Assembly: GCF_900177325.1 (NCBI RefSeq)
Contig: NZ_FXBL01000004.1
Span: 1,674,001 to 1,738,000 of the forward strand
Length of the DNA: 64,000 nt
Direction: 5' to 3'
Origin: Mesorhizobium australicum
Lineage (GTDB): Bacteria; Pseudomonadota; Alphaproteobacteria; Rhizobiales; Rhizobiaceae
Shown: one piece after another, positions 1-64,000 of the stretch
Numbering within the stretch: the stretch's first letter is position 1
Layout of the letters: each line of letters opens with the position of its first letter
Notes under the pieces: model-generated
The model's database searches: none
Told to the model about the DNA's origin: nothing
Seen by the model: the letters and a program-made list of their open reading frames with translations, nothing else
Position numbers and translations under genes: made by a program

Positions 1-536
1 TGATCGATGCGGAAGATCTGGTGCTCGTCGAAATAGCTGCCGATCTGGTCGTTCAGCGCCTGGGCGGAGGCGAGGTCGCGGCCGATCGGCTTTTCGACGA
101 CGATGCGGCTGTTCTGGCAGATCAGCCCGCTGCCCTTGAGATGCTTGGCGATGTCGCCGAACAGCGCCGGCGCGACCGCCATGTAGAAGACCCGGATGCG
201 GTCGCTGTCGCCGACCTGCTTCTTGATGGCGTCGAACCCTTCGCCGGTCTTGCCGTCGGCCGAAACGTAGTGGAGCCGCGCGATGAAGGTCTCGAGTTCC
301 TGCGCGTCGATCTCGTTCGCCTTGACATGGTCGCTGATCGCCTTCTTGGCGAACTCGCGGTACTCCTTGTGGGTCATCTTCGCCCGCGACGTGCCGATGA
401 TCCGCGTCGGTTCGGTGAACTGGCCCGCGCGCTGGCGCTGATAGAGCGCCGGCAGCAGCTTGCGCTCGGCGAGATCGCCGGTGCCGCCGAAGGCGATGAA
501 GTCGAAAGGTTCGACGGGGATGATCTGGCTCGTCAT
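1..536 (-). CDS. zwf: Glucose-6-phosphate 1-dehydrogenase, N-terminal part
   Basis: Oxidises glucose 6-phosphate with NAD(P)+ at the entry to the Entner-Doudoroff and pentose phosphate pathways. The first 178 residues are visible; the gene runs off the left edge. The dinucleotide-binding loop (FGGTGDLAERK, about residues 15-25), EKPIGRDL and the end of the visible part (IFRID, the start of the family's active-site RIDHYLGKE motif) identify it. Start ATG at 536. It is divergent from the aldehyde dehydrogenase gene across a 193-base region. No regulator site for zwf was recognised with confidence. Confidence 0.95.
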   Translation of the reverse strand, partial: MTSQIIPVEPFDFIAFGGTGDLAERKLLPALYQRQRAGQFTEPTRIIGTSRAKMTHKEYREFAKKAISDHVKANEIDAQELETFIARLHYVSADGKTGEGFDAIKKQVGDSDRIRVFYMAVAPALFGDIAKHLKGSGLICQNSRIVVEKPIGRDLASAQALNDQIGSYFDEHQIFRID

Positions 537-681
537 GTTGTGCCCGCTGTCTGCTCCGGAGCGCTCCGGCCCCGTATAATCTAATCGATTTAAAGTTCCT
601 AGTCCCGCTGGAGCAATTGCTTCAGCTTGACACATGCCCGAGGGAGGGTCTTTTCCTGCGGCCACCCCGGCGCAGCACTAT

Positions 682-690
682 TGCAGTGCA
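682..690. promoter_or_regulatory. PhaR-like box upstream of aldehyde dehydrogenase gene
   Basis: TGCAGTGCA (TGC-N3-GCA) lies 40 bases before the aldehyde dehydrogenase start. Its reverse complement is identical to the box at 35554-35562 in front of the phasin gene. Regulation by PhaR here is inference from this motif alone; a nine-base match can arise by chance. Confidence 0.3.
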
Positions 691-729
691 GCATAACGCG
701 CGGCCGGTGAAAAGCGAAAAGGAGCCGGC

Positions 730-2205
730 ATGGGCACGCACCTGTCTCGAACCGTCGCCGAAGGCGTGGCCTTCATGCAGATCATCGACGGCAAGCCGAC
801 CGACGCGCTGTCGGGCGCGCGCATCGACGTGGCTTCGCCCTCGGACGGCAAGGTGTTTGCCTCGATTCCGGCCTCGGGCGAGGCGGATGTGGACCGCGCG
901 GTGCGCTCGGCGCGCAAGGCCTTCGACGAGGGCCCGTGGGGACGCATGCCGGCGGTCGAGCGCGGCCGTTGCCTGACGCGGCTGTTCCAGCTGGTCGAGA
1001 GCCACGGCACGGAGCTTGCCGCGCTCGAATCGCGCGACACCGGCAAGCCGATCCGACAGGGCAGGGCGGACATCACCGCCACCATGCGCTACTACGAATT
1101 CTACGGCGGCGCGGGCGACAAGATCCACGGCGACACGATTCCCTTCCTGCCCGGCTATACCGCGCTGACGCTGCGCGAGCCGCATGGCGTCGTCGCCGGC
1201 ATCATTCCGTGGAACTATCCGCTGCAGATCCTTGCGCGCGTGCTTGGCGCGGCGCTCGCGATGGGCAACACGCTGGTCGCCAAGCCCGCCGAGGACGCCT
1301 CGCTCAGCGCGATCCGCATCGCCGAGCTGTGTCTCGAGGCAGGTATCCCCGAAGGTGTCGTCAACGTCGTCACCGGCTACGGCCGCGAGGCGGGCGCGGC
1401 GCTTTCGGCCCATCCCGGCGTCGACTACGTCACCTTCACCGGCTCGCCGCTCACCGGTACGGCAATCCAGCAGGCGGCGGCGATCAACAACCGCGGCGTG
1501 ACGATGGAGCTCGGCGGCAAGTCGCCGCAGATCGTCTTCGCCGACGCCGACATCGAGGCGGCCGTTCCCGTGCTCGTCAACGCCATCATCCAGAACGGCG
1601 GCCAGACCTGCTCGGCCGGCAGCCGCGTGCTGGTCGAGCGGCCGGTCTACGAACAGGTCGCGGCCGCACTCGCCGAGCGCTTCTCGGCGCTGGTCGCCGG
1701 TCCCCACGATGCCGACCTGGATCTCGGGGCGCTGATCAATCCGAAGCAGCGCGACCGCGTCGCCGGTATGATTGCCGCCGCGGAGGAGGCGGGCGTTTCC
1801 GTGCTCGCCCGTGGCTCCGTCGCGAAGGATGCACCGGCCGGCGGCTGGTATCAGGCGCCGGTGCTGTTCGGCTCCGTCGATCCCGTCGCGACGATCGCGC
1901 AGGAAGAAGTGTTCGGCCCTGTGCTCGCGCTCTCCCCCTTCGATGGCGAGGAGGACGCGATCCGGATCGCCAACGGCACCGAGTTCGGCCTCGTCGCCGG
2001 CGTATGGACGAAGGACGGCGCGCGCCAGCACCGCGTCGCCAAGCGCGTCCGCGCCGGCCAAGTCTTCGTCAACGGCTACGGCGCCGGCGGCGGCGTCGAA
2101 CTGCCTTTCGGCGGCTTCAAGAAGTCCGGCCATGGCCGCGAGAAGGGCTTCGAGGCGCTCTACGACATGAGCGCGACCAAGACGATCGTGTTCAATCACG
2201 GATGA
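730..2205 (+). CDS. NAD(P)-dependent aldehyde dehydrogenase
   Basis: A 491-residue cytosolic ALDH-superfamily enzyme oxidising an aldehyde to its acid. The general-base glutamate is Glu260 (MELGGK) and the nucleophile Cys294 (GGQTCSAGS); the Rossmann-fold motif GSPLTG is also present. The length is normal for betaine-aldehyde or gamma-aminobutyraldehyde dehydrogenases, but the substrate cannot be read from sequence. ATG at 730 has a good ribosome site (AAAAGGAG, 717-724); an in-frame ATG at 775 is the alternative. Its stop overlaps the start of the following SDR gene, so the two are probably translationally coupled and act on the same alcohol/aldehyde path. Confidence 0.9.
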   Translation: MGTHLSRTVAEGVAFMQIIDGKPTDALSGARIDVASPSDGKVFASIPASGEADVDRAVRSARKAFDEGPWGRMPAVERGRCLTRLFQLVESHGTELAALESRDTGKPIRQGRADITATMRYYEFYGGAGDKIHGDTIPFLPGYTALTLREPHGVVAGIIPWNYPLQILARVLGAALAMGNTLVAKPAEDASLSAIRIAELCLEAGIPEGVVNVVTGYGREAGAALSAHPGVDYVTFTGSPLTGTAIQQAAAINNRGVTMELGGKSPQIVFADADIEAAVPVLVNAIIQNGGQTCSAGSRVLVERPVYEQVAAALAERFSALVAGPHDADLDLGALINPKQRDRVAGMIAAAEEAGVSVLARGSVAKDAPAGGWYQAPVLFGSVDPVATIAQEEVFGPVLALSPFDGEEDAIRIANGTEFGLVAGVWTKDGARQHRVAKRVRAGQVFVNGYGAGGGVELPFGGFKKSGHGREKGFEALYDMSATKTIVFNHG

Positions 2206-2954
2206 TGGCTCGCCTGGAAAATAAGGTCGCCATCGTCACCGGCGCCGCCTCTGGCTTCGGCGAAGGCATGGCGCGGCGCTTCGCGGAAGAAGGCGCGAAG
2301 GTGGTCGTCGCCGACCTGAACGCGAAGGGTGCCGAGCGCGTCGCGTCCGAGATCGGTGGCGGCGCGATCGGACTCGGGGTCGACGTGACGTTGCGCGCCG
2401 AGGTGGACGAGATGGTCTACGCCGCCATGCAGGCTTTCGGCCGCGTCGATCTCATGGTCAACAATGCCGGCTTCACCCATCGAAGCGGCAGTCTCACCGA
2501 TGTCGACGAGGAGACATTCGATCTTGTCGCCGACGTCAACATGAAGGCGGTCTATTTCTCGACACTCGCGGTCGTGCCGATCATGGAGCGCCAGGGCGGC
2601 GGCTCGATCCTCACCACCGCTTCTGTCACCGGGCTGCGTCCCGAGGCCGGGCTGACATGGTTCAACGCGTCCAAGGGCTGGGCAATCACGGCGACGAAGT
2701 CGATGGCCCTCGAGCTCGCGCCGAAAGGCATCCGGGTCAACTGCCTCTGCCCGGTGTTTGGCGAGACCGGCATGCTGGCAAATTTCAGGGGCGCCGACAC
2801 GCCCGAGCTGCGCGGCCGGCTGAGCGCCGAGATTCCGCTCGGCCGGCTGTCGACGCCGCTCGACGTTGCCAATGCCGCGCTGTGGCTTGCCTCAGACGAG
2901 GCTGCCTTCATCACCGGCGTGGCGCTGGAAGTCGACGGAGGGCGCGGCATATGA
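2202..2954 (+). CDS. SDR-family oxidoreductase with Phe at the catalytic Tyr position
   Basis: Classical short-chain dehydrogenase, 250 residues. Visible are the TGAASGFG cofactor loop, NNAG, the catalytic-Ser region (TTASVTG) and a C-terminus ending in EVDGGRGI. The usual YxxxK active site reads W-F-N-A-S-K, so the catalytic Tyr is replaced by Phe (residue 154, codon TTC at 2661) while Lys is kept. Family members normally have YNASKG here. The start overlaps the ALDH stop (ATG at 2202 or 2205) and the stop overlaps the next start, giving a tight three-gene operon. It may be catalytically impaired or use another proton donor. Confidence 0.85.
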   Translation: MMARLENKVAIVTGAASGFGEGMARRFAEEGAKVVVADLNAKGAERVASEIGGGAIGLGVDVTLRAEVDEMVYAAMQAFGRVDLMVNNAGFTHRSGSLTDVDEETFDLVADVNMKAVYFSTLAVVPIMERQGGGSILTTASVTGLRPEAGLTWFNASKGWAITATKSMALELAPKGIRVNCLCPVFGETGMLANFRGADTPELRGRLSAEIPLGRLSTPLDVANAALWLASDEAAFITGVALEVDGGRGI

Positions 2955-3343
2955 AGACCTGGACGCTGGCGGCGCTGCTTGTCCTGACACCGTTGATCCA
3001 GGCACAAGCTGTCGAGATCGTCGTCACGGATGGCGACAGCCTCGATCTCGACGGCAGGCATGTCGAGATCTGGGGCATCCTCGCGCCGCAGAAATCAGAG
3101 ACCTGCAGGACTGCAGCAGGCATCGCATGGCCCTGTGGCGAGCGCGCATTCCGCCAGTTGTCGGAGGCCGCGGCGGACAGCAGCTTCGCCTGCGAGGAAA
3201 AGGAACCGGGCTTCGTGCTGTGCCGCGCGGGAGGGCTCGACGTCGGCCGGTTGCTTGTCAAGGAAGGCCTCGCCCGGGCGCGCCGCGACTATGTCGATGT
3301 CGAAGCCCGCGCGCGCGAAGCCAAGATTGGCATCTGGGAGTAG
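2951..3343 (+). CDS. Secreted SNase-fold (thermonuclease-like) protein, active site degenerate
   Basis: A 130-residue protein with a signal peptide (about residues 1-19, cleavage near AQA/V) followed by one staphylococcal-nuclease OB fold: DGDSLDL, WGILAPQ, and the C-terminal KEGLARA...AREAKIGIW pattern typical of the family. The catalytic loop that usually reads R-L-x-G-I-D-A-P-E here reads E-I-W-G-I-L-A-P-Q, so Arg35, Asp40 and Glu43 equivalents of S. aureus nuclease are all replaced. Nuclease activity is therefore doubtful; it may only bind a ligand. Third gene of the ALDH-SDR operon with an ATGA overlap. Confidence 0.75.
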   Translation: MKTWTLAALLVLTPLIQAQAVEIVVTDGDSLDLDGRHVEIWGILAPQKSETCRTAAGIAWPCGERAFRQLSEAAADSSFACEEKEPGFVLCRAGGLDVGRLLVKEGLARARRDYVDVEARAREAKIGIWE

Positions 3344-3345
3344 CC

Positions 3346-3585
3346 TCAGCCTTCGACTTCCGTCTCCGGGCGGTCGCTGCCGGCCGCGTGTTCCGTGCGC
3401 CAGTTGCCTGAACTGTCCTGGTATTCGATCTCCGCGTCGCGTCCGCCGAGCCTGTGCTCGTTGGCCGCTGCAAGCGCGGCGTTGCGGGCGCTGTCGTGGT
3501 CCGGAAACGTCTCGGAAAACACGTCGCCGAGCTTGTAGGCCCAGCCGCCGTCATGCTGGACGACGCGATAAACGATACCTGACAT
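3346..3585 (-). CDS. DUF2188 domain protein
   Basis: A 79-residue soluble protein beginning MSGIVYRVVQHDGGWAYK. The pattern (V-x-HDGGWA, then an aromatic, an alanine-rich helix AARNAALAAANEHR-like and a short strand) is that of DUF2188, small proteins of unknown function common in rhizobia. ATG at 3585 is chosen because AGGAG precedes it at about 3591-3595; a longer in-frame extension upstream has no ribosome site. It runs convergently with the SNase-fold gene, two bases apart. No function is proposed. Confidence 0.65.
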   Translation of the reverse strand: MSGIVYRVVQHDGGWAYKLGDVFSETFPDHDSARNAALAAANEHRLGGRDAEIEYQDSSGNWRTEHAAGSDRPETEVEG

Positions 3586-3680
3586 TGCTACACTCCTGCG
3601 TTTTTGAACCAACAGCAACGGAGCCGGTGCGGTTCCCTGAGGAATATGGATTGGCGCGGCTGTCTTCACAATGCTCGTCA

Positions 3681-3836
3681 GTGTGGGGCGACCGGCGCCA
3701 GGAACTCGTCTTCATCGGCGTCGAACCGATGGACAAGCCCGAACTGACCGCCCGCCTCGAGGCTTGCCTGGTGGAGCAGCGCGTGGCGGGTCCTGCCGGA
3801 CCCGTTCCCGGCGTGGTAGCGCAGCGGTACGGTTGA
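3681..3836 (+). pseudogene. CobW-family GTPase C-terminal remnant
   Basis: In one frame this stretch reads VWGDRRQELVFIGVEPMDKP followed by ELTARLEACLV and a short tail to a stop at 3834-3836. WGDRRQELVFIG plus a helix ending in EACLV is characteristic of the CobW C-terminal domain of COG0523 metal-chaperone GTPases. There is no start codon or GTPase domain upstream; the frame further left does not look like CobW. I infer a decayed 3' end left by deletion. It lies between DUF2188 and the KAS III gene in a 325-base region with no intact gene. Confidence 0.6.
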
Positions 3837-3910
3837 CGCGGGCATCGCGCTGGTTTCTTTGGCGGCCCCGGCTATATTTGCCGGAAAAATGCGGGAAACG
3901 GGAAACGCGC

Positions 3911-5029
3911 ATGCACAGGGTCGCCATCACCGGCACGGGCATCTTCACGCCCGAAGAGGTCATCACCAATGCGGAACTGGTGGCCTCCTACAACGCATAT
4001 GCCCGCCGCCGGAACGAGGAACATGCCGGCGAGATCGCCGCCGGCAGCCGCGAGCCGATGCCGATGTCGAGCGAGGAGTTCATCTTCAAGGCGTCCGGCA
4101 TCGAGCGGCGCCACGTGATGAACAAGTCGGGCGTTCTGGACCCGGACCGGATGATGCCGACGCTGAGGCCACGCGCGGACGAGGAACTCTCGATCATGGC
4201 CGAGATCGCGGTGGACGCCGCGAACAAGGCGCTGGCGCAGGCCGGGCGCACGGCAGGCGAGGTGGACGCGGTGATCTGCGCGGCGTCGAACCACGAGCGC
4301 GCCTATCCGGCGATCGCGGTCGAGATCCAGCAGGCGCTGGGCATCAAGGGCTTCGCCTTCGACATGAACGTCGCCTGCTCCTCGGCGACCTTCGGTATCC
4401 AGGCCGCCGCCGACATGATCCGCTGCGGCTCGGCGCGCGCGATCCTGATGGTCAATCCGGAGATCACCTCCGGCCATCAGGAATGGCGCGACCGCGACTG
4501 TCATTTCATCTTCGGCGACGTCTGCACCGCCGTGCTGATGGAGCGCGTCGACGGCGAGGCGCCGGGCGCCTGGGAGATCCTGTCGACGCGCCTCGTCACC
4601 GAATTCTCCAACAACATCCGCAACAACAACGGCTTCCTGCGCCGCACGCACGACCAGATGGGCGAGCGCCGCGATATGCAGTTCATGCAGGAGGGCCGCA
4701 AGGTCTTCAAGCAGGTGGTGCCGATGGTGGCCGAGCTGATGCTGGGACATCTCGCCGACGAGGGCATGAAGCCGTCGGACCTGAGCCGCATGTGGCTGCA
4801 CCAGGCCAACAAGAACATGAACGACTTCATCGGCCAGAAGGTGCTCGGCCGCGAGCCGTCGCGCGAGGAGCAGCCGAATGTGCTGCAGGACTATGCCAAC
4901 ACGTCGTCGGCCGGCTCGATCATCGCGTTCTCGAAATTCTCGGACGACCTGCCTGCCGGCAGCCGCGGCGTCATCTGCTCGTTCGGCGCGGGCTATTCTG
5001 CCGGCAGCGTGATCGTTCGGCGGATGTGA
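3911..5029 (+). CDS. Beta-ketoacyl-ACP synthase III family protein
   Basis: A 372-residue thiolase-fold condensing enzyme. Cys156 lies in NVACSSATFG, the His in WLHQANKNMND and the Asn in YANTSSAGSI, the Cys-His-Asn triad of FabH-type enzymes that condense acyl-CoA with malonyl-ACP. It is longer than housekeeping FabH (about 320 residues), with an insertion after the N-terminal strand (residues 25-60). This suggests a specialised acyl-CoA rather than the primary initiation step. ATG at 3911 follows GGGAAACGGGAAACGCGC. Six bases separate its stop from the acetyltransferase start, so the two are likely co-transcribed. Confidence 0.85.
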   Translation: MHRVAITGTGIFTPEEVITNAELVASYNAYARRRNEEHAGEIAAGSREPMPMSSEEFIFKASGIERRHVMNKSGVLDPDRMMPTLRPRADEELSIMAEIAVDAANKALAQAGRTAGEVDAVICAASNHERAYPAIAVEIQQALGIKGFAFDMNVACSSATFGIQAAADMIRCGSARAILMVNPEITSGHQEWRDRDCHFIFGDVCTAVLMERVDGEAPGAWEILSTRLVTEFSNNIRNNNGFLRRTHDQMGERRDMQFMQEGRKVFKQVVPMVAELMLGHLADEGMKPSDLSRMWLHQANKNMNDFIGQKVLGREPSREEQPNVLQDYANTSSAGSIIAFSKFSDDLPAGSRGVICSFGAGYSAGSVIVRRM

Positions 5030-5034
5030 CGCCG

Positions 5035-5598
5035 ATGGCCGCCGACCAGCCCCGCAGCGCACGCGAGAAGATGGCGGCGGGCGAGTGGTACAGCTTCTGG
5101 GACCCGGAGCTGACGGCGCTGCGCGAGCGGGCGCAGGAGGCGATCTTCGAGCACAACACCCTGCCGCCGTCTAAGCGCGGCAACATCGCGCCGGCGCTGA
5201 CCGCCATCCTCGGCGCGGTCGGCGAGGGCTGCCGGATCGAGCAGCCGTTCCATTGCGCCTACGGCGTCAACATCGCGATGGGAGACGGCGCCTATATGAA
5301 CTTCGGCTGCGTGATCCTCGACCATGGCGGCGTCACCATCGGCCGCAAGGCGATGATCGGCCCAAGGGTGCAGATCTACACGGTGGAGCATCACAGGGAG
5401 CCCGACCTACGCAATGCCGGCGTGGAGGTCGCGCGGCCGGTGGTGATCGGCGACAATGTCTGGATCGGCGGCGGCGCGATCATTCTCGGCGGCGTGACCA
5501 TCGGCGACGGCGCGATCGTGGCCGCCGGCTCGGTCGTCACACGCGACGTTCTGCCGGGAACAACCGTCGCCGGCAACCCGGCGCGGGCGGTCGGCTGA
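5035..5598 (+). CDS. Maltose/galactoside-type O-acetyltransferase (LbH hexapeptide)
   Basis: A 187-residue acetyl-CoA-dependent acyltransferase with an N-terminal mac domain (EKMAAGEWYSFWDPEL) and a left-handed beta-helix. Hexapeptide turns are clear, and the loop VEHHREP...VARPVVIGDNVWIGGG holds the catalytic His and the signature of Maa/NodL/LacA enzymes. It would acetylate a sugar hydroxyl, though the acceptor is unknown. It follows the KAS III gene by five bases, so a link to lipid or surface glycoconjugate modification is possible but unproven. Confidence 0.85.
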   Translation: MAADQPRSAREKMAAGEWYSFWDPELTALRERAQEAIFEHNTLPPSKRGNIAPALTAILGAVGEGCRIEQPFHCAYGVNIAMGDGAYMNFGCVILDHGGVTIGRKAMIGPRVQIYTVEHHREPDLRNAGVEVARPVVIGDNVWIGGGAIILGGVTIGDGAIVAAGSVVTRDVLPGTTVAGNPARAVG

Positions 5599-5610
5599 GC
5601 GCCCGGACGC

Positions 5611-6114
5611 CTATCGCGCGACGATCAGCGCCCAGTAGCGCCGGTCTCCTTCGCCCTTGGCGGAAGCGAGCCCGAAACGGGTGAAGCGGGGGTCGAGCAT
5701 GTTGCGCCGGTGGCCCGGCGAATTGACCCAGGCCTTGAAGAGACCGTCGAGGCCGAACCGGCCATAGGCGATGTTCTCGGCGGCGGCGGTTTCGACCCCG
5801 TTGCCGCGCACGCGGGTGAGGAAGTCCTTTCCCCGGCCAGTCGTGTGCTTCATCCTGCCCGCGGCGGCCATCAGCTCGGCCTGCTGGCGCGCGGCGGCTT
5901 CAAGCTGGCTGTCGGGGGCGAGGGGGGAGAGGCCAGCGCCCTTGCGGATCGCGGCGAGATGTTGCTCTGCGCTGGCATTCGCGCCCGCGCCTTCGACCCG
6001 GAGCAGCGAGATCGACTGGCACCCCGAGAGCACCAGCGCCATCATCAGCGCCGCCATCGCGACGCCCAGGGGCCAGAAGATCTTCGCTACCGTCTTGGTC
6101 ACAACACTACCCAC
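5611..6114 (-). CDS. CAP-domain (SCP/PR1) lipoprotein
   Basis: A 167-residue envelope protein with an N-terminal hydrophobic helix and lipobox (LSGC, Cys about residue 32), then a CAP domain: HLAAIRKGAGL, ARQQAELMAAAG, AENIAYG, WVNSPGHRRNMLDPRFT and a C-terminal strand. CAP proteins are extracytoplasmic and of varied function. The start is uncertain: GTG at 6114 is used here, and GTG at 6102 (giving VTKTVAK) is equally possible. It converges with the acetyltransferase gene. Confidence 0.8.
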   Translation of the reverse strand: MGSVVTKTVAKIFWPLGVAMAALMMALVLSGCQSISLLRVEGAGANASAEQHLAAIRKGAGLSPLAPDSQLEAAARQQAELMAAAGRMKHTTGRGKDFLTRVRGNGVETAAAENIAYGRFGLDGLFKAWVNSPGHRRNMLDPRFTRFGLASAKGEGDRRYWALIVAR

Positions 6115-6322
6115 TCGTGCACTGCGGCTTCCAAGAGCGCCGGATCATGGCTTTTTGCGGATCGCCGAAGCAGCAGCCACCGGGCTCCGTGCCCGGCGAT
6201 GAACTTTTTGTGACGATCCGTGATGGCCGTGCCGGAAACTTGCGCGTGAAAGCACCCGTATCCAGATCAACCGCCCAATGATGGACGGGGAACACTGATC
6301 CAAGGTTAACAGGAGAGAAACC

Positions 6323-6541
6323 ATGACGAAATTTGCACTCGCCGCCGCGCTGACCCTCATCGCCGGTTCCGCTTTCGCGCAGGAAGCGCCGTTCTGGATC
6401 GTCGATGGCGCTGTCGTCTACACCGGCCAGACCATGTCGAACGGCACGACCTTCGAGGGTGGCGCGTCGGCAACGGCTTCCCCCGCGTTCATGCTCGACG
6501 GCGGCAACATCAACTGGGACCAGAACTATAGCGGCAAGTAA
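6323..6541 (+). CDS. Small secreted protein, tandem paralogue 1
   Basis: A 72-residue protein with a clean signal peptide (cleavage after AFA, about residue 19). The mature part is only about 52 residues, starting QEAPFWIVDGAVVYTGQ and ending NWDQNYSGK. It shares the leading (V-x-[DN]-G-x-V-x-Y-x-G-Q) and closing (DQNYSGK) motifs with the gene at 6742, so the two are paralogues with different middles. ATG has a strong ribosome site (AGGAGAG, 6310-6316). I know no function for this family; it is probably periplasmic or exported. Confidence 0.75.
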   Translation: MTKFALAAALTLIAGSAFAQEAPFWIVDGAVVYTGQTMSNGTTFEGGASATASPAFMLDGGNINWDQNYSGK

Positions 6542-6568
6542 GCCTTTCGCGACGTCAGCCTCAAACAT

Positions 6569-6596
6569 CGAACGCCCGCCGAAAGGCGGGCGTTCG
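6569..6596 (+). terminator. Hairpin terminator after paralogue 1
   Basis: A perfect 12-base-pair stem (CGAACGCCCGCC / GGCGGGCGTTCG) closed by a GAAA tetraloop. No U-tract follows, so it may work as an mRNA-stabilising end or with Rho. The inner ten base pairs are the same as in the terminator after the second paralogue. Confidence 0.65.
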
Positions 6597-6741
6597 TGTG
6601 TCCGGATGCGAAAGGCCGATCGGTCAACTTGTTGTTACGGCATCCAATTTAGGTGCGATGAAACCCGATCGCGTCCCATCCGTTGACTGGGCAGACCGTC
6701 GCAGATCGGTCGACGAAGCCGAACCGGAAAAGGAGACTGTC

Positions 6742-7062
6742 ATGAAGAAGATCATTCTCGCCGCCGCGATCACCGCCGCCGCTGCGGGCGCGGCCTTCGC
6801 TCAGGAGCCGCCCTACACCGTCATGAACGGCGAGGTAAAGTACCCCGGCCAGATGGAGCGGTATGAGCCGCGCGGCCCGTACTATGGTGACGTCTACTAC
6901 GGCGATGCCTATGCGCAGGTCTCGCCCAGCTACTACGTCGAGGAGCCCGGCTACACGATGGAGCCGCGTTATTCCTATGAACGCGTGCCGTCCAGCGCCC
7001 CGGGCATCTACGTGTTCGATGGGCTGAACCTGAACAACGACCAGAACTACAGCGGCAAGTAA
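6742..7062 (+). CDS. Small secreted Tyr/Pro-rich protein, tandem paralogue 2
   Basis: A 106-residue protein with signal peptide MKKIILAAAITAAAAGAAFA, then PPYTVMNGEVKYPGQ, a tyrosine-, proline- and glycine-rich middle (about residues 36-85, YYGDVYYGDAYAQ and similar) and the C-terminal NNDQNYSGK shared with the upstream gene. ATG at 6742 has AAAAGGAG ahead of it (6728-6735). The extra middle segment is low-complexity and probably disordered. It has its own upstream region and terminator, so it is probably a separate transcription unit that arose by duplication. Confidence 0.75.
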   Translation: MKKIILAAAITAAAAGAAFAQEPPYTVMNGEVKYPGQMERYEPRGPYYGDVYYGDAYAQVSPSYYVEEPGYTMEPRYSYERVPSSAPGIYVFDGLNLNNDQNYSGK

Positions 7063-7083
7063 GCGCTGCATGCTGAATCGTCG

Positions 7084-7110
7084 AAACGCCCGCCGCGAGG
7101 CGGGCGTTTT
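7084..7110. terminator. Rho-independent terminator between convergent genes
   Basis: An 11-base-pair stem AAACGCCCGCC / GGCGGGCGTTT with a GCGA tetraloop and a short T-run. A matching A-run on the left side makes it usable in both directions, serving the secreted-protein gene and the oxidase gene that ends at 7115. Confidence 0.75.
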
Positions 7111-7114
7111 CGCG

Positions 7115-8398
7115 TCAGAACCGGTCTCTGAGGGCGAACCAGGACAGGGCCAGGAACAGCAGCGGCGAGCGGAAACGCCGGCCGCCCGGGAAAGCCGGGA
7201 TCTTCAGTTCCTCGAAGAGCTTCAGCCGGTCGCGGTTGCCGGAGACCGTCTCGGCGTAGAGCTTGCCCATGAAGTTGGACAGCATCACGCCATGGCCGGA
7301 ATAGCCGCCGGCGGAGATGACGTTCGGCATCACTTCGCGCACGAACGGCTTGCGCGGCGCGGTGATGCCGACATAGCCGCCCCAGCCATGGGTGATCTCG
7401 ACATCCTTGAGTGCCGGGTAGATCTCCGCGATCTGGCGGCGGATGTGCACATGAATGTCCTTCGGATCCTTCACGGCGTAGATCTCACGTCCGCCGAACA
7501 GGAGCTCGCCGCTCGGCGCACGCCGGAAATAGCGCACCACAAAGCGTGAATCCGACACCGACTCGCCGCCGGCCAGTACAGGGCTCTCGGCGCCGAGCGG
7601 CACCGTCGCGCCGATGAAAGAGCCGATCGGCATGATGTGGGCGGCACTCACCGGTTCGAGATTGTCGCCATAGGCGTTGGTCGCGATGAGGCATTTCTCC
7701 GCGGTAACCGTTCCGCGCGGCGTCGTGACCCGAACCTTTCTGGCCTGCGTGGCGATGTCCGTGGCGGGCGTCTTCTCGTGCAGGCGCGCACCCGCTTCGG
7801 CTGCCACCCGCGCGGTGCCGACAAGCAGCTTCATGGGGTGGATGTGGCCCGCGCCCGTATCGCGCACGCCGCCGACATAGTGCGTCGAGCCGATCCGCTC
7901 CGCAGTTTCGGCTGCGTCCATGAGGGACATGTGCGGATAGCCGAAGCGCGCCGCGGCCTCCATGTATTTGATGAAGTCGGGCAGCTCGCGCTTCTTGTGC
8001 GTGACGTTCAGATGGCCTGGACGAAAATCGATCTCGATCCGGTTCGTCGACGCGAATTCGAACAGATGCGCCTTCGCCTCCTCGGCCAGGTCGAACAGCG
8101 CCTTGGCGCGAGTGAAGCCGAGTTCCTCTTCCATCTCTTCCGGTCCGGCGCGCTGGCCGGTGCCGAGCTGGCCGCCATTGCGACCCGACGCGCCATCGCC
8201 GAAACGATGCGCTTCGAGAAGCACGACGCTGGTTCCCGCCTTGGCGAGATGGACGGCGGCGGAAAGACCGGTGTAGCCGCCGCCGATGATGACGACGTCG
8301 GTCACAACGTCGCCGTCGAGCGGCGGGTATTCGGGCCGTGCTCCGACGGTCGCCTCATACCAGGAATAGCCAGGGGAGATGGGGGAGGAATAAGGCAT
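7115..8398 (-). CDS. puuB: FAD-dependent amine oxidase, gamma-glutamylputrescine oxidase-like
   Basis: A 427-residue DAO-family flavoenzyme. The FAD-binding VVIIGGGYTGLSAAVHLA motif (about residues 33-50) is followed by LLEA, GASGRNGGQ and a C-terminal NVISAGGYSGHGVMLSNFMG segment; the N-terminal SWYEATVGARPEYPPL extension is typical of PuuB/OrdL-like enzymes. It would oxidise gamma-glutamylputrescine to the aldehyde. The PuuA-like synthetase gene lies upstream on the same strand, separated by a toxin-antitoxin pair. The substrate is inferred from that neighbour. Confidence 0.8.
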   Translation of the reverse strand: MPYSSPISPGYSWYEATVGARPEYPPLDGDVVTDVVIIGGGYTGLSAAVHLAKAGTSVVLLEAHRFGDGASGRNGGQLGTGQRAGPEEMEEELGFTRAKALFDLAEEAKAHLFEFASTNRIEIDFRPGHLNVTHKKRELPDFIKYMEAAARFGYPHMSLMDAAETAERIGSTHYVGGVRDTGAGHIHPMKLLVGTARVAAEAGARLHEKTPATDIATQARKVRVTTPRGTVTAEKCLIATNAYGDNLEPVSAAHIMPIGSFIGATVPLGAESPVLAGGESVSDSRFVVRYFRRAPSGELLFGGREIYAVKDPKDIHVHIRRQIAEIYPALKDVEITHGWGGYVGITAPRKPFVREVMPNVISAGGYSGHGVMLSNFMGKLYAETVSGNRDRLKLFEELKIPAFPGGRRFRSPLLFLALSWFALRDRF

Positions 8399-8406
8399 GA
8401 TGCGTC

Positions 8407-8694
8407 TCAGTCGAATTTATCCGGCCATCGCTGCGCGCCGTGCATCACGGCAAGAATCTCGATCGTCTGCGAGACCCGGTAAGCGACCACGTAGGACGTG
8501 CCGCCAAGTACGAGTTCGCGCGTTTCGTCCACTCTGCCGGGCCGGCCGGCTTCGGGATTTGCGGCCAGCAGCTGCTCTGTCCGATCGATGATCTCGTTGA
8601 TGAGCCTGTAGGCAGCGACAAGGTTGCGTGCCGCAACATAATCCTGGATTTCGTCCAGGTGCGAGAGGGCGGGACGGGTCCAGCGAACCCTCAC
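8407..8694 (-). CDS. ParE/RelE-family toxin
   Basis: A 95-residue basic protein with the ParE layout: MRVRWTRPALSHLDEIQDYV, an AAYRLINEIIDR helix, NPEAGRPGR, LVLGGTSYVVAYRV and EILAVMHGAQRWP at the end. Family toxins poison gyrase or mRNA; which applies here is unknown. The start overlaps the antitoxin stop by four bases (ATGA), the usual coupled arrangement. The pair sits between puuA and puuB. Confidence 0.85.
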   Translation of the reverse strand: MRVRWTRPALSHLDEIQDYVAARNLVAAYRLINEIIDRTEQLLAANPEAGRPGRVDETRELVLGGTSYVVAYRVSQTIEILAVMHGAQRWPDKFD

Positions 8695-8927
8695 GAAGGA
8701 CGATATTTCTGCCGGACCCTGTCGATCTCGGCTTCGGTCGCGAAATCTCCCCGATCTGCCGCGGCGATCCCGTGCCTGATTTTCGCGAGGAAGCTCTCCT
8801 GCCAGTCGAGCGAATGGCCGTGCTCCAGCGCGTCGACGATCACCTGTGTCTCGGAACGACCGGATTTCTGCGCAATGTCGCTCACACGGCGCTGCATCTC
8901 GGGTGTTATGTCGACCTTTATCGTCAT
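8691..8927 (-). CDS. Ribbon-helix-helix antitoxin
   Basis: A 78-residue protein beginning MTIKVDITPEMQRRVSDIAQ, a ParD/CopG-like strand plus two helices for DNA binding, then an acidic C-terminal part (AEIDRVRQKYRPS) that would wrap the toxin. It precedes the toxin in the same transcript and probably represses its own promoter, which must lie in the 49-base gap before puuA ends or further up. Confidence 0.8.
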   Translation of the reverse strand: MTIKVDITPEMQRRVSDIAQKSGRSETQVIVDALEHGHSLDWQESFLAKIRHGIAAADRGDFATEAEIDRVRQKYRPS

Positions 8928-8976
8928 CGATCTTTTATCTCACGCTGTCCCGGTGTTGGGAAATGCGGCTGTGTCC

Positions 8977-10410
8977 CTAGACGTTCAGCAGCAGATACTC
9001 CCGCTCCCAGGGGCTAATCACCTCCATGAAGGTCTCGAACTCGGCCTTCTTGATGGCGGCATAGGTCGACACGAACACGTCGCCCAGCATCGCCCGCAGC
9101 TGCTCGTCGTTTTCGAACAGCTCCACGGCCTCAAGCAGGCCGCGCGGCAGGTCGATCTCGTCCTCGTTCGCCGTCGTTCCGACCGGCGCGTCCGGCCGGA
9201 TCTTCTGCTGTATGCCGATCAGGCCGCAGGCGAGCGAGGCGGCGAGCGCCACGTAAGGGTTGGCGTCGGAGGAGGGGATGCGGTTCTCGACGCGGCGGGC
9301 CGCCGGGTCCGAACGCGGCACACGGAAAGCGGTCGTGCGGTTATCATAGCCCCACTTCGTGTTCACCGGCGCGGAGGCGGCCTGGGTCAGCCGCCGGTAC
9401 GAGTTCACATAGGGTGCGAACATCACGAGTGCTGCAGGCACGTGCTTCTGCATGCCGCCGATGAAATGGCCGAACGCCTCCGTCTCCGAGCCGTCCTCCG
9501 CGGTGAAGACGTTCTTGCCGGTCTTCTTGTCCACGATCGACTGGTGGATGTGCATCGCGGACCCCGGCTGGCCCTGGATCGGCTTCGCCATGAAGGTCGC
9601 ATACATGTCGTGCTTCAGCGCCGCCTCGCGGATCGTGCGCTTGAACATGAACACCTGGTCGGCGAGCTCGATCGGGTCGCCGTGGCGCAGGTTGATCTCG
9701 AGCTGTCCGGCACCCTCTTCGTGGATCAGCGTGTCGATCTCGAGACCCTGGCTGGCCGAGAAGTGGTAGATGTCGTCGATCAGTTCGTCGAACTCGTTGA
9801 CGCCGGCGATCGAATAGCCCGACCCGCCGGCGATCGGCCGGCCCGAGCGTCCGACCGGCGGCGTGAGCGGATAGTCGGGATCGGGGTTCTTGCGCACGAG
9901 ATAGAACTCGATCTCGGGCGCGACCACGGGCTTCAGCCCCATCCTGGTGTATTCGCCGAGCACCCGACGCAGCACGTTGCGCGGCGTGAACTCGACCAGC
10001 CGCCCGTCCTGGTGGACGAGGTCGCAGATGACCTGCGCCGTCGGGTCCGTCTCCCAGGGCACCAGCGACAGGGTCGAAAGATCCGGCACCAGCTTCAGGT
10101 CGCCGTCATCCTCCGGATATTCGAAACCGTTGCCGTCCTCCGGATAGTCGCCGGAGATCGTCATCATGAACGGGGCGGACGGCAATGCCAGCGAGGTGTT
10201 GGAGGTAAACTTCGTCGACGGCATCATCTTGCCGCGCGCGACGCCGGCCTGGTCCGGCGTGATGCATTCGATGTCCTCGATGCTGCGCCATTCCAGCCAC
10301 TGGCTGGCTTCCTTCCAGTTCCTCACGCCGCGGTAGTTCTTCAGGAATGCGGGCGTGCGTCTTCCGCCGCCTCGGCCTGACGGTCGGACTTCCTTCTTCG
10401 CAGGAGGCAT
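8977..10410 (-). CDS. puuA: Glutamine synthetase-family gamma-glutamylputrescine synthetase
   Basis: A 477-residue GS-fold ligase joining glutamate to putrescine with ATP in the Puu pathway. Visible motifs are the catalytic-domain metal ligands in PEIEFYL, the GAGQLEINLRHGD segment, MHIHQS and NRTTAFRVP...RVENRIPSSDANPY. The N-terminal DYPEDGNGFEYPEDDGDLKLVPD segment is the GS beta-grasp end in PuuA-like proteins. ATG at 10410 is preferred; a TTG three bases upstream is possible. A GlnA role is excluded by length and by the PuuB-like neighbour, but the exact amine is inferred. Confidence 0.85.
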   Translation of the reverse strand: MPPAKKEVRPSGRGGGRRTPAFLKNYRGVRNWKEASQWLEWRSIEDIECITPDQAGVARGKMMPSTKFTSNTSLALPSAPFMMTISGDYPEDGNGFEYPEDDGDLKLVPDLSTLSLVPWETDPTAQVICDLVHQDGRLVEFTPRNVLRRVLGEYTRMGLKPVVAPEIEFYLVRKNPDPDYPLTPPVGRSGRPIAGGSGYSIAGVNEFDELIDDIYHFSASQGLEIDTLIHEEGAGQLEINLRHGDPIELADQVFMFKRTIREAALKHDMYATFMAKPIQGQPGSAMHIHQSIVDKKTGKNVFTAEDGSETEAFGHFIGGMQKHVPAALVMFAPYVNSYRRLTQAASAPVNTKWGYDNRTTAFRVPRSDPAARRVENRIPSSDANPYVALAASLACGLIGIQQKIRPDAPVGTTANEDEIDLPRGLLEAVELFENDEQLRAMLGDVFVSTYAAIKKAEFETFMEVISPWEREYLLLNV

Positions 10411-10502
10411 CAATCACCAAAAGATGTTGCTGGTAAAGCCGACTATAGCCGCGCCCTCCGTGACTTGGGAAGGCCCCGAGGCTGGATTCCCGCCGATTCC
10501 GG

Positions 10503-12053
10503 CTATTGCGGAGCGCCCGCAAGCACTGCGACGGCCGGCGGCCCCGCTTCGCGCCAGATGCGAATGGACCGGTCGTAGCCGCCCGTCAGCACGGTGCCCT
10601 CCGGCCCGAAGGCGACCGAATAGACCGGTCCGCGATGGCCGACATACTGGGCGATTTCGGCGCCGTTCTCGATATCCCACAGTCGCGCCGTGCCGTCGAG
10701 CGAGCCGCTGAGGATCCGCGTGCCGTCGCCCGACAGCGCGATCGCATAGACGGTCTGCGAATGCCCGTCGAACTGGCGCACAAGCCGCCCGCTCTCCAGG
10801 TCCCACAGCTTGATCGTCCGGTCGCCGCTGCCGGTCACCGCTAACTTTCCGTCGTGGGTGAAGGCCATGCCGTAGGTGCCGCGCTCGTGCCCGCCCCAGT
10901 AGCGCAGCAGCGTGCCTTCGTTGACATCCCAGAGCTTCAGATCGCCGTCGATGCTGCCGCTCAGCGCGCGGCTGCCATCGTCCGAGATCGCGACGCCGGC
11001 GACCGACCAGCCATGGGCGCGTTCGACGTGCAGCGGCACGAGCTTCTCGAGATCCCAGAACAGCACCGTCCCCGCCTCGTGCCCGCTCACCATCCGCCGG
11101 CCGTCGGGGGAGATCGCGATCTTGTTCACGCCGCCGTGGTCCTTGGCGGAGAACACGTGCAGTGGAGCCCCATCGGCCAGGTTCCTGACGACGATCTCGC
11201 CATCGTCGCCAGCCGTGACGATCCGCGCGCCGTCGGGCAGGAAGATGGCCGATCGCACCATGTCGGGATGGCTTGCGACGGTCCTGACCAGCTTCCTGTC
11301 CGGAATGCTCCAGAGCTTGACGGTCTTGTCCGTGCTGGCGCTGAGGAAGGACTTGCCGTCCGTCGCGAGCGACAGCCAGACCACGGCGTCGCGGTGACCT
11401 TCAGCCTGCGTCGGCATGGGGTCGGGTTTCGGCAGCGGCACGGTCGTGACCGGAGGGAGTGCCGGCGGGGCAATTTCGACAGGCGGTGCCGCAATCGGAG
11501 GCGCGGCGGCGGTCTCCTGGGGCGCGGGCGGGGAGACAGCAGGCTCGGCCGGCGCTTCGGGGGCGGCCGGCGCAGGCGAAGTCTTTTCCTCGACGCTCGC
11601 CGAAGGCGTCGCGGGTGCGGCCGGCGGCGCCTGAGAACCGGACGGGCCGGGTTCGCTCGACGCCTGTTGTCCAGAATCTGCGACGGGCTGTCCGGTCGTG
11701 CGCAGCAAGCCGAACTGATGGGTGCCAAGCGCCGCGATGCCGACCACGCCCGCAACGGCGAGGAGGGGCACCAGCAGCGACCGGCTGGGCTTGGTGTCGA
11801 CCGCGAACCTGCCGAACTGCTGGGTGTTCTGGACGTCGACGCGCGGCCTGTCCGCCAGCCTCAGGAGTACGAGCATCGCTCCGAACAGGCAGACCACGCC
11901 GCTGGCGCCGAGGATCGCCACCAGAGCCGTATCGCCCGTCCATGACAGCGTCGACGACGTGCCGAGCAAAAGGTAGGCGGCGCGAAGGCACCAGATGCCG
12001 ATCGCCGCCGCCACGATGGCGAGAATGGCTTGGGGAAGCCTGCCGACCTGCAT
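10503..12053 (-). CDS. Membrane-anchored WD40-repeat protein
   Basis: A 516-residue protein with three hydrophobic helices near the N-terminus (about residues 9-31, 43-66 and 93-111), a Pro/Ala-rich linker (about 120-215) and seven WD40 repeats (about 216-510) that should close one beta-propeller. Repeat endings such as VKLWSI, LKLWDV, IKLWDL, ARLWDI and IRIW are clear. WD40 domains are protein-docking platforms. No enzymatic domain is present, so it probably scaffolds something at the inner membrane. ATG at 12053 has GGAGGG upstream. Confidence 0.85.
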   Translation of the reverse strand: MQVGRLPQAILAIVAAAIGIWCLRAAYLLLGTSSTLSWTGDTALVAILGASGVVCLFGAMLVLLRLADRPRVDVQNTQQFGRFAVDTKPSRSLLVPLLAVAGVVGIAALGTHQFGLLRTTGQPVADSGQQASSEPGPSGSQAPPAAPATPSASVEEKTSPAPAAPEAPAEPAVSPPAPQETAAAPPIAAPPVEIAPPALPPVTTVPLPKPDPMPTQAEGHRDAVVWLSLATDGKSFLSASTDKTVKLWSIPDRKLVRTVASHPDMVRSAIFLPDGARIVTAGDDGEIVVRNLADGAPLHVFSAKDHGGVNKIAISPDGRRMVSGHEAGTVLFWDLEKLVPLHVERAHGWSVAGVAISDDGSRALSGSIDGDLKLWDVNEGTLLRYWGGHERGTYGMAFTHDGKLAVTGSGDRTIKLWDLESGRLVRQFDGHSQTVYAIALSGDGTRILSGSLDGTARLWDIENGAEIAQYVGHRGPVYSVAFGPEGTVLTGGYDRSIRIWREAGPPAVAVLAGAPQ

Positions 12054-12119
12054 CAGCTCAACCCTCCTCCCCGCACTCTATCCCGCATGACGCAACGAAA
12101 GCTACCTGGCCTCCGCGCT

Positions 12120-12572
12120 TCAGACGCGGCGATCTCGGACAGTCTCGATCAGGGGTTGCAGGCGCTCCGGCGTGACCGGCTTGGCGACGACGGAATCGAT
12201 CAACCCACCCAGGTCCACGGCGTCCGGCGGCATGTTCTGCACGGTCAGTAGCACGACATGCGGCCTCGCGCCGTCAGACATGCGCTTCTGCGTCGCGATC
12301 GGGCCCAGCGCGACGTCGCATTCGTGCATGTCGCTGCCTCCGTCCAGGATAACCATCAGCGGATCGATGCGGGCGATATGGGGTCCGGCCCGTTCGGGTT
12401 CGCAGCTTACCGCCTTGAGACGCGCGCGCTCGACGATCCGCGACAGCACGATCAGGTTCACCGGCGACGCGCTGACGACGATCACGGTCTCGGACTGGGC
12501 GAGCGTCTGTCCGATGATCGCTTCGTGCGCTTCGTCGCGCGTGGCGATCGGGTCGACGTTCTCATTGGGCAT
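12120..12572 (-). CDS. Receiver-like (CheY-fold) protein
   Basis: A 150-residue stand-alone protein resembling a response-regulator receiver: a VIVVSASPVNLIVLSRIV strand-helix start, a candidate phospho-acceptor in PLMVILDGGSD, a VVLLTVQN strand and the conserved Lys-Pro in VVAKPVTPERL. The usual acidic pair at the end of strand 1 is not evident (VVSASPVN instead of DD), so phosphorylation may be lost. ATG at 12572 is chosen because the 15 codons upstream use rare codons unlike the gene. No output domain or adjacent kinase is seen. Confidence 0.6.
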   Translation of the reverse strand: MPNENVDPIATRDEAHEAIIGQTLAQSETVIVVSASPVNLIVLSRIVERARLKAVSCEPERAGPHIARIDPLMVILDGGSDMHECDVALGPIATQKRMSDGARPHVVLLTVQNMPPDAVDLGGLIDSVVAKPVTPERLQPLIETVRDRRV

Positions 12573-12704
12573 CGGGCGGTACCGGCGGGCTGTTGGTGAG
12601 GATATTCCCGTAATCATGTCAGGACCGCGGCTCGCGTCGAGCCATGGGCCTAATGCTGAGGACGGATTTCAACTATAACGGGATTTCCTGTCAAGAAAAG
12701 CAAA

Positions 12705-12732
12705 AAGGCCGGTGGATTTCTCCATCGGCCTT
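12705..12732 (-). terminator. Rho-independent terminator of the 80-residue protein gene
   Basis: A 12-pair stem with one G-U pair (12705-12716 / 12721-12732) and a four-base loop. Read on the minus strand it is followed by a T-rich tract (TTTTTTGCTTTT), placed 28 bases after the stop of the gene at 12761. Confidence 0.8.
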
Positions 12733-12760
12733 CGCGTCATTATGTGTGGGAGCAGGACAT

Positions 12761-13003
12761 TCAGCTCTTGTGCGATTGCGTCACGATCACCGGGATCAGC
12801 AGATCGCCCCAGTTGCCTTCGCCGCCGTGATGGCGGGCCGAACGGACCAGCTCGACCGATACACCGGCCTCGACGGCCTTCATCACCGACTGGTTCAGGC
12901 GGTGCAGGTCGTTGGCGACCATGCGGATCACCGCCTGCTGGTCGTCGTTCATCGACGAGGACTGTTCCTCGGCGCGTTCCTTGACACGGGTCCTTGGGGT
13001 CAT
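12761..13003 (-). CDS. Conserved small hypothetical protein
   Basis: An 80-residue soluble protein: a charged N-terminus (RTRVKERAEEQ), a helical middle (VIRMVANDLHRLNQSVMKAVEAG) and the C-terminal GNWGDLLIPVIVTQSH. No domain was recognised. ATG at 13003 has AAGGAA upstream, and a good terminator follows, so it is expressed as a unit of its own or from isocitrate lyase read-through. No function is proposed. Confidence 0.7.
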   Translation of the reverse strand: MTPRTRVKERAEEQSSSMNDDQQAVIRMVANDLHRLNQSVMKAVEAGVSVELVRSARHHGGEGNWGDLLIPVIVTQSHKS

Positions 13004-13059
13004 GGCTGTCGTTCCTTAGACTTCTTGTGGCCGCTCCTGGGCGTTTCCTCTGTTACATC

Positions 13060-13089
13060 TCTCCGGGGCAGGTGTCCCGGAGATTTTTT
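13060..13089 (+). terminator. Plus-strand terminator in a minus-strand intergenic gap
   Basis: Stem TCTCCGGG / CCCGGAGA with an eight-base loop, followed directly by six T on the plus strand. Both flanking genes are on the minus strand, so this terminator faces the wrong way for them; it would end a plus-strand transcript of about 80-90 bases starting near 13004, or act as a bare hairpin for aceA. Confidence 0.5.
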
Positions 13090-13103
13090 CGCGGACGGAC
13101 CGC

Positions 13104-14393
<1,290 letters not shown>

Positions 14394-14450
14394 TGCGAGT
14401 CTCCAGTGACAGGACGGGCATTTCGGTCCCGCCGTTTCCGATGTGACGGC

Positions 14451-14600
14451 ATTTACATCGCAACGCACCAAAAGCCAGAAAACTTCGAAAAATCAGCCCG
14501 AAAATCAAGTCAGCCTGTGTTGCGATTTACTGTTGCGGTGTGTAAATCTGTAAAGTCTGTAAAAGCCGCGCGACCGCAGGATTGGTCAAAAGTTGTAAAT
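14451..14600. promoter_or_regulatory. Putative ScfR operator cluster between aceA and its regulator
   Basis: Repeated elements fill this gap. ATTTACATCGCAAC (14451-14464) is a near inverted copy of GTTGCGATTTAC (14519-14530). Three tandem copies TGTAAATC, TGTAAAGTC and TGTAAAAG run from 14541 to 14565, and TGTAAAT recurs at 14594. Placement between aceA and a RamB/ScfR-type gene suggests operator sites for activation or repression of aceA and autoregulation. The repeats are seen; the binding is inferred. Confidence 0.6.
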
Positions 14601-14630
14601 CAGGGGTCGCGAGCCATTGGGAGCCGCCGT

Positions 14631-16079
14631 ATGGCCGAGCAGAAGATCTTCGCCGGACCGCGCATCCGGCGCATCCGCAACGCCAAGGGATTAACCCAGA
14701 CGGCGATGGCCGAGGGGCTGGGCATCTCGCCCTCCTATCTTAATCTGATCGAGCGCAACCAGCGGCCGCTGACCGTCCAGCTCATCCTCAAGCTCGCCTC
14801 CGTCTACAAGGTGGAACCCGACGAGTTGCAGGCCGAGGCGGGCGGCACGATTTCCGCCCTGAAGGAGGTGTTCGCCGACCCGCTCCTGGCCGGCGAACTG
14901 CCCGGCGACCAGGAACTGCTGGAGATCGCCGAAGCCGCGCCCAATGTCTCGTCGGGCGTGATCAAGCTTTTCCGCGCCTATCGCGAGCAGGCCGAGCGGC
15001 TGTCGGACCTGTCTGAGATGCTCGCGCGTGACGGCCGCGCCACGGCGCTGTCCTCAGCCCGCCTGCCGATCGACGAGGTGCACGAGGTGTTCGAGCGGCG
15101 GGCGAACCACTTCGCCTCGATCGAGGAGGAGGCGGAGGCATTCACGGCGCTGCTCCAGCCCGGCGATGACCTCGCCGGTGCGTTGAAGGCCTGGCTGAAG
15201 CGCGAGGCGGGGATCGTCGTGCGCGTGCTGCCGGTCGCCACCATGCCCAACTGGCGCCGCCGCTACGATCGCCATTCGCAGCGCCTGTTCATCTCGGAGC
15301 GGCTGTCGCCGTTCGACCAGCTGCGCGAGATCGCGATGGAGGCTTGCCTCGTGCGCATGAGCGTGGCGATCGGGGCCGAGCTCCAGGCGCTGAAACTGTC
15401 GTCGGACGAGGCGCGCAGGCTGGCGCGCTTCGAGCTGGCGCGCTACGCCGCCCATGCGCTGATGATGCCTTACGGCGCGTTCCATTCCGCGGCTGTGCGG
15501 GCGCGTTACGATATCGACGTGCTGCGCTCGCGCTTCGGCGTCTCCTTCGAGCAGGCGGCGAACCGGCTGACGATGCTGCAGCGGCCGGGCGCGCAGGGCG
15601 TGCCCTTCTTCATGCTGGAGGTCGACAATGCCGGCCACCGCTTCCGCAAGGCGGGCGCGCAAGGGTTCCCGCAGGCGCGCTTCGGCGGCGGCTGCCCGAA
15701 GCTCTCGGTCCACGCCGCGTTCGCCCAGCCGGCCCAGATCCTCGTCGAGGCTGTCGAGATGCCGGACGGGGCGGAATTCCTGACCATCGCCCGCACGCTC
15801 GAAGGCCCGCAGGGCGCCTTCAACGAACGCCCCCGCCGCACCGCGCTGCTGCTCGGCTGCGACATCGGCTTCAGGGAGGAGATCGTCTACGCCATGGCGC
15901 TGCCGGGCGGCCAGCCCGGCACGGCGGCAAAGCCCGGCCAGGTTCCGGCGACGCCCGTTGGGCCGGCCTGCCGTCTGTGCGAGCGCTCCGGCTGCCTGGC
16001 GCGGGCCGAACCGCCGGTGACGCGGCCATTGGGTTTGGACGAGATGGTGACGGGACTGAGCGCGTTCGATTTCAGGTGA
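14631..16079 (+). CDS. ScfR/RamB-family short-chain fatty acid transcriptional regulator
   Basis: A 482-residue regulator: N-terminal XRE helix-turn-helix (about residues 9-62, LTQTAMAEGLGISPSYLNLIERNQRPL), a middle IrrE-like region (about 150-290) and a C-terminal DUF2083 domain with a Cys cluster (CRLCERSGC). Relatives sense acyl-CoA or short-chain fatty acid status and control glyoxylate, propionyl-CoA or ethylmalonyl-CoA genes. The zinc-protease HExxH motif of true IrrE proteins is replaced here (REIAMEACL). Divergent from aceA. Its stop overlaps the convergent toxin gene by eight bases. Confidence 0.9.
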   Translation: MAEQKIFAGPRIRRIRNAKGLTQTAMAEGLGISPSYLNLIERNQRPLTVQLILKLASVYKVEPDELQAEAGGTISALKEVFADPLLAGELPGDQELLEIAEAAPNVSSGVIKLFRAYREQAERLSDLSEMLARDGRATALSSARLPIDEVHEVFERRANHFASIEEEAEAFTALLQPGDDLAGALKAWLKREAGIVVRVLPVATMPNWRRRYDRHSQRLFISERLSPFDQLREIAMEACLVRMSVAIGAELQALKLSSDEARRLARFELARYAAHALMMPYGAFHSAAVRARYDIDVLRSRFGVSFEQAANRLTMLQRPGAQGVPFFMLEVDNAGHRFRKAGAQGFPQARFGGGCPKLSVHAAFAQPAQILVEAVEMPDGAEFLTIARTLEGPQGAFNERPRRTALLLGCDIGFREEIVYAMALPGGQPGTAAKPGQVPATPVGPACRLCERSGCLARAEPPVTRPLGLDEMVTGLSAFDFR

Positions 16080-16374
16080 GGAGATCGAGGACGATACCGT
16101 CTACGTCCCGTCGCGCATCGATGACCATCACGATATGGACACGGTCGGCGTTACCGATGACTTGATAGAAGATGATGTGATTACGATAGATCAATGCTCG
16201 AAACAGATCGTTGTAGCGTCGGCCCGATCGCGGAAAATCCGCAAGCTTTCTGCATGCGTTGACGAGACCTGATCGATATTTTCGTGCCGCTGCAGGGCTG
16301 GCTTCTGCTATATGCGCAATGATTTCGTCGAGGTTTTCCCTCGCTTCCTCGAGCCAAACGACTTCACTCGCCAT
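16072..16374 (-). CDS. ParE-family toxin (intact copy of a two-module group)
   Basis: A 100-residue ParE-like toxin: VVWLEEARENLDEIIAHIA, ARKYRSGLVNACRKLADFP, SGRRYNDLFRALIYRNHIIFYQV and a C-terminal RVHIVMVIDARRDVDGIV. It ends in the DARRD strand that the frameshifted toxin at 17631 has lost from its frame. ATG at 16374 lies inside the antitoxin gene (11-base overlap). The 3' end overlaps the ScfR gene tail-to-tail. Confidence 0.85.
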   Translation of the reverse strand: MASEVVWLEEARENLDEIIAHIAEASPAAARKYRSGLVNACRKLADFPRSGRRYNDLFRALIYRNHIIFYQVIGNADRVHIVMVIDARRDVDGIVLDLLT

Positions 16375-16561
16375 ACTTCTGCCGAAGCTCCTCGTAGAAA
16401 GTCTCGGCAGGGATTTCACCTCCACGACGAACCGCAGCTTCCAGCCGCGCGTCTATCCGCTTTCGAACGGCCATCTGGTGGAGAGCACGGGCGATCTCCT
16501 CCTGGTCCTTTTCAGGCAACGCTTCGACCTCTCGGATCGCGTCCCGCAAAGAGTGATTCAT
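16364..16561 (-). CDS. Antitoxin partner of the 16.1 kb ParE-like toxin
   Basis: A 65-residue acidic helical protein beginning MNHSLRDAIREVEALPEKDQ, with EEIARALHQMAVRKRIDA and a C-terminal ETFYEELRQKYGE. It closely matches the antitoxin at 17922 (both have LP-x-[KE]-[DE]-QEE and M-A-[VL]-RK-[RK]-IDA), so the two modules are paralogous. ATG at 16561; the upstream extension has no ribosome site. Confidence 0.75.
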   Translation of the reverse strand: MNHSLRDAIREVEALPEKDQEEIARALHQMAVRKRIDARLEAAVRRGGEIPAETFYEELRQKYGE

Positions 16562-16617
16562 GGCTTTCTCCGATGCTCGGCGCAGCATATCACGGTCTCG
16601 TCCTGCGGATAAGAAGC

Positions 16618-17595
16618 TCACCCCACATCCAGCACCACGTTGCCGACCGACCTGCCGGCTTCGACCTCCTCATGCGCCCTCGCAATGTCGCGCAGCAGGA
16701 AGCGCGGGCCGATCGAGTGGCGGATGCCACCGTCCTCGAGCGCCTTGGTCAGTTCGGCGATCGTCGCCTTACGGTCCTCCGGCTTGAGCTCGTAGAGGAG
16801 GAAGAATTTCAGCGTGTAGCTGTTCCAGAGCAGGGCGAGGAAATTGAGCGCGATGTCGGTCGGCTGGTTCGAGCCGTAGCAGACCATCGTCCCGTGCGGC
16901 GCCATCACCGCTTCGGCTATCAGCCGCGCGGTCGAGGAGAGGTCCATGTCGATGATGCCGTCGACGCCCTTGCCCTTGGTCAGGTCCTTCACGACCTTGG
17001 CGACATCCTTGTTCTGGTAGTCGACAACGAAGTCGGCTCCGCCGCTGCGGGCATGCTCGGCCTTGGCCGCAGAGGCGGTGCCGATCACGCGCGCGCCGCG
17101 CGCCTTGGCGAACTGAGAGGCATAATAGCCGACCGACGATCCGGCGCCGGTGATGAGCAGCGTCTTGCCACCGACGGGGCCGAGCAGGCGCAGGGCCTGA
17201 AGCGCGGTCAGCGCGGGAATGCCCAGGCACGCGCCGGTCGCGAAGTCGATCTTCGAGGGAAGGTGCACCGCCTGCTCGGCGGGAAGCACGCAATATTCGG
17301 CCGCGGTGCCGAACGGCCGCTTCCACTGCCCGTTCCAGATCCAGACGCGCTCGCCGATGCGGGCATGGTCCACGCCCTTGCCGACGGCGTCGATCACGCC
17401 GGCCCCGTCCGAATGCGGGATGATGCGCGGCCACATCAGCGGCCGCCCGCGCCGGCTCTTGACGTCGGAAGGGTTCACGCCCGAGGTGTGGATCTTCACC
17501 CGCACCTCGTTCAGCCCCGGTTCGGGCGTCTCCATCTCGCCGACATGCAGCACCTGTGCTGCGGCGCCGTTGTGTTCGTACCAGGCTGCTTGCAT
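16618..17595 (-). CDS. Zinc-independent quinone oxidoreductase-type MDR enzyme
   Basis: A 325-residue NADPH-dependent medium-chain reductase: GroES-like N-terminal half (VGEMETPEPGLNEVRVKIHTSGVNPSDVK), then a Rossmann half with the nucleotide motif TGAGSSVGYYASQFAKARGA and GGADFVVDYQNKD. It resembles NADPH:quinone reductases of the QOR/ZTA1 type and lacks structural-zinc cysteines. ATG at 17595 with GGAGGAGA upstream. It stands alone between two related toxin-antitoxin modules on the same strand. Confidence 0.85.
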   Translation of the reverse strand: MQAAWYEHNGAAAQVLHVGEMETPEPGLNEVRVKIHTSGVNPSDVKSRRGRPLMWPRIIPHSDGAGVIDAVGKGVDHARIGERVWIWNGQWKRPFGTAAEYCVLPAEQAVHLPSKIDFATGACLGIPALTALQALRLLGPVGGKTLLITGAGSSVGYYASQFAKARGARVIGTASAAKAEHARSGGADFVVDYQNKDVAKVVKDLTKGKGVDGIIDMDLSSTARLIAEAVMAPHGTMVCYGSNQPTDIALNFLALLWNSYTLKFFLLYELKPEDRKATIAELTKALEDGGIRHSIGPRFLLRDIARAHEEVEAGRSVGNVVLDVG

Positions 17596-17630
17596 GGGAT
17601 GTCTCCTCCGAAACGATGGTCTGCCCGAAC

Positions 17631-17929
17631 TCAATTGGAGAGGTAGCGGATCAGGTTTGGAATGTCGCGTCTTCCATCGATGACGTCCGCCACGAAGACG
17701 CGATCCGATTGCGTGTCGACGACATAAGGATCACGTGATTGCGAAAAACGAGGATCCGCCGCTTGCTGTCGAAACGCCGCCCCTTGTCCGGAAATTCGGC
17801 GAGCGATGCGACTGCTATCCTCAGCTCGGAGATGTAGCGTGCGGCAGCGTTGGGACTGCGTGCCCGGATATATTCTTCGATCTCGTTGAGATGGCGGACA
17901 GCGCGATCCCGCCAGACGATGCTAGCCAC
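17631..17929 (-). pseudogene. ParE-family toxin broken by a one-base deletion
   Basis: From ATG at 17929 the frame reads MASIVWRDRAVRHLNEIEEY, NAAARYISELRIAVASLAEFP and FRNHVIL, a good ParE toxin, then derails and stops at 17651. One base added at the Leu codon near 17726 restores VVDTQSDRVFVADVID and GRRDIPNLIRYLSN, ending in TGA at 17631, which is the normal ParE C-terminus. The lost base lies in a T-run (TT where TTT is expected, minus strand). Either a true inactivating mutation or a sequencing/assembly error. Confidence 0.75.
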
Positions 17930-18119
17930 GCGTTTTCTTCATCAGCGTATCGAAGACCTCGTCATGTGGCGTCTCCCCGCCCTCTTCTTCCGAGGCTGCA
18001 AATATCGCGTCGATTTTCTTGCGGAGCGCCATCTCCATCAGTGCGTGGCCGAGCTCCTCCTGTTCCTCTTCAGGCAGGTTTTCCGCTTCCGTGACGGCGC
18101 GCTTCAATATCTGGTTCAT
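17922..18119 (-). CDS. Antitoxin partner of the frameshifted ParE-like toxin
   Basis: A 65-residue protein, MNQILKRAVTEAENLPEEEQ then EELGHALMEMALRKKIDA and an acidic tail, paralogous to the antitoxin at 16364. Its start overlaps the stop of the upstream MsrQ-like membrane gene (ATGA), and its own stop overlaps the toxin start by eight bases. With the toxin frameshifted, it would be left as an orphan antitoxin able to cross-react with the sister toxin (inference). Confidence 0.75.
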   Translation of the reverse strand: MNQILKRAVTEAENLPEEEQEELGHALMEMALRKKIDAIFAASEEEGGETPHDEVFDTLMKKTRG

Positions 18120-18721
18120 GACCGGCTCCTGTCTTTCAGATTAGCACGGAAAACAGGCGGGAAGAAATGTCGTGCGACACGCGCCAGCCAGAGCCCGGCC
18201 AGCGGCCCGAAGTGGACCAAGGCTTCGAATGGCGACGCAGATAGAAGCAGCCAGTGAGCGAGTGTCAATGCAGCCGACACATAGGCGAGGCGCTGGATAC
18301 GCTTCCACCATCGTCCGAGCCGTGTGACGGCCGTCTGGTTCGATATGGCTGCAATCCCTGCCAGCAGCGCGAAGGCGATCCAGCCGGTCCACATCGAGGC
18401 GAAGGCCATGCCCTGGATGATCCAGTCGAGCCGGCCGATGCTGGCAGAGAAGACGACCACGTGGAACAGCGCATAGAAGAAGGCCGAGAGGCCGAAGACC
18501 CGGCGGCGCGAGACCAGCCAGGCGATCCAGCGGCCCTGCGGGAACAGGGCGCGCAGCGGCGAGATGCAGAGCGTGACGACCAGAAGCTTCGTCGCGACGT
18601 CGCCAGACGGGCGGATCGCGAAGCGCCAGGGCTCTCCGCCTGCGAGTCCCGCCGCGAGCAGCATCGCCGGCAGCGCCAGCAGCAGGCAGAGAACGGTACT
18701 GGATCGCGAAAGGGTCGGCAT
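18116..18721 (-). CDS. MsrQ/YedZ-like ferric-reductase-type transmembrane protein
   Basis: A 201-residue inner-membrane protein with about six hydrophobic helices. Histidines in FFYALFHVVVFSASIG and LTLAHWLLL sit where YedZ/MsrQ proteins bind heme, and KRIQRLAYVSAALTL matches that family. MsrQ passes electrons to the periplasmic methionine sulfoxide reductase MsrP, but no msrP gene is next to it here. ATG at 18721 is used. The stop overlaps the antitoxin start, an odd coupling for a membrane redox gene. Confidence 0.7.
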   Translation of the reverse strand: MPTLSRSSTVLCLLLALPAMLLAAGLAGGEPWRFAIRPSGDVATKLLVVTLCISPLRALFPQGRWIAWLVSRRRVFGLSAFFYALFHVVVFSASIGRLDWIIQGMAFASMWTGWIAFALLAGIAAISNQTAVTRLGRWWKRIQRLAYVSAALTLAHWLLLSASPFEALVHFGPLAGLWLARVARHFFPPVFRANLKDRSRS

Positions 18722-18854
18722 GTGTCCCGTGTCGCAGGTGATACAAATCAAAGCGCGGGCTGGATCACGCCCCGCTTCGCCTTCTGCTCTAACGCGATAG
18801 GAGGATTCGCTCAGGCCGCGCAACCGCGCGGCCGGCAGCATACGGCACCGGGTC

Positions 18855-19793
18855 ATGGCAGAGACGGCAGTTCAGGCTTCGCCGACGCGCGGCGACGAGA
18901 GACTGGGGTTCATCCTGGTCACGCTGTCGGCGCTGTTCTGGAGCTTTGGCGGAGCGATCGCGCGGTTCGTCGAGGCGGGCGACAGCTGGACCGTGGTGTT
19001 CTGGCGCTCGGTCTGGGCGGCGGCGTTCCTCATCGGCTTTATGGTCTGGCGCGACGGCGTGCGTGGCACGCTGGCGCTGTTCAGGGACATGGGCCTGCCG
19101 GGCGTCGCCGTCGGCGTCTGTTTCGCGATCGCCTCGACCAGCTTCGTGGTCGCGCTCGCTTACACGACGGTCGCGAACGTGGTGCTGATGCAGGCCGGCG
19201 TGCCGCTGCTTGCCGCCCTGATGGGCTGGATCATCTTCCGCGAACGGGTTTCGCTTCCGACCTGGTTCGCCATCGCGGCGGTGATCGCCGGCGTGGCGAT
19301 CATGGTGTCCGAGTCCTTCACCGGCGACGTGTCCCCGATCGGCGACGGGCTGGCGCTGTTGATCGCGGTCGCCTTCTCCTCGGCGACCGTGATGACGCGC
19401 AGGTTCGCCCATGTGCGGATGACGCCGGCGACCTGTCTCGGCACGCTAATCGCGGCGGTATTCGCCGCGACGCAAGTCTCGACCGTCCTGGTGAGCGGCA
19501 TCGACATGGCGTGGCTGTTCGCCTTCGGCGCGCTCAATCTCGGCCTCGGCCTCGCGCTCTTCGCCACCGGCGCGCGGCTGATTCCGGCGGCCTTCGCAGC
19601 ACTGCTGGGAACGCTCGAAACCGTGCTCGGCCCGGTCTGGGTGTGGCTGATCCACGGCGAAACGCCGTCGGCGCGCACCGTGCTCGGCGGAACGGTGATC
19701 TTCGCTGCCCTTCTCGTCCACATCGCGCTCGAATTCCGCCGCCAGGCGCAGCCGCGCAAGCCGGGCGTCACCGGCATGCCGGCGCCGCGCTGA
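18855..19793 (+). CDS. EamA-family (DMT) transporter
   Basis: A 312-residue membrane protein with ten predicted helices in two EamA repeats (repeat 1 about residues 17-150, repeat 2 about 165-295). Motifs typical of RhaT/YdcZ-like exporters are FWRSVWAA, YTTVANVVLMQAGVPLLAAL and ETVLGPVWVWLIHGE. Such carriers export metabolites or amino acids; the substrate cannot be told. It is divergent from the MsrQ-like gene. Confidence 0.85.
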   Translation: MAETAVQASPTRGDERLGFILVTLSALFWSFGGAIARFVEAGDSWTVVFWRSVWAAAFLIGFMVWRDGVRGTLALFRDMGLPGVAVGVCFAIASTSFVVALAYTTVANVVLMQAGVPLLAALMGWIIFRERVSLPTWFAIAAVIAGVAIMVSESFTGDVSPIGDGLALLIAVAFSSATVMTRRFAHVRMTPATCLGTLIAAVFAATQVSTVLVSGIDMAWLFAFGALNLGLGLALFATGARLIPAAFAALLGTLETVLGPVWVWLIHGETPSARTVLGGTVIFAALLVHIALEFRRQAQPRKPGVTGMPAPR

Positions 19794-19945
19794 GGCCCCC
19801 CTTGTCCGCCTCTGGCCGGTTGCCGTTCCCTCCTGGATTTCGAGGCTTGCCGCACTGCGAAAACGCCAATAGGCTGCGCACAAACCCGGCCCTGAAGGAC
19901 CGCTGTGGGAGCCGGGATTGGGGTTAAGACAGAGGAGAATACTCG

Positions 19946-21040
19946 ATGCGCAAGGCAATCGGGATCACGGCCGCGACCGCACTGGCAAGCATCTTCGCCT
20001 ACGGCGCCTTCGCTCAGGAAAAAGTCGTCAACGTCTACAACTGGTCTGACTATATCGACGATTCCATCCTCGAGGACTTCACTAAGGAGACCGGGATCAA
20101 GGTCGTCTACGACGTGTTCGACTCCAACGAGATCCTCGAGACCAAGCTGCTCGCGGGCGGCACTGGCTACGACGTCGTCGTTCCCACCGGCGCGTTCCTC
20201 GCGCGTCAGATCGAGGCTGGCGTGTTCCAGAAGCTCGACAAGGCGAAGCTGCCGAACATCTCCAACATGTGGGACGTGGTGGCGACGCAGACGGCGAAAT
20301 ACGATCCGGACAACGCCTATTCGGTCAATTACATGTGGGGCACGACCGGCATCGGCTACAACGTCAAGAAGATCCAGGACGCGCTCGGCGTCGACAAGAT
20401 CGACTCGTGGAAGACCGTGTTCGATCCGGAAGCGATGAAGAAGCTCAACGAGTGCGGCGTCTACATGCTCGACGCGCCGCAGGAGATCATCCCGACGGCC
20501 CTCAACTTCCTCGGCCTCAATCCGGATAGCCGCGACCCGGCCGAGCTCGCCAAGGCTGAGGAACTGCTGCTGGCCATTCGGCCCTACGTGCGCAAGTTCC
20601 ATTCGTCCGAATATATCAACGCGCTCGCCAATGGCGACATCTGCCTCGCCGTCGGCTGGTCGGGCGACGTGTTCCAGGCGCGCGACCGCGCGGCGGAAGC
20701 CGACCAGGGCGTCGAGATCGCCTATTCCATCCCCGCGGAGGGTGCGGAGATGTGGTTCGACCAGCTGGCGATCCCGGCGGACGCCAAGCATGTCGACGAG
20801 GCGCATGCCTTCATCAACTACATCATGAAGCCGGAAGTGGCCGCCAAGGCCTCCAACTACGTCTTCTACGCCAACGGCAACAAGGCCTCGCAGGAGCTTC
20901 TCGACAAGGAGGTGCTCGACGACCCGGCCATCTATCCGGACGAAGCGACGATGGCGAAACTCTTCATCACGCTGCCCTACGACCCGAAGACGCAGCGGCT
21001 TATCACCCGGAGCTGGACCAAGATCGTTTCGGGACAGTGA
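19946..21040 (+). CDS. potF: Putrescine/polyamine ABC transporter, periplasmic binding protein
   Basis: A 364-residue spermidine/putrescine-binding protein with a signal peptide (cleavage after AFA, about residue 23). The N-terminal VVNVYNWSDYIDDSILEDF is diagnostic of PotD/PotF; SVNYMWGTTGIGYN and GWSGDVFQARDRA follow. It heads the potFGHI operon, preceded by GGAGAA at 19934. The polyamine-degrading puuA/puuB genes lie 10 kb to the left, so uptake and catabolism are encoded in one neighbourhood. A hairpin directly after the stop probably lowers read-through to the rest. Confidence 0.95.
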   Translation: MRKAIGITAATALASIFAYGAFAQEKVVNVYNWSDYIDDSILEDFTKETGIKVVYDVFDSNEILETKLLAGGTGYDVVVPTGAFLARQIEAGVFQKLDKAKLPNISNMWDVVATQTAKYDPDNAYSVNYMWGTTGIGYNVKKIQDALGVDKIDSWKTVFDPEAMKKLNECGVYMLDAPQEIIPTALNFLGLNPDSRDPAELAKAEELLLAIRPYVRKFHSSEYINALANGDICLAVGWSGDVFQARDRAAEADQGVEIAYSIPAEGAEMWFDQLAIPADAKHVDEAHAFINYIMKPEVAAKASNYVFYANGNKASQELLDKEVLDDPAIYPDEATMAKLFITLPYDPKTQRLITRSWTKIVSGQ

Positions 21041-21046
21041 CATGAG

Positions 21047-21074
21047 AAAGCCCCGGCACGACCGGGGCTTTTTT
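21047..21074 (+). terminator. Intra-operon attenuating hairpin after potF
   Basis: A ten-pair stem AAAGCCCCGG / CCGGGGCTTT with a five-base loop, then TTT. It sits eight bases after the potF stop and 30 before potG, so it would cut or stabilise transcripts and favour the binding protein over the permease parts. Confidence 0.8.
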
Positions 21075-21103
21075 CTTCGGGAACAGGGGGCGGGGGACGC
21101 CAC

Positions 21104-22243
21104 ATGAAATCGCTCGGCAGCATTCGCAGAAGCTTCGCGCCCTGGACGGACGCGACGGCGAAGCCTTACATCGTGTTCGAGAACGTCACCAAGAAGTTCT
21201 CCGACTTCGTCGCGGTCAACAACCTGTCGCTCTCTATCTACGAGCGCGAATTCTTCGCACTGCTGGGAGGCTCCGGCTCGGGAAAGTCGACGCTGCTGCG
21301 CATGCTGGCCGGGTTCGACGAGCCGACATCGGGCCGCATTCTGCTGGACGGCCAGGACCTGCGCGGCATCCCGCCCTACAAGCGGCCACTCAACATGATG
21401 TTCCAGTCCTATGCGCTGTTCCCGCATATGACGGTGGCACAGAACATCGGCTTCGGCCTCAAGCAGGAGGGCGTGGCGAAAGCCGAGATCGAAAAGCGCG
21501 TCGCCGACATGCTCAAGCTGGTCAAGCTCGAGCAGTTCGCGCAGCGCAAGCCGCATCAGCTCTCCGGCGGCCAGCGGCAGCGCGTGGCGCTGGCACGCTC
21601 GGTGGCGAAACGGCCGAAAGTGCTTCTGCTCGACGAGCCGCTCGGCGCGCTCGACAAGAAGCTGCGCGAGGAAACCCAGTTCGAGCTGATGGACCTGCAG
21701 CAGAACCTCGGCCTTACCTTCATCGTCGTCACGCACGACCAGGAAGAGGCGATGACGATGGCCGACCGCATCGCCATCCTCGACAAGGGACAGCTGATGC
21801 AGGTCGCGACCCCGGCGGAAGTCTACGAGGCGCCGGTGTCGCGCTTCGTCGCCAACTTCGTCGGCAATGTGAACATGCTCGAAGGAAAGGTCGCCGAGAG
21901 GGTCGAGAAGACCGCTCGGATAACCGGCGCGAGTGGCGCGCAGATCAACGTCGAGAATGCAGGCGAGGCAAAGGCCGGCGACGAAGTGACCTTTGCGATC
22001 AGGCCCGAGAAGATCAAGGTGTCGTCGCGCCGGCCCGAAGGGGCCGCGAATGCGATGGAGGGAGAGATCTACGACCTCGCCTACCTCGGCGACATGACGG
22101 TGTACCACGTCAGGCTGGCGGACGGTCAGGTGGTGAAGGCAAGCGCGCTGAACAGCGCGCGCGTCACCGAGGATCCGCTCACCTGGAACGACAAGGCCTG
22201 GATTTCCTTCGCGCCCGACGCCGGCGTCGTGCTGACGCGCTAG
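21104..22243 (+). CDS. potG: Putrescine ABC transporter ATP-binding protein
   Basis: A 379-residue ATPase: Walker A GGSGSGKST (about residues 58-66), Q-loop MMFQSYALFPHM, signature LSGGQRQRVALARS, Walker B VLLLDEPLGALD and the H-loop VTHDQEEA, then a TOBE domain (about 290-375). An N-terminal extension (about 20 residues before PYIVFENVTKKF) is usual in PotG. It works with PotH/PotI. Confidence 0.95.
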   Translation: MKSLGSIRRSFAPWTDATAKPYIVFENVTKKFSDFVAVNNLSLSIYEREFFALLGGSGSGKSTLLRMLAGFDEPTSGRILLDGQDLRGIPPYKRPLNMMFQSYALFPHMTVAQNIGFGLKQEGVAKAEIEKRVADMLKLVKLEQFAQRKPHQLSGGQRQRVALARSVAKRPKVLLLDEPLGALDKKLREETQFELMDLQQNLGLTFIVVTHDQEEAMTMADRIAILDKGQLMQVATPAEVYEAPVSRFVANFVGNVNMLEGKVAERVEKTARITGASGAQINVENAGEAKAGDEVTFAIRPEKIKVSSRRPEGAANAMEGEIYDLAYLGDMTVYHVRLADGQVVKASALNSARVTEDPLTWNDKAWISFAPDAGVVLTR

Positions 22244-22253
22244 GAGAAGGCGC

Positions 22254-23222
22254 ATGTCCGATCTCAGCACGTCCCTCCCGCAAGCCACCGCTCCACGACC
22301 CGATGTCGTGACGCATACGCTGTGGGGCGCGATCAGCAGCCGCCTGGTGATCGCCGTTCCCTATCTGTGGCTGCTTCTGCTCTTCCTCATCCCTTTCCTG
22401 ATCGTCTTCAAGATCTCGCTGTCGCAGACGGCGATCGCGATGCCGCCTTACACGCCGACCTTCGACCTCTCGGCCGGTATTTCGGGCCTGTGGGAGGGGA
22501 TCAGGGAATTCTCCTTCGACAACTATCTCTGGCTCGTCGACGACCCGCTTTACTTCAACGCCTATGTGTCGAGCGTGGTCATTGCGGGCATCTCGACCTT
22601 CCTCGCCCTTCTCGTCGGATTCCCCATCGCCTACGGCATGGCGCGCGCGCCGACGACGCTGCGCCCGCTGCTGCTGATGCTGGTCATCCTGCCGTTCTGG
22701 ACCAGCTTCCTGATCCGCGTCTACGCCTGGATCGGGATCCTGAAGCCCGAGGGCCTGCTCAACCAGTTCCTGATCTGGACCGGCATCATCGACCAGCCGC
22801 TGATCATCCTGAATACGCATACGGCGATCTTCATCGGCATCGTCTATTCCTACCTGCCCTTCATGGTCCTGCCGCTCTATTCGACGCTGGAGAAGATGGA
22901 CTATTCGCTGATCGAGGCGGCGCAGGATCTCGGCTGCCCGCCCATCGCGGCGTTCTGGAAGATCACCTTCCCGTTGGCCATGCCCGGTATCGTCGCCGGC
23001 TGCCTGCTGGTCTTCATTCCCGCGACCGGCGAGTTCGTCATCCCGGACCTGCTTGGCGGCTCGCAGACGCTGATGATCGGCAAGACGCTGTGGAACGAGT
23101 TCTTCGCCAACCGCGACTGGCCGGTCTCCTCGGCCGTGGCGGTCATTCTGCTGCTGCTGCTGGTCGTGCCGATGATGTTCTTCCAGCGGGCGCAGGCCAA
23201 GGCGCAGGAAGAGGGGCGTTGA
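22254..23222 (+). CDS. potH: Putrescine ABC transporter permease
   Basis: A 322-residue inner-membrane permease with six helices and the EAA loop (EAAQDLGCPPIAAFWKITFPLAMPG). The segment SQTAIAMPPYTPTF after the first helix and LLVFIPATGEFVIPDLLGG are typical of PotH. AGGAGAAGG precedes ATG. It is ten bases behind potG and one base before potI. Confidence 0.95.
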   Translation: MSDLSTSLPQATAPRPDVVTHTLWGAISSRLVIAVPYLWLLLLFLIPFLIVFKISLSQTAIAMPPYTPTFDLSAGISGLWEGIREFSFDNYLWLVDDPLYFNAYVSSVVIAGISTFLALLVGFPIAYGMARAPTTLRPLLLMLVILPFWTSFLIRVYAWIGILKPEGLLNQFLIWTGIIDQPLIILNTHTAIFIGIVYSYLPFMVLPLYSTLEKMDYSLIEAAQDLGCPPIAAFWKITFPLAMPGIVAGCLLVFIPATGEFVIPDLLGGSQTLMIGKTLWNEFFANRDWPVSSAVAVILLLLLVVPMMFFQRAQAKAQEEGR

Positions 23223-23223
23223 G

Positions 23224-24048
23224 ATGAACCCGACCTGGTCCCGCTTCAATATCGCCTCGGTCGTGCTGGGCTTCGCCTTCCTCTACCTGCCGATCGTCCT
23301 TCTGGTGATCTTCTCGTTCAACGAATCGAAGCTCGTTACCGTCTGGGCCGGCTTCTCGACCAAGTGGTACGGCGAACTGTTCCGCAACCAGAGCCTCATG
23401 GATGCGGCCTGGGTGACGGCGCGCGTGGCCTTCCTGTCCGCGACCTTCGCCACCATCCTCGGCACGATGGCAGCGCTGGCGCTCACCCGCTACACCCGCT
23501 TCCGCGGCCGCATGCTGTTCTCGGGCATGGTCTTCGCGCCGCTGGTGATGCCTGAAGTGATCACCGGCCTGTCGCTGCTCTTGCTGTTCGTCGCCGTCGG
23601 CCTCGACCGCGGCTTCCTTACCGTGACGCTGGCGCACATCACCTTCTCGATGTGCTTCGTCGCCGTCGTCGTGCAGTCGCGGCTGATGACGTTCGACCGC
23701 TCGCTGGAGGAAGCGGCGATGGACCTCGGCGCTACGCCGACGAAGACCTTTTTCCAGATCACGCTGCCGGTGATCCTGCCGGCGGTCGTTTCGGGCTGGA
23801 TGCTCGCCTTCACGCTGTCGCTCGACGACCTGGTCATCGCCAGTTTCACCTCGGGCCCTGGCGCCACGACGCTGCCGATGAAGATCTATAGCCAGGTGCG
23901 CCTCGGCGTGACACCCGAGATCAATGCGGCGTGCACGATCCTGATCGGCATCGTGGCGACCGGCGTCATCATCATGTCCATCGTCAACAAGCGCCGAGAG
24001 GTCCAGCGGCTTCGCGACGAGAGGGCAGCCGAACGCGAGGTCGGCTAG
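23224..24048 (+). CDS. potI: Putrescine ABC transporter permease
   Basis: A 274-residue permease, six helices, EAA loop EEAAMDLGATPTKTFFQITLPVI, with SFNESKLVTVWAGFSTKWYGELF near the start as in PotI/PotC. It closes the operon and forms a heterodimer with PotH. The last four bases overlap the convergent DUF6460 gene. Confidence 0.95.
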   Translation: MNPTWSRFNIASVVLGFAFLYLPIVLLVIFSFNESKLVTVWAGFSTKWYGELFRNQSLMDAAWVTARVAFLSATFATILGTMAALALTRYTRFRGRMLFSGMVFAPLVMPEVITGLSLLLLFVAVGLDRGFLTVTLAHITFSMCFVAVVVQSRLMTFDRSLEEAAMDLGATPTKTFFQITLPVILPAVVSGWMLAFTLSLDDLVIASFTSGPGATTLPMKIYSQVRLGVTPEINAACTILIGIVATGVIIMSIVNKRREVQRLRDERAAEREVG

Positions 24049-24290
24049 GGACCTCGCGGCGGCCGCAGAAGGGCGACCACCAGCCAGATCGGCAGGATCA
24101 CCATCGAGCCGAGGATGAGGTTCGGCAGCGCCCAGGCCGCACCCTGCTGCAGGAGCGCAAGCGTCCGCTCCGGCGTGAGGCCCAGTTCGATCAGGATGTC
24201 GGCGGCGGACAGGTCGAGCGCCGACAGCGCTGCACCCGTCAGCAGCGATACGACCACGATCTTGAATACGCCGGAAATGATTCTGAACAT
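24045..24290 (-). CDS. DUF6460-like small membrane protein
   Basis: An 81-residue protein with two hydrophobic helices (about residues 5-25 and 50-72) around LDLSAADILIELGLTPERTLALLQQ. It resembles the DUF6460 family of rhizobia, function unknown. Convergent with potI. Confidence 0.7.
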   Translation of the reverse strand: MFRIISGVFKIVVVSLLTGAALSALDLSAADILIELGLTPERTLALLQQGAAWALPNLILGSMVILPIWLVVALLRPPRGP

Positions 24291-24355
24291 TCCGCGTCCC
24301 GCCCGCAGGGGAGACTATAGCGATTCGCCGCTGAGTTGAATCTCTCTCGCGCCGG

Positions 24356-26167
24356 CTACGGCTCGAATGTCGACAGAACCGCCGACATGTAGGGCGCCTC
24401 CCAGGATCCGCCGATGAAGAAGAACCTGGGCTCCTCTGTCGGAGGTTGTGCCGGCTGTGCGCCCGCAGGCGCACGCTTGTCGAGGCTGAGCGAGAGAGCG
24501 AGGCTGCGGCCGACGAAGGGCACGATGCCGTTGAACGTCAGCACATCGCCGGAGGTCCACGCCTTGGCCGCGTCGATCCGTGCGACCCCGCTGCCGATCG
24601 TCGCCTTGAACTCCGCGCCCTCGATCGCGAGGGCGCCGCCTCCGACCGCGCTGAGCGGGAAGAACCCCGCGCCCGGCTGGTTGGCTCTCAGTTTGTCGAG
24701 GTTGAAGTCTTGCAGTGCGCCCGGCCCAAGCTTGCCGCTGATCGTGCCCTCGGTCGTGTAGGGCAGGGAGGTCGTGTCGGTGATCGGGCTCTTGAGCACG
24801 ACACTCAGCGATCCTTTCGCCTGCGGGGCATTCCGGCTCCAGCCGATCCGCTCCGCCATCTGCGCCCAGTCGATTCCGACCGCCGAGACCCGCATCTCGC
24901 CGATCTCACCCTCCGGCTTCCGGTCGACCCGGAATCCGGCCTGGATCTCGCCGCCGAGCGCGGTCGCGTCGGAGATGTCGAACGCGGCGAAGCCGCTTCT
25001 GACCTGCGCGGTCGCGGCGACGTTGCTCAACTGGATGTCGCCGCCGGTCGCGCGCGCCGCCGAAAGGCGCAGGTCCAGGCTCAACTGGTCGGTGAAGGCG
25101 AGGTCGAAGACGGGACGCTTCGAGGTCTGGCTGAGAGGGGTGGAGAAAGCGGCAAGGAAGCGGCCGAGATCGAGCGTCTCGAAGGCGAGCGTGCCCGACA
25201 CGCTGGGCACCGGTCCGGCAAGGGCGAATTCCAGCGCGCCCACACCCGGATTCTCATTGATCGACAGGCGCGCGTCGGAGAGTTTCACCCCGTTCATGTC
25301 GCCGGACGCATTGCCGGTGAGGGACAGCGCGCCCATCGCGGCCCCCGGTGGGATGTTGGTCTGCGACCATTCGAGCGCCCGGCGCACGGAAGGCGAGCTC
25401 GCCGTCAGTGATCCGTCGAAGGAGAAGCCTTCGCTGCGCGATACGACACCCGAAAATGCGGCCTTGAACGGATCGGACTCGAAGGACGCCGTTACCGCGG
25501 TCGCATCGCGGGCTGCGAGCTTCAACGGGGAATCCACCCGGACCGCGTATCGAATGGATTCGCCCCGCCATATTCCGCTGCCGTTGAGCAGCGCCGGCGA
25601 GCCCGCCGTGCTCCATTCCGCGAGGCCGGTCAGGTCGGTCGCGATGTCGCGATCGCCTTTCGCGCTGACCAGGCGTCCCTCCGAGAATCGGATGACGCCG
25701 AGCGCGGGGCCATTCCGCGGCATATCCTTTCCGGCCGATTTGAGAATCTCGGCAAGGCGTCCGCCGTCGGGCAGGAAGGGGAGTTGGAAACGCTGGCTGA
25801 TCTGCTCGACGCGCAGCACGGGGCGCTCCAGCGTCACCATGTCGAACTCGATCCATCCGAGCAGCGCCTGCCAGGTCGACAGGTTGACGACCAGCCGTTC
25901 GGTCTCGAGCACCGGCGGAGCGTCGGGCGCGCCCCAGCGGCGGAAGCTGACATTCTCGAAGACGGCCTTGAGCGAGGGCCACAGGACCAGATCAGGGGCC
26001 TCGCCGAGCGTCACCCGATATCCGGTGCGCGCCGACAGTTCCTGCGAGATGCGGGTGCGCACGATCTGCGTGGAGGCGATGAGCGGCAGGGAAACCAGCA
26101 CGAGCGCAATCACGACGCAGACTGCGACGACCGCCCAGATGGCTTTCCTGACAAGGGGAGCCGGCAT
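24356..26167 (-). CDS. AsmA-family envelope protein
   Basis: A 603-residue protein with one N-terminal membrane helix (about residues 7-30) and a long periplasmic part. The start of the periplasmic part ([35 protein letters not shown]) is the AsmA N-terminal domain, and [20 protein letters not shown] with TFNGIVPF belongs to the AsmA C-terminal domain. Members of this beta-taco group are linked to outer-membrane lipid homeostasis. ATG at 26167 with AGGA upstream. It is divergent from the acetoacetyl-CoA synthetase gene. Confidence 0.85.
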
Positions 26168-26343
26168 ACATCCTCGATGTCGGTCACTTAGCCGCCGACA
26201 TGCCCCGTTTATCGTATGGAAGTGCCTTTTCAAGCCATTGTGGCTGGTCAATGACGGTTGCGCACAGGCCTTGCGTATTTCTGCGACTTGCCCTCGATGG
26301 ACGCGACATGCATAACCCGGTCGCTTCCGGGAGAGAGTTGCCG

Positions 26344-28302
<1,959 letters not shown>

Positions 28303-28406
28303 GCTCCGGCTTGGTTAACGCTTCGTGACGGAGAAATTTACCTAGACTTCAGGTGTGGTACACTTCGGTAAACAACCGGATAAGCAGGTAAGGAGTTGTT
28401 AAGAAA

Positions 28407-28532
28407 CGACCCCGATAGTCGTATGTAACTTGAGGGAGAAATCCCTGTGTCCGGTCAGGCCGGATTCAGCCATTCGCTCAAGCCCCGTGTGACAGCAAAT
28501 CTGACTGAGGCGCCATCGGCGCCTCTCTTTTT
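28407..28532 (+). ncRNA. Candidate small RNA or structured 3' UTR
   Basis: The 232-base gap after acetoacetyl-CoA synthetase holds consecutive hairpins: CGAC/GTCG (28407-28421), AGGGA-GAAA-TCCCT (28433-28446) and TCCGG/CCGGA (28450-28464), then a strong intrinsic terminator. The distance from the stop (about 100 bases) and ordered hairpins suggest an RNA with its own start or a processed 3' UTR. A GTG-initiated short frame at 28448 reads through the terminator and is not convincing. I did not recognise a known family. Confidence 0.4.
28507..28532 (+). terminator. Rho-independent terminator
   Basis: Stem GAGGCGCC / GGCGCCTC with a three-base loop, then TCTTTTT. It ends transcription coming from the acetoacetyl-CoA synthetase side and converges with the iron permease gene. 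Confidence 0.85.
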
Positions 28533-28534
28533 GT

Positions 28535-30226
28535 CTAGAGTTCCGCGTCGCGGTCGCGCATCAGGGCGCCCGACAAAAGCGCCACGGGCACCAGCGACGT
28601 CGCGATGATGGCCAGCGCGGCGATCGCCCCGTCCTCGACGACCCCGCGCGAAGCGTTCTCGTAGACATAGGTCGCGAGCGTGTTGAAGCCGAAGGGCCTG
28701 AGCAGGATCGTGGCCGAGAGCTCCTTGATCGTGTCGACGAACACCAGCACCGTCGCGGTGAAGATCGCGGGGCCGAGCAACGGCAGGATCACCGTCGCCG
28801 CACTCTGCATCGGCGTGCGACCGAGGCTGCGGGCGGCCTCGTCGAGATTGGGCGGCAGCTTCTCTATCCCCGACCGGATCGAGCCTTCGGCGAGCGCGAG
28901 GAAGCGCAGCGAGCAGGCGAGGATCACGGCCATCGCCGATCCGGAGATCAACAGTCCGGTCGAAACGCCGAGATATTGCCGCGCCAGCGCGTCGACACCG
29001 TTGTCGAAGCGGGCGAGCACGAACAGCAGGCCGAGGCCGAGGATTGTGCCGGGCAGGGCGTATCCCAGCGTCGCAAGCCGGACCAGCATCCCCATATCGC
29101 GCGTGCGCGCCAGCCGCAGCGCATAGGTGAGCAGCAGGGCCGCCGAGACGGTGATGGCCGCCGTGCCCGTCGCCGCCACGACGCTATGGAACAGTGCCCA
29201 GCCGAGCGTGGGATCGAAGAACTGGTCGAGCCGCCGCATGGCATAGCGCGCGAAGACGTAGAGCGGGATGCCGAAGCCGGCGAGAACGGGCAGGGCGGCC
29301 GCGGCCATCGCGAGCAGCGCCCGCCAGCCCCGCAGGACGGTGCGCGGCGGCCTGACCTTCATCTGCGTCGCGCGCGCCGAGTGGAAGCGCTGGTTGCGCC
29401 GCGCCCAACGCTCCGCCCACAGCACGGCGAAGACGATGGCGAGCATCAGGAGCGCGATCTGGGCCGCACCTTCGAGGCTGCCGCGATTGAGCCAGGTGGA
29501 ATAGACGGAGAAGGTGAGCGTGCGCACGCCGAGATATTCCGACGCGCCGATGTCGTTCAGCGTCTCCATCAGCACCAGCGCCACGCCGGCCGCGATCGCG
29601 GGCTTGGCCACCGGCAAAAGGATGCGCGTCAGCACCTTGAAGGGCGAGGCGCCGAGCGTGCGCGCCACGTCTGCTATGTTGCGACCCTGCATGATGAAGA
29701 CGATGCGGGTCGTCATATAGACATAGGGAAACAGCACCGCCGACATGACCAGCGCAGCTCCAGCGGTCGAGCGGATGTCGGGGAACCAGTAGTCCGCGCG
29801 GCTCTGGAAGCCGAACAGCGCCCGGATCGCGCTCTGGACTGGGCCGGAGAAATGGAAGAACTCCGCGAAGGCATAGGCTGCCAGATAGGGCGGCACCGCG
29901 AAGGGCAGCACCAGCGCCCAGGACAGGAGACGGCGGAACGGAAAGTCGAACGCCACCACCAGCCAAGCACTGACCACGCCGATGGAGGCGGTGCCGAGCG
30001 TCACGAGGAAGAGCAGCAGCGCCGTGGTCCGCACGGCTCCCGGCAGCACGTTGCGGATCAGGTGGGGCCAGTCCTCTCCGCTGCCCGACAGGGCGATGAA
30101 AGCGAGTGCGACGACAGGCGCGAGCACGGCGGCCGCGATCAGCACCGCCGGCAGGAGCGCCAGCGCATGGCGCGGGCGTCGAACGCGCAGCGGACGGTCG
30201 GTATGTGCCTTTTCCACCAGAGTCAT
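28535..30226 (-). CDS. fbpB: Ferric iron ABC transporter, fused double permease
   Basis: A 563-residue permease with about twelve membrane helices in two halves, each with an EAA loop: DVARTLGASPFKVLTRILLPVAKP (about residues 195-218) and DEAARSLGRTPMQSAATVILPLLGP (about 475-500). This fused layout is that of FbpB/SfuB/HitB ferric permeases. It lies behind the binding-protein gene on the minus strand. No ATPase (FbpC) gene follows; the next gene is convergent. Confidence 0.9.
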   Translation of the reverse strand: MTLVEKAHTDRPLRVRRPRHALALLPAVLIAAAVLAPVVALAFIALSGSGEDWPHLIRNVLPGAVRTTALLLFLVTLGTASIGVVSAWLVVAFDFPFRRLLSWALVLPFAVPPYLAAYAFAEFFHFSGPVQSAIRALFGFQSRADYWFPDIRSTAGAALVMSAVLFPYVYMTTRIVFIMQGRNIADVARTLGASPFKVLTRILLPVAKPAIAAGVALVLMETLNDIGASEYLGVRTLTFSVYSTWLNRGSLEGAAQIALLMLAIVFAVLWAERWARRNQRFHSARATQMKVRPPRTVLRGWRALLAMAAAALPVLAGFGIPLYVFARYAMRRLDQFFDPTLGWALFHSVVAATGTAAITVSAALLLTYALRLARTRDMGMLVRLATLGYALPGTILGLGLLFVLARFDNGVDALARQYLGVSTGLLISGSAMAVILACSLRFLALAEGSIRSGIEKLPPNLDEAARSLGRTPMQSAATVILPLLGPAIFTATVLVFVDTIKELSATILLRPFGFNTLATYVYENASRGVVEDGAIAALAIIATSLVPVALLSGALMRDRDAEL

Positions 30227-30242
30227 GCGGTTTCCGTCACGA

Positions 30243-30276
30243 CGAAGGCCGGGAAGGTCGCCCCGCCCGGCCTTCG
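30243..30276 (-). terminator. Intra-operon hairpin between fbpA and fbpB
   Basis: A perfect 11-pair stem CGAAGGCCGGG / CCCGGCCTTCG with a 12-base loop and no U-tract. It sits just after the binding-protein stop, so it probably protects the upstream mRNA and sets the ratio of binding protein to permease. Confidence 0.6.
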
Positions 30277-30295
30277 CAGATCATTGTCGTCCGTC

Positions 30296-31339
30296 TCAGC
30301 TCGCCGGGCCGTCGTCGAGGCCGACGCGGTCGACCATCTCGGAGGCTGCCTTACGATTCTTGGCGATGTCGGCGAGCGGCAGCGTGTCGGCGTTCAGCGC
30401 GCCGAAGCCCTTGACGATGTCGGACGGCGCCAGGCCGGGCTCGACCGGATATTCGAACACCTGCTGGGCATAGACCTGCTGCGCCTCATGCGAGGACAGG
30501 AACTGGATGAGCTTCACCGCATTGTCGCGGTTCGGTGCGTTCTTGGCCAGCGCCACGCCCGACACGTTCACATGCGTGCCGCCGTTCTCGAAGGTCGGGA
30601 AGACGACCTTGATGGCTTTCGCCCAGTCCTTCTGCTCCGGATCCTTCTCGTTGGTCATCATCAGGCCGACATAATAGGTGTTGCCGAGCGCGATGTCGCA
30701 TTCGCCGGCCGCAATCGCCTTCGCCTGGTCGCGGTCGCCGCCGTCGGGCTTGCGCGCCAGATTGGCCTTCACGCCCTTCAGCCACTCCTCGGTCTTGGCC
30801 TCGCCCCAATGCGCGATGGCGGCCGAGATGAGCGCCAGATTGTAGTCGTGCTGGCCCGAGCGGATGCAGATCTTGCCCTTCCACTTCGGGTCGGCGAGGT
30901 CGGCATAGGTGATTGCGTTGTCGCTGACGCGGTCCTTTGACGCGTAGACGACGCGAGCGCGCTTGGTCAGACCGAACCAGTTGCCGGACGGGTCGCGGTA
31001 TTCGGCGGGGATGTTGCCGTTGACGGTGGCGTCGTCGAGGGGCTGGGTCACGCCCGCGTCGACCGTCTTGGCAAGGCGGGCGATGTCGACGGTGAGGATC
31101 ACGTCGGCCGGCGAGTTGACGCCCTCGGCGGCGATGCGCTCTTCGAGGCCCTTGTCGAGGAACAGCACCTCGGTCTTGATCCCGGTCTCGGCCGTGAAGG
31201 CGTCGAGCACCGGCTTGATCAGGTCCGGCTGGCGGTAGGAATAGATGTTGACGGTCTGCGCGGACGCGCCCGAGGCGGCCAGCCCGATCGCGAGAGTGAC
31301 ACCGGCGAATGCGGCGTTGCGTGCGAAGGCTCGTATCAT
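30296..31339 (-). CDS. fbpA: Ferric iron ABC transporter, periplasmic binding protein
   Basis: A 347-residue protein with signal peptide (cleavage after ASA, about residue 24) and the FbpA/FutA pattern: VNIYSYRQPDLIKPVLDAF, EVLFLDKGLEERI and the tyrosine pair of the iron site in ALGNTYYVGLM. It captures Fe3+ in the periplasm for FbpB. ATG at 31339 with AGGAGA upstream. A perfect iron control element lies 132 bases before the start, so control by the iron regulator Irr is likely. Confidence 0.92.
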   Translation of the reverse strand: MIRAFARNAAFAGVTLAIGLAASGASAQTVNIYSYRQPDLIKPVLDAFTAETGIKTEVLFLDKGLEERIAAEGVNSPADVILTVDIARLAKTVDAGVTQPLDDATVNGNIPAEYRDPSGNWFGLTKRARVVYASKDRVSDNAITYADLADPKWKGKICIRSGQHDYNLALISAAIAHWGEAKTEEWLKGVKANLARKPDGGDRDQAKAIAAGECDIALGNTYYVGLMMTNEKDPEQKDWAKAIKVVFPTFENGGTHVNVSGVALAKNAPNRDNAVKLIQFLSSHEAQQVYAQQVFEYPVEPGLAPSDIVKGFGALNADTLPLADIAKNRKAASEMVDRVGLDDGPAS

Positions 31340-31470
31340 GGTCGTCTCCTGCCCTTCATAATGAGTTTTCCCGTCAGCCGGGACAGCCGCCGGGGCGGAA
31401 ATCCTGACTGCGCGGCTCCTCAATGAAGCGAAAGGCGTTTTCCGTCAAGGAAAACGTAGTGAATTCAGTG

Positions 31471-31489
31471 GTTTAGAAACTTTCTAAAC
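31471..31489 (-). promoter_or_regulatory. Iron control element (Irr box) upstream of fbpA
   Basis: GTTTAGAA-ACT-TTCTAAAC is a perfect 8-3-8 palindrome and matches the rhizobial ICE consensus TTTAGAA-N3-TTCTAAA bound by Irr. Nearer to fbpA is a second inverted repeat, CGTTTTCC / GGAAAACG (31436-31456), whose loop holds a possible -35 (TTGAC, minus strand). Placement of the ICE upstream of that -35 would suit activation by Irr under iron limitation; this last point is inference. Confidence 0.8.
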
Positions 31490-31535
31490 AACTTTCCTCA
31501 TGTTTTTCAGGGACTTGCCGGCCGAGTCTGAGGCA

Positions 31536-34500
31536 TCAGCCGGCGAGGACGCGCTGCGAGGGGAAGACGATCTCGACCATCGTTCCCTCGCCCGGGACCG
31601 AACTGATGGAGAAGCGCGCCCGATTTGCCTCGACCATGGCCTTTGTCAGCGGCAGCCCGAGCCCGGTTCCTTCGCCGCGCGGCCGTTTCAGCGCGTTGAT
31701 CTGCTTGAACGGCTTCAACGCCTGCTCGATCTCGCCCTGCGACATGCCGACGCCGGTGTCGCGCACCCTGAGCACCACGTCGCCGGTGGGCTCGTACGAC
31801 GTCGACACGATCACCTGTCCCCCGGCCTGCGTGTAACGCACCGCATTGGAGAGCAGGTTGAGGGCGATCTGGCGGATCGAGCGGAGATCGGCCACGACGT
31901 CGGGCAGCCGCGAGACGAAGGAGGACCGGATGATGACCCGGTCGCGGTTGGCCTGCGGCTGCATCATCGCGACGGCCTCGGCGAGCGTCTCGTTGAGCGA
32001 GACCGCCTCGTAGGACATCTCCTGCTCGCCCGCCTCGATCTTCGAGATGTCGAGCAGGTCGTTGACGAGGTCGAGCACGTGGTTGCCCGACTTGTTGATG
32101 TCGCGCAAGTAGTCGCGGTAGCGGTCGTTGACGATCGGCCCGAACTTCTCGTCGATCATCAGCTCGGAGAAGCCGATGATGGCGTTGAGCGGCGTGCGGA
32201 TCTCGTGGCTGATGCGGGCCAGGAATTCGGTCTTCTGCGAGGAGGCGCGTTCGGCTTCGGCGCGCGCCTGGGTCAGTTCCTCCTCGGCGCGCTTCCACTG
32301 GGTGATGTCGCGCAGCACCGCGCAGTAGCCGTTGGCGCCGGGCAGCCGGCCGATGGTCATGAACAGCGGAATGAAGCCGCCCTGGGCCTCGCGGCCGATC
32401 ACCTCGCGGCCGTCATTGAGCACGCTCGCCACCCCGTTGTCGGAGAGGCCGGTGAGATAGTCGCGCGCGGCGCGCTGACTCTCGACCGCGAACAGCGAGA
32501 CGAACGGCTTGCCCGCGACTTCGGTGCTGTCGAAGCCGAACAGCGCCTCGGCGGGCCGGCTGATCGAGCGGATCGAGCCGTCATTGCCGATGATGACGAT
32601 CCCGTCCGTCGCCGTGTCGAGGATGGTGCTCATCTCGTTGACACGCGATTCCAGGTCCTCGAGCTCCTCGAAGGTCGCAACGGGAGCCGAGGGTGCCGGC
32701 GAGGTGCGCAAAGCGAGCAGCAGCGCCTTGCCGCCCTTCCACGGAACCGATTGCAGCAGCGCGTCGACGGGGAACTCCTCGCCGCCCTTGGTGCGCAGGC
32801 GCCGGCGATGGTCTTCCGGATCGCGATCCGGACTGTCCTCGCCGTCGACGAACAGGGCGTCGAGACCGCCGGCCATGTCCAGTTCGGCCAGCGAGGCATA
32901 GCCGGTGAGGTCGTGGAACTCCTGATTGGCGAAATGCAGCACGTCGCCCGCATGGATCAGGACCGGCACCGGCAGTCGGTCGAGCAGCGACGTGTCGACG
33001 GAGCGCGGGAGCACCTCGGCGGGAGGTGCGATGTCTTCATATTCAGCCGCATACTCCGCCGCAGCGAGCGAATATTCGTCCGCCTCGGCGGCCGGCTCCG
33101 TTGGCGGGACGGCCTCGTCTGAGTCTTCGTCGACGGTCTCCTGCTCCGAAGGCTCGTCCTCGATGCTCGCCGTCGCGATCTCGTCGGGCTCCGGCGCGTG
33201 GGGATCGAGATGGTCCTCGATCAGGCCATCGCCGTCGGTTTCGTCGGGCGTCTCGTCCTGCCAGGCGTCGGCCTCGTCGGGGCCGGGCAAGTCGTCGGAA
33301 TAAAGACGCGGCTCGACCTCGGCGGGCCGCTCGTCCTCCGATTCAGTCTCCCGTCCTTCGTCTGCCGGCGGCTGCGAGGGTTCGGACGCTTCAGCCTCCG
33401 GCGACGCCTCGGCGCCCGCCTTCTTGAGGCGCACGCCGATCTCGCGGAAGGCGTTCTTCTCGGTCGGCGTCAGCCCGCGCTCGTTTGCGGCGGGGCGGTG
33501 CTCGGCGAGACGAATGATCTTGTCCGCCTGCCGCCGTTCCGGCGTCGCGTCGACCGAGATCGCCGGAGTCTCGCCCGCGAAAGGATCGTTCGCCTCCGTC
33601 GGCTCCGCAGCCGTCTCGGAGGAGGGTGCTTCGTCGCTTTTGCGGAGAGAAAAGCCGGTGGCTTCCTCGTCGACCACGGCGTCGCCGACGCGAACCACGC
33701 CGAAGCCCCGGAAGCCCTCGAAGGATCGGTCGCGCGCATAGACCGGCAAGGCGGCGAGGTCGACGGGGACCCGCAGATCCGTCCCCTCGATCGGCCACAT
33801 CACCGACCGCCCCGACCATGTGTCGCGCCGGTCCAGCAGGCCGTTGATCTCGCCGTCCGGATCGAGACCGAATGCGTCCGCCACCTCGCGGAACGACTTG
33901 CCGACGACGTCGGCCGCGCTCGCGCCGACGCTGCGGGCGAACTCGTCGGAAACGGTGCTGAAACGCCCCTGCGCGTCGGTGCGCCAGACGAAGCGGATCG
34001 GGCCGGAACGAAGGTCGGGCCGGAAGACGGCGTCGTCCGCGTCGGTATCATCGTCCGGGGAGGCCGCATCGGAGACGACAGGCGCATCCTCTGCCGCACT
34101 GGTTTCGGGCGACTGCTCTTCGGAAAGATCGGCTGAAGCGTCGACAGGCTCGGACTCGTTGAGCTCCGCAGCTTCCGGGGGGATTGCCGCGGCCGGCTGC
34201 TCGGCGGACAGCACGTCCTCGTCCGTATCGCCGAAATCCTCGGCGGCTTCTGCGAACTCAGCCTGCGGTTCATCGTCGGGCTCGGACGTGCCGGTCCCGG
34301 TGTCGTCTTCGATGGCTTCGGGAGCCTCGGCCTCGTCCGAAATCTCGACGGACGGCTTGTCCTCGATCGTGTCGTCGAAATCCTCGTCGACGATGAACCT
34401 TGCCGCGATGTCGGAAACCGCCGCGAGCGTCAGCGGACCGTCGAGATCGGGCAGTGCGGCCTCGTCGTCGGCCGTGTCGGCGTCTTCCTCATCGACGGGG

Positions 34501-35399
34501 TTCGCGGTCGGCTCCGGACCGGCGCCGTCCTCCGAAAGTGGTTCGGCGAGCGGTGTCGGCGCAAGGGCCGGGGCGACGGCCGGCGTGTCGTCGAAATACC
34601 AGGTGTCGCTTTCGGCAGCGGGCACTGCGGCAGCCTTGGCCGGAGGCGATGGCGGGAGGGCGGGAGGCGTGGGAACCGTGGGAGCTGCCTCTTCCACGGA
34701 CACTTCACCCGTTTCGGCCGGCTGCGGATCGTCTACGACGATGACGAGGTTGCGCTCGGGGTCGTCCGAAAGGTGGGCGATCCCCACCGGATAGACCATG
34801 TCGCCGATGGGCACGAGCCGCTTGATCAGGCGGTCGGCCTCGTTGCGCACGTCGCTTGCCAGTCCGGCCAGCACCTCGCGGGAGGGTCCCGTCGTCATGA
34901 AGCCGGGGGAGGCGGCGATGGCCGCTCCGCTGCCGTCGATCAGGGCGGCATGGTGCCCGGCCTCGCCGATGCCATGGATCGCGCGCGCGCCCGTCTCCTC
35001 GGGGCTGCGCCTGCCGGCTTCGAGATCGGGCGCGACAAGCATGATGGCAAGCGCGCCGTCGGGGAGGGTGACCTCGCTGGCGAGGAAGCCGACCGCATGG
35101 CTGCTCAGGCGCTGGGTCACGCGCACGATCAGCGACCGCTTCGAGCCGATCGCGGGGAAGCCGGGCATGCCGGCGATCTGCCGCCGCGCGGCGAGGCCGA
35201 GATTGGATGCGCCGCCGCGCGCCTCCTCGATATCGTCATGGCCGAGCAGCGCAGCACCTGCGCCGTTCGCCCAGACGACCGTATCGAGGTCGACGCTCAG
35301 GATCACCACCGCGTCGCCCGCAAGGAAATGCGGGCGGACGGGATCCAACACGGCGACGTCGATGAACGGATAGATCTGTGTCGGCATCTCGACCGTCAC
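31536..35399 (-). CDS. Multi-PAS cytosolic sensor histidine kinase (PleC/DivJ/PdhS-like)
   Basis: A 1287-residue kinase without membrane helices. It has an N-terminal PAS-like region (about 10-110), long Asp/Glu/Ala-rich disordered stretches (about 220-450 and 560-800), further PAS domains (about 455-555, 815-900 and 930-1040), a HisKA dimerisation helix with phospho-acceptor His1065 (SHEIRTPLNAIIGFSELM) and a C-terminal HATPase domain (VRDTGVGM, GEGTGLGLPL). The HisKA sequence is that of PleC/DivJ/PdhS kinases that act on DivK in cell-cycle control. GTG at 35399 has GGAG upstream; ATG at 35387 is the alternative. Confidence 0.85.
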   Translation of the reverse strand: MTVEMPTQIYPFIDVAVLDPVRPHFLAGDAVVILSVDLDTVVWANGAGAALLGHDDIEEARGGASNLGLAARRQIAGMPGFPAIGSKRSLIVRVTQRLSSHAVGFLASEVTLPDGALAIMLVAPDLEAGRRSPEETGARAIHGIGEAGHHAALIDGSGAAIAASPGFMTTGPSREVLAGLASDVRNEADRLIKRLVPIGDMVYPVGIAHLSDDPERNLVIVVDDPQPAETGEVSVEEAAPTVPTPPALPPSPPAKAAAVPAAESDTWYFDDTPAVAPALAPTPLAEPLSEDGAGPEPTANPVDEEDADTADDEAALPDLDGPLTLAAVSDIAARFIVDEDFDDTIEDKPSVEISDEAEAPEAIEDDTGTGTSEPDDEPQAEFAEAAEDFGDTDEDVLSAEQPAAAIPPEAAELNESEPVDASADLSEEQSPETSAAEDAPVVSDAASPDDDTDADDAVFRPDLRSGPIRFVWRTDAQGRFSTVSDEFARSVGASAADVVGKSFREVADAFGLDPDGEINGLLDRRDTWSGRSVMWPIEGTDLRVPVDLAALPVYARDRSFEGFRGFGVVRVGDAVVDEEATGFSLRKSDEAPSSETAAEPTEANDPFAGETPAISVDATPERRQADKIIRLAEHRPAANERGLTPTEKNAFREIGVRLKKAGAEASPEAEASEPSQPPADEGRETESEDERPAEVEPRLYSDDLPGPDEADAWQDETPDETDGDGLIEDHLDPHAPEPDEIATASIEDEPSEQETVDEDSDEAVPPTEPAAEADEYSLAAAEYAAEYEDIAPPAEVLPRSVDTSLLDRLPVPVLIHAGDVLHFANQEFHDLTGYASLAELDMAGGLDALFVDGEDSPDRDPEDHRRRLRTKGGEEFPVDALLQSVPWKGGKALLLALRTSPAPSAPVATFEELEDLESRVNEMSTILDTATDGIVIIGNDGSIRSISRPAEALFGFDSTEVAGKPFVSLFAVESQRAARDYLTGLSDNGVASVLNDGREVIGREAQGGFIPLFMTIGRLPGANGYCAVLRDITQWKRAEEELTQARAEAERASSQKTEFLARISHEIRTPLNAIIGFSELMIDEKFGPIVNDRYRDYLRDINKSGNHVLDLVNDLLDISKIEAGEQEMSYEAVSLNETLAEAVAMMQPQANRDRVIIRSSFVSRLPDVVADLRSIRQIALNLLSNAVRYTQAGGQVIVSTSYEPTGDVVLRVRDTGVGMSQGEIEQALKPFKQINALKRPRGEGTGLGLPLTKAMVEANRARFSISSVPGEGTMVEIVFPSQRVLAG

Positions 35400-35534
35400 T
35401 CTGCTCCACCCCTCGCGCGAATGGTTGTAGTTAACAGACGTTTAATACCGGGAGTCGACCGCCCGCGTCCATCTTCCGTGCGCATCGGGACGCGGGTTTC
35501 GGCGTCTGTGGTTAATCCGGCGCAGCGGTTCCGC

Positions 35535-35562
35535 TGCATTGCAACAAATATATTGCACTGCA
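35535..35562 (+). promoter_or_regulatory. Two PhaR-type boxes upstream of the phasin gene
   Basis: TGCATTGCA (35535-35543) and TGCACTGCA (35554-35562) both fit TGC-N3-GCA, the pattern bound by PhaR repressors of phasin genes, and their centres are 19 bases apart. The second overlaps the predicted -35. PhaR would leave the DNA when polyhydroxybutyrate granules form. The motif is seen; PhaR control is inference. Confidence 0.6.
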
Positions 35563-35580
35563 CAATAATATGGTCTATAT
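35553..35580 (+). promoter_or_regulatory. Predicted phasin promoter
   Basis: TTGCAC (35553-35558), 16 bases, then CTATAT (35575-35580), close to the alphaproteobacterial sigma-70 pattern TTGAC-N17-CTATAT. The transcript would start near 35587, leaving a leader of about 68 bases before the phasin ATG. Confidence 0.5.
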
Positions 35581-35654
35581 TGGAATCATCGATTGGGGTC
35601 GATGCCTACGTGTCGCGTCCCAGCCATTAAGGAAACGCTAGGAAGGAAGATAAA

Positions 35655-36101
35655 ATGAGCAAGACCGCCAAGGACACCATTGAATTCCCCACCTTCGACG
35701 CTTCGAAAGCCACCGAGCAGCTGCGTGATTTCACGGAGAAGGGCATGGAGCAGACGAAGGAAGTCTACGCGAAGCTGAAGTCCGGCGCCGAAGAGGCCCA
35801 GAAGACGTTCGAATCCACCTATGAAACCGCCAAGACCTCGAGCGCCGACCTGTCGCTGAAGACGATCGGTGCGATGCGCGCCAATGCCGAGTCGGCCTTC
35901 GCGCATCTCGAAGCGCTCGTCGGCGTGAAGTCGGTCTCCGAGTTCATCGAGCTGCAGACCGCCTGGCTGCGCAAGAGCGTCGAGATGGGCGTCGAGCAGG
36001 CCAAGGACATCCAGGCCGCCTCCACGAAGGCCGCCGAGGACGTCGCCAAGCCGTTCAAGACCGCCTTCGAGAAGTCGCTGAAGGACCTCAAGGTCGCCTG
36101 A
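35655..36101 (+). CDS. phaP: Phasin family protein
   Basis: A 148-residue amphipathic, mostly helical protein with the Phasin_2 pattern: EQLRDFTEKGMEQTKEVYAK near the N-terminus and SEFIELQTAWLRKSVEMGVEQAKDI in the second half. Phasins coat polyhydroxybutyrate granules. The ribosome site is GGAAGGAAG (35640-35648). It has its own promoter with PhaR-type boxes, is divergent from the PAS kinase gene, and its 3' UTR carries the three-hairpin RNA. Confidence 0.9.
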   Translation: MSKTAKDTIEFPTFDASKATEQLRDFTEKGMEQTKEVYAKLKSGAEEAQKTFESTYETAKTSSADLSLKTIGAMRANAESAFAHLEALVGVKSVSEFIELQTAWLRKSVEMGVEQAKDIQAASTKAAEDVAKPFKTAFEKSLKDLKVA

Positions 36102-36121
36102 CGATCTCAGGCGCAAGCAAT

Positions 36122-36229
36122 CCCGCGAGCGGTTCTCCTCCTCCCAACCGCTCCGGGTCGGTGGCCGGCTTCTCCTCCCGCCGGCGATCATGGAAAGGAC
36201 CGGGTCCTCCCCCCGGTCTTTTTCTTTTT
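36122..36229 (+). ncRNA. Three-hairpin anti-Shine-Dalgarno RNA (alpha-r14/cuckoo-like)
   Basis: Three hairpins follow the phasin stop, each with a CCUCC-containing loop. Hairpin A: GAGCGGTT/AACCGCTC, loop CTCCTCCTCCC (36135-36145), extended by CCCG/CGGG over a bulged C. Hairpin B: GCCGGC/GCCGGC, loop TTCTCCTCCC (36170-36179). Hairpin C: GACCGGG/CCCGGTC, loop TCCTCCC (36205-36211), which is also the terminator. Repeated exposed CUCCUCCC loops are the hallmark of the rhizobial alpha-r14 and 'cuckoo' sRNA groups, which can pair with ribosome sites. It may be processed from the phasin mRNA or have its own start. Confidence 0.65.
36198..36229 (+). terminator. Rho-independent terminator of phasin and its 3' RNA
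   Basis: A seven-pair stem GACCGGG / CCCGGTC followed by TTTTTCTTTTT. It ends the phasin transcript and forms the third hairpin of the anti-Shine-Dalgarno RNA. Confidence 0.9.
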
Positions 36230-36329
36230 GGCTTCCCCGCAGCCGCATCTCGTGGATTCGGCCGGGCTGAAAAGCCTTGAAATGTGCCGCGGCACGACGT
36301 ATGAGCCCTGCGTCGCCGACAGGCCCAGT

Positions 36330-36406
36330 GCCGTTGTAGCTCAGATGGTTAGAGCGCCGGATTGTGGATCCGGAGGTCCTCGGTTCGATCCCGAGCAACG
36401 GTACCA
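36330..36406 (+). tRNA. tRNA-His (anticodon GTG)
   Basis: A complete 77-base cloverleaf with encoded CCA. Acceptor GCCGTTG / CAACGGT (first pair G-U), D arm GCTC/GAGC, anticodon arm CCGGA-TTGTGGA-TCCGG and T arm CTCGG-TTCGATC-CCGAG. The discriminator base is A73 and the base before position 1 is T, so the usual G-1:C73 pair of bacterial tRNA-His is absent. This form is known from a group of alphaproteobacteria including Rhizobiales. Confidence 0.97.
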
Positions 36407-36709
36407 TTTTTTCCAGCCGCCCAGACAGAACGATGCCAGGCCTTGTCGCGGGTGCGACATGTTTGCGGCAAGCTCAGGCGAGAACCGGTTCTTCCGGCCT
36501 GGGACCAGTCGGCTTCCCGGGTTTCTCCGCAATCCGCCGCGTTCGCAAGTGCTACGGCCCCGCTCGACAGGACGGGTAAGCAGAGCTGTCCTTGTTTGGT
36601 CACAGTGCCGCTCTACTGCACACAATGTTAACTCTATCAATTCACCATATGTCGTGCGCCAAGGATCAAGCCGGCGTTGTCTTTTGCGAGTGTCGCGGTG
36701 CGCGTGAAT
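36407..36709 (+). other. Intergenic region with no recognised gene
   Basis: Between tRNA-His and the Tlde1-like gene there are 303 bases in which I see no convincing coding frame, RNA or repeat. The right-hand 100 bases are more AT-rich (around ACAATGTTAACTCTATC) and probably hold the promoter of the following gene. Confidence 0.5.
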
Positions 36710-37978
36710 ATGTCGAGATTTGTCCTGCACGGGTCCCGCCGGTCTGACAGGTTTGCTTCGAGGGTCTTCGACATCGCGTTGAACGCGGCGGCGATGCTCC
36801 TGGTCGGCACCGCGCTGGCCGAGGCCGCCGATGGCGGCCGTCTCAGCGACGGCGGTCGGCACCGTCCGATCGTGGCGTCGATCGAGCCTTCGCTGATAGC
36901 CAAGGTCTCGCCTTCCCGTTTCATGCGCATGTCGGCGCTTGCCGTCGCGCCCGTTCCGGCGACGGCGGCGCCCGAGCGGTATGCCCGCTTCGACCATCTG
37001 GACATGCGCACGCAGCAGGTTGCGTCGTTTGTCAGCTCGCACCGAACGGAGGCGACGGCGGACGCCGGTGGCGACCGGTTCATCTCCGACCAGGCGAAGC
37101 CCATGGTCGCCTCTCTGGGCTTCCCCGCAAAGGAGCCTGCTTCGGCGGACGCGCTCGCTTATGCCAGCGCGTCTCCTCGCGCCGAAGGCGGCGCGCTTGC
37201 TGCGATCAATTCCGCCGCTGGCATCGGGGCCGACATCTACGACGAAGAGGACGAAGACGCCGAGGCTCTGCTGCTGCCGCAGGTCGTCCCCCTCCCGCAG
37301 GCACGGCCGCTTGCCCCTGCGGCGAACACCTCGGATGCAGACGCCGAGGCGACGCGTCGGACCGAAAAGCCGAATTCGGACGGTCGGTCTCCTGTCGGGA
37401 AGGCCGATGCGGAGCAAGAGGTCAAGACACCGGATTCCTCGCGCCCGGCACCGAAGGCCGTCGCCATGGTGCGCCCGAACCTCAAGGGCGGACAGGACGA
37501 AGAGTCGTCGCCCGGCCTGTTCAAGAAGCTGTTCTCCGGACGGCCTCGCGCCGGCAACGGCGTTGCCGTCTACGATATCAGCGCCGGCAAGGTCTACATG
37601 CCCGACGGCAGCGTGCTGGCGGCGGCCTCCGGCATCGGCAAGATGGCCAACAACCCCAAATACGCTCACGTGAAGATGAACGGCCCGACGCCGCCGCACA
37701 CCTACAATCTCAGAATGCGCGAGACGCGGTTCCACGGGGTGGAAGCGATCCGCATGTTGCCGGTCGACGGCAAGAACAAGTACGGCCGCGACGGCTTCCT
37801 CGCGCACACGCAGCTCCTGCGCGGCCGGCCGGGCCAATCGCATGGCTGCGTCGCCTTTGAGGATTACGAGAAGTTCCTTCGGGCGTTCAAGCAGGGCAAG
37901 GTCAAGCAGATGGTCGTCGTCCCCGGAGGAGGGGCAGGCGTGTTCGCCCGGAAGGCGGGGAAGGATAACGACGTCTAA
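36710..37978 (+). CDS. Tlde1-type (DUF2778) L,D-transpeptidase-like protein
   Basis: A 422-residue protein with a hydrophobic N-terminal segment (about residues 15-38), a long low-complexity region (about 40-290, with an acidic patch DIYDEEDEDAE and a Pro-rich stretch) and a C-terminal DUF2778/Tlde1 domain (about 290-410). The catalytic part is FLAHTQLLRGRPGQSHGCVAF, with Cys380 in the HGC motif. Tlde1 proteins cut or exchange peptidoglycan stem peptides, some as type VI effectors, but no type VI genes are nearby, so a housekeeping envelope role is as likely. ATG at 36710 is preferred over an upstream TTG. Confidence 0.8.
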   Translation: MSRFVLHGSRRSDRFASRVFDIALNAAAMLLVGTALAEAADGGRLSDGGRHRPIVASIEPSLIAKVSPSRFMRMSALAVAPVPATAAPERYARFDHLDMRTQQVASFVSSHRTEATADAGGDRFISDQAKPMVASLGFPAKEPASADALAYASASPRAEGGALAAINSAAGIGADIYDEEDEDAEALLLPQVVPLPQARPLAPAANTSDADAEATRRTEKPNSDGRSPVGKADAEQEVKTPDSSRPAPKAVAMVRPNLKGGQDEESSPGLFKKLFSGRPRAGNGVAVYDISAGKVYMPDGSVLAAASGIGKMANNPKYAHVKMNGPTPPHTYNLRMRETRFHGVEAIRMLPVDGKNKYGRDGFLAHTQLLRGRPGQSHGCVAFEDYEKFLRAFKQGKVKQMVVVPGGGAGVFARKAGKDNDV

Positions 37979-38122
37979 ACGTCGGCCGCTACCCGCGACC
38001 TTCCCTGACCACCTGAGCCCTGACCGCCTGCGATTGCCAATTGCGATCGATCCACCGATTTGAGACACGGCGTGTCGCGTCCGAGGTGGTCGGGCGTTCG
38101 CATTTTTGACAAAAAGACCGCC

Positions 38123-39007
38123 ATGAAGACCTACACGCTCACCGTCACCTGCCAGTCCCGTCGCGGCATCGTCGCCGCCATCGCGAGCTTTCTCGCCGAG
38201 AACGGTTGCAACATCACCGACAGCTCGCAGTTCGACGATCGGGAGACCGGCCGCTTCTTCATGCGCGTCAGCTTCGTCAGCGAGGAAGGCTGCGACATCG
38301 ATACGCTGCGCACTGGCTTCGCGTCCGCCGCGGCTGCCTTCGACATGGTTCACGCCTTCCACGACGAAGGCGAGAAGACGAAGGTCGTCATCATGGTCTC
38401 GCGCTTCGGCCACTGCCTGAACGACCTTTTGTATCGCTGGCGGATCGGTGCGCTGCCGATCGACATCGTCGCCGTGATCTCGAACCATATGGACTACCAG
38501 AAGGTGGTGGTGAACCACGACATTCCGTTCCACTGCATCAAGGTCACCAAGGAGAACAAGGCCCGCGCCGAGGCCGACCAGATGCGCATCGTCGAGGAGA
38601 GCGGCGCCGAGCTGATCGTGCTGGCGCGCTATATGCAGGTGCTCTCGGACGAGATGTGCCGGAAGATGTCGGGGCGGATCATCAATATCCACCACTCCTT
38701 CCTGCCGTCGTTCAAGGGCGCGAACCCCTACAAGCAGGCCTTCGCGCGCGGCGTGAAGCTGATCGGGGCGACATCGCACTACGTCACCGCCGATCTCGAC
38801 GAGGGCCCGATCATCGACCAGGACATCATCCGCGTCACGCACGCGCAGAGCGTCGAGGACTATGTCAGCCTGGGGCGCGACGTGGAAAGCCAGGTGCTCG
38901 CACGGGCGATCCATGCGCACATCCATCGCCGGGTGTTCCTGAACGGCGACAAGACCGTGGTCTTCCCCGCCTCGCCGGGCTCCTACGCCTCGGAACGCAT
39001 GGGCTGA
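38123..39007 (+). CDS. purU: Formyltetrahydrofolate deformylase
   Basis: A 294-residue enzyme hydrolysing 10-formyl-THF to formate and THF, balancing one-carbon pools and feeding purine synthesis. It has an N-terminal ACT domain (about 1-80, TLTVTCQSRRGIVAAIASFL) and a C-terminal formyltransferase domain with INIHHSFLPSFKGANPY (catalytic His) and ADLDEGPIIDQD (catalytic Asp). Length is normal. ATG at 38123. Confidence 0.95.
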   Translation: MKTYTLTVTCQSRRGIVAAIASFLAENGCNITDSSQFDDRETGRFFMRVSFVSEEGCDIDTLRTGFASAAAAFDMVHAFHDEGEKTKVVIMVSRFGHCLNDLLYRWRIGALPIDIVAVISNHMDYQKVVVNHDIPFHCIKVTKENKARAEADQMRIVEESGAELIVLARYMQVLSDEMCRKMSGRIINIHHSFLPSFKGANPYKQAFARGVKLIGATSHYVTADLDEGPIIDQDIIRVTHAQSVEDYVSLGRDVESQVLARAIHAHIHRRVFLNGDKTVVFPASPGSYASERMG

Positions 39008-39448
39008 GCGGCCGGGCAGGAGCGCCGTCCGTCAGAGGCGGCTGAGCCTGCCATGGCGGCGATCGCCGCCGCCCTTTGCAGCTTGGGTACGTATTGCCGC
39101 TCGATCTGTTAGAGCGGCGGCGTTGCGTGCGGCGACGATGTTGAAGCAGCACCGCAGTGCGCCATCCGTCCTTTTTCGTCGGTCGTGTCCTCGCCCTCGA
39201 CGGCGCCTGCGGCTTCGCGGACATCTCGATCTTCCGGCTGGCGCGCTTGGCGGGATTGGAGCCCGACTTTCGCGAACTCCAGGGCTGGTAGGCGCTGCAC
39301 GCGGACGCCGCCCGGGCGCATTAGGGATGGGAGGCCGGGAGGGCGCGCCGCATTCGCGACGATCTCTGCCGCATCCGCGCGCATCTTTGCGCCCCGGTCG
39401 GAATTGCCTGGATCTAAAATCGGCGACCGGTCCCCAAGGATGTCCCGA
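39008..39448 (+). other. Intergenic region with a short coding-like stretch
   Basis: There are 441 bases between purU and the reductase fusion gene. No gene could be supported. In one plus-strand frame (about 39150-39291) a segment reads GRVLALDGACGFADISIF then RLARLAGLEPDFRELQGW and a stop, which looks protein-like, but it has no ribosome site, is under 50 residues and matches nothing I know. It may be a remnant. Confidence 0.35.
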
Positions 39449-41413
39449 ATGGATGCAGACGCCCGACTGTTCATCGAGAATTCGACGCTTCTCTTCATCG
39501 CCTCCCGCAATGCAGAAGGCGCGATGGATGTCTCGCCCCGGGGCGGGCAGCCTTGCGTCATGCGCGTGGGCGACGACGGGAAGCTGCGGTTGCCCGACTA
39601 CAACGGCAACCGCCGGCTGGACACGATCGGCAATCTTCTGAACGATCCGCATGTCGCGCTGATCGTGCTCAACCGCGGCAGCGACCGGTATCTGCGCATC
39701 GTCGCCACTGCCGAAGTGTCGTTTCGGGCCGAGGATCTGGCGTGTTTTCCCGCCGACGAAAACCCGCCGATCAGCGTGCTGGTCCTGACGCCGGCCTCGG
39801 TCGAGTTCGTCGACACCGCGGCCTTCGCGCGCGTCGATTTCTGGCTCGATCCGGAGCTGCGCAAGAAGCCTGCGCTCGATCTCGCCTCCGTCGTCGGCGG
39901 CGACAAGGTGGCCCAGGCCACCGCCGGCTTCGCGCCGGTCCTCAAGAACGAGGCGGAAGAACGCCTGCTGGCGCAGTCGGGCGTGCGCAACGTGTACGGC
40001 ACGCCAAGCGACGGCGTGCAGAAGAAGGTCTGCGACGTCGCAGGTCCCGGCGGGCTCGATTTCATCGGCGAGGCGAGCTTCGTCGTCATGGCGCATCAGG
40101 ACGAGAATGGCGGGATCACCATCGACCTGACGGCAGAGGCGCCGCTGTCGGTCATTCCTTTCGACAACCGCCATGCCTACCGGCTGAGGCTGTCTCCCGA
40201 CATCAGCACGGGCGAGGAAGGCGAGTGCGCGCTCCTGACCGTGACGCCGGGCCGCAATGAACTGCTTCGCGTCAACGGACGGTTCGAGGGAGAGACGCGC
40301 GCGGTGAAGATCGTGCCGCGCGAGGTGTTCTTCCACTGCTCCTCCGCCTTCTCCCGCTCGCGGGTCTGGCAGCGCGACAAGCGCACCTACTGGTCCGGCA
40401 AACGCCGCTTCGTCTGCGTCGAGCGGATCTGCGAAAGCCCGGATGTCTCTTCCTTCATCCTGACGCCTGTGGACAATGCGCCGATCGGCCCGGTCGAGCC
40501 GGGGCAGTATGTTCCCGTCTCTCTCCCCGGCGAGACGGGTGCAGCGCGGCAGAGAAGCTATTCCGTCTCCCGCCGGCCGGACGGGCGGAGCCTGCGCATC
40601 TCGGTGCGACGCATCGGCGCCGGAGGCATGTCGGACCTGTTGCACGAGAAGGTCGGGCCGGGCTCCGAACTGCTCGTCGGCGTGCCGGTCGGCCGGTTCG
40701 TGCTGTCGAGCCCGCCCGGCCGCCCTGTCGTTCTCCTCAGCGCCGGCGTCGGGATCACGCCGCTTCTTCCCATGCTGGATCAGCTGGCGCGAGAGGACAG
40801 CGGTCGCGAGGTGTGGTTCATCCAAGCCGCCCGCGACGGCGCGCATCATCTGTTCGAAGGCGAGGCGCGCAGCATCGCCGAGAACGCGAAGAATGGCGGC
40901 ATCCGCCTCCTGTCGTGCTACTCCCGTCCACGGGAGCAGGATCGATCCGACCTCGTCGGCCGCATCGATGCCGCGGCCATCGCAAACCTTCTGCCGGTCG
41001 ACGCCGCCGATTTCTACATCTGCGGCCCGGAAGCCTTCATGACGTCGCTTCGCGACGGGCTCGTCGCCCGCGGCGCTGCGCCGGAGAACATCCGGTTCGA
41101 GGCGTTCGCGGCTGCGGAAGGCGGCCTGCTCGACCTTTCGGGCACGCAGATAGTCCCTGAAAGCAAGGTCACGTTCGCGAAATCGGGCAGGACTGCGACC
41201 TGGACGCCGGGCGAAGGCTCACTGCTCGATCTCGCACTGCGCAACAGAATCGAGGTCGATTATTCATGCCGGATGGGCGACTGCCAGTCCTGCGTCAAGC
41301 GCGTCGCCAGCGGGGTTGTCGACTATCCCGTAGGCGAACTGCCGCTGCTGCCGTACAATCACATCCTGCTCTGCCAGGCTATTCCGCGTGGCGATCTGGT
41401 GCTCGACTGCTGA
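39449..41413 (+). CDS. PNPOx-like / flavin reductase / [2Fe-2S] ferredoxin fusion
   Basis: A 654-residue fusion. The first part (about 1-300) holds two FMN-binding split-barrel (pyridoxamine-phosphate-oxidase-like) modules; the second has HCSSAFSRSRVW. About 315-550 is a ferredoxin-reductase module with the FAD motif RQRSYSVSRR, NAD-site VVLLSAGVGITPLLPML and YICGPEAFM. The C-terminus (about 565-654) is a plant-type ferredoxin, CRMGDCQSC plus CQ near the end. Electrons would flow NAD(P)H-FAD-2Fe2S to a partner or to the split barrels. ATG at 39449 fits the AAGGA site; ATG at 39440 is too close. The acceptor is unknown. Confidence 0.8.
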   Translation: MDADARLFIENSTLLFIASRNAEGAMDVSPRGGQPCVMRVGDDGKLRLPDYNGNRRLDTIGNLLNDPHVALIVLNRGSDRYLRIVATAEVSFRAEDLACFPADENPPISVLVLTPASVEFVDTAAFARVDFWLDPELRKKPALDLASVVGGDKVAQATAGFAPVLKNEAEERLLAQSGVRNVYGTPSDGVQKKVCDVAGPGGLDFIGEASFVVMAHQDENGGITIDLTAEAPLSVIPFDNRHAYRLRLSPDISTGEEGECALLTVTPGRNELLRVNGRFEGETRAVKIVPREVFFHCSSAFSRSRVWQRDKRTYWSGKRRFVCVERICESPDVSSFILTPVDNAPIGPVEPGQYVPVSLPGETGAARQRSYSVSRRPDGRSLRISVRRIGAGGMSDLLHEKVGPGSELLVGVPVGRFVLSSPPGRPVVLLSAGVGITPLLPMLDQLAREDSGREVWFIQAARDGAHHLFEGEARSIAENAKNGGIRLLSCYSRPREQDRSDLVGRIDAAAIANLLPVDAADFYICGPEAFMTSLRDGLVARGAAPENIRFEAFAAAEGGLLDLSGTQIVPESKVTFAKSGRTATWTPGEGSLLDLALRNRIEVDYSCRMGDCQSCVKRVASGVVDYPVGELPLLPYNHILLCQAIPRGDLVLDC

Positions 41414-42206
41414 TCCGCTCGCCGCGATACGAGGTCGGCGCGACACCGGCGACCCGCCGGAACATGGCCGCGAATGCGCTCGGGCTGTCGTAGCCGGACC
41501 GCCACGCGACTTCCTGGACCGAGTGGCGCGCCTCGAGCAGCGGAATGGCGGCGCGCACCCGGCAGCTCTCCCGCCATTCGGAAAAGCTCATTCCGGTCTC
41601 GTCCTGGAAGCCGCGCTCCAGCACGCGCCGGCTCGCCCCCGCCACTCTCGCCCATTCGGCCAGCGTCCGCCGGTCGCCCGGGTTCTCCTCGAGCGCATGG
41701 CAGATGCGAAGCAGCCGGCGGTCGGCGGGCATTGGCAATTGATGTCGCTCGTCGCGTCCATGCTTCAGCTCGCTCAGGATCAGCGACGCCAGATGCGGAT
41801 AGGTCGCGGGGTCTCCTTCGCCGGCATAAAGATCAACCACCCGCTGCATCAGCTCGCCGAGGAACGGCGAGACACGCATAACGCTGATGTCGCGCGGCAG
41901 GTCCGAGGCGAGGTCGGGTCGGACATAGATCGAGTGATAAAGCGGCGCCTGGGTGGACGACACGCCATGCTCGACCCAGCCCGGCAGCCACGCCGCATCG
42001 CCCGGCCGGAGCAGGATCTGGCCCGAACGGATGCGAATGGCTGTCGGCGACGTCACGGATCGGATCAGCTGCGCCCGCGGATGGCTGTGCATCTCTCCGT
42101 GGAGGGCGCCCTCGTACCGCATCTTCTGTCCGAAGACGGGCTCGGAACAGACCTGCAGCGCGTCGAAGCTGCGGTTGGGAGGAAATGACATGCTCGGCGA
42201 TGACAT
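41379..42206 (-). CDS. AraC-family transcriptional regulator
   Basis: A 275-residue regulator with an N-terminal cupin-like sensor domain (about 10-130, HSHPRAQLI and GDAAWLPGWVEHGV) and two C-terminal helix-turn-helix motifs (about 180-270; second HTH SVQEVAWRSGYDSPSAFAAMFRR). ATG at 42206 with GAGGA upstream. The 3' end overlaps the reductase fusion gene by 35 bases tail-to-tail. It is divergent from the CoA-transferase operon, which it may control. Confidence 0.85.
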   Translation of the reverse strand: MSSPSMSFPPNRSFDALQVCSEPVFGQKMRYEGALHGEMHSHPRAQLIRSVTSPTAIRIRSGQILLRPGDAAWLPGWVEHGVSSTQAPLYHSIYVRPDLASDLPRDISVMRVSPFLGELMQRVVDLYAGEGDPATYPHLASLILSELKHGRDERHQLPMPADRRLLRICHALEENPGDRRTLAEWARVAGASRRVLERGFQDETGMSFSEWRESCRVRAAIPLLEARHSVQEVAWRSGYDSPSAFAAMFRRVAGVAPTSYRGERISSRAPDRHAE

Positions 42207-42502
42207 GGGTCCTCGGCGTTCACACCTGGCTATGCTGTCGGCGTTCGGGACGATCCGGCAGGACAGGCGGGACGGCTCGAACGCACCCGGAAGATAGGCG
42301 ACGCCGTCCCGCGGCGCCACCCCGCCATTCCATAAGTCCTGCCTATCAATCTAGCTGGAAACCGCGAATTGAAGCAATGCGTTGGCGTGACATAATGGCC
42401 GCGAAGGACTTGGTGATGGCGGCAGGACAGGTCCTTTTCATGGAGGAGGCCGCTTTCCCCGACGCCTTCTTGCGGCGGGAAGAAGCTGCTCAATCCCGCA
42501 GC

Positions 42503-43741
42503 ATGACGTCGATACAGGGGGGCGAGATAGGACCGCTTTCAGGCATAAAGGTCATCGACCTGACCTCGGTTCTGATGGGACCGTACGCGACCCAGTATAT
42601 GGGTGATTTCGGCGCGGACGTCATCAAGATCGAGCCTCCGGCCGGCGACCTGATCCGCAATGTCGGGCCGTCGCGTTCCGCGTCGATGGGGCCGCTGTTT
42701 CTCAACGCGAACCGCTCAAAGCGCTCGGTCGTGCTCAACCTCAAGACCCCGGAGGGACGCGAACTGCTGCTGGACCTGTGCCGCGACGCGGACGTCATGG
42801 TCTACAATGTGCGGCCCGCCGCGATGAAGCGCCTCGGCCTGTCGTGGGAAGAGGTCCGGGCCGTCAATCCGCGGCTGATCTATGCCGGGCTCTGTGGCTA
42901 CGGGCAGCAGGGCCGTTATGCGGCGCGCCCGGCCTATGACGACCTGATCCAGGGCGGCGCGACGCTGTCGCATCTGTTCATGCTCTCTGGCTCGGAGGAG
43001 CCGCGCTACGTTCCGACCGCCATCGCCGACCGCGTCGTCGGGCTCACGGCGCTGGGCGGCATCCTCGCCGCGATCATCGAGCGCAACCGGTCCGGCGTGG
43101 GTCAGCGTGTCGACGTGCCGATGTTCGAGACCATGGTCTCCTTCGTCCTGAGCGACCATCTCGGCGGGCTGACCTTTGACCCGCCACTGGATCGCGGCGG
43201 CTATGCCCGCCAGCTCGCTCGCGACCGCCGCCCGCTGCCGACGGCAGACGGCCATGTCTGCGCTCTGGTCTACACCGACGAGCATTGGCGGCGCTTCCTC
43301 AAGGCGGTAGGCCAGGACGAGCTGATGGAGATCGATTCCCGTTTCGCCAGCTTCGGCGCCCGCATGCAGAACCTCACCTTCGTCTATGGCTGGCTGGCGG
43401 AGATCTTCCGCACGCGTACCTCCGGCGAATGGATCGATCTCCTCGACGAGGCCGACGTCCCGGTGATGGCGATGCACACTTTCGAGACCATCCTGCGCGA
43501 TCCGCATCTGGCGGATGTCGGTTTCTTCGCCGCGGTGGAACATCCGAGCGAGGGCGGAACCATCGCGATGGCCAATCCGGTGCAGATGTCGGCCACTCCG
43601 GTCGAGATCGCCCGCTTCGCGCCGAGGCTGGGCGAGCATACGGTCGAGGTGCTGCGGGAGCTCGGCCTGCCGCCGGACCGGATCGCGAATCTGCTCGACC
43701 GCGGTATCGTCGCCGAGTCGGCCGCCGCGACCGTCGATTGA
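42503..43741 (+). CDS. CaiB/BaiF-family CoA transferase
   Basis: A 412-residue family III CoA transferase. The N-terminal GIKVIDLTSVLMGPYATQYMGDFGADVIKIEPP is characteristic, followed by RNVGPSRSASMGPLFLNANRSKRS and DHLGGLTFDP. These enzymes move CoA between carboxylic acids; the acid is unknown. The start is uncertain: 42503 gives the usual family start, while ATG at 42440 has a better ribosome site and adds 21 residues. It heads a run with ornithine cyclodeaminase and M20 amidohydrolase genes. Confidence 0.85.
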   Translation: MTSIQGGEIGPLSGIKVIDLTSVLMGPYATQYMGDFGADVIKIEPPAGDLIRNVGPSRSASMGPLFLNANRSKRSVVLNLKTPEGRELLLDLCRDADVMVYNVRPAAMKRLGLSWEEVRAVNPRLIYAGLCGYGQQGRYAARPAYDDLIQGGATLSHLFMLSGSEEPRYVPTAIADRVVGLTALGGILAAIIERNRSGVGQRVDVPMFETMVSFVLSDHLGGLTFDPPLDRGGYARQLARDRRPLPTADGHVCALVYTDEHWRRFLKAVGQDELMEIDSRFASFGARMQNLTFVYGWLAEIFRTRTSGEWIDLLDEADVPVMAMHTFETILRDPHLADVGFFAAVEHPSEGGTIAMANPVQMSATPVEIARFAPRLGEHTVEVLRELGLPPDRIANLLDRGIVAESAAATVD

Positions 43742-43815
43742 CTGGACGGGCCGATCAGGGACCATACGAGACCAACCGCTCGGGCTTGCCCCGACCTAGA
43801 AACGGGAGAACGAAG

Positions 43816-44868
43816 ATGCCTCTCAATCCGCCAGGCCCGCTCAGCCTCGTTCCGTTCGTCAGCGTCCAGCACATGATGCAGCTGGTCGTCGAGTCCGGCG
43901 TCGAGCGGATGCTCGCCGATCTCGCCGCCTATATCGAGCAGGACTTCCGCCGCTGGGAGCAGTTCGACAAGACGCCGCGCATCGCCTCGCATTCCAGCGC
44001 CGGCGTGATCGAGCTGATGCCGACCAGCGACGGCGTCACCTATGCCTTCAAATACGTCAACGGCCACCCGAAGAACATGCGCAGCGGGCGGCAGACCGTC
44101 ACCGCCTTCGGCGTCCTGGCCGATGTCGACACCGGCTATCCGCTGCTCCTGACGGAGATGACGCTGCTGACGGCGCTGCGCACCGCCGCGACCTCGGCCG
44201 TCGCGGCGAAATACCTTGCGCCCGCGAACAGCCGCGTCATGGCGGTCATCGGCAATGGCGCGCAATGCGAGTTCCAGGCGCTGGCCTTCAAGGCGATCTG
44301 CGGCATCGACACCGTGCGCCTCTACGACATCGACAGCCGGGCGACGGCGAAGGCGGTTCAGAACCTGATCGGGAGCGGGCTGACGGTCGTTCCCTGCACG
44401 AGCGCCGAGCAGGCGGTCGAGGGCGCGCAGGTCATCACCACCTGCACCGCCGACAAGCAATATGCGACGATCCTGTCCGACAACATGGTGGGCACAGGCG
44501 TCCACCTGAACGCCATCGGCGGCGACTGTCCGGGCAAGACGGAGCTGCATCGCGACATCCTGCTGCGGTCGGAGATCTTCGTCGAATATCCTCCCCAGAC
44601 CCGCATCGAGGGCGAGATCCAGCAGCTGGCGCCCGAGCATCCGGTGACCGAGCTTTGGCAGGTCATCACCGGTGCTGCGACCGGCCGCGCCGACCCGCGC
44701 CAGGTGACGCTGTTCGACAGCGTCGGCTTCGCGATCGAGGATTTCTCCGCCCTGCGCTACGTCCACGACCGGATCAAGGGGACCGCGCTCTACACGCCCC
44801 TGGACCTGCTCGCGGACCCGGACGAACCCCGCGATCTCTATGGAATGCTTCTGAGAGCCGCCGCCTGA
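43816..44868 (+). CDS. Ornithine cyclodeaminase/mu-crystallin family protein
   Basis: A 350-residue NAD-dependent enzyme of the OCD family. Visible are KYVNGHPKN, the Lys-containing TALRTAATSAVAAKYLAP block, the Rossmann motif VIGNGAQCEFQ and GVHLNAIGGDCPGKTEL. True ornithine cyclodeaminases convert ornithine to proline and ammonia; other members reduce cyclic imines such as pyrroline- or piperideine-carboxylates. GGGAG precedes ATG. One base separates it from the amidohydrolase gene. Confidence 0.9.
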   Translation: MPLNPPGPLSLVPFVSVQHMMQLVVESGVERMLADLAAYIEQDFRRWEQFDKTPRIASHSSAGVIELMPTSDGVTYAFKYVNGHPKNMRSGRQTVTAFGVLADVDTGYPLLLTEMTLLTALRTAATSAVAAKYLAPANSRVMAVIGNGAQCEFQALAFKAICGIDTVRLYDIDSRATAKAVQNLIGSGLTVVPCTSAEQAVEGAQVITTCTADKQYATILSDNMVGTGVHLNAIGGDCPGKTELHRDILLRSEIFVEYPPQTRIEGEIQQLAPEHPVTELWQVITGAATGRADPRQVTLFDSVGFAIEDFSALRYVHDRIKGTALYTPLDLLADPDEPRDLYGMLLRAAA

Positions 44869-44869
44869 C

Positions 44870-46048
44870 ATGACCAACAGACTGTCCTTTCCCCAGCCAA
44901 CCGAAAACGACATTCGCGAGCTGACTGCCTTCCGCCATGAGCTTCACCGCGCGCCAGAGCTGTCCGGCGAGGAGAGGGAGACCGCGCGTCGCGTCTGCGA
45001 GATGCTGGCACCGACGAAGCCGGACAAGATCCTGACGGGACTGGGCGGCCATGGCGTCGCGGCGATCTACGACAGCGGCAAGCCGGGGCCGACCATCCTC
45101 TTCCGATCGGAGCTGGATGCCCTGCCGATCCAGGAACTCGGCAAGGTCGAATACCGGTCGCAGGTACCCGGCAAGGCGCATCTGTGCGGGCATGACGGCC
45201 ATTCGACCATCCTGCTCGGCTTCGGCCGCATCCTGTCGCGAGCGCGTCCGACCAGCGGCCGGGTGGTGCTGATGTTCCAGCCGGCCGAGGAGAACGGCGC
45301 GGGCGCCGTCGCGGTGGTCAGGGACCCGCGCTATGCCGAGATCAAGCCGGACTGGGCGTTCTCGCTGCACAACGCGCCGGACGTGGAGTTCGGCTTCGCC
45401 AAGCTGGGCGTCGGCCCGGCGAACTGTGCCTCGCGCGGCATCCGCATCCGGCTCACCGGCAGTACCGCGCATGCTTCGCGGCCCGCCGACGGCCGCTCGC
45501 CGATGCTGGCGATCTCCGAACTGATGCCGGCATTGCAGGCCTGCGGCAGCGGCAAGCCGCTGGGGCCTGGCTTCTCGATGGTCACGGTCACGCATGCCTC
45601 GATGGGCGCGGAATCCTTCGGCGTCGCACCGGGCGAGGCGAAGATCATGGCAACGCTGCGCACCGTCTACGACGACGATATGGAAAACCTCGTCGCGCGG
45701 GTGGAGGAATTGGTCCGCGACGCCGCGCGGCGCCACGGCCTGTCCTGCGCATGGGAATATGACGACGTCTTCGCCGCGTCGGTCAACGATGCGGAAGCGA
45801 CGGCCATCCTCTCCGACGGCATGGAGCGGGCGGGCATCGGCCGGCACGACCAGACCGTGCCGTCGGTCGGCTCGGAGGATTTCGGCCAGTTCGGGCTCAG
45901 CGGCGCCAAGGCCGCGATGCTCTTCCTCGGCTCCGGTCCGGGCTGGCCGCGCGTCCATACACCCGAATACGACTTTCGCGACGAATTGATCCCGGTCGGC
46001 ATCCGCATCTTCTCGGAGACGCTGGCGACGTGCCTGGAAAACAGCTGA
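44870..46048 (+). CDS. M20-family amidohydrolase (hippurate hydrolase-like)
   Basis: A 392-residue metal-dependent amidase. RHELHRAPELSGEE at the start, the metal-binding KAHLCGHDGHS, the catalytic EE in FQPAEENGAGA and VGSEDFGQF near the C-terminus define the M20D group that cleaves N-acyl-amino acids. With the OCD gene directly upstream, the pair could release an amino acid from an amide conjugate and cyclise or reduce it; that is inference. Confidence 0.9.
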   Translation: MTNRLSFPQPTENDIRELTAFRHELHRAPELSGEERETARRVCEMLAPTKPDKILTGLGGHGVAAIYDSGKPGPTILFRSELDALPIQELGKVEYRSQVPGKAHLCGHDGHSTILLGFGRILSRARPTSGRVVLMFQPAEENGAGAVAVVRDPRYAEIKPDWAFSLHNAPDVEFGFAKLGVGPANCASRGIRIRLTGSTAHASRPADGRSPMLAISELMPALQACGSGKPLGPGFSMVTVTHASMGAESFGVAPGEAKIMATLRTVYDDDMENLVARVEELVRDAARRHGLSCAWEYDDVFAASVNDAEATAILSDGMERAGIGRHDQTVPSVGSEDFGQFGLSGAKAAMLFLGSGPGWPRVHTPEYDFRDELIPVGIRIFSETLATCLENS

Positions 46049-46116
46049 GCGGCTCATTCCGACACAGCGGGCCGGTATGAGCGGCGACCGCGCCGGTCTC
46101 CTGCGCGGCCTGCAAT

Positions 46117-46827
46117 TCAATTCAGTCCTTCGAGCCATTCCTCAAGGAGCGCGGATGCCGCCGCGGCCAGCGCGCGGCCATGTTGCGCGGCGTCGTCCCG
46201 CAGCCGGTTGATGTCGATCCTCGCCCCTGCGAGTTCGGCCGCGTGCCCGACCAGCCATTGCTCGATACGCGAGGCGTCGGCCTCGGGATGGAACTGGACC
46301 GCCAGCAGGCTCTTACCGCGCGAAAAGGCCTGGTTCGGGCAGAGCGGCGTCGAGGCGAGGTGCGTGCAGCCGTCCGGGATCTCGAACGCGTCACCGTGCC
46401 AGTGCAGTACCTGCACGCCGTCGAGATGGCGCAGCGGACTTTTCAAGCCGTCTGCCGACAGGGTGAGGGGCGAGAAGCCGATTTCCTTGACCCCGGTCGG
46501 CGCCACTCGCGCGCCCATCGTGGCCGCGATCTGCTGCCCGCCGAGGCAGACGCCGAGCAGCGGCCGGCCCGAAGCCAGGCGGCGGGCGATCAGGTCGCGT
46601 TCCACGGCGAGGAAGGGATAGATGTCCGTCTCGTAGACGCCGACAGGCGCGCCAAGCACGATCAGCAGGTCCGGCGTGAGCGGGTCGAGCGCGGCAAGGT
46701 CGTCGACGCCCACGTCGCAATAGCGGATGTCGTAGCCCGCTTCGGCAAGTACCGGCCCGAACGTGCCGAGATCCTCGAATTGGACGTGCCGTATCGCGAC
46801 GGCCGTCTTGCGCGCGGGATCTGTCAT
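46117..46827 (-). CDS. Class I glutamine amidotransferase-like protein
   Basis: A 236-residue GATase1 domain alone: nucleophile Cys in LLGVCLGGQQIAA, the His-Glu pair in AVQFHPEAD and LIVLGAPVGVYE for the oxyanion strand. Stand-alone members hydrolyse glutamine or gamma-glutamyl amides (GMP-synthase-like or PuuD-related groups). It lies directly behind the class V aminotransferase gene on the minus strand and is convergent with the amidohydrolase. Confidence 0.85.
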   Translation of the reverse strand: MTDPARKTAVAIRHVQFEDLGTFGPVLAEAGYDIRYCDVGVDDLAALDPLTPDLLIVLGAPVGVYETDIYPFLAVERDLIARRLASGRPLLGVCLGGQQIAATMGARVAPTGVKEIGFSPLTLSADGLKSPLRHLDGVQVLHWHGDAFEIPDGCTHLASTPLCPNQAFSRGKSLLAVQFHPEADASRIEQWLVGHAAELAGARIDINRLRDDAAQHGRALAAAASALLEEWLEGLN

Positions 46828-46854
46828 TGTCCATGTCCTGTGATCGAGTTGCTC

Positions 46855-48057
46855 TCAGGCAAGTGCTGCGGCCGCGCGCTCCAGCGCGCCGGAGCCGTGC
46901 GGAATGCCAAGCGCCGCCATGCCGGCCTCGATCGCGCCGAGCATGCCAAGCGTCATATGGGTGTTCACATGCCCCATATGGGCGACGCGCATGAAGCCGT
47001 CGCCGGCGGGGTCGCCGTCCGGGGCCATGCCCAGCCCGATGCCCAGCGTCACGCCGGCATTGGCCTTCACCCATGTCCTCAGGTCGGTGGCGAGAGGGGC
47101 AGAAAACTTTACGGTGGTGACCGCATGGGAGCGGTTCGAGGGATCGGCTATGTTCAACCCTATGCTCGATCTCTTCCCGTCTCCCTCGCCCCAGGCGTCG
47201 AAGGCGGCCCACACTGCCCCCGCCAACCGCTGGTGGCGCCGCCACGCGGCCTCCACCCCTTCCTCGCGTACCAGCATGTCCAGCGATGCGCGCAAGCCGA
47301 ACAGGTGGTGCGTCGGCGCGGTGCCGCCGAAGAGGTGGTAGAATTGGCTCGGGTCGGTCCGCAGCGTCCAGTCCCAATAGGGCGTGCGCCAGCGCGACCT
47401 GGCCCCGGCCTTTTTCGCCTTGTCGGTCATCCAGACAAAGCCGAGGCCGGGCGGCGTCATCATGCCCTTCTGGCTGGCGCAGACCATCACGTCGACGCCC
47501 CACAGGTCCATCTCGAACACGTCGCAGCCGAGCGAGGCGATGCAGTCGACCGCGAGCAGGGCAGGGTGGCCGGCCCGGTCGATCGCCGCGCGCACCGCTG
47601 CCACGTCGTTGCGCACCGATGTGGTCGTGTCGACATGCGACATGAGCACGACCTTGATCTTCCCTTCTGTATCGGACTGGAGGGCGGCGGCCACCTGATC
47701 GGCGTCGACCGGCGCCTGCTTGCCGAAGTTCAGCCGCTGCACGCTGACGCCGAGCGCCTCCACCGACAGCGCCCAGCCTTCGCCGAACCGTCCGGTCACC
47801 AGCGCGAGCGCCTGGTCACCGGGGCTGAACATGTTGGTATTCGCGGCTTCCCAGGCGCCATGCCCGTTGGCGATATAGATCGCGACGTGATGTCTGGTGC
47901 GCGCAAGCCGCTTCAGGTCCTCGTAGATGCCCGGGACGATCTCGTGCAGCTCGCCCGAATAGATGTCCGGCGAGGCGCGATGCATCGCGTTGAGCACGCG
48001 GTCGGGCACGACGGAAGGTCCGGGGATGGCGAGGTAGTGGCGTCCGGTCACGGTCAT
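46855..48057 (-). CDS. Class V aminotransferase (serine/alanine-glyoxylate type)
   Basis: A 400-residue PLP enzyme. The N-terminal LAIPGPSVVPDRVLNAMHR, the aspartate in AVDCIASLGCD and the PLP lysine in ASQKGMMTPPG match alanine/serine-glyoxylate aminotransferases; VAHMGHVN near the C-terminus supports this. The amino donor is unknown. 27 bases upstream of the amidotransferase start, so the two form an operon, with a LysR gene above on the same strand. Confidence 0.9.
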   Translation of the reverse strand: MTVTGRHYLAIPGPSVVPDRVLNAMHRASPDIYSGELHEIVPGIYEDLKRLARTRHHVAIYIANGHGAWEAANTNMFSPGDQALALVTGRFGEGWALSVEALGVSVQRLNFGKQAPVDADQVAAALQSDTEGKIKVVLMSHVDTTTSVRNDVAAVRAAIDRAGHPALLAVDCIASLGCDVFEMDLWGVDVMVCASQKGMMTPPGLGFVWMTDKAKKAGARSRWRTPYWDWTLRTDPSQFYHLFGGTAPTHHLFGLRASLDMLVREEGVEAAWRRHQRLAGAVWAAFDAWGEGDGKRSSIGLNIADPSNRSHAVTTVKFSAPLATDLRTWVKANAGVTLGIGLGMAPDGDPAGDGFMRVAHMGHVNTHMTLGMLGAIEAGMAALGIPHGSGALERAAAALA

Positions 48058-48146
48058 TCAAGGGATCCGAATTGCATCCGCTGCCGGTATCGCGGGGGTC
48101 TCGGCGAGGTCAAGCGTGCAGATCGACGCTTGGTCGACTATGGCCG

Positions 48147-49115
48147 TCATTCGACCGAGGGTCCGCTCGCATGGGCGTTGCGGTAGGTGGTGCAGTAGCG
48201 CAGGAAGCTCTTGGCCGGCTGGGACGGCTCCGACCTCCGGAACGCCACCGACAGGTCGGCATAGACGGGCCTGTCGGCAAGCGGCCGGTAGCAGACGCCG
48301 GGGATGTCGAGGCAGCCGCACGAGCGCGGCACGAGCGCGACGCCGAGGCCGATCGCCACCATCGAGACGATGGTGACGAAATGCGCCGCCTGCGGCCCCA
48401 TGCGCGGCACGAAGCCGGCGGCCAGGCAGGCGTCGGTCGTGTGCTTGTGGAAGCTGACGTTCGGCGCGTGCTTCGGCGTGATGAACACCTCGTCGCGCAG
48501 CCTGGCGAGCGGAACGGCGTCAAGGCTCGCCAGAGGATGGCGGCTTGGCAGCGCAAGCGACAGTTCTTCGCGAACCAGCAGCGAGCTGCCGATCCCGAGC
48601 GGCAGCTCGATCGGCGGGCGGATGAAGCCGATGTCGAGCTTGCCGGCCGCGATTTCGTGGACCTGGTGCTCCATCTCCTGTTCCGAGAGCTCGATCTCCA
48701 CATCGGGGAAATCGTCGCGGAACGCGCCGAGGATCGAGACCAGCACGCCCGTGTAGGTCGCAGAGCCGACATAGCCGATCGCCAGGCGGCCGATCTCGCC
48801 GCGGCCGGCGCGCCGGGCCGCGACGAGCGCGGTGTCGGCATGCGCGAGCGTCTGGCGCGCCTCTTCAAGAAAATGCTCTCCCGCGCTGGTGAGCCGGACC
48901 GACCGTTGCGTCCGGTTGAACAGGCGCGCGCCGACGATCTCTTCGAGCGACTTGATCTGCTGGCTGAGATTCGGCTGCGCGATGCCCAGCCGCTCCGCCG
49001 CCCGGCCGAAGTTCAATTCTTCCGCGACGGCGAGAAAATAGCGCATGTGCCGCAGTTCGATGAGATGCCGCGACGCCTGTCGTCCGGCTCTGGATGGCAT
49101 GGGGGCTGCCGACAT
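48147..49115 (-). CDS. LysR-family regulator of the catabolic region
   Basis: A 322-residue regulator with an N-terminal winged HTH (about 20-78, LNFGRAAERLGIAQPNLSQQIKSLEE) and a LysR substrate domain (about 105-310) of the BenM/CatM-like type. It is divergent from the peptide ABC operon across 257 bases that hold short inverted repeats (GATAA 49129 / TTATC 49156; CTATC 49172 / GATAG 49181). It therefore likely controls that operon and perhaps the aminotransferase operon below it. Confidence 0.88.
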   Translation of the reverse strand: MSAAPMPSRAGRQASRHLIELRHMRYFLAVAEELNFGRAAERLGIAQPNLSQQIKSLEEIVGARLFNRTQRSVRLTSAGEHFLEEARQTLAHADTALVAARRAGRGEIGRLAIGYVGSATYTGVLVSILGAFRDDFPDVEIELSEQEMEHQVHEIAAGKLDIGFIRPPIELPLGIGSSLLVREELSLALPSRHPLASLDAVPLARLRDEVFITPKHAPNVSFHKHTTDACLAAGFVPRMGPQAAHFVTIVSMVAIGLGVALVPRSCGCLDIPGVCYRPLADRPVYADLSVAFRRSEPSQPAKSFLRYCTTYRNAHASGPSVE

Positions 49116-49372
49116 TCGAGGCTTCCACGATAAGCTGGGAGTATAAAAACCGACGTTATCTCATATTGGACCTATCCTTCGATAGCTTCCAGTATCGGCG
49201 CCTGGGAAAACCGCGAAGAGAGAGGGATTTCAGGCCCCGAACACGGTCCATGTCGGCTGTGCGGGCGCATCCGTGAACGAGATCGAACTTTCGGGTCGTC
49301 AGCTTGAGGGCGCGCGACCAGTCGTGAGCCAAAATGCGGCAAGAAATGCCGGACAAAAAAGGGGACACTGCA

Positions 49373-50926
49373 ATGAGAACACGCAAATTTCTGGCGTCCG
49401 CCGCGATGGCAGCGCTCATGTTCGGCGCCTCTTCCGCATGGGCGGAGAACGTCGTGACGATGGCCACCGGCCAGATCTTCCGCAGCATCGACCCGGCCAA
49501 GGTCACCGACTACACCGACTATATGGGCGTCGTGAACCTCTATGACGGCCTCACCAGCGTGGAGCCGGACGGCTCCATCGTCCCCGAACTGGCTGAAAGC
49601 TGGGAAGTCTCGCCCGACGCGAAGGAAGTGACCTACAAGCTTCGGGCCGACGCCAAGTTCTCCGACGGCTCTCCGGTCGAGGCGAGCGACGTCGTCTACT
49701 CGGTCGAGCGGTTGCTGAAGATCAACCAGGGTCCCGCCACGATGCTGGCCGGCGTGCTCACGCCCGGTTCCGTGACGGCGGTCGACGCCAAGACGGTAAA
49801 GTTCACCCTGGCCAAGAACTTCGCCCCTTTCCTCGCCGTGGTGCCTGCGATCTTCATCCTCAACGAGGAGGCGGTGAAGCCGCATCTCGGTGATGACGAC
49901 GGCCAGGCGTGGCTCGCAACCAATGCCGCCGGCGCCGGACCATTCACGCTGAAGCTCTTCGACCGCGGCGCGGCGATGACGGTGGTGCGCAACAAGGACT
50001 ACTACAAGGGCTTTCCCGAGAACCCGATCGACGAGGTTCGTTGGGTCGTGCAGGCCGACGAATCGAGCGTGCGCTCGATGGCGGCATCGGGCGAACTGAC
50101 CATGACCGGCCCATTCCAGTCGCCGGATACCTACCAGGCGCTCGAAGGCATGGGCTACAAGGTCGAGAGCCACCAGACGACCTCGACGCTCTACCTCAAG
50201 CTGAACAGCAAGATCGCGCCGACCGACGACGTGCACATCCGCAAGGCGATCGCGCTCGCGACCGACTATGCGACGATCCGCGAGGTCATCTTCCCCGGCA
50301 ACAAGCTGACGACACCGCTGCCCGACACGTTCAAGCAGTTCCATGCCGACGACATTCCGGAGCCGAAGTTCGACCTCGAGGCGGCCAAGGCGGAAGTCGC
50401 CAAGTCGAAATATGCCGGCCAGCCGATCCCGATCACGCTCGGCTATCTCACCGGCATCAAATACCAGGAGGAGATCAGCCTTCTGATGCAGTCCAACCTC
50501 GAGCAGATCGGCTTCACCGTGAAGCAGGAGGCCAATCCGTGGAACCGGGTCACTGAACTCGCGACCAAGGTCGAGACGACGCCCGCGGCGAGCCAGATCT
50601 TCTTCAGCGCCACCTATCCGTCGCCGGATTCGATGTTCTACTCGCAGTACCACTCCAAGGCGAACGGCACCTGGGCGTCGATGGAATGGATCGCCGATCC
50701 CGAGGTCGACCGCCTGATCGACGAAGCTCGCGGCGCCGGCGACACGACCAGGCAGATCGAACTCTACAAGGAATTGCAGCACAAGCTGGTCGACATGCAG
50801 TCGGATGTGTTCCTGCTGACGCAGGTTTCCAAGCATGCGCTGAACAAGTGCCTGCAGGGACTGTCCATCATCCCGATGCGCTCGTTCGGCTACGACTTCA
50901 GCCGCTACAGCTGGAAATGTGACTGA
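49373..50926 (+). CDS. Peptide/nickel-type ABC transporter, periplasmic binding protein
   Basis: A 517-residue SBP family 5 protein with signal peptide (cleavage after AWA, about residue 23). YDGLTSVEPDGSIVPELAESWEVS and TYKLRADAKFSDGSPVEASDVVYS are the typical DppA/OppA start of the domain. ATG at 49373 has AGGGGA upstream. It heads a dppABCDF-like operon that continues into the hydantoinase-like and DUF917 genes, which suggests the ligand is a cyclic amide, hydantoin or modified dipeptide. Confidence 0.92.
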   Translation: MRTRKFLASAAMAALMFGASSAWAENVVTMATGQIFRSIDPAKVTDYTDYMGVVNLYDGLTSVEPDGSIVPELAESWEVSPDAKEVTYKLRADAKFSDGSPVEASDVVYSVERLLKINQGPATMLAGVLTPGSVTAVDAKTVKFTLAKNFAPFLAVVPAIFILNEEAVKPHLGDDDGQAWLATNAAGAGPFTLKLFDRGAAMTVVRNKDYYKGFPENPIDEVRWVVQADESSVRSMAASGELTMTGPFQSPDTYQALEGMGYKVESHQTTSTLYLKLNSKIAPTDDVHIRKAIALATDYATIREVIFPGNKLTTPLPDTFKQFHADDIPEPKFDLEAAKAEVAKSKYAGQPIPITLGYLTGIKYQEEISLLMQSNLEQIGFTVKQEANPWNRVTELATKVETTPAASQIFFSATYPSPDSMFYSQYHSKANGTWASMEWIADPEVDRLIDEARGAGDTTRQIELYKELQHKLVDMQSDVFLLTQVSKHALNKCLQGLSIIPMRSFGYDFSRYSWKCD

Positions 50927-50944
50927 CCGCTCTCGCCGATCTCA

Positions 50945-50974
50945 GTCTCCTCCTCGCACAGGCGCGGAGGAGAC
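50945..50974 (+). terminator. Intra-operon hairpin after the binding-protein gene
   Basis: A perfect nine-pair stem GTCTCCTCC / GGAGGAGAC with a 12-base loop and no U-tract, 18 bases after the stop. It matches the position of hairpins behind the other two binding-protein genes in this window. Confidence 0.6.
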
Positions 50975-51081
50975 CCGCTGTGGTATCGTCCCGGCTGGAA
51001 TTGAGGTCTGATCTTTGTCGGGCGGACGCGGCCTCGGCCGCGATCGCCGACGGGTCTGTCAGATAGGCTGGTACGCCACGG

Positions 51082-52104
51082 ATGGAATTCCTCAGCTTTC
51101 TCGTGCGACGCATTCTCTGGTCGCTCCTTGTCCTTCTCGGACTGTCGATCGTCATCTTCGCGATCGCGCGGGGCATTCCCGGCGATCCGGCCCGCATCTC
51201 GCTCGGACCGTCGGCGACGGCGGAACAGGTGGCGGACCTGCGCGGCCGGCTCGGCCTCGACCGCCCGTTGATCGAGCAGTACGGCCTCTTTGTCGGAGGC
51301 CTGGTGCAGGGCGATCTCGGTCGTTCGCTGCTGACCGAGCGCCCCGTCGGCTCCGACATACGCGATACGTTCGCGGCGACGTTTGAACTGGTCCTCGTCA
51401 CGATCACCGTAGCACTTCTCGGCGGCGTGCCGATGGGCGTGGCGGCCGCGACGTGGCGAAACCGCTGGCCGGATCATGTCGTTCAGTTCGTCTCGATCTT
51501 TTCGGCGGTCACGCCCACTTTTCTCAAGGCGCTGCTGCTGCAGATCCTGGCCGGCTATGTGCTGCATGTCCTGCCAACGACCGGGCGCCTGTCGCCGGGC
51601 ATCGACTTCTCGGCCGACCTGACGGGGATGATGCTGATCGATTCCATTCTGCGCGGCCGGGCGGACGTGTTCCTCGACGCCGTGCGCCATCTGCTGCTGC
51701 CGGTCATCGCGCTGTCGCTCGCCTCGATGGGGCAGATCGCGCGTATCACGCGGGCGTCGATGATCGACGTCTCGGGCCAGGACTACATCGAGGCGAACCG
51801 CGCCTTTGGCGTGCCCGAACATGTGCGGATATTCAAATACACGCTGCGGCCGAGCTTCGTGCCGCCGCTGACTATCCTCGGCCTGCAATTCTCGGCGCTG
51901 ATCGGCAACGCGTTCGTCGTCGAGCTGATCTTCGCCTGGCCGGGCATGGCCGCCTACGGCATCCGCGCGATCCTGCAGAAGGACCTGAACGCGGTGATGG
52001 GCGTCGTCATGGTCTCCGGCGTGTTCTTCGTCATCGTCAACCTCGTCATCGACATATTGGTCGGGTTCGTCGATCCGAGGGTGCGCATCAGGGGGCGGCG
52101 CTGA
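51082..52104 (+). CDS. Peptide-type ABC transporter permease (DppB-like)
   Basis: A 340-residue permease with six helices: LVRRILWSLLVLLGLSIVIF at the N-terminus, GDLGRSLLTERPV in the first periplasmic part and the EAA loop DYIEANRAFGVPEHVRIFKYTLRPSFVP. It pairs with the DppC-like gene, whose ATG overlaps this stop (TGATG). Confidence 0.92.
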   Translation: MEFLSFLVRRILWSLLVLLGLSIVIFAIARGIPGDPARISLGPSATAEQVADLRGRLGLDRPLIEQYGLFVGGLVQGDLGRSLLTERPVGSDIRDTFAATFELVLVTITVALLGGVPMGVAAATWRNRWPDHVVQFVSIFSAVTPTFLKALLLQILAGYVLHVLPTTGRLSPGIDFSADLTGMMLIDSILRGRADVFLDAVRHLLLPVIALSLASMGQIARITRASMIDVSGQDYIEANRAFGVPEHVRIFKYTLRPSFVPPLTILGLQFSALIGNAFVVELIFAWPGMAAYGIRAILQKDLNAVMGVVMVSGVFFVIVNLVIDILVGFVDPRVRIRGRR

Positions 52105-52991
52105 TGTCGGATCTGACCCAGACCATGGACGAGCCGCAGCGCCTCTCCAACGCCTACCAGAACTGGTATCGCTTCTCGCGCAACCCGAGCGCCGTCATCG
52201 GCGCGGCGATCGTCATCATCTGCATCCTGGCGGCGATCTTCGCGCCGCTGATCACGCCCTATCCGGAGCATGTCGGCGCGGTGGTCAATTTCCGCGCCCG
52301 GCATCTGCCGCCGTCGGCGGAATACTGGTTCGGCACCGACAATGTCGGCCGCGACATCTTCACCCGCGTCGTCTTTGGCATGCGCATCTCGCTGCTACTT
52401 GCGCTTGTGGTGCTCGGCACGGCGGTGCCGGTCGGCACCGTGCTCGGCCTGCTCGCCGGCTATTACGGCGGCTGGGTCGAGATCGTCATCATGCGCTTCA
52501 CCGACATCGCGCTGGCGATCCCGGGCCTCGTCATGGTGATGGCCGTCGCGGCAGTGCTGTCGCCGGACCTGCTCACGTCCATGATCGCGATCGCCGCGCT
52601 GTGGTGGACCTGGCACACACGGCTGATCTATTCGATCACGCGGCAGATCCGCATCCAGGACTATATCGAGGCAGCCGAGACGCTGGGCGCGGGCAAGTTC
52701 CACATCCTCTTCCGCGAAATCCTGCCGAACTGCGTCTCCGCACTCGCGGTCAAGACCTCGCTCGACTGCGGCTTCGTCATCCTCATCGGCGCGTCGCTGT
52801 CCTTCCTCGGCCTCGGCATCCAGCCGCCGACGCCCGACCTCGGCACGATGGTCGCTTCGGGCGCTGCGTTCCTGCCCAGCTACTGGTGGGAATCGATCCT
52901 GCCCGGCTGCGCGATCCTGTTCGTCTCATTGGGCTTCAACCTGCTCGGCGACGGCCTGCGCGACATGTTCGACGTGGAGGACGTGCGATGA
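52104..52991 (+). CDS. Peptide-type ABC transporter permease (DppC-like)
   Basis: A 295-residue permease with N-terminal OppC-type segment, ADLFAPLITPYP-like helix end, FGTDNVGRDIFTRVVFGMRISL and EAA loop DYIEAAETLGAGKFHILFREILP. It forms the pore with the DppB-like protein. The stop overlaps the ATPase start by four bases. Confidence 0.92.
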   Translation: MSDLTQTMDEPQRLSNAYQNWYRFSRNPSAVIGAAIVIICILAAIFAPLITPYPEHVGAVVNFRARHLPPSAEYWFGTDNVGRDIFTRVVFGMRISLLLALVVLGTAVPVGTVLGLLAGYYGGWVEIVIMRFTDIALAIPGLVMVMAVAAVLSPDLLTSMIAIAALWWTWHTRLIYSITRQIRIQDYIEAAETLGAGKFHILFREILPNCVSALAVKTSLDCGFVILIGASLSFLGLGIQPPTPDLGTMVASGAAFLPSYWWESILPGCAILFVSLGFNLLGDGLRDMFDVEDVR

Positions 52992-53833
52992 GCGAGGCTC
53001 TCCTCAGCGTCCGCGACCTCTGCGTCGAGTTCACCACCTACAACCAGACCACCAAGGTGCTGAAGGGCGTCAACCTCGACATCCCGGCGCACTCGCAGAT
53101 CGCGCTGGTCGGCGAGAGTGGTTCGGGCAAGTCGGTCACGATGAAGGCGATCATGGGCCTGCTGCGCCAGCCGCCGGCCAGGATCACCAGCGGCCAGATT
53201 TTCTACGACGGGCGCGACCTGCTGACGATGCCGGACCGCGACCGCGTCGCGCTGCGCGGCACAGCGATGTCGATGATCTTCCAGGACCCGATGACGTCGC
53301 TCAATCCCGTCTTCACCATCGGCGACCAGATGGGCACGATCCTCAAATATGCCGACCGCCGGCTCGGACGCGCCCGCAACGGGCGCGAGCGCAAGGCGAG
53401 GGTGCTCGAAGTCCTGGGCCAGGTTCGGATGCGCGATCCCGAGCGCGTCTTCCAGTCCTATCCGATCATGCTGTCGGGCGGTATGCGCCAGCGCGTGCTG
53501 ATCGCGATGGCGCTGCTGAGCGAGCCGAAGCTCTTGATCGCCGACGAGCCGGGCACGGCGCTCGACGTCACAACCCAGGCGCAGATCCTTAAGCTCCTGA
53601 AGGACCTCGTGGTCGAGCGCGGCCTCGCCCTTCTGATGATCACCCACAATCTCGGTGTCGTGCGCGAGACGTGCAGCTATGTCTACGTCATGAACAAGGG
53701 CGTCGTGGTCGAGCACAGCTCGACGGCCGACCTCTTCGCCGCTCCGAAAGAGGACTACACAAAGGCCTTGATTGGCGCCGTGCCGCGCCTTACCGGCGGC
53801 ACTCGCTTCGGCAGCGCGGAGGCCGCGACATGA
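52988..53833 (+). CDS. Peptide-type ABC transporter ATPase (DppD-like)
   Basis: A 281-residue ATPase: Walker [27 protein letters not shown], signature [13 protein letters not shown], Walker [13 protein letters not shown] and H-loop MITHN. It is shorter than usual DppD (about 325 residues) and lacks most of the C-terminal oligopeptide-binding extension. Works with the DppF-like ATPase next to it. Confidence 0.9.
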
Positions 53834-54711
53834 ACCGGCCGATGCTGGAAGTGGTCGACCTGTGCAAGACCTTCCCTGTCCGCTCCGCGCTCGGCCGGGT
53901 GACGGGGGAGGTCAAGGCGGTCAGCCATGTCTCGTTCTCGATCGGACGCGGCAAGGTGTACGGTCTCGCCGGCGAAAGCGGCTCCGGCAAGTCGACCATC
54001 GCGCGGATGATCATGGGCCTGACGCCTCCGACCAGCGGTGACATCCTGCTCGACGGCGAGAACATCGGCACCACCGGCGGCACGGCGGCGCACAAGCGCA
54101 AGGTGCAGATGGTGTTCCAGAACCCCGGCTCCTCGCTCAACCCGCGCCGCAGCGTGGCGCAGTCGATTACGGTGCCGCTCCACGCTAATGGTTTTCCCCG
54201 TGCCGATCGGGCGCGTCGGATCACCGAACTGCTCGACATGGTGCAACTGCCGGCCAACTATGCCGAGCGCTATCCGCACGAACTGTCCGGCGGACAGAAG
54301 CAGCGCGTGGCGATTGCGCGCGCCCTCGCGGTCGCGCCGAAGCTGCTCGTCCTTGACGAGCCGACATCCGCGCTCGACGTGTCGGTGCAAGCGAAGGTGA
54401 TCGACCTGCTGGTGGACCTGGGGCGCCAGCTCGACCTGACCTTCCTGTTCATCTCGCACGATCTCAGCCTGATGCGGAATTTTGCCGAGGAAGTGGGCGT
54501 GCTCTATCTCGGCGGCCTGGTGGAGACCGGTACGACCTCCGCCGTGTTCGAGAACCCGCAGCACGACTATACGCGGCTGCTCCTGGCTTCAGTCCCGGTC
54601 GTCTCGACCGAGGAGGAGGCCATGCGGCCCAAGATCCCGCTGATCGACGGCGAGATCCCCACCGCCGAACAGCTGCTTGCGCTCAGGCAGGCGGGGCGAA
54701 TTCAAGAGTGA
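53830..54711 (+). CDS. Peptide-type ABC transporter ATPase (DppF-like)
   Basis: A 293-residue ATPase: Walker [24 protein letters not shown], signature LSGGQKQRVAIARAL, Walker B LLVLDEPTSALD and H-loop FISHDL. The C-terminus is a shortened oligopeptide domain (YTRLLLASVPV). Overlaps DppD-like by four bases; the hydantoinase-like gene follows by 13 bases. Confidence 0.92.
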   Translation: MNRPMLEVVDLCKTFPVRSALGRVTGEVKAVSHVSFSIGRGKVYGLAGESGSGKSTIARMIMGLTPPTSGDILLDGENIGTTGGTAAHKRKVQMVFQNPGSSLNPRRSVAQSITVPLHANGFPRADRARRITELLDMVQLPANYAERYPHELSGGQKQRVAIARALAVAPKLLVLDEPTSALDVSVQAKVIDLLVDLGRQLDLTFLFISHDLSLMRNFAEEVGVLYLGGLVETGTTSAVFENPQHDYTRLLLASVPVVSTEEEAMRPKIPLIDGEIPTAEQLLALRQAGRIQE

Positions 54712-54724
54712 CAAGGGAAATGAC

Positions 54725-56272
54725 ATGATCAGGATCGGTATCGATGTCGGCGGTACCAATACGGACGCCGTCGCGATGGATTCGTCCGGCGTGATCGCGG
54801 GCATCAAGGCCTCCACCACGGCGGACGTGATGACGGGCGTCGTCAATGCGCTGCGTGCGATCCTGGACGCCTCGAAGCTCGAGGCAGATGCGATCGATGC
54901 GGTGATGATCGGCACCACGCATTTCACCAACGCCGTCGTGCAGCGCCGCGACCTGGCGCAGACGGCGGCCGTGCGGCTCGGCCTGCCGGCGACGGCGTCG
55001 CTGCCGCCGATGGTCGACTGGCCGGACGATCTGAAGGCTGCCATCGGCAACAATGCCTGGCTGGCGCATGGCGGTAACGAGTTCGACGGCCGCCCTATCT
55101 CCGAGCTGGATGAGGCGGAATTGCTCGGCATCGCGGCCGAGATCGCCCGACGCGGCATCCGCTCGATCGCGATCACCTCCGTCTTCTCGCCAGTGAGCGC
55201 GGAGATGGAGAGGCGGGCTGCCGAGATCTTCGAGAGAGCAATTCCCGGCGTCTACGTCACGCTGTCGAGCGAGATCGGGCGCATTGGCCTCCTGGAGCGC
55301 GAGAATGCGGCGATCATGAACGCCTGCCTGCGCGAGCTGTCCACGCATGTCATCGATGCGTTCCGGGCCGCCATTGCGCAGACGGGCATCAAGGGCCGCT
55401 TCTATCTCACGCAGAACGACGGCACCTTGATGGACGCCGCCTTCGCGGAGAAGTTCCCCGTGCTCACCTTCGCATCGGGCCCGACCAACTCGATGCGCGG
55501 CGCGGCTTTCCTCTCCGGCGTCAAGGAGGCGATCGTGGTCGACATCGGCGGCACGACCTCGGATGTTGGCGCCCTGCACAAGGGTTTCCCGCGACAGGCC
55601 ACGACGGCCGTCGAAGTCGGCGGCGTGCGCACGAACTTCCGCATGCCGGATGTCTTCTCGATTGGCCTCGGCGGCGGCTCGCGCGTCGTCGAGACCGGCA
55701 ACGGCATCGAGGTTGGCCCGACGTCGGTCGGCTACAGGCTGCTCCAGGAGGCGCTGATCTTCGGCGGCTCGACGCTCACCACATCGGACATTGCCGTCGC
55801 CTCGGGCAGTGCAGAGCTCGGCGACCCGGCGAAGGTCGCCCATCTCAAGCAGGAGTTCATCGGCAAGGTGCGCGAGAAGATGCGCGACATGCTGGAGGGC
55901 TGCGTCGAGCGTTCGCGGCTGTCCGACACGCCGCTGCCGGTGATCGTGGTCGGTGGCGGCTCGATCCTGGTCGACGGACCGATCGGCGACCTCGAAGTGA
56001 TCAAGCCGAACCACTACGCGGTCGCCAACGCGGTTGGAGCCGCGATCGCTCAGGTCTCGGGCGAGGTCGACCGCGTCTACGTCCTGTCGCAAACCACGCG
56101 CGACCAGGCGCTGGATGACGCCAAGGCGCAGGCCGTCGACGCGGCCGTGGCCGCGGGCGCGAGCCGCGAGACCATCGAAATCGTGGATGTCGAGGACGTG
56201 CCGCTGGCTTACCTGCCGGGCAACGCCACCCGCATCCGTATCAAGGCAGTAGGTGAACTCCATGTCGACTAA
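54725..56272 (+). CDS. Hydantoinase A/oxoprolinase-family protein
   Basis: A 515-residue actin-like ATPase-fold protein. The N-terminal IDVGGTNTDAVAM (family usually DVGGTFTD), IGTTHFTNAVVQRRDL, ENAAIMNACLRELS and VVDIGGTTSDVGAL are hallmark blocks of the hydantoinase_A/oxoprolinase N-terminal family. Relatives open cyclic amides such as hydantoins or oxoproline with ATP. It has no HyuB-type partner; instead a DUF917 gene follows with an 11-base overlap. Co-operon with a peptide importer suggests uptake and ring opening of a cyclic compound. Confidence 0.88.
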   Translation: MIRIGIDVGGTNTDAVAMDSSGVIAGIKASTTADVMTGVVNALRAILDASKLEADAIDAVMIGTTHFTNAVVQRRDLAQTAAVRLGLPATASLPPMVDWPDDLKAAIGNNAWLAHGGNEFDGRPISELDEAELLGIAAEIARRGIRSIAITSVFSPVSAEMERRAAEIFERAIPGVYVTLSSEIGRIGLLERENAAIMNACLRELSTHVIDAFRAAIAQTGIKGRFYLTQNDGTLMDAAFAEKFPVLTFASGPTNSMRGAAFLSGVKEAIVVDIGGTTSDVGALHKGFPRQATTAVEVGGVRTNFRMPDVFSIGLGGGSRVVETGNGIEVGPTSVGYRLLQEALIFGGSTLTTSDIAVASGSAELGDPAKVAHLKQEFIGKVREKMRDMLEGCVERSRLSDTPLPVIVVGGGSILVDGPIGDLEVIKPNHYAVANAVGAAIAQVSGEVDRVYVLSQTTRDQALDDAKAQAVDAAVAAGASRETIEIVDVEDVPLAYLPGNATRIRIKAVGELHVD

Positions 56273-57374
56273 GGGCTACACTCTCACCGAGCGCGACCTC
56301 GTGCCGCTTTCGATCGGCGCGGCCTTCCTCGGCACAGGCGGCGGCGGCAACCCCTATCTCGGCATGCTGCGCACCCGCGAGGTGATCCGCAACGGCGGTG
56401 TCGCGCGCATCGTACCGCTCGATGCGTTACCCGACGATGCGTGGGTCGGCGCCGTCGGCGGCATCGGCGCGCCGGTGATCGGCTTCGAGAAACTCGCGGA
56501 GGGCGGCGAGTGCTATCGCGCCATGCGCGCCGTCGAGAGCGCCACGGGTAAAACGATGTCCGCGCTGATTCCGGTCGAGATCGGCGGGGCCAATGCGATG
56601 GCGCCGATCATCGCGGCGATGATGGCCGGCCTGCCGGTGGTCGACGGCGACGGCATGGGCCGGGCATTCCCCGAGGGACAGATGACGACGTTCTCGATCT
56701 ATTCGGACGGCCGCCGCGACGGGCCGTCGGCGCTGGCCGACGACAAGGGCAACGTCGTCGTCCTCCAGCACGCGATCAACGCCGTGTGGAGCGAGCGCAT
56801 CATGCGCACCGTCACCGTCGCCATGGGCGCGGGCGCTGGTGCAGCCGGCGCGCCGATGTCGATGGAGCTCGTGCGCCGCGCCGCGATCCCGAACACCATC
56901 ACCCAGGCGATCGAGATCGGCCAGACCGTGGTCGATGCGCGTACGAAGCGCCAGAACGTGGTCGAGCGGGTGGTGGAGGCGACGGGCGGCACGCTGTTCT
57001 TCGCTGGCAAGGTCACCGACATCCGCCGCGAGCTCACCGGCGGCTTCTCGCGCGGCGAGGCGGTCATTGCCGGCATCGACCAGTGGGCCGGGGCGGAGGG
57101 TCGGATCGCGATCCAGAACGAGAACCTCGTGCTGTGGATCGATGGGAAGCCGGTGATCACCGTGCCCGACCTGATCATCAACGTCGAGCTGGACACCGGC
57201 GAGCCGCTGACCACCGAAGTGCTGCGCTACGGCCAGCGCATCGCCGTCATCGGGCTTCCCGCCCACGATCTGTTGAAGACGCCGGAGGCGCTGAAGGTGG
57301 TCGGCCCGAAGGCGTTCGGCTATCCGGAGCTCACCTTCAGCCCGCTGGCGTTCAAACGGGCCGCGGCGGCCTGA
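56262..57374 (+). CDS. DUF917-family protein (thiohydantoin desulfurase-like)
   Basis: A 370-residue protein of DUF917: LSIGAAFLGTGGGGNPYLG at the start, GGANAMAPIIAAMMAGLPVVDGDGMGRAFPE in the middle and LTTEVLRYGQRIAVIGLPA toward the end. DUF917 commonly pairs with hydantoinase_A genes, as here. From memory, the family has been tied to S-methyl-thiohydantoin desulfurase activity; I cannot check that here, and the substrate of this copy is open. ATG at 56262 is used; a GTG nine bases upstream is possible. Confidence 0.85.
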   Translation: MSTKGYTLTERDLVPLSIGAAFLGTGGGGNPYLGMLRTREVIRNGGVARIVPLDALPDDAWVGAVGGIGAPVIGFEKLAEGGECYRAMRAVESATGKTMSALIPVEIGGANAMAPIIAAMMAGLPVVDGDGMGRAFPEGQMTTFSIYSDGRRDGPSALADDKGNVVVLQHAINAVWSERIMRTVTVAMGAGAGAAGAPMSMELVRRAAIPNTITQAIEIGQTVVDARTKRQNVVERVVEATGGTLFFAGKVTDIRRELTGGFSRGEAVIAGIDQWAGAEGRIAIQNENLVLWIDGKPVITVPDLIINVELDTGEPLTTEVLRYGQRIAVIGLPAHDLLKTPEALKVVGPKAFGYPELTFSPLAFKRAAAA

Positions 57375-57434
57375 ACGATCAGCAAGCCCGGGTTCCGAGG
57401 ACGTGCCCGGGGAGGCTTTCCTTATGCGGATTGG

Positions 57435-59003
57435 TCAGAACAGGTCGCCCTGTCCGCTCGGCGGCTTTGCGGTGCCCGACTTCGTACGTTGGCGTGGCGC
57501 CTCGCCACCGGCTGAGCTATCGCCAGCCACCGCGCTCCTCGTCCCGTCGGCGAACCGCAGCGCCAGCCGCATGCCGTCCGAAATCTCCGCCGCCCGCTTG
57601 GCAAGCGTGCCGTCCTCATGTTCCACCAGCGCAAAGCCGCGGTCGAGGACCGATTTCACCGACAGCGAATCCACCAGCCGTGTCGCCTGCGCCAGACGCT
57701 TGCGGCGCTCGGCGAGGAGGGTGTCGACCACCCGCGGCAGGCGAAGCGCCGTGCGCTCCAGCCCGCGGCGGGCCTCGGCGTTGCGGCGCGCGAAAGGTTC
57801 GATGGTCAGCCGCGCCGCCGCCGTTTGCAGCCGCAGCCTGCGCCGCTCGAAATAGGCGTCGGCGCATTTCGGCAGTTGTGCTGCGCTGCGCGCGAGATGC
57901 CGGCGCGCTTCGGCGATGCCGCGCTCCAGCGTGGCGGGCGAGAGCCGGATCGCGGAAAGCCGCGCCCGCCGCCGCTCGGCCGCTGCAACGGCCGCGCGGT
58001 CGAGCCGTCCGGCGGTCTCGTCGAAGCGGCGGCGCGGCAGAGCGAAGAGCTGGTCGGGCGAGGGCAGGGCGCGCGCCGCGCTCCGCACCGCCTGCCGCTG
58101 CCTGTCGAGATGCCGCGAGGTGCAGGTTCTGAGCCGCGCGCCGAGCGAGGCGAGCGTTGCCTCCAGCTCGGCCTTGACCGGCACCGCCATTTCGGCCGCA
58201 CCCGTCGGTGTCGGCGCGCGCATGTCCGCCGCGAGGTCGATCAGCGTCCAGTCGGTTTCGTGGCCCACCGCCGAAATCACCGGGATGTCGGACGCCGCCA
58301 CTGCGCGCACCACCGCCTCGTCGTTGAAGCCCCAAAGGTCCTCCAGGCTGCCGCCGCCGCGCGCGACGATGATCACGTCCGGCCGGGCGATGCCGCCATC
58401 CTCGGGCAGGGCGTTGAAGCCAGCGACGGCATTCGCCACCTCCGCGCCCGTCGTCTCGCCTTGCACACGCACGGGCCAGACCACGACATGCAGCGGGAAA
58501 CGGTCCGAGATGCGGTGGATGATGTCGCGGATCACCGCCCCCGTCGGCGACGTCACCACGCCGATGACGCGCGGCAGATAGGGCAGCAGCTGTTTGCGGC
58601 CGGCATCGAACAGGCCCTCGGCCTGCAGCCGGCGCTTGCGCTCCTCCAGAAGCGCCATCAACGCGCCGGCGCCCGCCGGCTCCAGGTTGTCGATGACGAT
58701 CTGGTATTTCGACGATCCGGGATAGGTGGTGAGCTTGCCGGTGGCGATCACCTCCATGCCCTCTTCGGGCCGGAATTTCAGCTTGCCGAACGTGCCCTTC
58801 CAGATCACCGCCTCTATGCGCGACCGGTCGTCCTTGAGCGAGAAATAGGCGTGGCCGGAAGAATGCGGGCCGCGATAGCCAGAAATCTCGCCGCGCACCC
58901 GCACATTGCCGAACGCGTCCTCGACTGTCCGCTTGAGCGCGATCGAGATCTCGCTGACGGAATATTCGTGCGCGTTGGTCGGGGAATCGATAGTTTCGTC
59001 CAT
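57435..59003 (-). CDS. xseA: Exodeoxyribonuclease VII large subunit
   Basis: A 522-residue subunit with N-terminal OB fold (about 15-120, [17 protein letters not shown] and [10 protein letters not shown]) and the XseA catalytic core ([69 protein letters not shown]). The long Arg/Ala-rich coiled coil follows (about 290-460). The C-terminus is longer than in E. coli, as usual in rhizobia. ATG at 59003. Confidence 0.95.
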
Positions 59004-59128
59004 GGTCGCATGGATCGTCCCTCGGCTCGACGCAGTCAAGCTTGCGGCCGGTCGCCTCCTTCCCCTCTTGTCGGAAGGGGGAGGGGTCGGGGTATTGTCG
59101 CGCCCGATCGCATTCGCCGGAGACCGAC

Positions 59129-59587
59129 ATGGAAGACAGACCGAGCCTTACGCTGCGCCGCCGCTTCGCCGCCGTGCCGCGACTCGTCTACAAGGCCTGG
59201 ACCGATCCCGCAATGATCGTCATGTGGTGGGGGCCGACGGGCGCGAAGACGCTTTCCGCCGAGACCGACCCGCGCCCCGGCGGCCGCTATCACATCGTCT
59301 TCACCACGCCCGACGGCGAGACTCACGATGTCAGCGGCGAATACCAGGAGGCCGAGGAGTTCTCGATACTGTCCTTCGGCTGGATGTGGCGAACGCTTCC
59401 CGATCGCGCCTCCTTCGTGCGGCTGACCTTCGTCGACGACGGCAAGGGCGGTACGGAGTTCACGATGCATCACAGCCAATTCTACGACGAGCCCGCGCGT
59501 GACCGTCACATCGAAGGCTGGACTGGCGCGCTGGACAAGCTGGAGGCACTGATGGCGGGAATGGGACGCTCTACCACCCCGGCATGA
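59129..59587 (+). CDS. AHSA1/SRPBCC-domain protein
   Basis: A 152-residue START-like protein: [37 protein letters not shown] and the C-terminal [13 protein letters not shown] are typical of the AHSA1 group, which binds hydrophobic ligands and is often of unknown role. ATG at 59129 with CCGGAGA upstream. Its last 17 bases overlap the convergent LysR gene. Confidence 0.85.
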
Positions 59588-60524
59588 CCTGCCCCGGCCG
59601 TAGCCGCTTGCTGCGCGCGCCGTTGAGCGCGGCGAAGTCGAAGGCGTGCTCGTCGGCGGCGGGCGCAGTGATGTTGTCCAGGCTTTCGGTGATGTGGCGC
59701 GCCACCGCGTCGATCAGTTCCCGCTGGCCGGTGTGGCCGCGCAGGATGCCGATCTGGCAGTCGGGCAGGGGGGCGAAGCCGTCCGCCTCGCCGAGCACGC
59801 GCATGCCGGGCCTGAGCGCGCATTCGGGCAGGACCGATACGGCGAGCCCCGACAGCACGCTGGCGATCACGACGGTCGCCGACCACGACGTGAAGAGCAC
59901 GCGGTATTCGCGGCCGGAGCGCTGCAGCGTCTCGGTCGCCGAACGCCGCCACTGACAGGTCGGCCGCCCGACCGCCAGCGGCACCACCGGCTCCTCATGC
60001 ACGGCATGGCTGGCCGACGTCACCCACAGCAACGGCTCCCGTCGCACGATCTCGGTCACGTTGACGTCGTCACACTGCGTCACCAGCGCAAGGTCGAGCT
60101 GGCCCCGGCGCACGAGTTCGGCGAGATTGAGCGTGGGTTCGCAGATGACCGACATCTCGATCCGCGGGTTCGACCGTGCGAAGCGGCCCATGATCTCCGG
60201 CAGGAAGCGGTCGGCGTAGTCGTCCGGCGTGCCGATGCGCACCTGGCCTTCGAGCTGGGATTCGTCGAAGGCGGCCAGCGTCTCGCGGCTCAGCCGCAAG
60301 AGCCGCCTCGCATAGCTCAACAGCCGCTCGCCCTCCTCGGTCAGCTTGTTGGTGCGCCCGTCCTTCTCGAACAGCGGCTTGCCGATCCGCTCCTCGAGCC
60401 GTCGCATCTGCATGGAGACGGCCGACTGCGTGCGGAACACCGTATCGGCCGCCTTGGTGAAGCTGCCGGTGTCTGAAATGGCGATGAAGGTCTGGAGCTG
60501 GTCGAGATCGAGTGGCGCGTTCAT
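59571..60524 (-). CDS. LysR-family regulator divergent from DUF1127 gene
   Basis: A 317-residue LysR protein: HTH at about 6-62 (LQTFIAISDTGSFTKAADTVFRTQSAVSMQMRRLEE) and a substrate domain (about 90-290). ATG at 60524 is chosen over a nearby upstream start. The LysR plus divergent DUF1127 layout is common in rhizobia and suggests that the regulator controls the DUF1127 gene as well as itself. Confidence 0.88.
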   Translation of the reverse strand: MNAPLDLDQLQTFIAISDTGSFTKAADTVFRTQSAVSMQMRRLEERIGKPLFEKDGRTNKLTEEGERLLSYARRLLRLSRETLAAFDESQLEGQVRIGTPDDYADRFLPEIMGRFARSNPRIEMSVICEPTLNLAELVRRGQLDLALVTQCDDVNVTEIVRREPLLWVTSASHAVHEEPVVPLAVGRPTCQWRRSATETLQRSGREYRVLFTSWSATVVIASVLSGLAVSVLPECALRPGMRVLGEADGFAPLPDCQIGILRGHTGQRELIDAVARHITESLDNITAPAADEHAFDFAALNGARSKRLRPGQVMPGW

Positions 60525-60537
60525 GGCATATCTCATC

Positions 60538-60553
60538 AATCATTATGATGATT
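60538..60553. promoter_or_regulatory. Candidate LysR operator
   Basis: AATCAT-TATG-ATGATT is a perfect 6-4-6 inverted repeat 14 bases upstream of the LysR start; GATTAG (60550) and CTAATC (60576) form a second, wider repeat. Position fits autoregulation. Binding is inferred only. Confidence 0.4.
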
Positions 60554-60701
60554 AGGATCAGAAACATTCGTTAGACTAATCGATCTCTGCCTGTCAAATA
60601 CGGCACGTCCACCAAGAGGGCGCGATTGATCGCCGCCGGAACGCTGCACGCTGTGTGCCGGCGCGGCGGCCTGCGCCCGGACGCCACGAAGGAGAGATAC
60701 G

Positions 60702-61007
60702 ATGACGACGCTTGACCGCACCACGTTCCCGCTGACCGGCACGACGCGCCCGGCCGTGGCCGTGCGGGTGATCAACGCCATCGCCAACCTCCTGCGCGCC
60801 TGGAAAAACCGCCGCGCGGTCTACCGCCTCGGCGCGATGACCGATTGGGAGTTGGCCGACATCGGCCTGACCCGCGGTGACCTGCATGTCGCCTGGCGCG
60901 AGCCGTTCGGCGTCGATCCGACCACCACGCTCGGAACCCTGGCCGAAGCGCGTGCCGTTCAGGCGATGCGCGACGCCACGGAGCGTGCCGCACGCCAGGT
61001 CTGCTGA
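60702..61007 (+). CDS. DUF1127 (YjiS-like) protein
   Basis: A 101-residue protein with a DUF1127 domain in the middle (LLRAWKNRRAVYRLGAMTDWELADIGLTRGDL, about residues 31-62) and a polar C-terminal tail. DUF1127 proteins are small, Arg-rich and can act in RNA metabolism; in Rhodobacter one (CcaF1) is co-transcribed with CCUCCUCCC-motif sRNAs. GGAGAG precedes ATG. A C-rich-loop hairpin RNA follows here too. Confidence 0.88.
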   Translation: MTTLDRTTFPLTGTTRPAVAVRVINAIANLLRAWKNRRAVYRLGAMTDWELADIGLTRGDLHVAWREPFGVDPTTTLGTLAEARAVQAMRDATERAARQVC

Positions 61008-61019
61008 TTTTCGCTTACG

Positions 61020-61097
61020 CAGGCGCTCCCGTTCACACCCGGCTCCCCGCCGGTCGCCTGCCACTGCCCGGTCCCCTCCCAAGGGACCGGGCTTTTT
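61020..61097 (+). ncRNA. C-rich-loop hairpin RNA downstream of DUF1127
   Basis: After the DUF1127 stop, CAGGCG (61020) and CGCCTG (61055) enclose CCGGC-TCCCC-GCCGG. Then a ten-pair stem GCCCGGTCCC / GGGACCGGGC (61066-61092) exposes the loop CTCCCAA and is followed by TTTTT. The last hairpin is a terminator. The CUCCC loops and the DUF1127 neighbour recall CCUCCUCCC-motif sRNAs, but the motif here is shorter than in the phasin-linked RNA. Confidence 0.45.
61066..61097 (+). terminator. Rho-independent terminator after DUF1127
   Basis: A ten-base-pair GC stem with a seven-base loop and a following T5 tract. It ends the DUF1127 transcript and faces the hicB gene end. Confidence 0.9.
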
Positions 61098-61099
61098 CA

Positions 61100-61321
61100 T
61101 TATGCGAGGGCTTGTGGGCGGGTGGGTGCGGGCAGCGGCCGCCCCATCCGCTCGGCCATATCCAGCCACTCGGTAATGGCGTCTTGCACGTTATGCAGGG
61201 CTTCTTCCGGCGATTCTCCGTCGCTCATACAACCCGGAAGGTCAGGCACCGTTGCGACGAAGCCGCCGCCATCTTCGGGTGCAAGGGGAGATACGATGAC
61301 TGCGTAGCGCAGCGCTCTCAT
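61100..61321 (-). CDS. hicB: HicB-family antitoxin
   Basis: A 73-residue HicB: YAVIVSPLAPEDGGGFVATVPDLPGCMSDGESPEEALHN in three short steps is the partial RNase-H-like HicB fold. No DNA-binding tail is seen, as in many short HicBs. It lies two bases behind the HicA gene. Confidence 0.85.
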   Translation of the reverse strand: MRALRYAVIVSPLAPEDGGGFVATVPDLPGCMSDGESPEEALHNVQDAITEWLDMAERMGRPLPAPTRPQALA

Positions 61322-61323
61322 GT

Positions 61324-61578
61324 CTATCGTCCTTCCACGGCATCGACCAATTTTACGAGTTTCCGGATATATACAGGTTTGATCGGGCGCTTGTAAGGGA
61401 TCGTGACAATCTCGCGTATCCGATCATGAGCGACTTTATAGTGTGATCCGCCGCCACGCGGAGGCTGGCATTGCAAGCCGTGTTCGCGGCAGACGGTGAT
61501 GACATCGTCGATCTTCCAATCGGACTGAGGATTCTTCCGCATCCGATCGATCAGGCGAATTGTGCGGAGAGCGCACAC
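61324..61578 (-). CDS. hicA: HicA-family toxin
   Basis: An 84-residue dsRBD-like toxin of the longer HicA type: RMRKNPQSDWKIDDVITVCREHG, PPRGGGSHYKVAH with the catalytic His, and IPYKRPIKPVYIRKLVKLVDAV. Family toxins cut mRNA. The start is unsure: GTG at 61578 keeps the RTIRLIDRM segment found in relatives, and ATG at 61542 is shorter. The order toxin-antitoxin is normal for hicAB. Confidence 0.8.
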   Translation of the reverse strand: MCALRTIRLIDRMRKNPQSDWKIDDVITVCREHGLQCQPPRGGGSHYKVAHDRIREIVTIPYKRPIKPVYIRKLVKLVDAVEGR

Positions 61579-61584
61579 CTGCGT

Positions 61585-62493
61585 CTACCGGTAGCGGTCC
61601 ATCCCCTTCAGATACTGGTCGAAGATCGACTCCATCCCCTTCTGGTATTCGTCGCGCTGCTTGGAGCCGCTCTCGAACATATCGCCGAACAGGTCGTCAT
61701 AGGGATTGCGCGGGCGGCCGCTCGGGTTCGTCCGCTGCTGCGCTGGTTCGGGCTCCGGCTCGGCCTTGCGCTGCCCGCCGCGCATCATCTCCTCGAAGAT
61801 GCGGCCAAGCGGATTGTCCGCCATCGGATCGGTCTGGCGCTGGCGGGCCTGGCCCTGCGGCTGCGGTGCGCTGCCGGCTGCGCCGCCGCCGAGCATGTCC
61901 TTGAGGATTTTGCCGAACGGATTGTCGAACGGATCCATAGGGTTGGGCTGAGGTGGCGGCGCCTGGCGCTGCTGCGGCTGGCCCATCATGCCGCCGCCCT
62001 GCTTCATCATCTGGTCGATGATCTCGCCAAGAATATTGCCGCTGGCGCCAAATCCGCCCGCCTGGGCCTGTTGCGGCTGGCCGGCCGTCTGCCTGAACAG
62101 GCCGCCCATCAGCATCGAGGCCATCGCCGGCAGCATCTGTTTCAGGATCTCCTGCTGGATGCCGGTCGCCTGCGCAGCCTGCGCGGCCACGGCCCGCGAC
62201 AGTTCCTTCGAGCCGAACAGGTGGCCAAGGATTCCATTGCCCTCGGCCATGCCGGCGGGCGAGAAGGCGTTCGCCGCGTCGTCGTAATATTTCGCGTGGT
62301 TTCCGCTCGCCAGCGCCTGCAGGAAGTTCGACACGCCGTAGGGGTCCGACGTGTTGCGCTTCAGCCCCTGGCTAAATGCCGGCGCCAGCGCCTCCATGGC
62401 GAGCGCGGCCTGCTGCTGCGACAGGTTGAACTGCCGTGCCATGAGTTCGACCGCACGGCCGTTCTGCGCCATCATTTCGTAGAGCGGTAGCAT
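61585..62493 (-). CDS. DUF937 family protein
   Basis: A 302-residue protein with a DUF937 domain (about 1-140: MLPLYEMMAQNGRAVELMAR, TGIQQEILKQMLPAMASMLMGGL) and a Gln/Pro/Met-rich tail with repeated (D/N)P(F/L)G(K/R)I motifs: NPFGKILKDML, NPLGRIFEEMM and NPYDDLFGDMF. Those three repeats end in a hydrophobic-Met pattern and may be docking motifs. Function unknown. ATG at 62493. Six bases separate its stop from hicA. Confidence 0.8.
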   Translation of the reverse strand: MLPLYEMMAQNGRAVELMARQFNLSQQQAALAMEALAPAFSQGLKRNTSDPYGVSNFLQALASGNHAKYYDDAANAFSPAGMAEGNGILGHLFGSKELSRAVAAQAAQATGIQQEILKQMLPAMASMLMGGLFRQTAGQPQQAQAGGFGASGNILGEIIDQMMKQGGGMMGQPQQRQAPPPQPNPMDPFDNPFGKILKDMLGGGAAGSAPQPQGQARQRQTDPMADNPLGRIFEEMMRGGQRKAEPEPEPAQQRTNPSGRPRNPYDDLFGDMFESGSKQRDEYQKGMESIFDQYLKGMDRYR

Positions 62494-62587
62494 CGCGGTC
62501 TCCCTGGCTGAACCTCGCCAGCGAAACCTAATGCCGAATCCGCGTTGTTAGAAGAGGCGATATCGCAGCGTGGCGATGCCGCCAGCC

Positions 62588-63961
62588 TCAGTAGGCATAT
62601 TCCAGGAACGCCGGCTCGATCGAACCTCCCCAGCGCGTGTGGTAGGCATTGACCATCTCCTGCGCACTCGTCGTGCCGCGCGCCACCACCTCGTCCAGCG
62701 TCGACAGGAAGCTGGTCTCGTCGTACCCGTCGCGGTTCCTGCGGTTGCGGTTCGTGAGACCCAGCCGCGAGATGGCCAGAACCTCACGCGCCACCTCCAG
62801 CAGCGAGCGGTTGCGGAACACGGTCGTCAGCGCCTCCTCCGGCACCGCGTTGCGCATCGCCAGCACCTCCTCGAAGGTCCAGTCGCGGGTCAGTTCCTCC
62901 GCGGCGTCCAGCGCTTCGGCGTCGTAAAGGAGGCCGACCCAGAAGGCCGGCAGTGCGCAGATGCGCCGCCATGGTCCGCCGTCGGCGCCGCGCATCTCCA
63001 GGAAGCGCTTCAGCCTGACGTCCGGGAACAGCGTCGACAGATGGTTCGCCCAGTCGCCCATGGTCGGCATGCCGTCCGGCACTTCGTTGCGCGCCTTGCC
63101 GGCCATGAAGTCGCGGAAGGTCATGTGGGTCATGTCGATGTAGCGGCCTTCGCGGATGACGAAATACATCGGCACGTCCAGCGCCCAGTCGACATAGTCC
63201 GCGAAGCCGAAATCGGGCGAAAAGCAGAAGTCGAGCAGGCCGGAGCGCTGGTTGTCGGTGTCGCGCCAGATGTCGCCGCGCCAGCTCTGCAGCCCGTTCG
63301 GGCGCCCGTCGGTGAAGGGGGAGTTGGCGAACAGGGCCGTCGCCAGCGGCTGGAGCTTGAGCGAAACCTGCATCTTGCGACGCATGTCCGCCTCGCTCTC
63401 GAAGTCGAGATTCACCTGGATCGTGCAGGTGCGGTACATCATGTCGAGGCCCTTGGTGCCGACCTTGGGCATGTAGCGCGTCATGATTTCGTAGCGCGAC
63501 TTCGGCATCTTCGGCGTTTCGGCGAGCGTCCATTTCGGGCTGCCGCCGAGGCCGAGAAAGCGGATGCCGAGCGGCTCAGCGATCTCGCGCAGCTGCGCCA
63601 GATGTGCGTTGCCCTCGCGGCAGGTGTGGTGGATCGTTTCCAGCGGCGCGCCCGAAAGCTCGAACTGCCCGCCCGGCTCCAGCGAGATCGCGCCCTGTCC
63701 GGTCGGCTCGACCAGGCCGATGATGTTGCCCGCGTCGATGATCGGCTCCCAGCCGAGCTTGTCCTTCATCCCGTCGAGCAGCGCCTTGATGCCGCGCGGT
63801 CCCGCATAGGGCACCGGCGCGTTGCCGTCGACATAGAAAGGGAACTTCTCATGCTCGGTGCCGATGCGCCACTTGTCGCGCGGCTTGTTGCCGGCGGCCA
63901 GATAGCCGACGAGTTCGTCCGTGCTTTCGATCGGGCTGAAGTCTGTCGTGTCGCGCGCCAT
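62588..63961 (-). CDS. gshA: Glutamate-cysteine ligase
   Basis: A 457-residue enzyme making gamma-glutamylcysteine, the first step of glutathione synthesis, of the plant/alphaproteobacterial GCS2-type (class 3), not the E. coli type. IGTEHEKFPFYV, SLEPGGQFELSGAPLETIH and MMYRTCTIQVNLDFESEADM are clear signatures; the C-terminus ends SIEPAFLEYAY. ATG at 63961. The region from 62494 to 62587 holds no gene. Confidence 0.95.
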   Translation of the reverse strand: MARDTTDFSPIESTDELVGYLAAGNKPRDKWRIGTEHEKFPFYVDGNAPVPYAGPRGIKALLDGMKDKLGWEPIIDAGNIIGLVEPTGQGAISLEPGGQFELSGAPLETIHHTCREGNAHLAQLREIAEPLGIRFLGLGGSPKWTLAETPKMPKSRYEIMTRYMPKVGTKGLDMMYRTCTIQVNLDFESEADMRRKMQVSLKLQPLATALFANSPFTDGRPNGLQSWRGDIWRDTDNQRSGLLDFCFSPDFGFADYVDWALDVPMYFVIREGRYIDMTHMTFRDFMAGKARNEVPDGMPTMGDWANHLSTLFPDVRLKRFLEMRGADGGPWRRICALPAFWVGLLYDAEALDAAEELTRDWTFEEVLAMRNAVPEEALTTVFRNRSLLEVAREVLAISRLGLTNRNRRNRDGYDETSFLSTLDEVVARGTTSAQEMVNAYHTRWGGSIEPAFLEYAY

Positions 63962-64000
63962 GGTGTCGCCCCGGGTGGTCTTTTGCGCGCGAGCATTGGC

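Follow-up and report, generated by a model that had tools for sequence, protein, structure and literature searches.

An ar14-family RNA with anti-Shine-Dalgarno loops behind the phasin gene phaP of Mesorhizobium australicum

The 3' untranslated region (3' UTR) of the phasin gene phaP of Mesorhizobium australicum contains a member of the ar14 family of small RNAs (Rfam RF02344), which consists of three hairpins that each display an anti-Shine-Dalgarno (aSD) motif in the loop. It lies between phaP and a tRNA-His gene in the stretch of DNA analyzed here (the window, 64,000 nt of contig NZ_FXBL01000004.1; Table 1). It seems probable to us that this RNA is made as part of the transcript of the phaP promoter, is released from it by processing, and acts as a trans repressor through its aSD loops, in a way that is coupled to polyhydroxybutyrate (PHB) and its sensor PhaR. 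Transcription would begin at the phaP promoter, run through phaP and stop at hairpin 3, and a ribonuclease, probably RNase E, would cut in the short single-stranded stretch after the stop codon to leave an RNA of ~105-115 nt. The three loops would mimic the 3' end of 16S rRNA and pair with the purine-rich ribosome binding sites (RBSs) of many mRNAs, whose translation would be repressed; PHB granules would titrate PhaR, so that RNA and phasin would be produced jointly, and carbon storage would be coupled to the down-regulation of other mRNAs, perhaps those of uptake systems. The processing, trans-silencing and PhaR control in this outline are modeled on relatives of the element, and its functional link to PHB is argued from the promoter and from precedent.

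Structure and family of the element

Folding returns, at exactly the same loop coordinates, the three stacked hairpins with C/U-rich aSD loops that had been proposed in a first-pass annotation of this DNA. The minimum free energy of positions 36117-36228 is -56.3 kcal/mol (z = -5.16), and none of 200 dinucleotide shuffles was equally good. All three loops carry the aSD motif, and those of hairpins 2 and 3 contain CUCCUCCC and UCCUCCC, respectively, not the complete CCUCCUCCC. Hairpin 3 was also correctly taken to be an intrinsic terminator; its 13 bp stem and U-rich run constitute the Rho-independent terminator that is a trait of ar14 RNAs. A covariance-model search bears out the suggested alpha-r14/"cuckoo" assignment, and the element is an ar14 family member by the Rfam gathering threshold (Table 1); ar14 and tRNA were the only models with gathering-level matches across the window. 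The upstream gene, already read as a phasin from its sequence, matches Pfam Phasin_2.

Table 1. Coordinates of features in the phaP region of the window
Feature	Position	Strand	Evidence or remark
Distal PhaR-box core TGCATTGCA, phaP promoter	35535..35543	+	Fits the core YGCRNYGCR of the S. meliloti PhaR/AniA consensus (PMC12542648)
Proximal PhaR box ATATATTGCACTGCACAATAA	35548..35568	+	Full 21-nt consensus match; core 35554-35562
-10-like hexamer CTATAT, phaP promoter (predicted)	35575..35580	+	Sequence
phaP, phasin, 148 aa, host gene	35655..36101	+	Pfam Phasin_2 PF09361, 57.8 bits, E 1.4e-15
Spacer from phaP stop to stem 1, 20 nt; putative processing zone	36102..36121	+	
ar14 sRNA element, RF02344	36117..36225	+	62.0 bits (gathering 58.8); model 1-123 matched in full
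Hairpin 1	36122..36157	+	Loop 36135-36145 = CUCCUCCUCCC, aSD (folding)
Hairpin 2	36160..36189	+	Loop 36170-36179 = UUCUCCUCCC, aSD (folding)
Hairpin 3, also intrinsic terminator	36192..36224	+	aSD loop 36205-36211 UCCUCCC, then U-rich run (folding)
tRNA-His (gtg), conserved syntenic neighbor	36330..36406	+	ARAGORN, Rfam

Cuckoo RNAs have two to four hairpins. SmelA075, SmelA099 and the cuckoo RNAs, as they appear in the available part of PMC3927594, resemble the element in having three or four hairpins, CCUCCUCCC loops and variable stems. The founder of the ar14 family, NfeR1 (Smr14C2) of S. meliloti, likewise has three hairpins, an aSD motif in each loop, variable stems and a length of ~110-125 nt (its transcript is given as about 123 nt; PMC10746234). 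In the portions of PMC10746234 and PMC7143759 that were available, NfeR1 is described as silencing mRNAs through three redundant aSD loops without a need for Hfq, and aSD-loop sRNAs as reprogramming transport and nitrogen genes in S. meliloti. NfeR1 differs from the window element in being an independent gene that responds to nitrogen and stress signals, with a dedicated sigma-70 promoter to which LsrB and NtrC bind (PMC10746234), whereas the element lies 20 nt behind phaP. Six NfeR1-type copies are reported in S. meliloti, one of which was reliably detected by northern blot in the conditions tested (PMC7143759, in the part available), and so membership in the family does not prove activity.

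Two other systems share different aspects of the arrangement. The CcsR1-4 RNAs (RF02791) of Rhodobacter sphaeroides come from the 3' UTR of ccaF1 (RSP_6037) with the involvement of RNase E; like the window element, they are CCUCCUCCC-motif RNAs (the motif is taken here from the Rfam family name) behind a small gene, and are thought to share that gene's promoter (PMC8625941, in part). They differ in their host, ccaF1 rather than a phasin, and the CcsR1 model remains below its cut-off at the element (19.1 and 15.1 bits vs 65.3). MmgR of S. meliloti is an sRNA linked to PHB and phasins that is repressed by PhaR/AniA (PMC12542648, in part), but it acts on phasin expression, whereas the window RNA is encoded together with a phasin and has aSD loops. 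In the window element the structure is that of an ar14 RNA and the location is the 3' UTR of a PHB gene.

Conservation and distribution among relatives

Searching 151 genomes of the GTDB family with a tRNA-His pattern yielded 112 with a match, and the counts given here rest on these 112. A phasin gene lies upstream of tRNA-His in 90 of them (93 of 115 if three genus loci, L161-L163, are included; these were added since they had ar14 hits, and they stand outside the 90-genome count and inside the 93 loci, the phasin tree and the 41 phaP promoters discussed below). The spacers of the 90 genomes hold three aSD hairpins in 23 cases, two in 15, one in 4 and none in 48; with at most one in 52 of the 90, the element is dispensable. 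The repeated loops had been judged to be beyond chance, and this holds up well: among 4650 Markov-1 shuffled spacers (50 for each of the 93) three hairpins never occurred and two occurred in 19. In Mesorhizobium comanense (67.9 bits) and M. composti (59.1 bits) the order is also phaP, ar14, tRNA-His, both copies being above the cut-off. An Rfam scan of 18 phaP-linked loci placed 13 above the ar14 cut-off and five (L116, L117, L143, L162 and L163) below it, and the L143 copy was above the cut-off (63.1 bits) in a separate genome-wide search. A phasin search in named genomes gave 14 loci, ten of which (L009-L018) have no nearby tRNA gene; they are loci other than the syntenic one and do not enter the 90-genome count. 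In two genus mates (L116 and L117) the middle hairpin still folds, its loop is short and the aSD word is lost, which makes them natural loop mutants. Behind tRNA-His the window has a 433-aa ORF with a Tlde1 domain (PF10908; 36677-37978, + strand).

Both the stem covariation and the loop conservation that the first-pass annotation had expected of relatives were found. An alignment of 25 three-hairpin copies drawn from the 93 phasin loci (L161 and L163 among them), preselected by a rule that requires an aSD loop on a stem, has three loops that are invariant or nearly so and stems that vary; at 15 of 22 consensus pairs at least one sequence has both sides altered with the pair kept. A test that made no demand for a stem took the TCCTCCC words found up to 160 nt from the phaP stop codon in the 90 loci: 91 of 100 are fully contained in a hairpin loop, compared with 8 of 392 control 7-mers. 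Conserved loops on highly variable yet still paired stems are a trait of ar14 RNAs. This pattern also bears on the notion that the region is no more than an elaborate terminator or an mRNA-stabilizing 3' UTR whose C/U loops have no function in trans. Hairpin 3 is indeed an intrinsic terminator, and S. meliloti Ak57, which has the same order of PAS-domain gene, phaP1 and tRNA-His as well as published PhaR boxes, has a plain terminator of similar stem sequence behind phaP1. However, a terminator requires one hairpin and no specific loop, and the loops of the 25 selected sequences stay the same or nearly so while the stems change, so we regard that notion as improbable.

The Ak57 3' region was inspected by eye and had no ar14 match at the gathering level. 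Its plain terminator (L276:1346-1420) has a stem that resembles window hairpin 3 and a plain loop, also by eye, and it looks as if an aSD loop may have been gained or lost within a terminator. This may be why the S. meliloti papers, in the parts available, are silent on a phaP host.

A phasin tree of the 93 rows groups every one of the 41 that have at least two aSD hairpins into a single clade of 49 rows (support 99/90), and 40 of the 41 belong to a clade of 47 (100/97). A second clade, of 34 rows (98/89), contains none. The hairpin label requires eight changes on this tree, five of them forced by supported branches. A single gain of the phaP-linked ar14 followed by several losses is likely and not proved, since the bootstrap is not settled and the root was placed at the midpoint only. 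The position behind phaP, which the first-pass annotation had regarded as new, is thus a conserved arrangement of a large clade and not a peculiarity of the M. australicum genome. The ar14-phasin link was not found in the literature searched, which did not extend to the 2012 alpha-proteobacterial sRNA survey and the 2015 cuckoo paper. A table of PMC6337395, a Herbaspirillum paper, lists ar14, but its available part lacks the word "phasin". Neither term turned up in the available main text of PMC5596092, which deals with sRNAs of Mesorhizobium huakuii. We did not find this host position described, and do not claim that it is unpublished.

The phaP promoter and the origin of the transcript

The phaP promoter contains two PhaR-type cores 19 bp apart, the nearer of which lies inside a full match, with zero mismatches, to the 21-nt S. 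meliloti PhaR consensus WNWDDNYGCRNYGCRNHHWNW; the RNA would therefore be made together with the phasin. In many of the phaP promoters compared, CTATAT or TTATAT follows the proximal box (by eye). The genome encodes a PhaR-type protein (PF07879, 106 bits), and the PhaR of S. meliloti binds and represses phaP1 and phaP2, each of whose promoters has two such boxes, and is sequestered by accumulated PHB (PMC12542648, in the portion available). A pattern search with the S. meliloti phaP1 promoter matched 1 of 394 genomes (L275), with two mismatches. The 21-nt consensus is not enriched across the 5.86-Mb genome, which has 23 zero-mismatch sites and 28 for the reversed control pattern. One of the 23 ends 19 nt upstream of another ar14 copy (L003), and another precedes a distant second phasin-like gene by ~100 nt. 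In front of that gene (L272:2160-2800 on G000:C4, 27% identity) are two PhaR-type cores, and inspection of its 3' end by eye gave no aSD array.

The element lies in the phaP 3' UTR and ends at the terminator, as do 3' UTR-derived sRNAs, which in addition have no promoter between gene and RNA. Stem 1 follows the phaP stop codon after a gap of 7-34 nt in all but one of the 33 usable copies, and of 91 nt in that one (33 of the 41 phaP-linked copies were usable, and the hairpin rule that defines the gap can miss outer stem pairs), and a separate promoter would consequently need to sit in the phaP coding sequence. It is rather unlikely, in our judgment, that the ar14 RNA is transcribed independently, from a promoter of its own in the last part of the phaP coding region, and that it lies behind phaP by coincidence. 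An independent gene of this kind would have a parallel in NfeR1, the best-studied ar14 RNA, with its own sigma-70 promoter and its control by LsrB and NtrC (PMC10746234, in part), and in two further copies in this genome (L002 and L003) that are preceded by neither a phasin nor a DUF1127 frame and have TGCA-rich sequence upstream; the promoter scans made here have little power against it. Against it stand the short spacer, which turns any such promoter into coding sequence, and the rarity of a -10-like TANNNT just upstream of stem 1, present in 1 of 33 phaP-linked, 1 of 11 DUF1127-linked and 12 of 31 free-standing copies (Fisher p 4e-4 for 1/33 vs 12/31). This contrast is a pointer and not proof, because the free-standing rate (0.39) is hardly above that of shuffles (0.34). 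The sigma-70 promoter score over 100 nt of the phaP-linked copies is no better than that of shuffles (median 10.5 vs 11.0); the comparison set was 32 "stand-alone" loci in which DUF1127-hosted copies are included. Both the score and TANNNT separate hosted from free-standing copies weakly, and so they are used as indications. An NfeR1-type promoter was not recognized between phaP and ar14 in these low-power scans of sigma-70-like signals only, which would indicate that no promoter is present there. The suggestion in the first-pass annotation of an sRNA cut from the phaP mRNA would thus agree best with the data.

Other ar14 copies and the PhaR-type core

The genome has four ar14 copies, all above the cut-off, three of them beyond the phaP-linked one. 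The best-scoring (L001:1353-1620, G000:C4, around 3283967-3284086) is separated by 18 nt from a DUF1127 gene (46 aa) in front of it. This resembles the ccaF1-CcsR arrangement of Rhodobacter, and we take ccaF1 to be a DUF1127 gene. Residence in a 3' UTR thus has precedent, in L001 behind its DUF1127 gene and in CcsR1-4 from the ccaF1 3' UTR (PMC8625941, in part). Matches to ar14 at E <= 0.001 were present in 45 of 61 searched genomes, and 37 had one above the cut-off. From all ar14 matches a subset of 90 loci was sorted by cluster (the phaP-linked copies were gathered separately): 49 of the 90 clusters, which occupy 89 distinct places, are free-standing, 28 follow DUF1127, 1 follows phaP, and 12, set aside, are tandem copies or have other, distant hosts. 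Ten of the 90 loci have no cluster by the hairpin rule, and six of these (L034, L045, L169, L191, L199 and L212) pass Rfam. "Free-standing" means that no phasin or DUF1127 frame lies within 520 nt upstream, other hosts being outside the definition; "DUF1127-hosted" means a gap of at most 128 nt (21 of the 28 within 22 nt, the others 56-128 nt), and one G053 unit is counted twice among the 28 (L174 and L220). Tandem arrays of aSD hairpins also occur, with 16 consecutive in L219 (G029) and 10 in L047 (G033) by the hairpin rule. A DUF1127 domain is encoded inside the window (60780-60887, + strand), and inspection of 801 bp around it by eye revealed no aSD array; the one structure noted was a terminator-like hairpin whose loop reads CTCCCAA.

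This spread of hosts speaks to a further alternative, in which the loops would act in cis by pairing with the phaP RBS to autoregulate phasin synthesis. Loop 1 is computed to pair with the phaP RBS at -8.2 kcal/mol, but its pairing with a canonical Shine-Dalgarno sequence is stronger (-10.5), and the same module lies behind DUF1127 in 28 of 90 clusters and with neither host in 49 of 90, where there is no phaP in cis. We think it very improbable that the element works in this way, and favor repression in trans.

The 220 nt upstream contain the core TGCRNYGCA in 29 of 49 free-standing units (shuffled mean 0.7), 20 of 28 DUF1127-hosted units (0.35), 38 of 41 phaP genes with ar14 (0.75) and 48 of 52 without it (0.85). 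The wider core YGCRNYGCR is found at 33 of 49 free-standing and 22 of 28 DUF1127-hosted units. Six control words, which used the same letters or a different spacing, were counted as well; five of them reached at most 8 of 49 and 5 of 28, some of these being above shuffled means of 3-4 (free-standing) and about 1.5 (DUF1127-hosted). TGCRNYGCA is present in 5 of 27 AbcR/ar15 promoters (27 of 32 matches, the five weakest dropped), which are LsrB-controlled in S. meliloti, and in 401 of 4152 GC-matched flank windows, a background that is if anything too high because it includes the L005-L018 windows, which hold phaP promoters. The excess for ar14 over AbcR (49/77 vs 5/27) has a Fisher p of 9e-5, or 4e-5 with the doubled place removed (49/76); these values are optimistic, because related sequences are not independent. 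Counted by genus, which is the only correction for relatedness applied here, 26 of 30 genera have at least one ar14 unit preceded by the core, where 6.3 are expected at the flank rate.

These counts raise the possibility, about which we are doubtful, that the PHB-sensing regulator PhaR/AniA might control all ar14 RNAs of this bacterial family, whether they stand alone or follow DUF1127 or phaP. The core in AbcR promoters argues against it, as does an excess over shuffles of the spacing variant YGCRNNYGCR (11/49 and 8/28; means 3.4 and 1.5). The LsrB-type word TGCA-N6-GCAT, in either orientation, accompanies 17 of 49 free-standing and 17 of 28 DUF1127-hosted units, and is found in 0 of 41 phaP promoters with ar14 and 1 of 52 without. 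PhaR can only be put forward as a candidate reader of the ar14 boxes, since LsrB half-sites overlap or adjoin many of them; a pull-down with the NfeR1 promoter identified LsrB and NtrC, not PhaR, in the available part of PMC10746234. If PhaR did control the family, stored carbon would set the dose of a translation-masking RNA, and carriage on the phasin mRNA would be the tightest form of that link.

The clade with phaP-linked ar14 includes Mesorhizobium species, outside the S. meliloti model. Through a conserved aSD RNA within the phasin mRNA, carbon storage in these bacteria would have a direct, dose-linked translational output.
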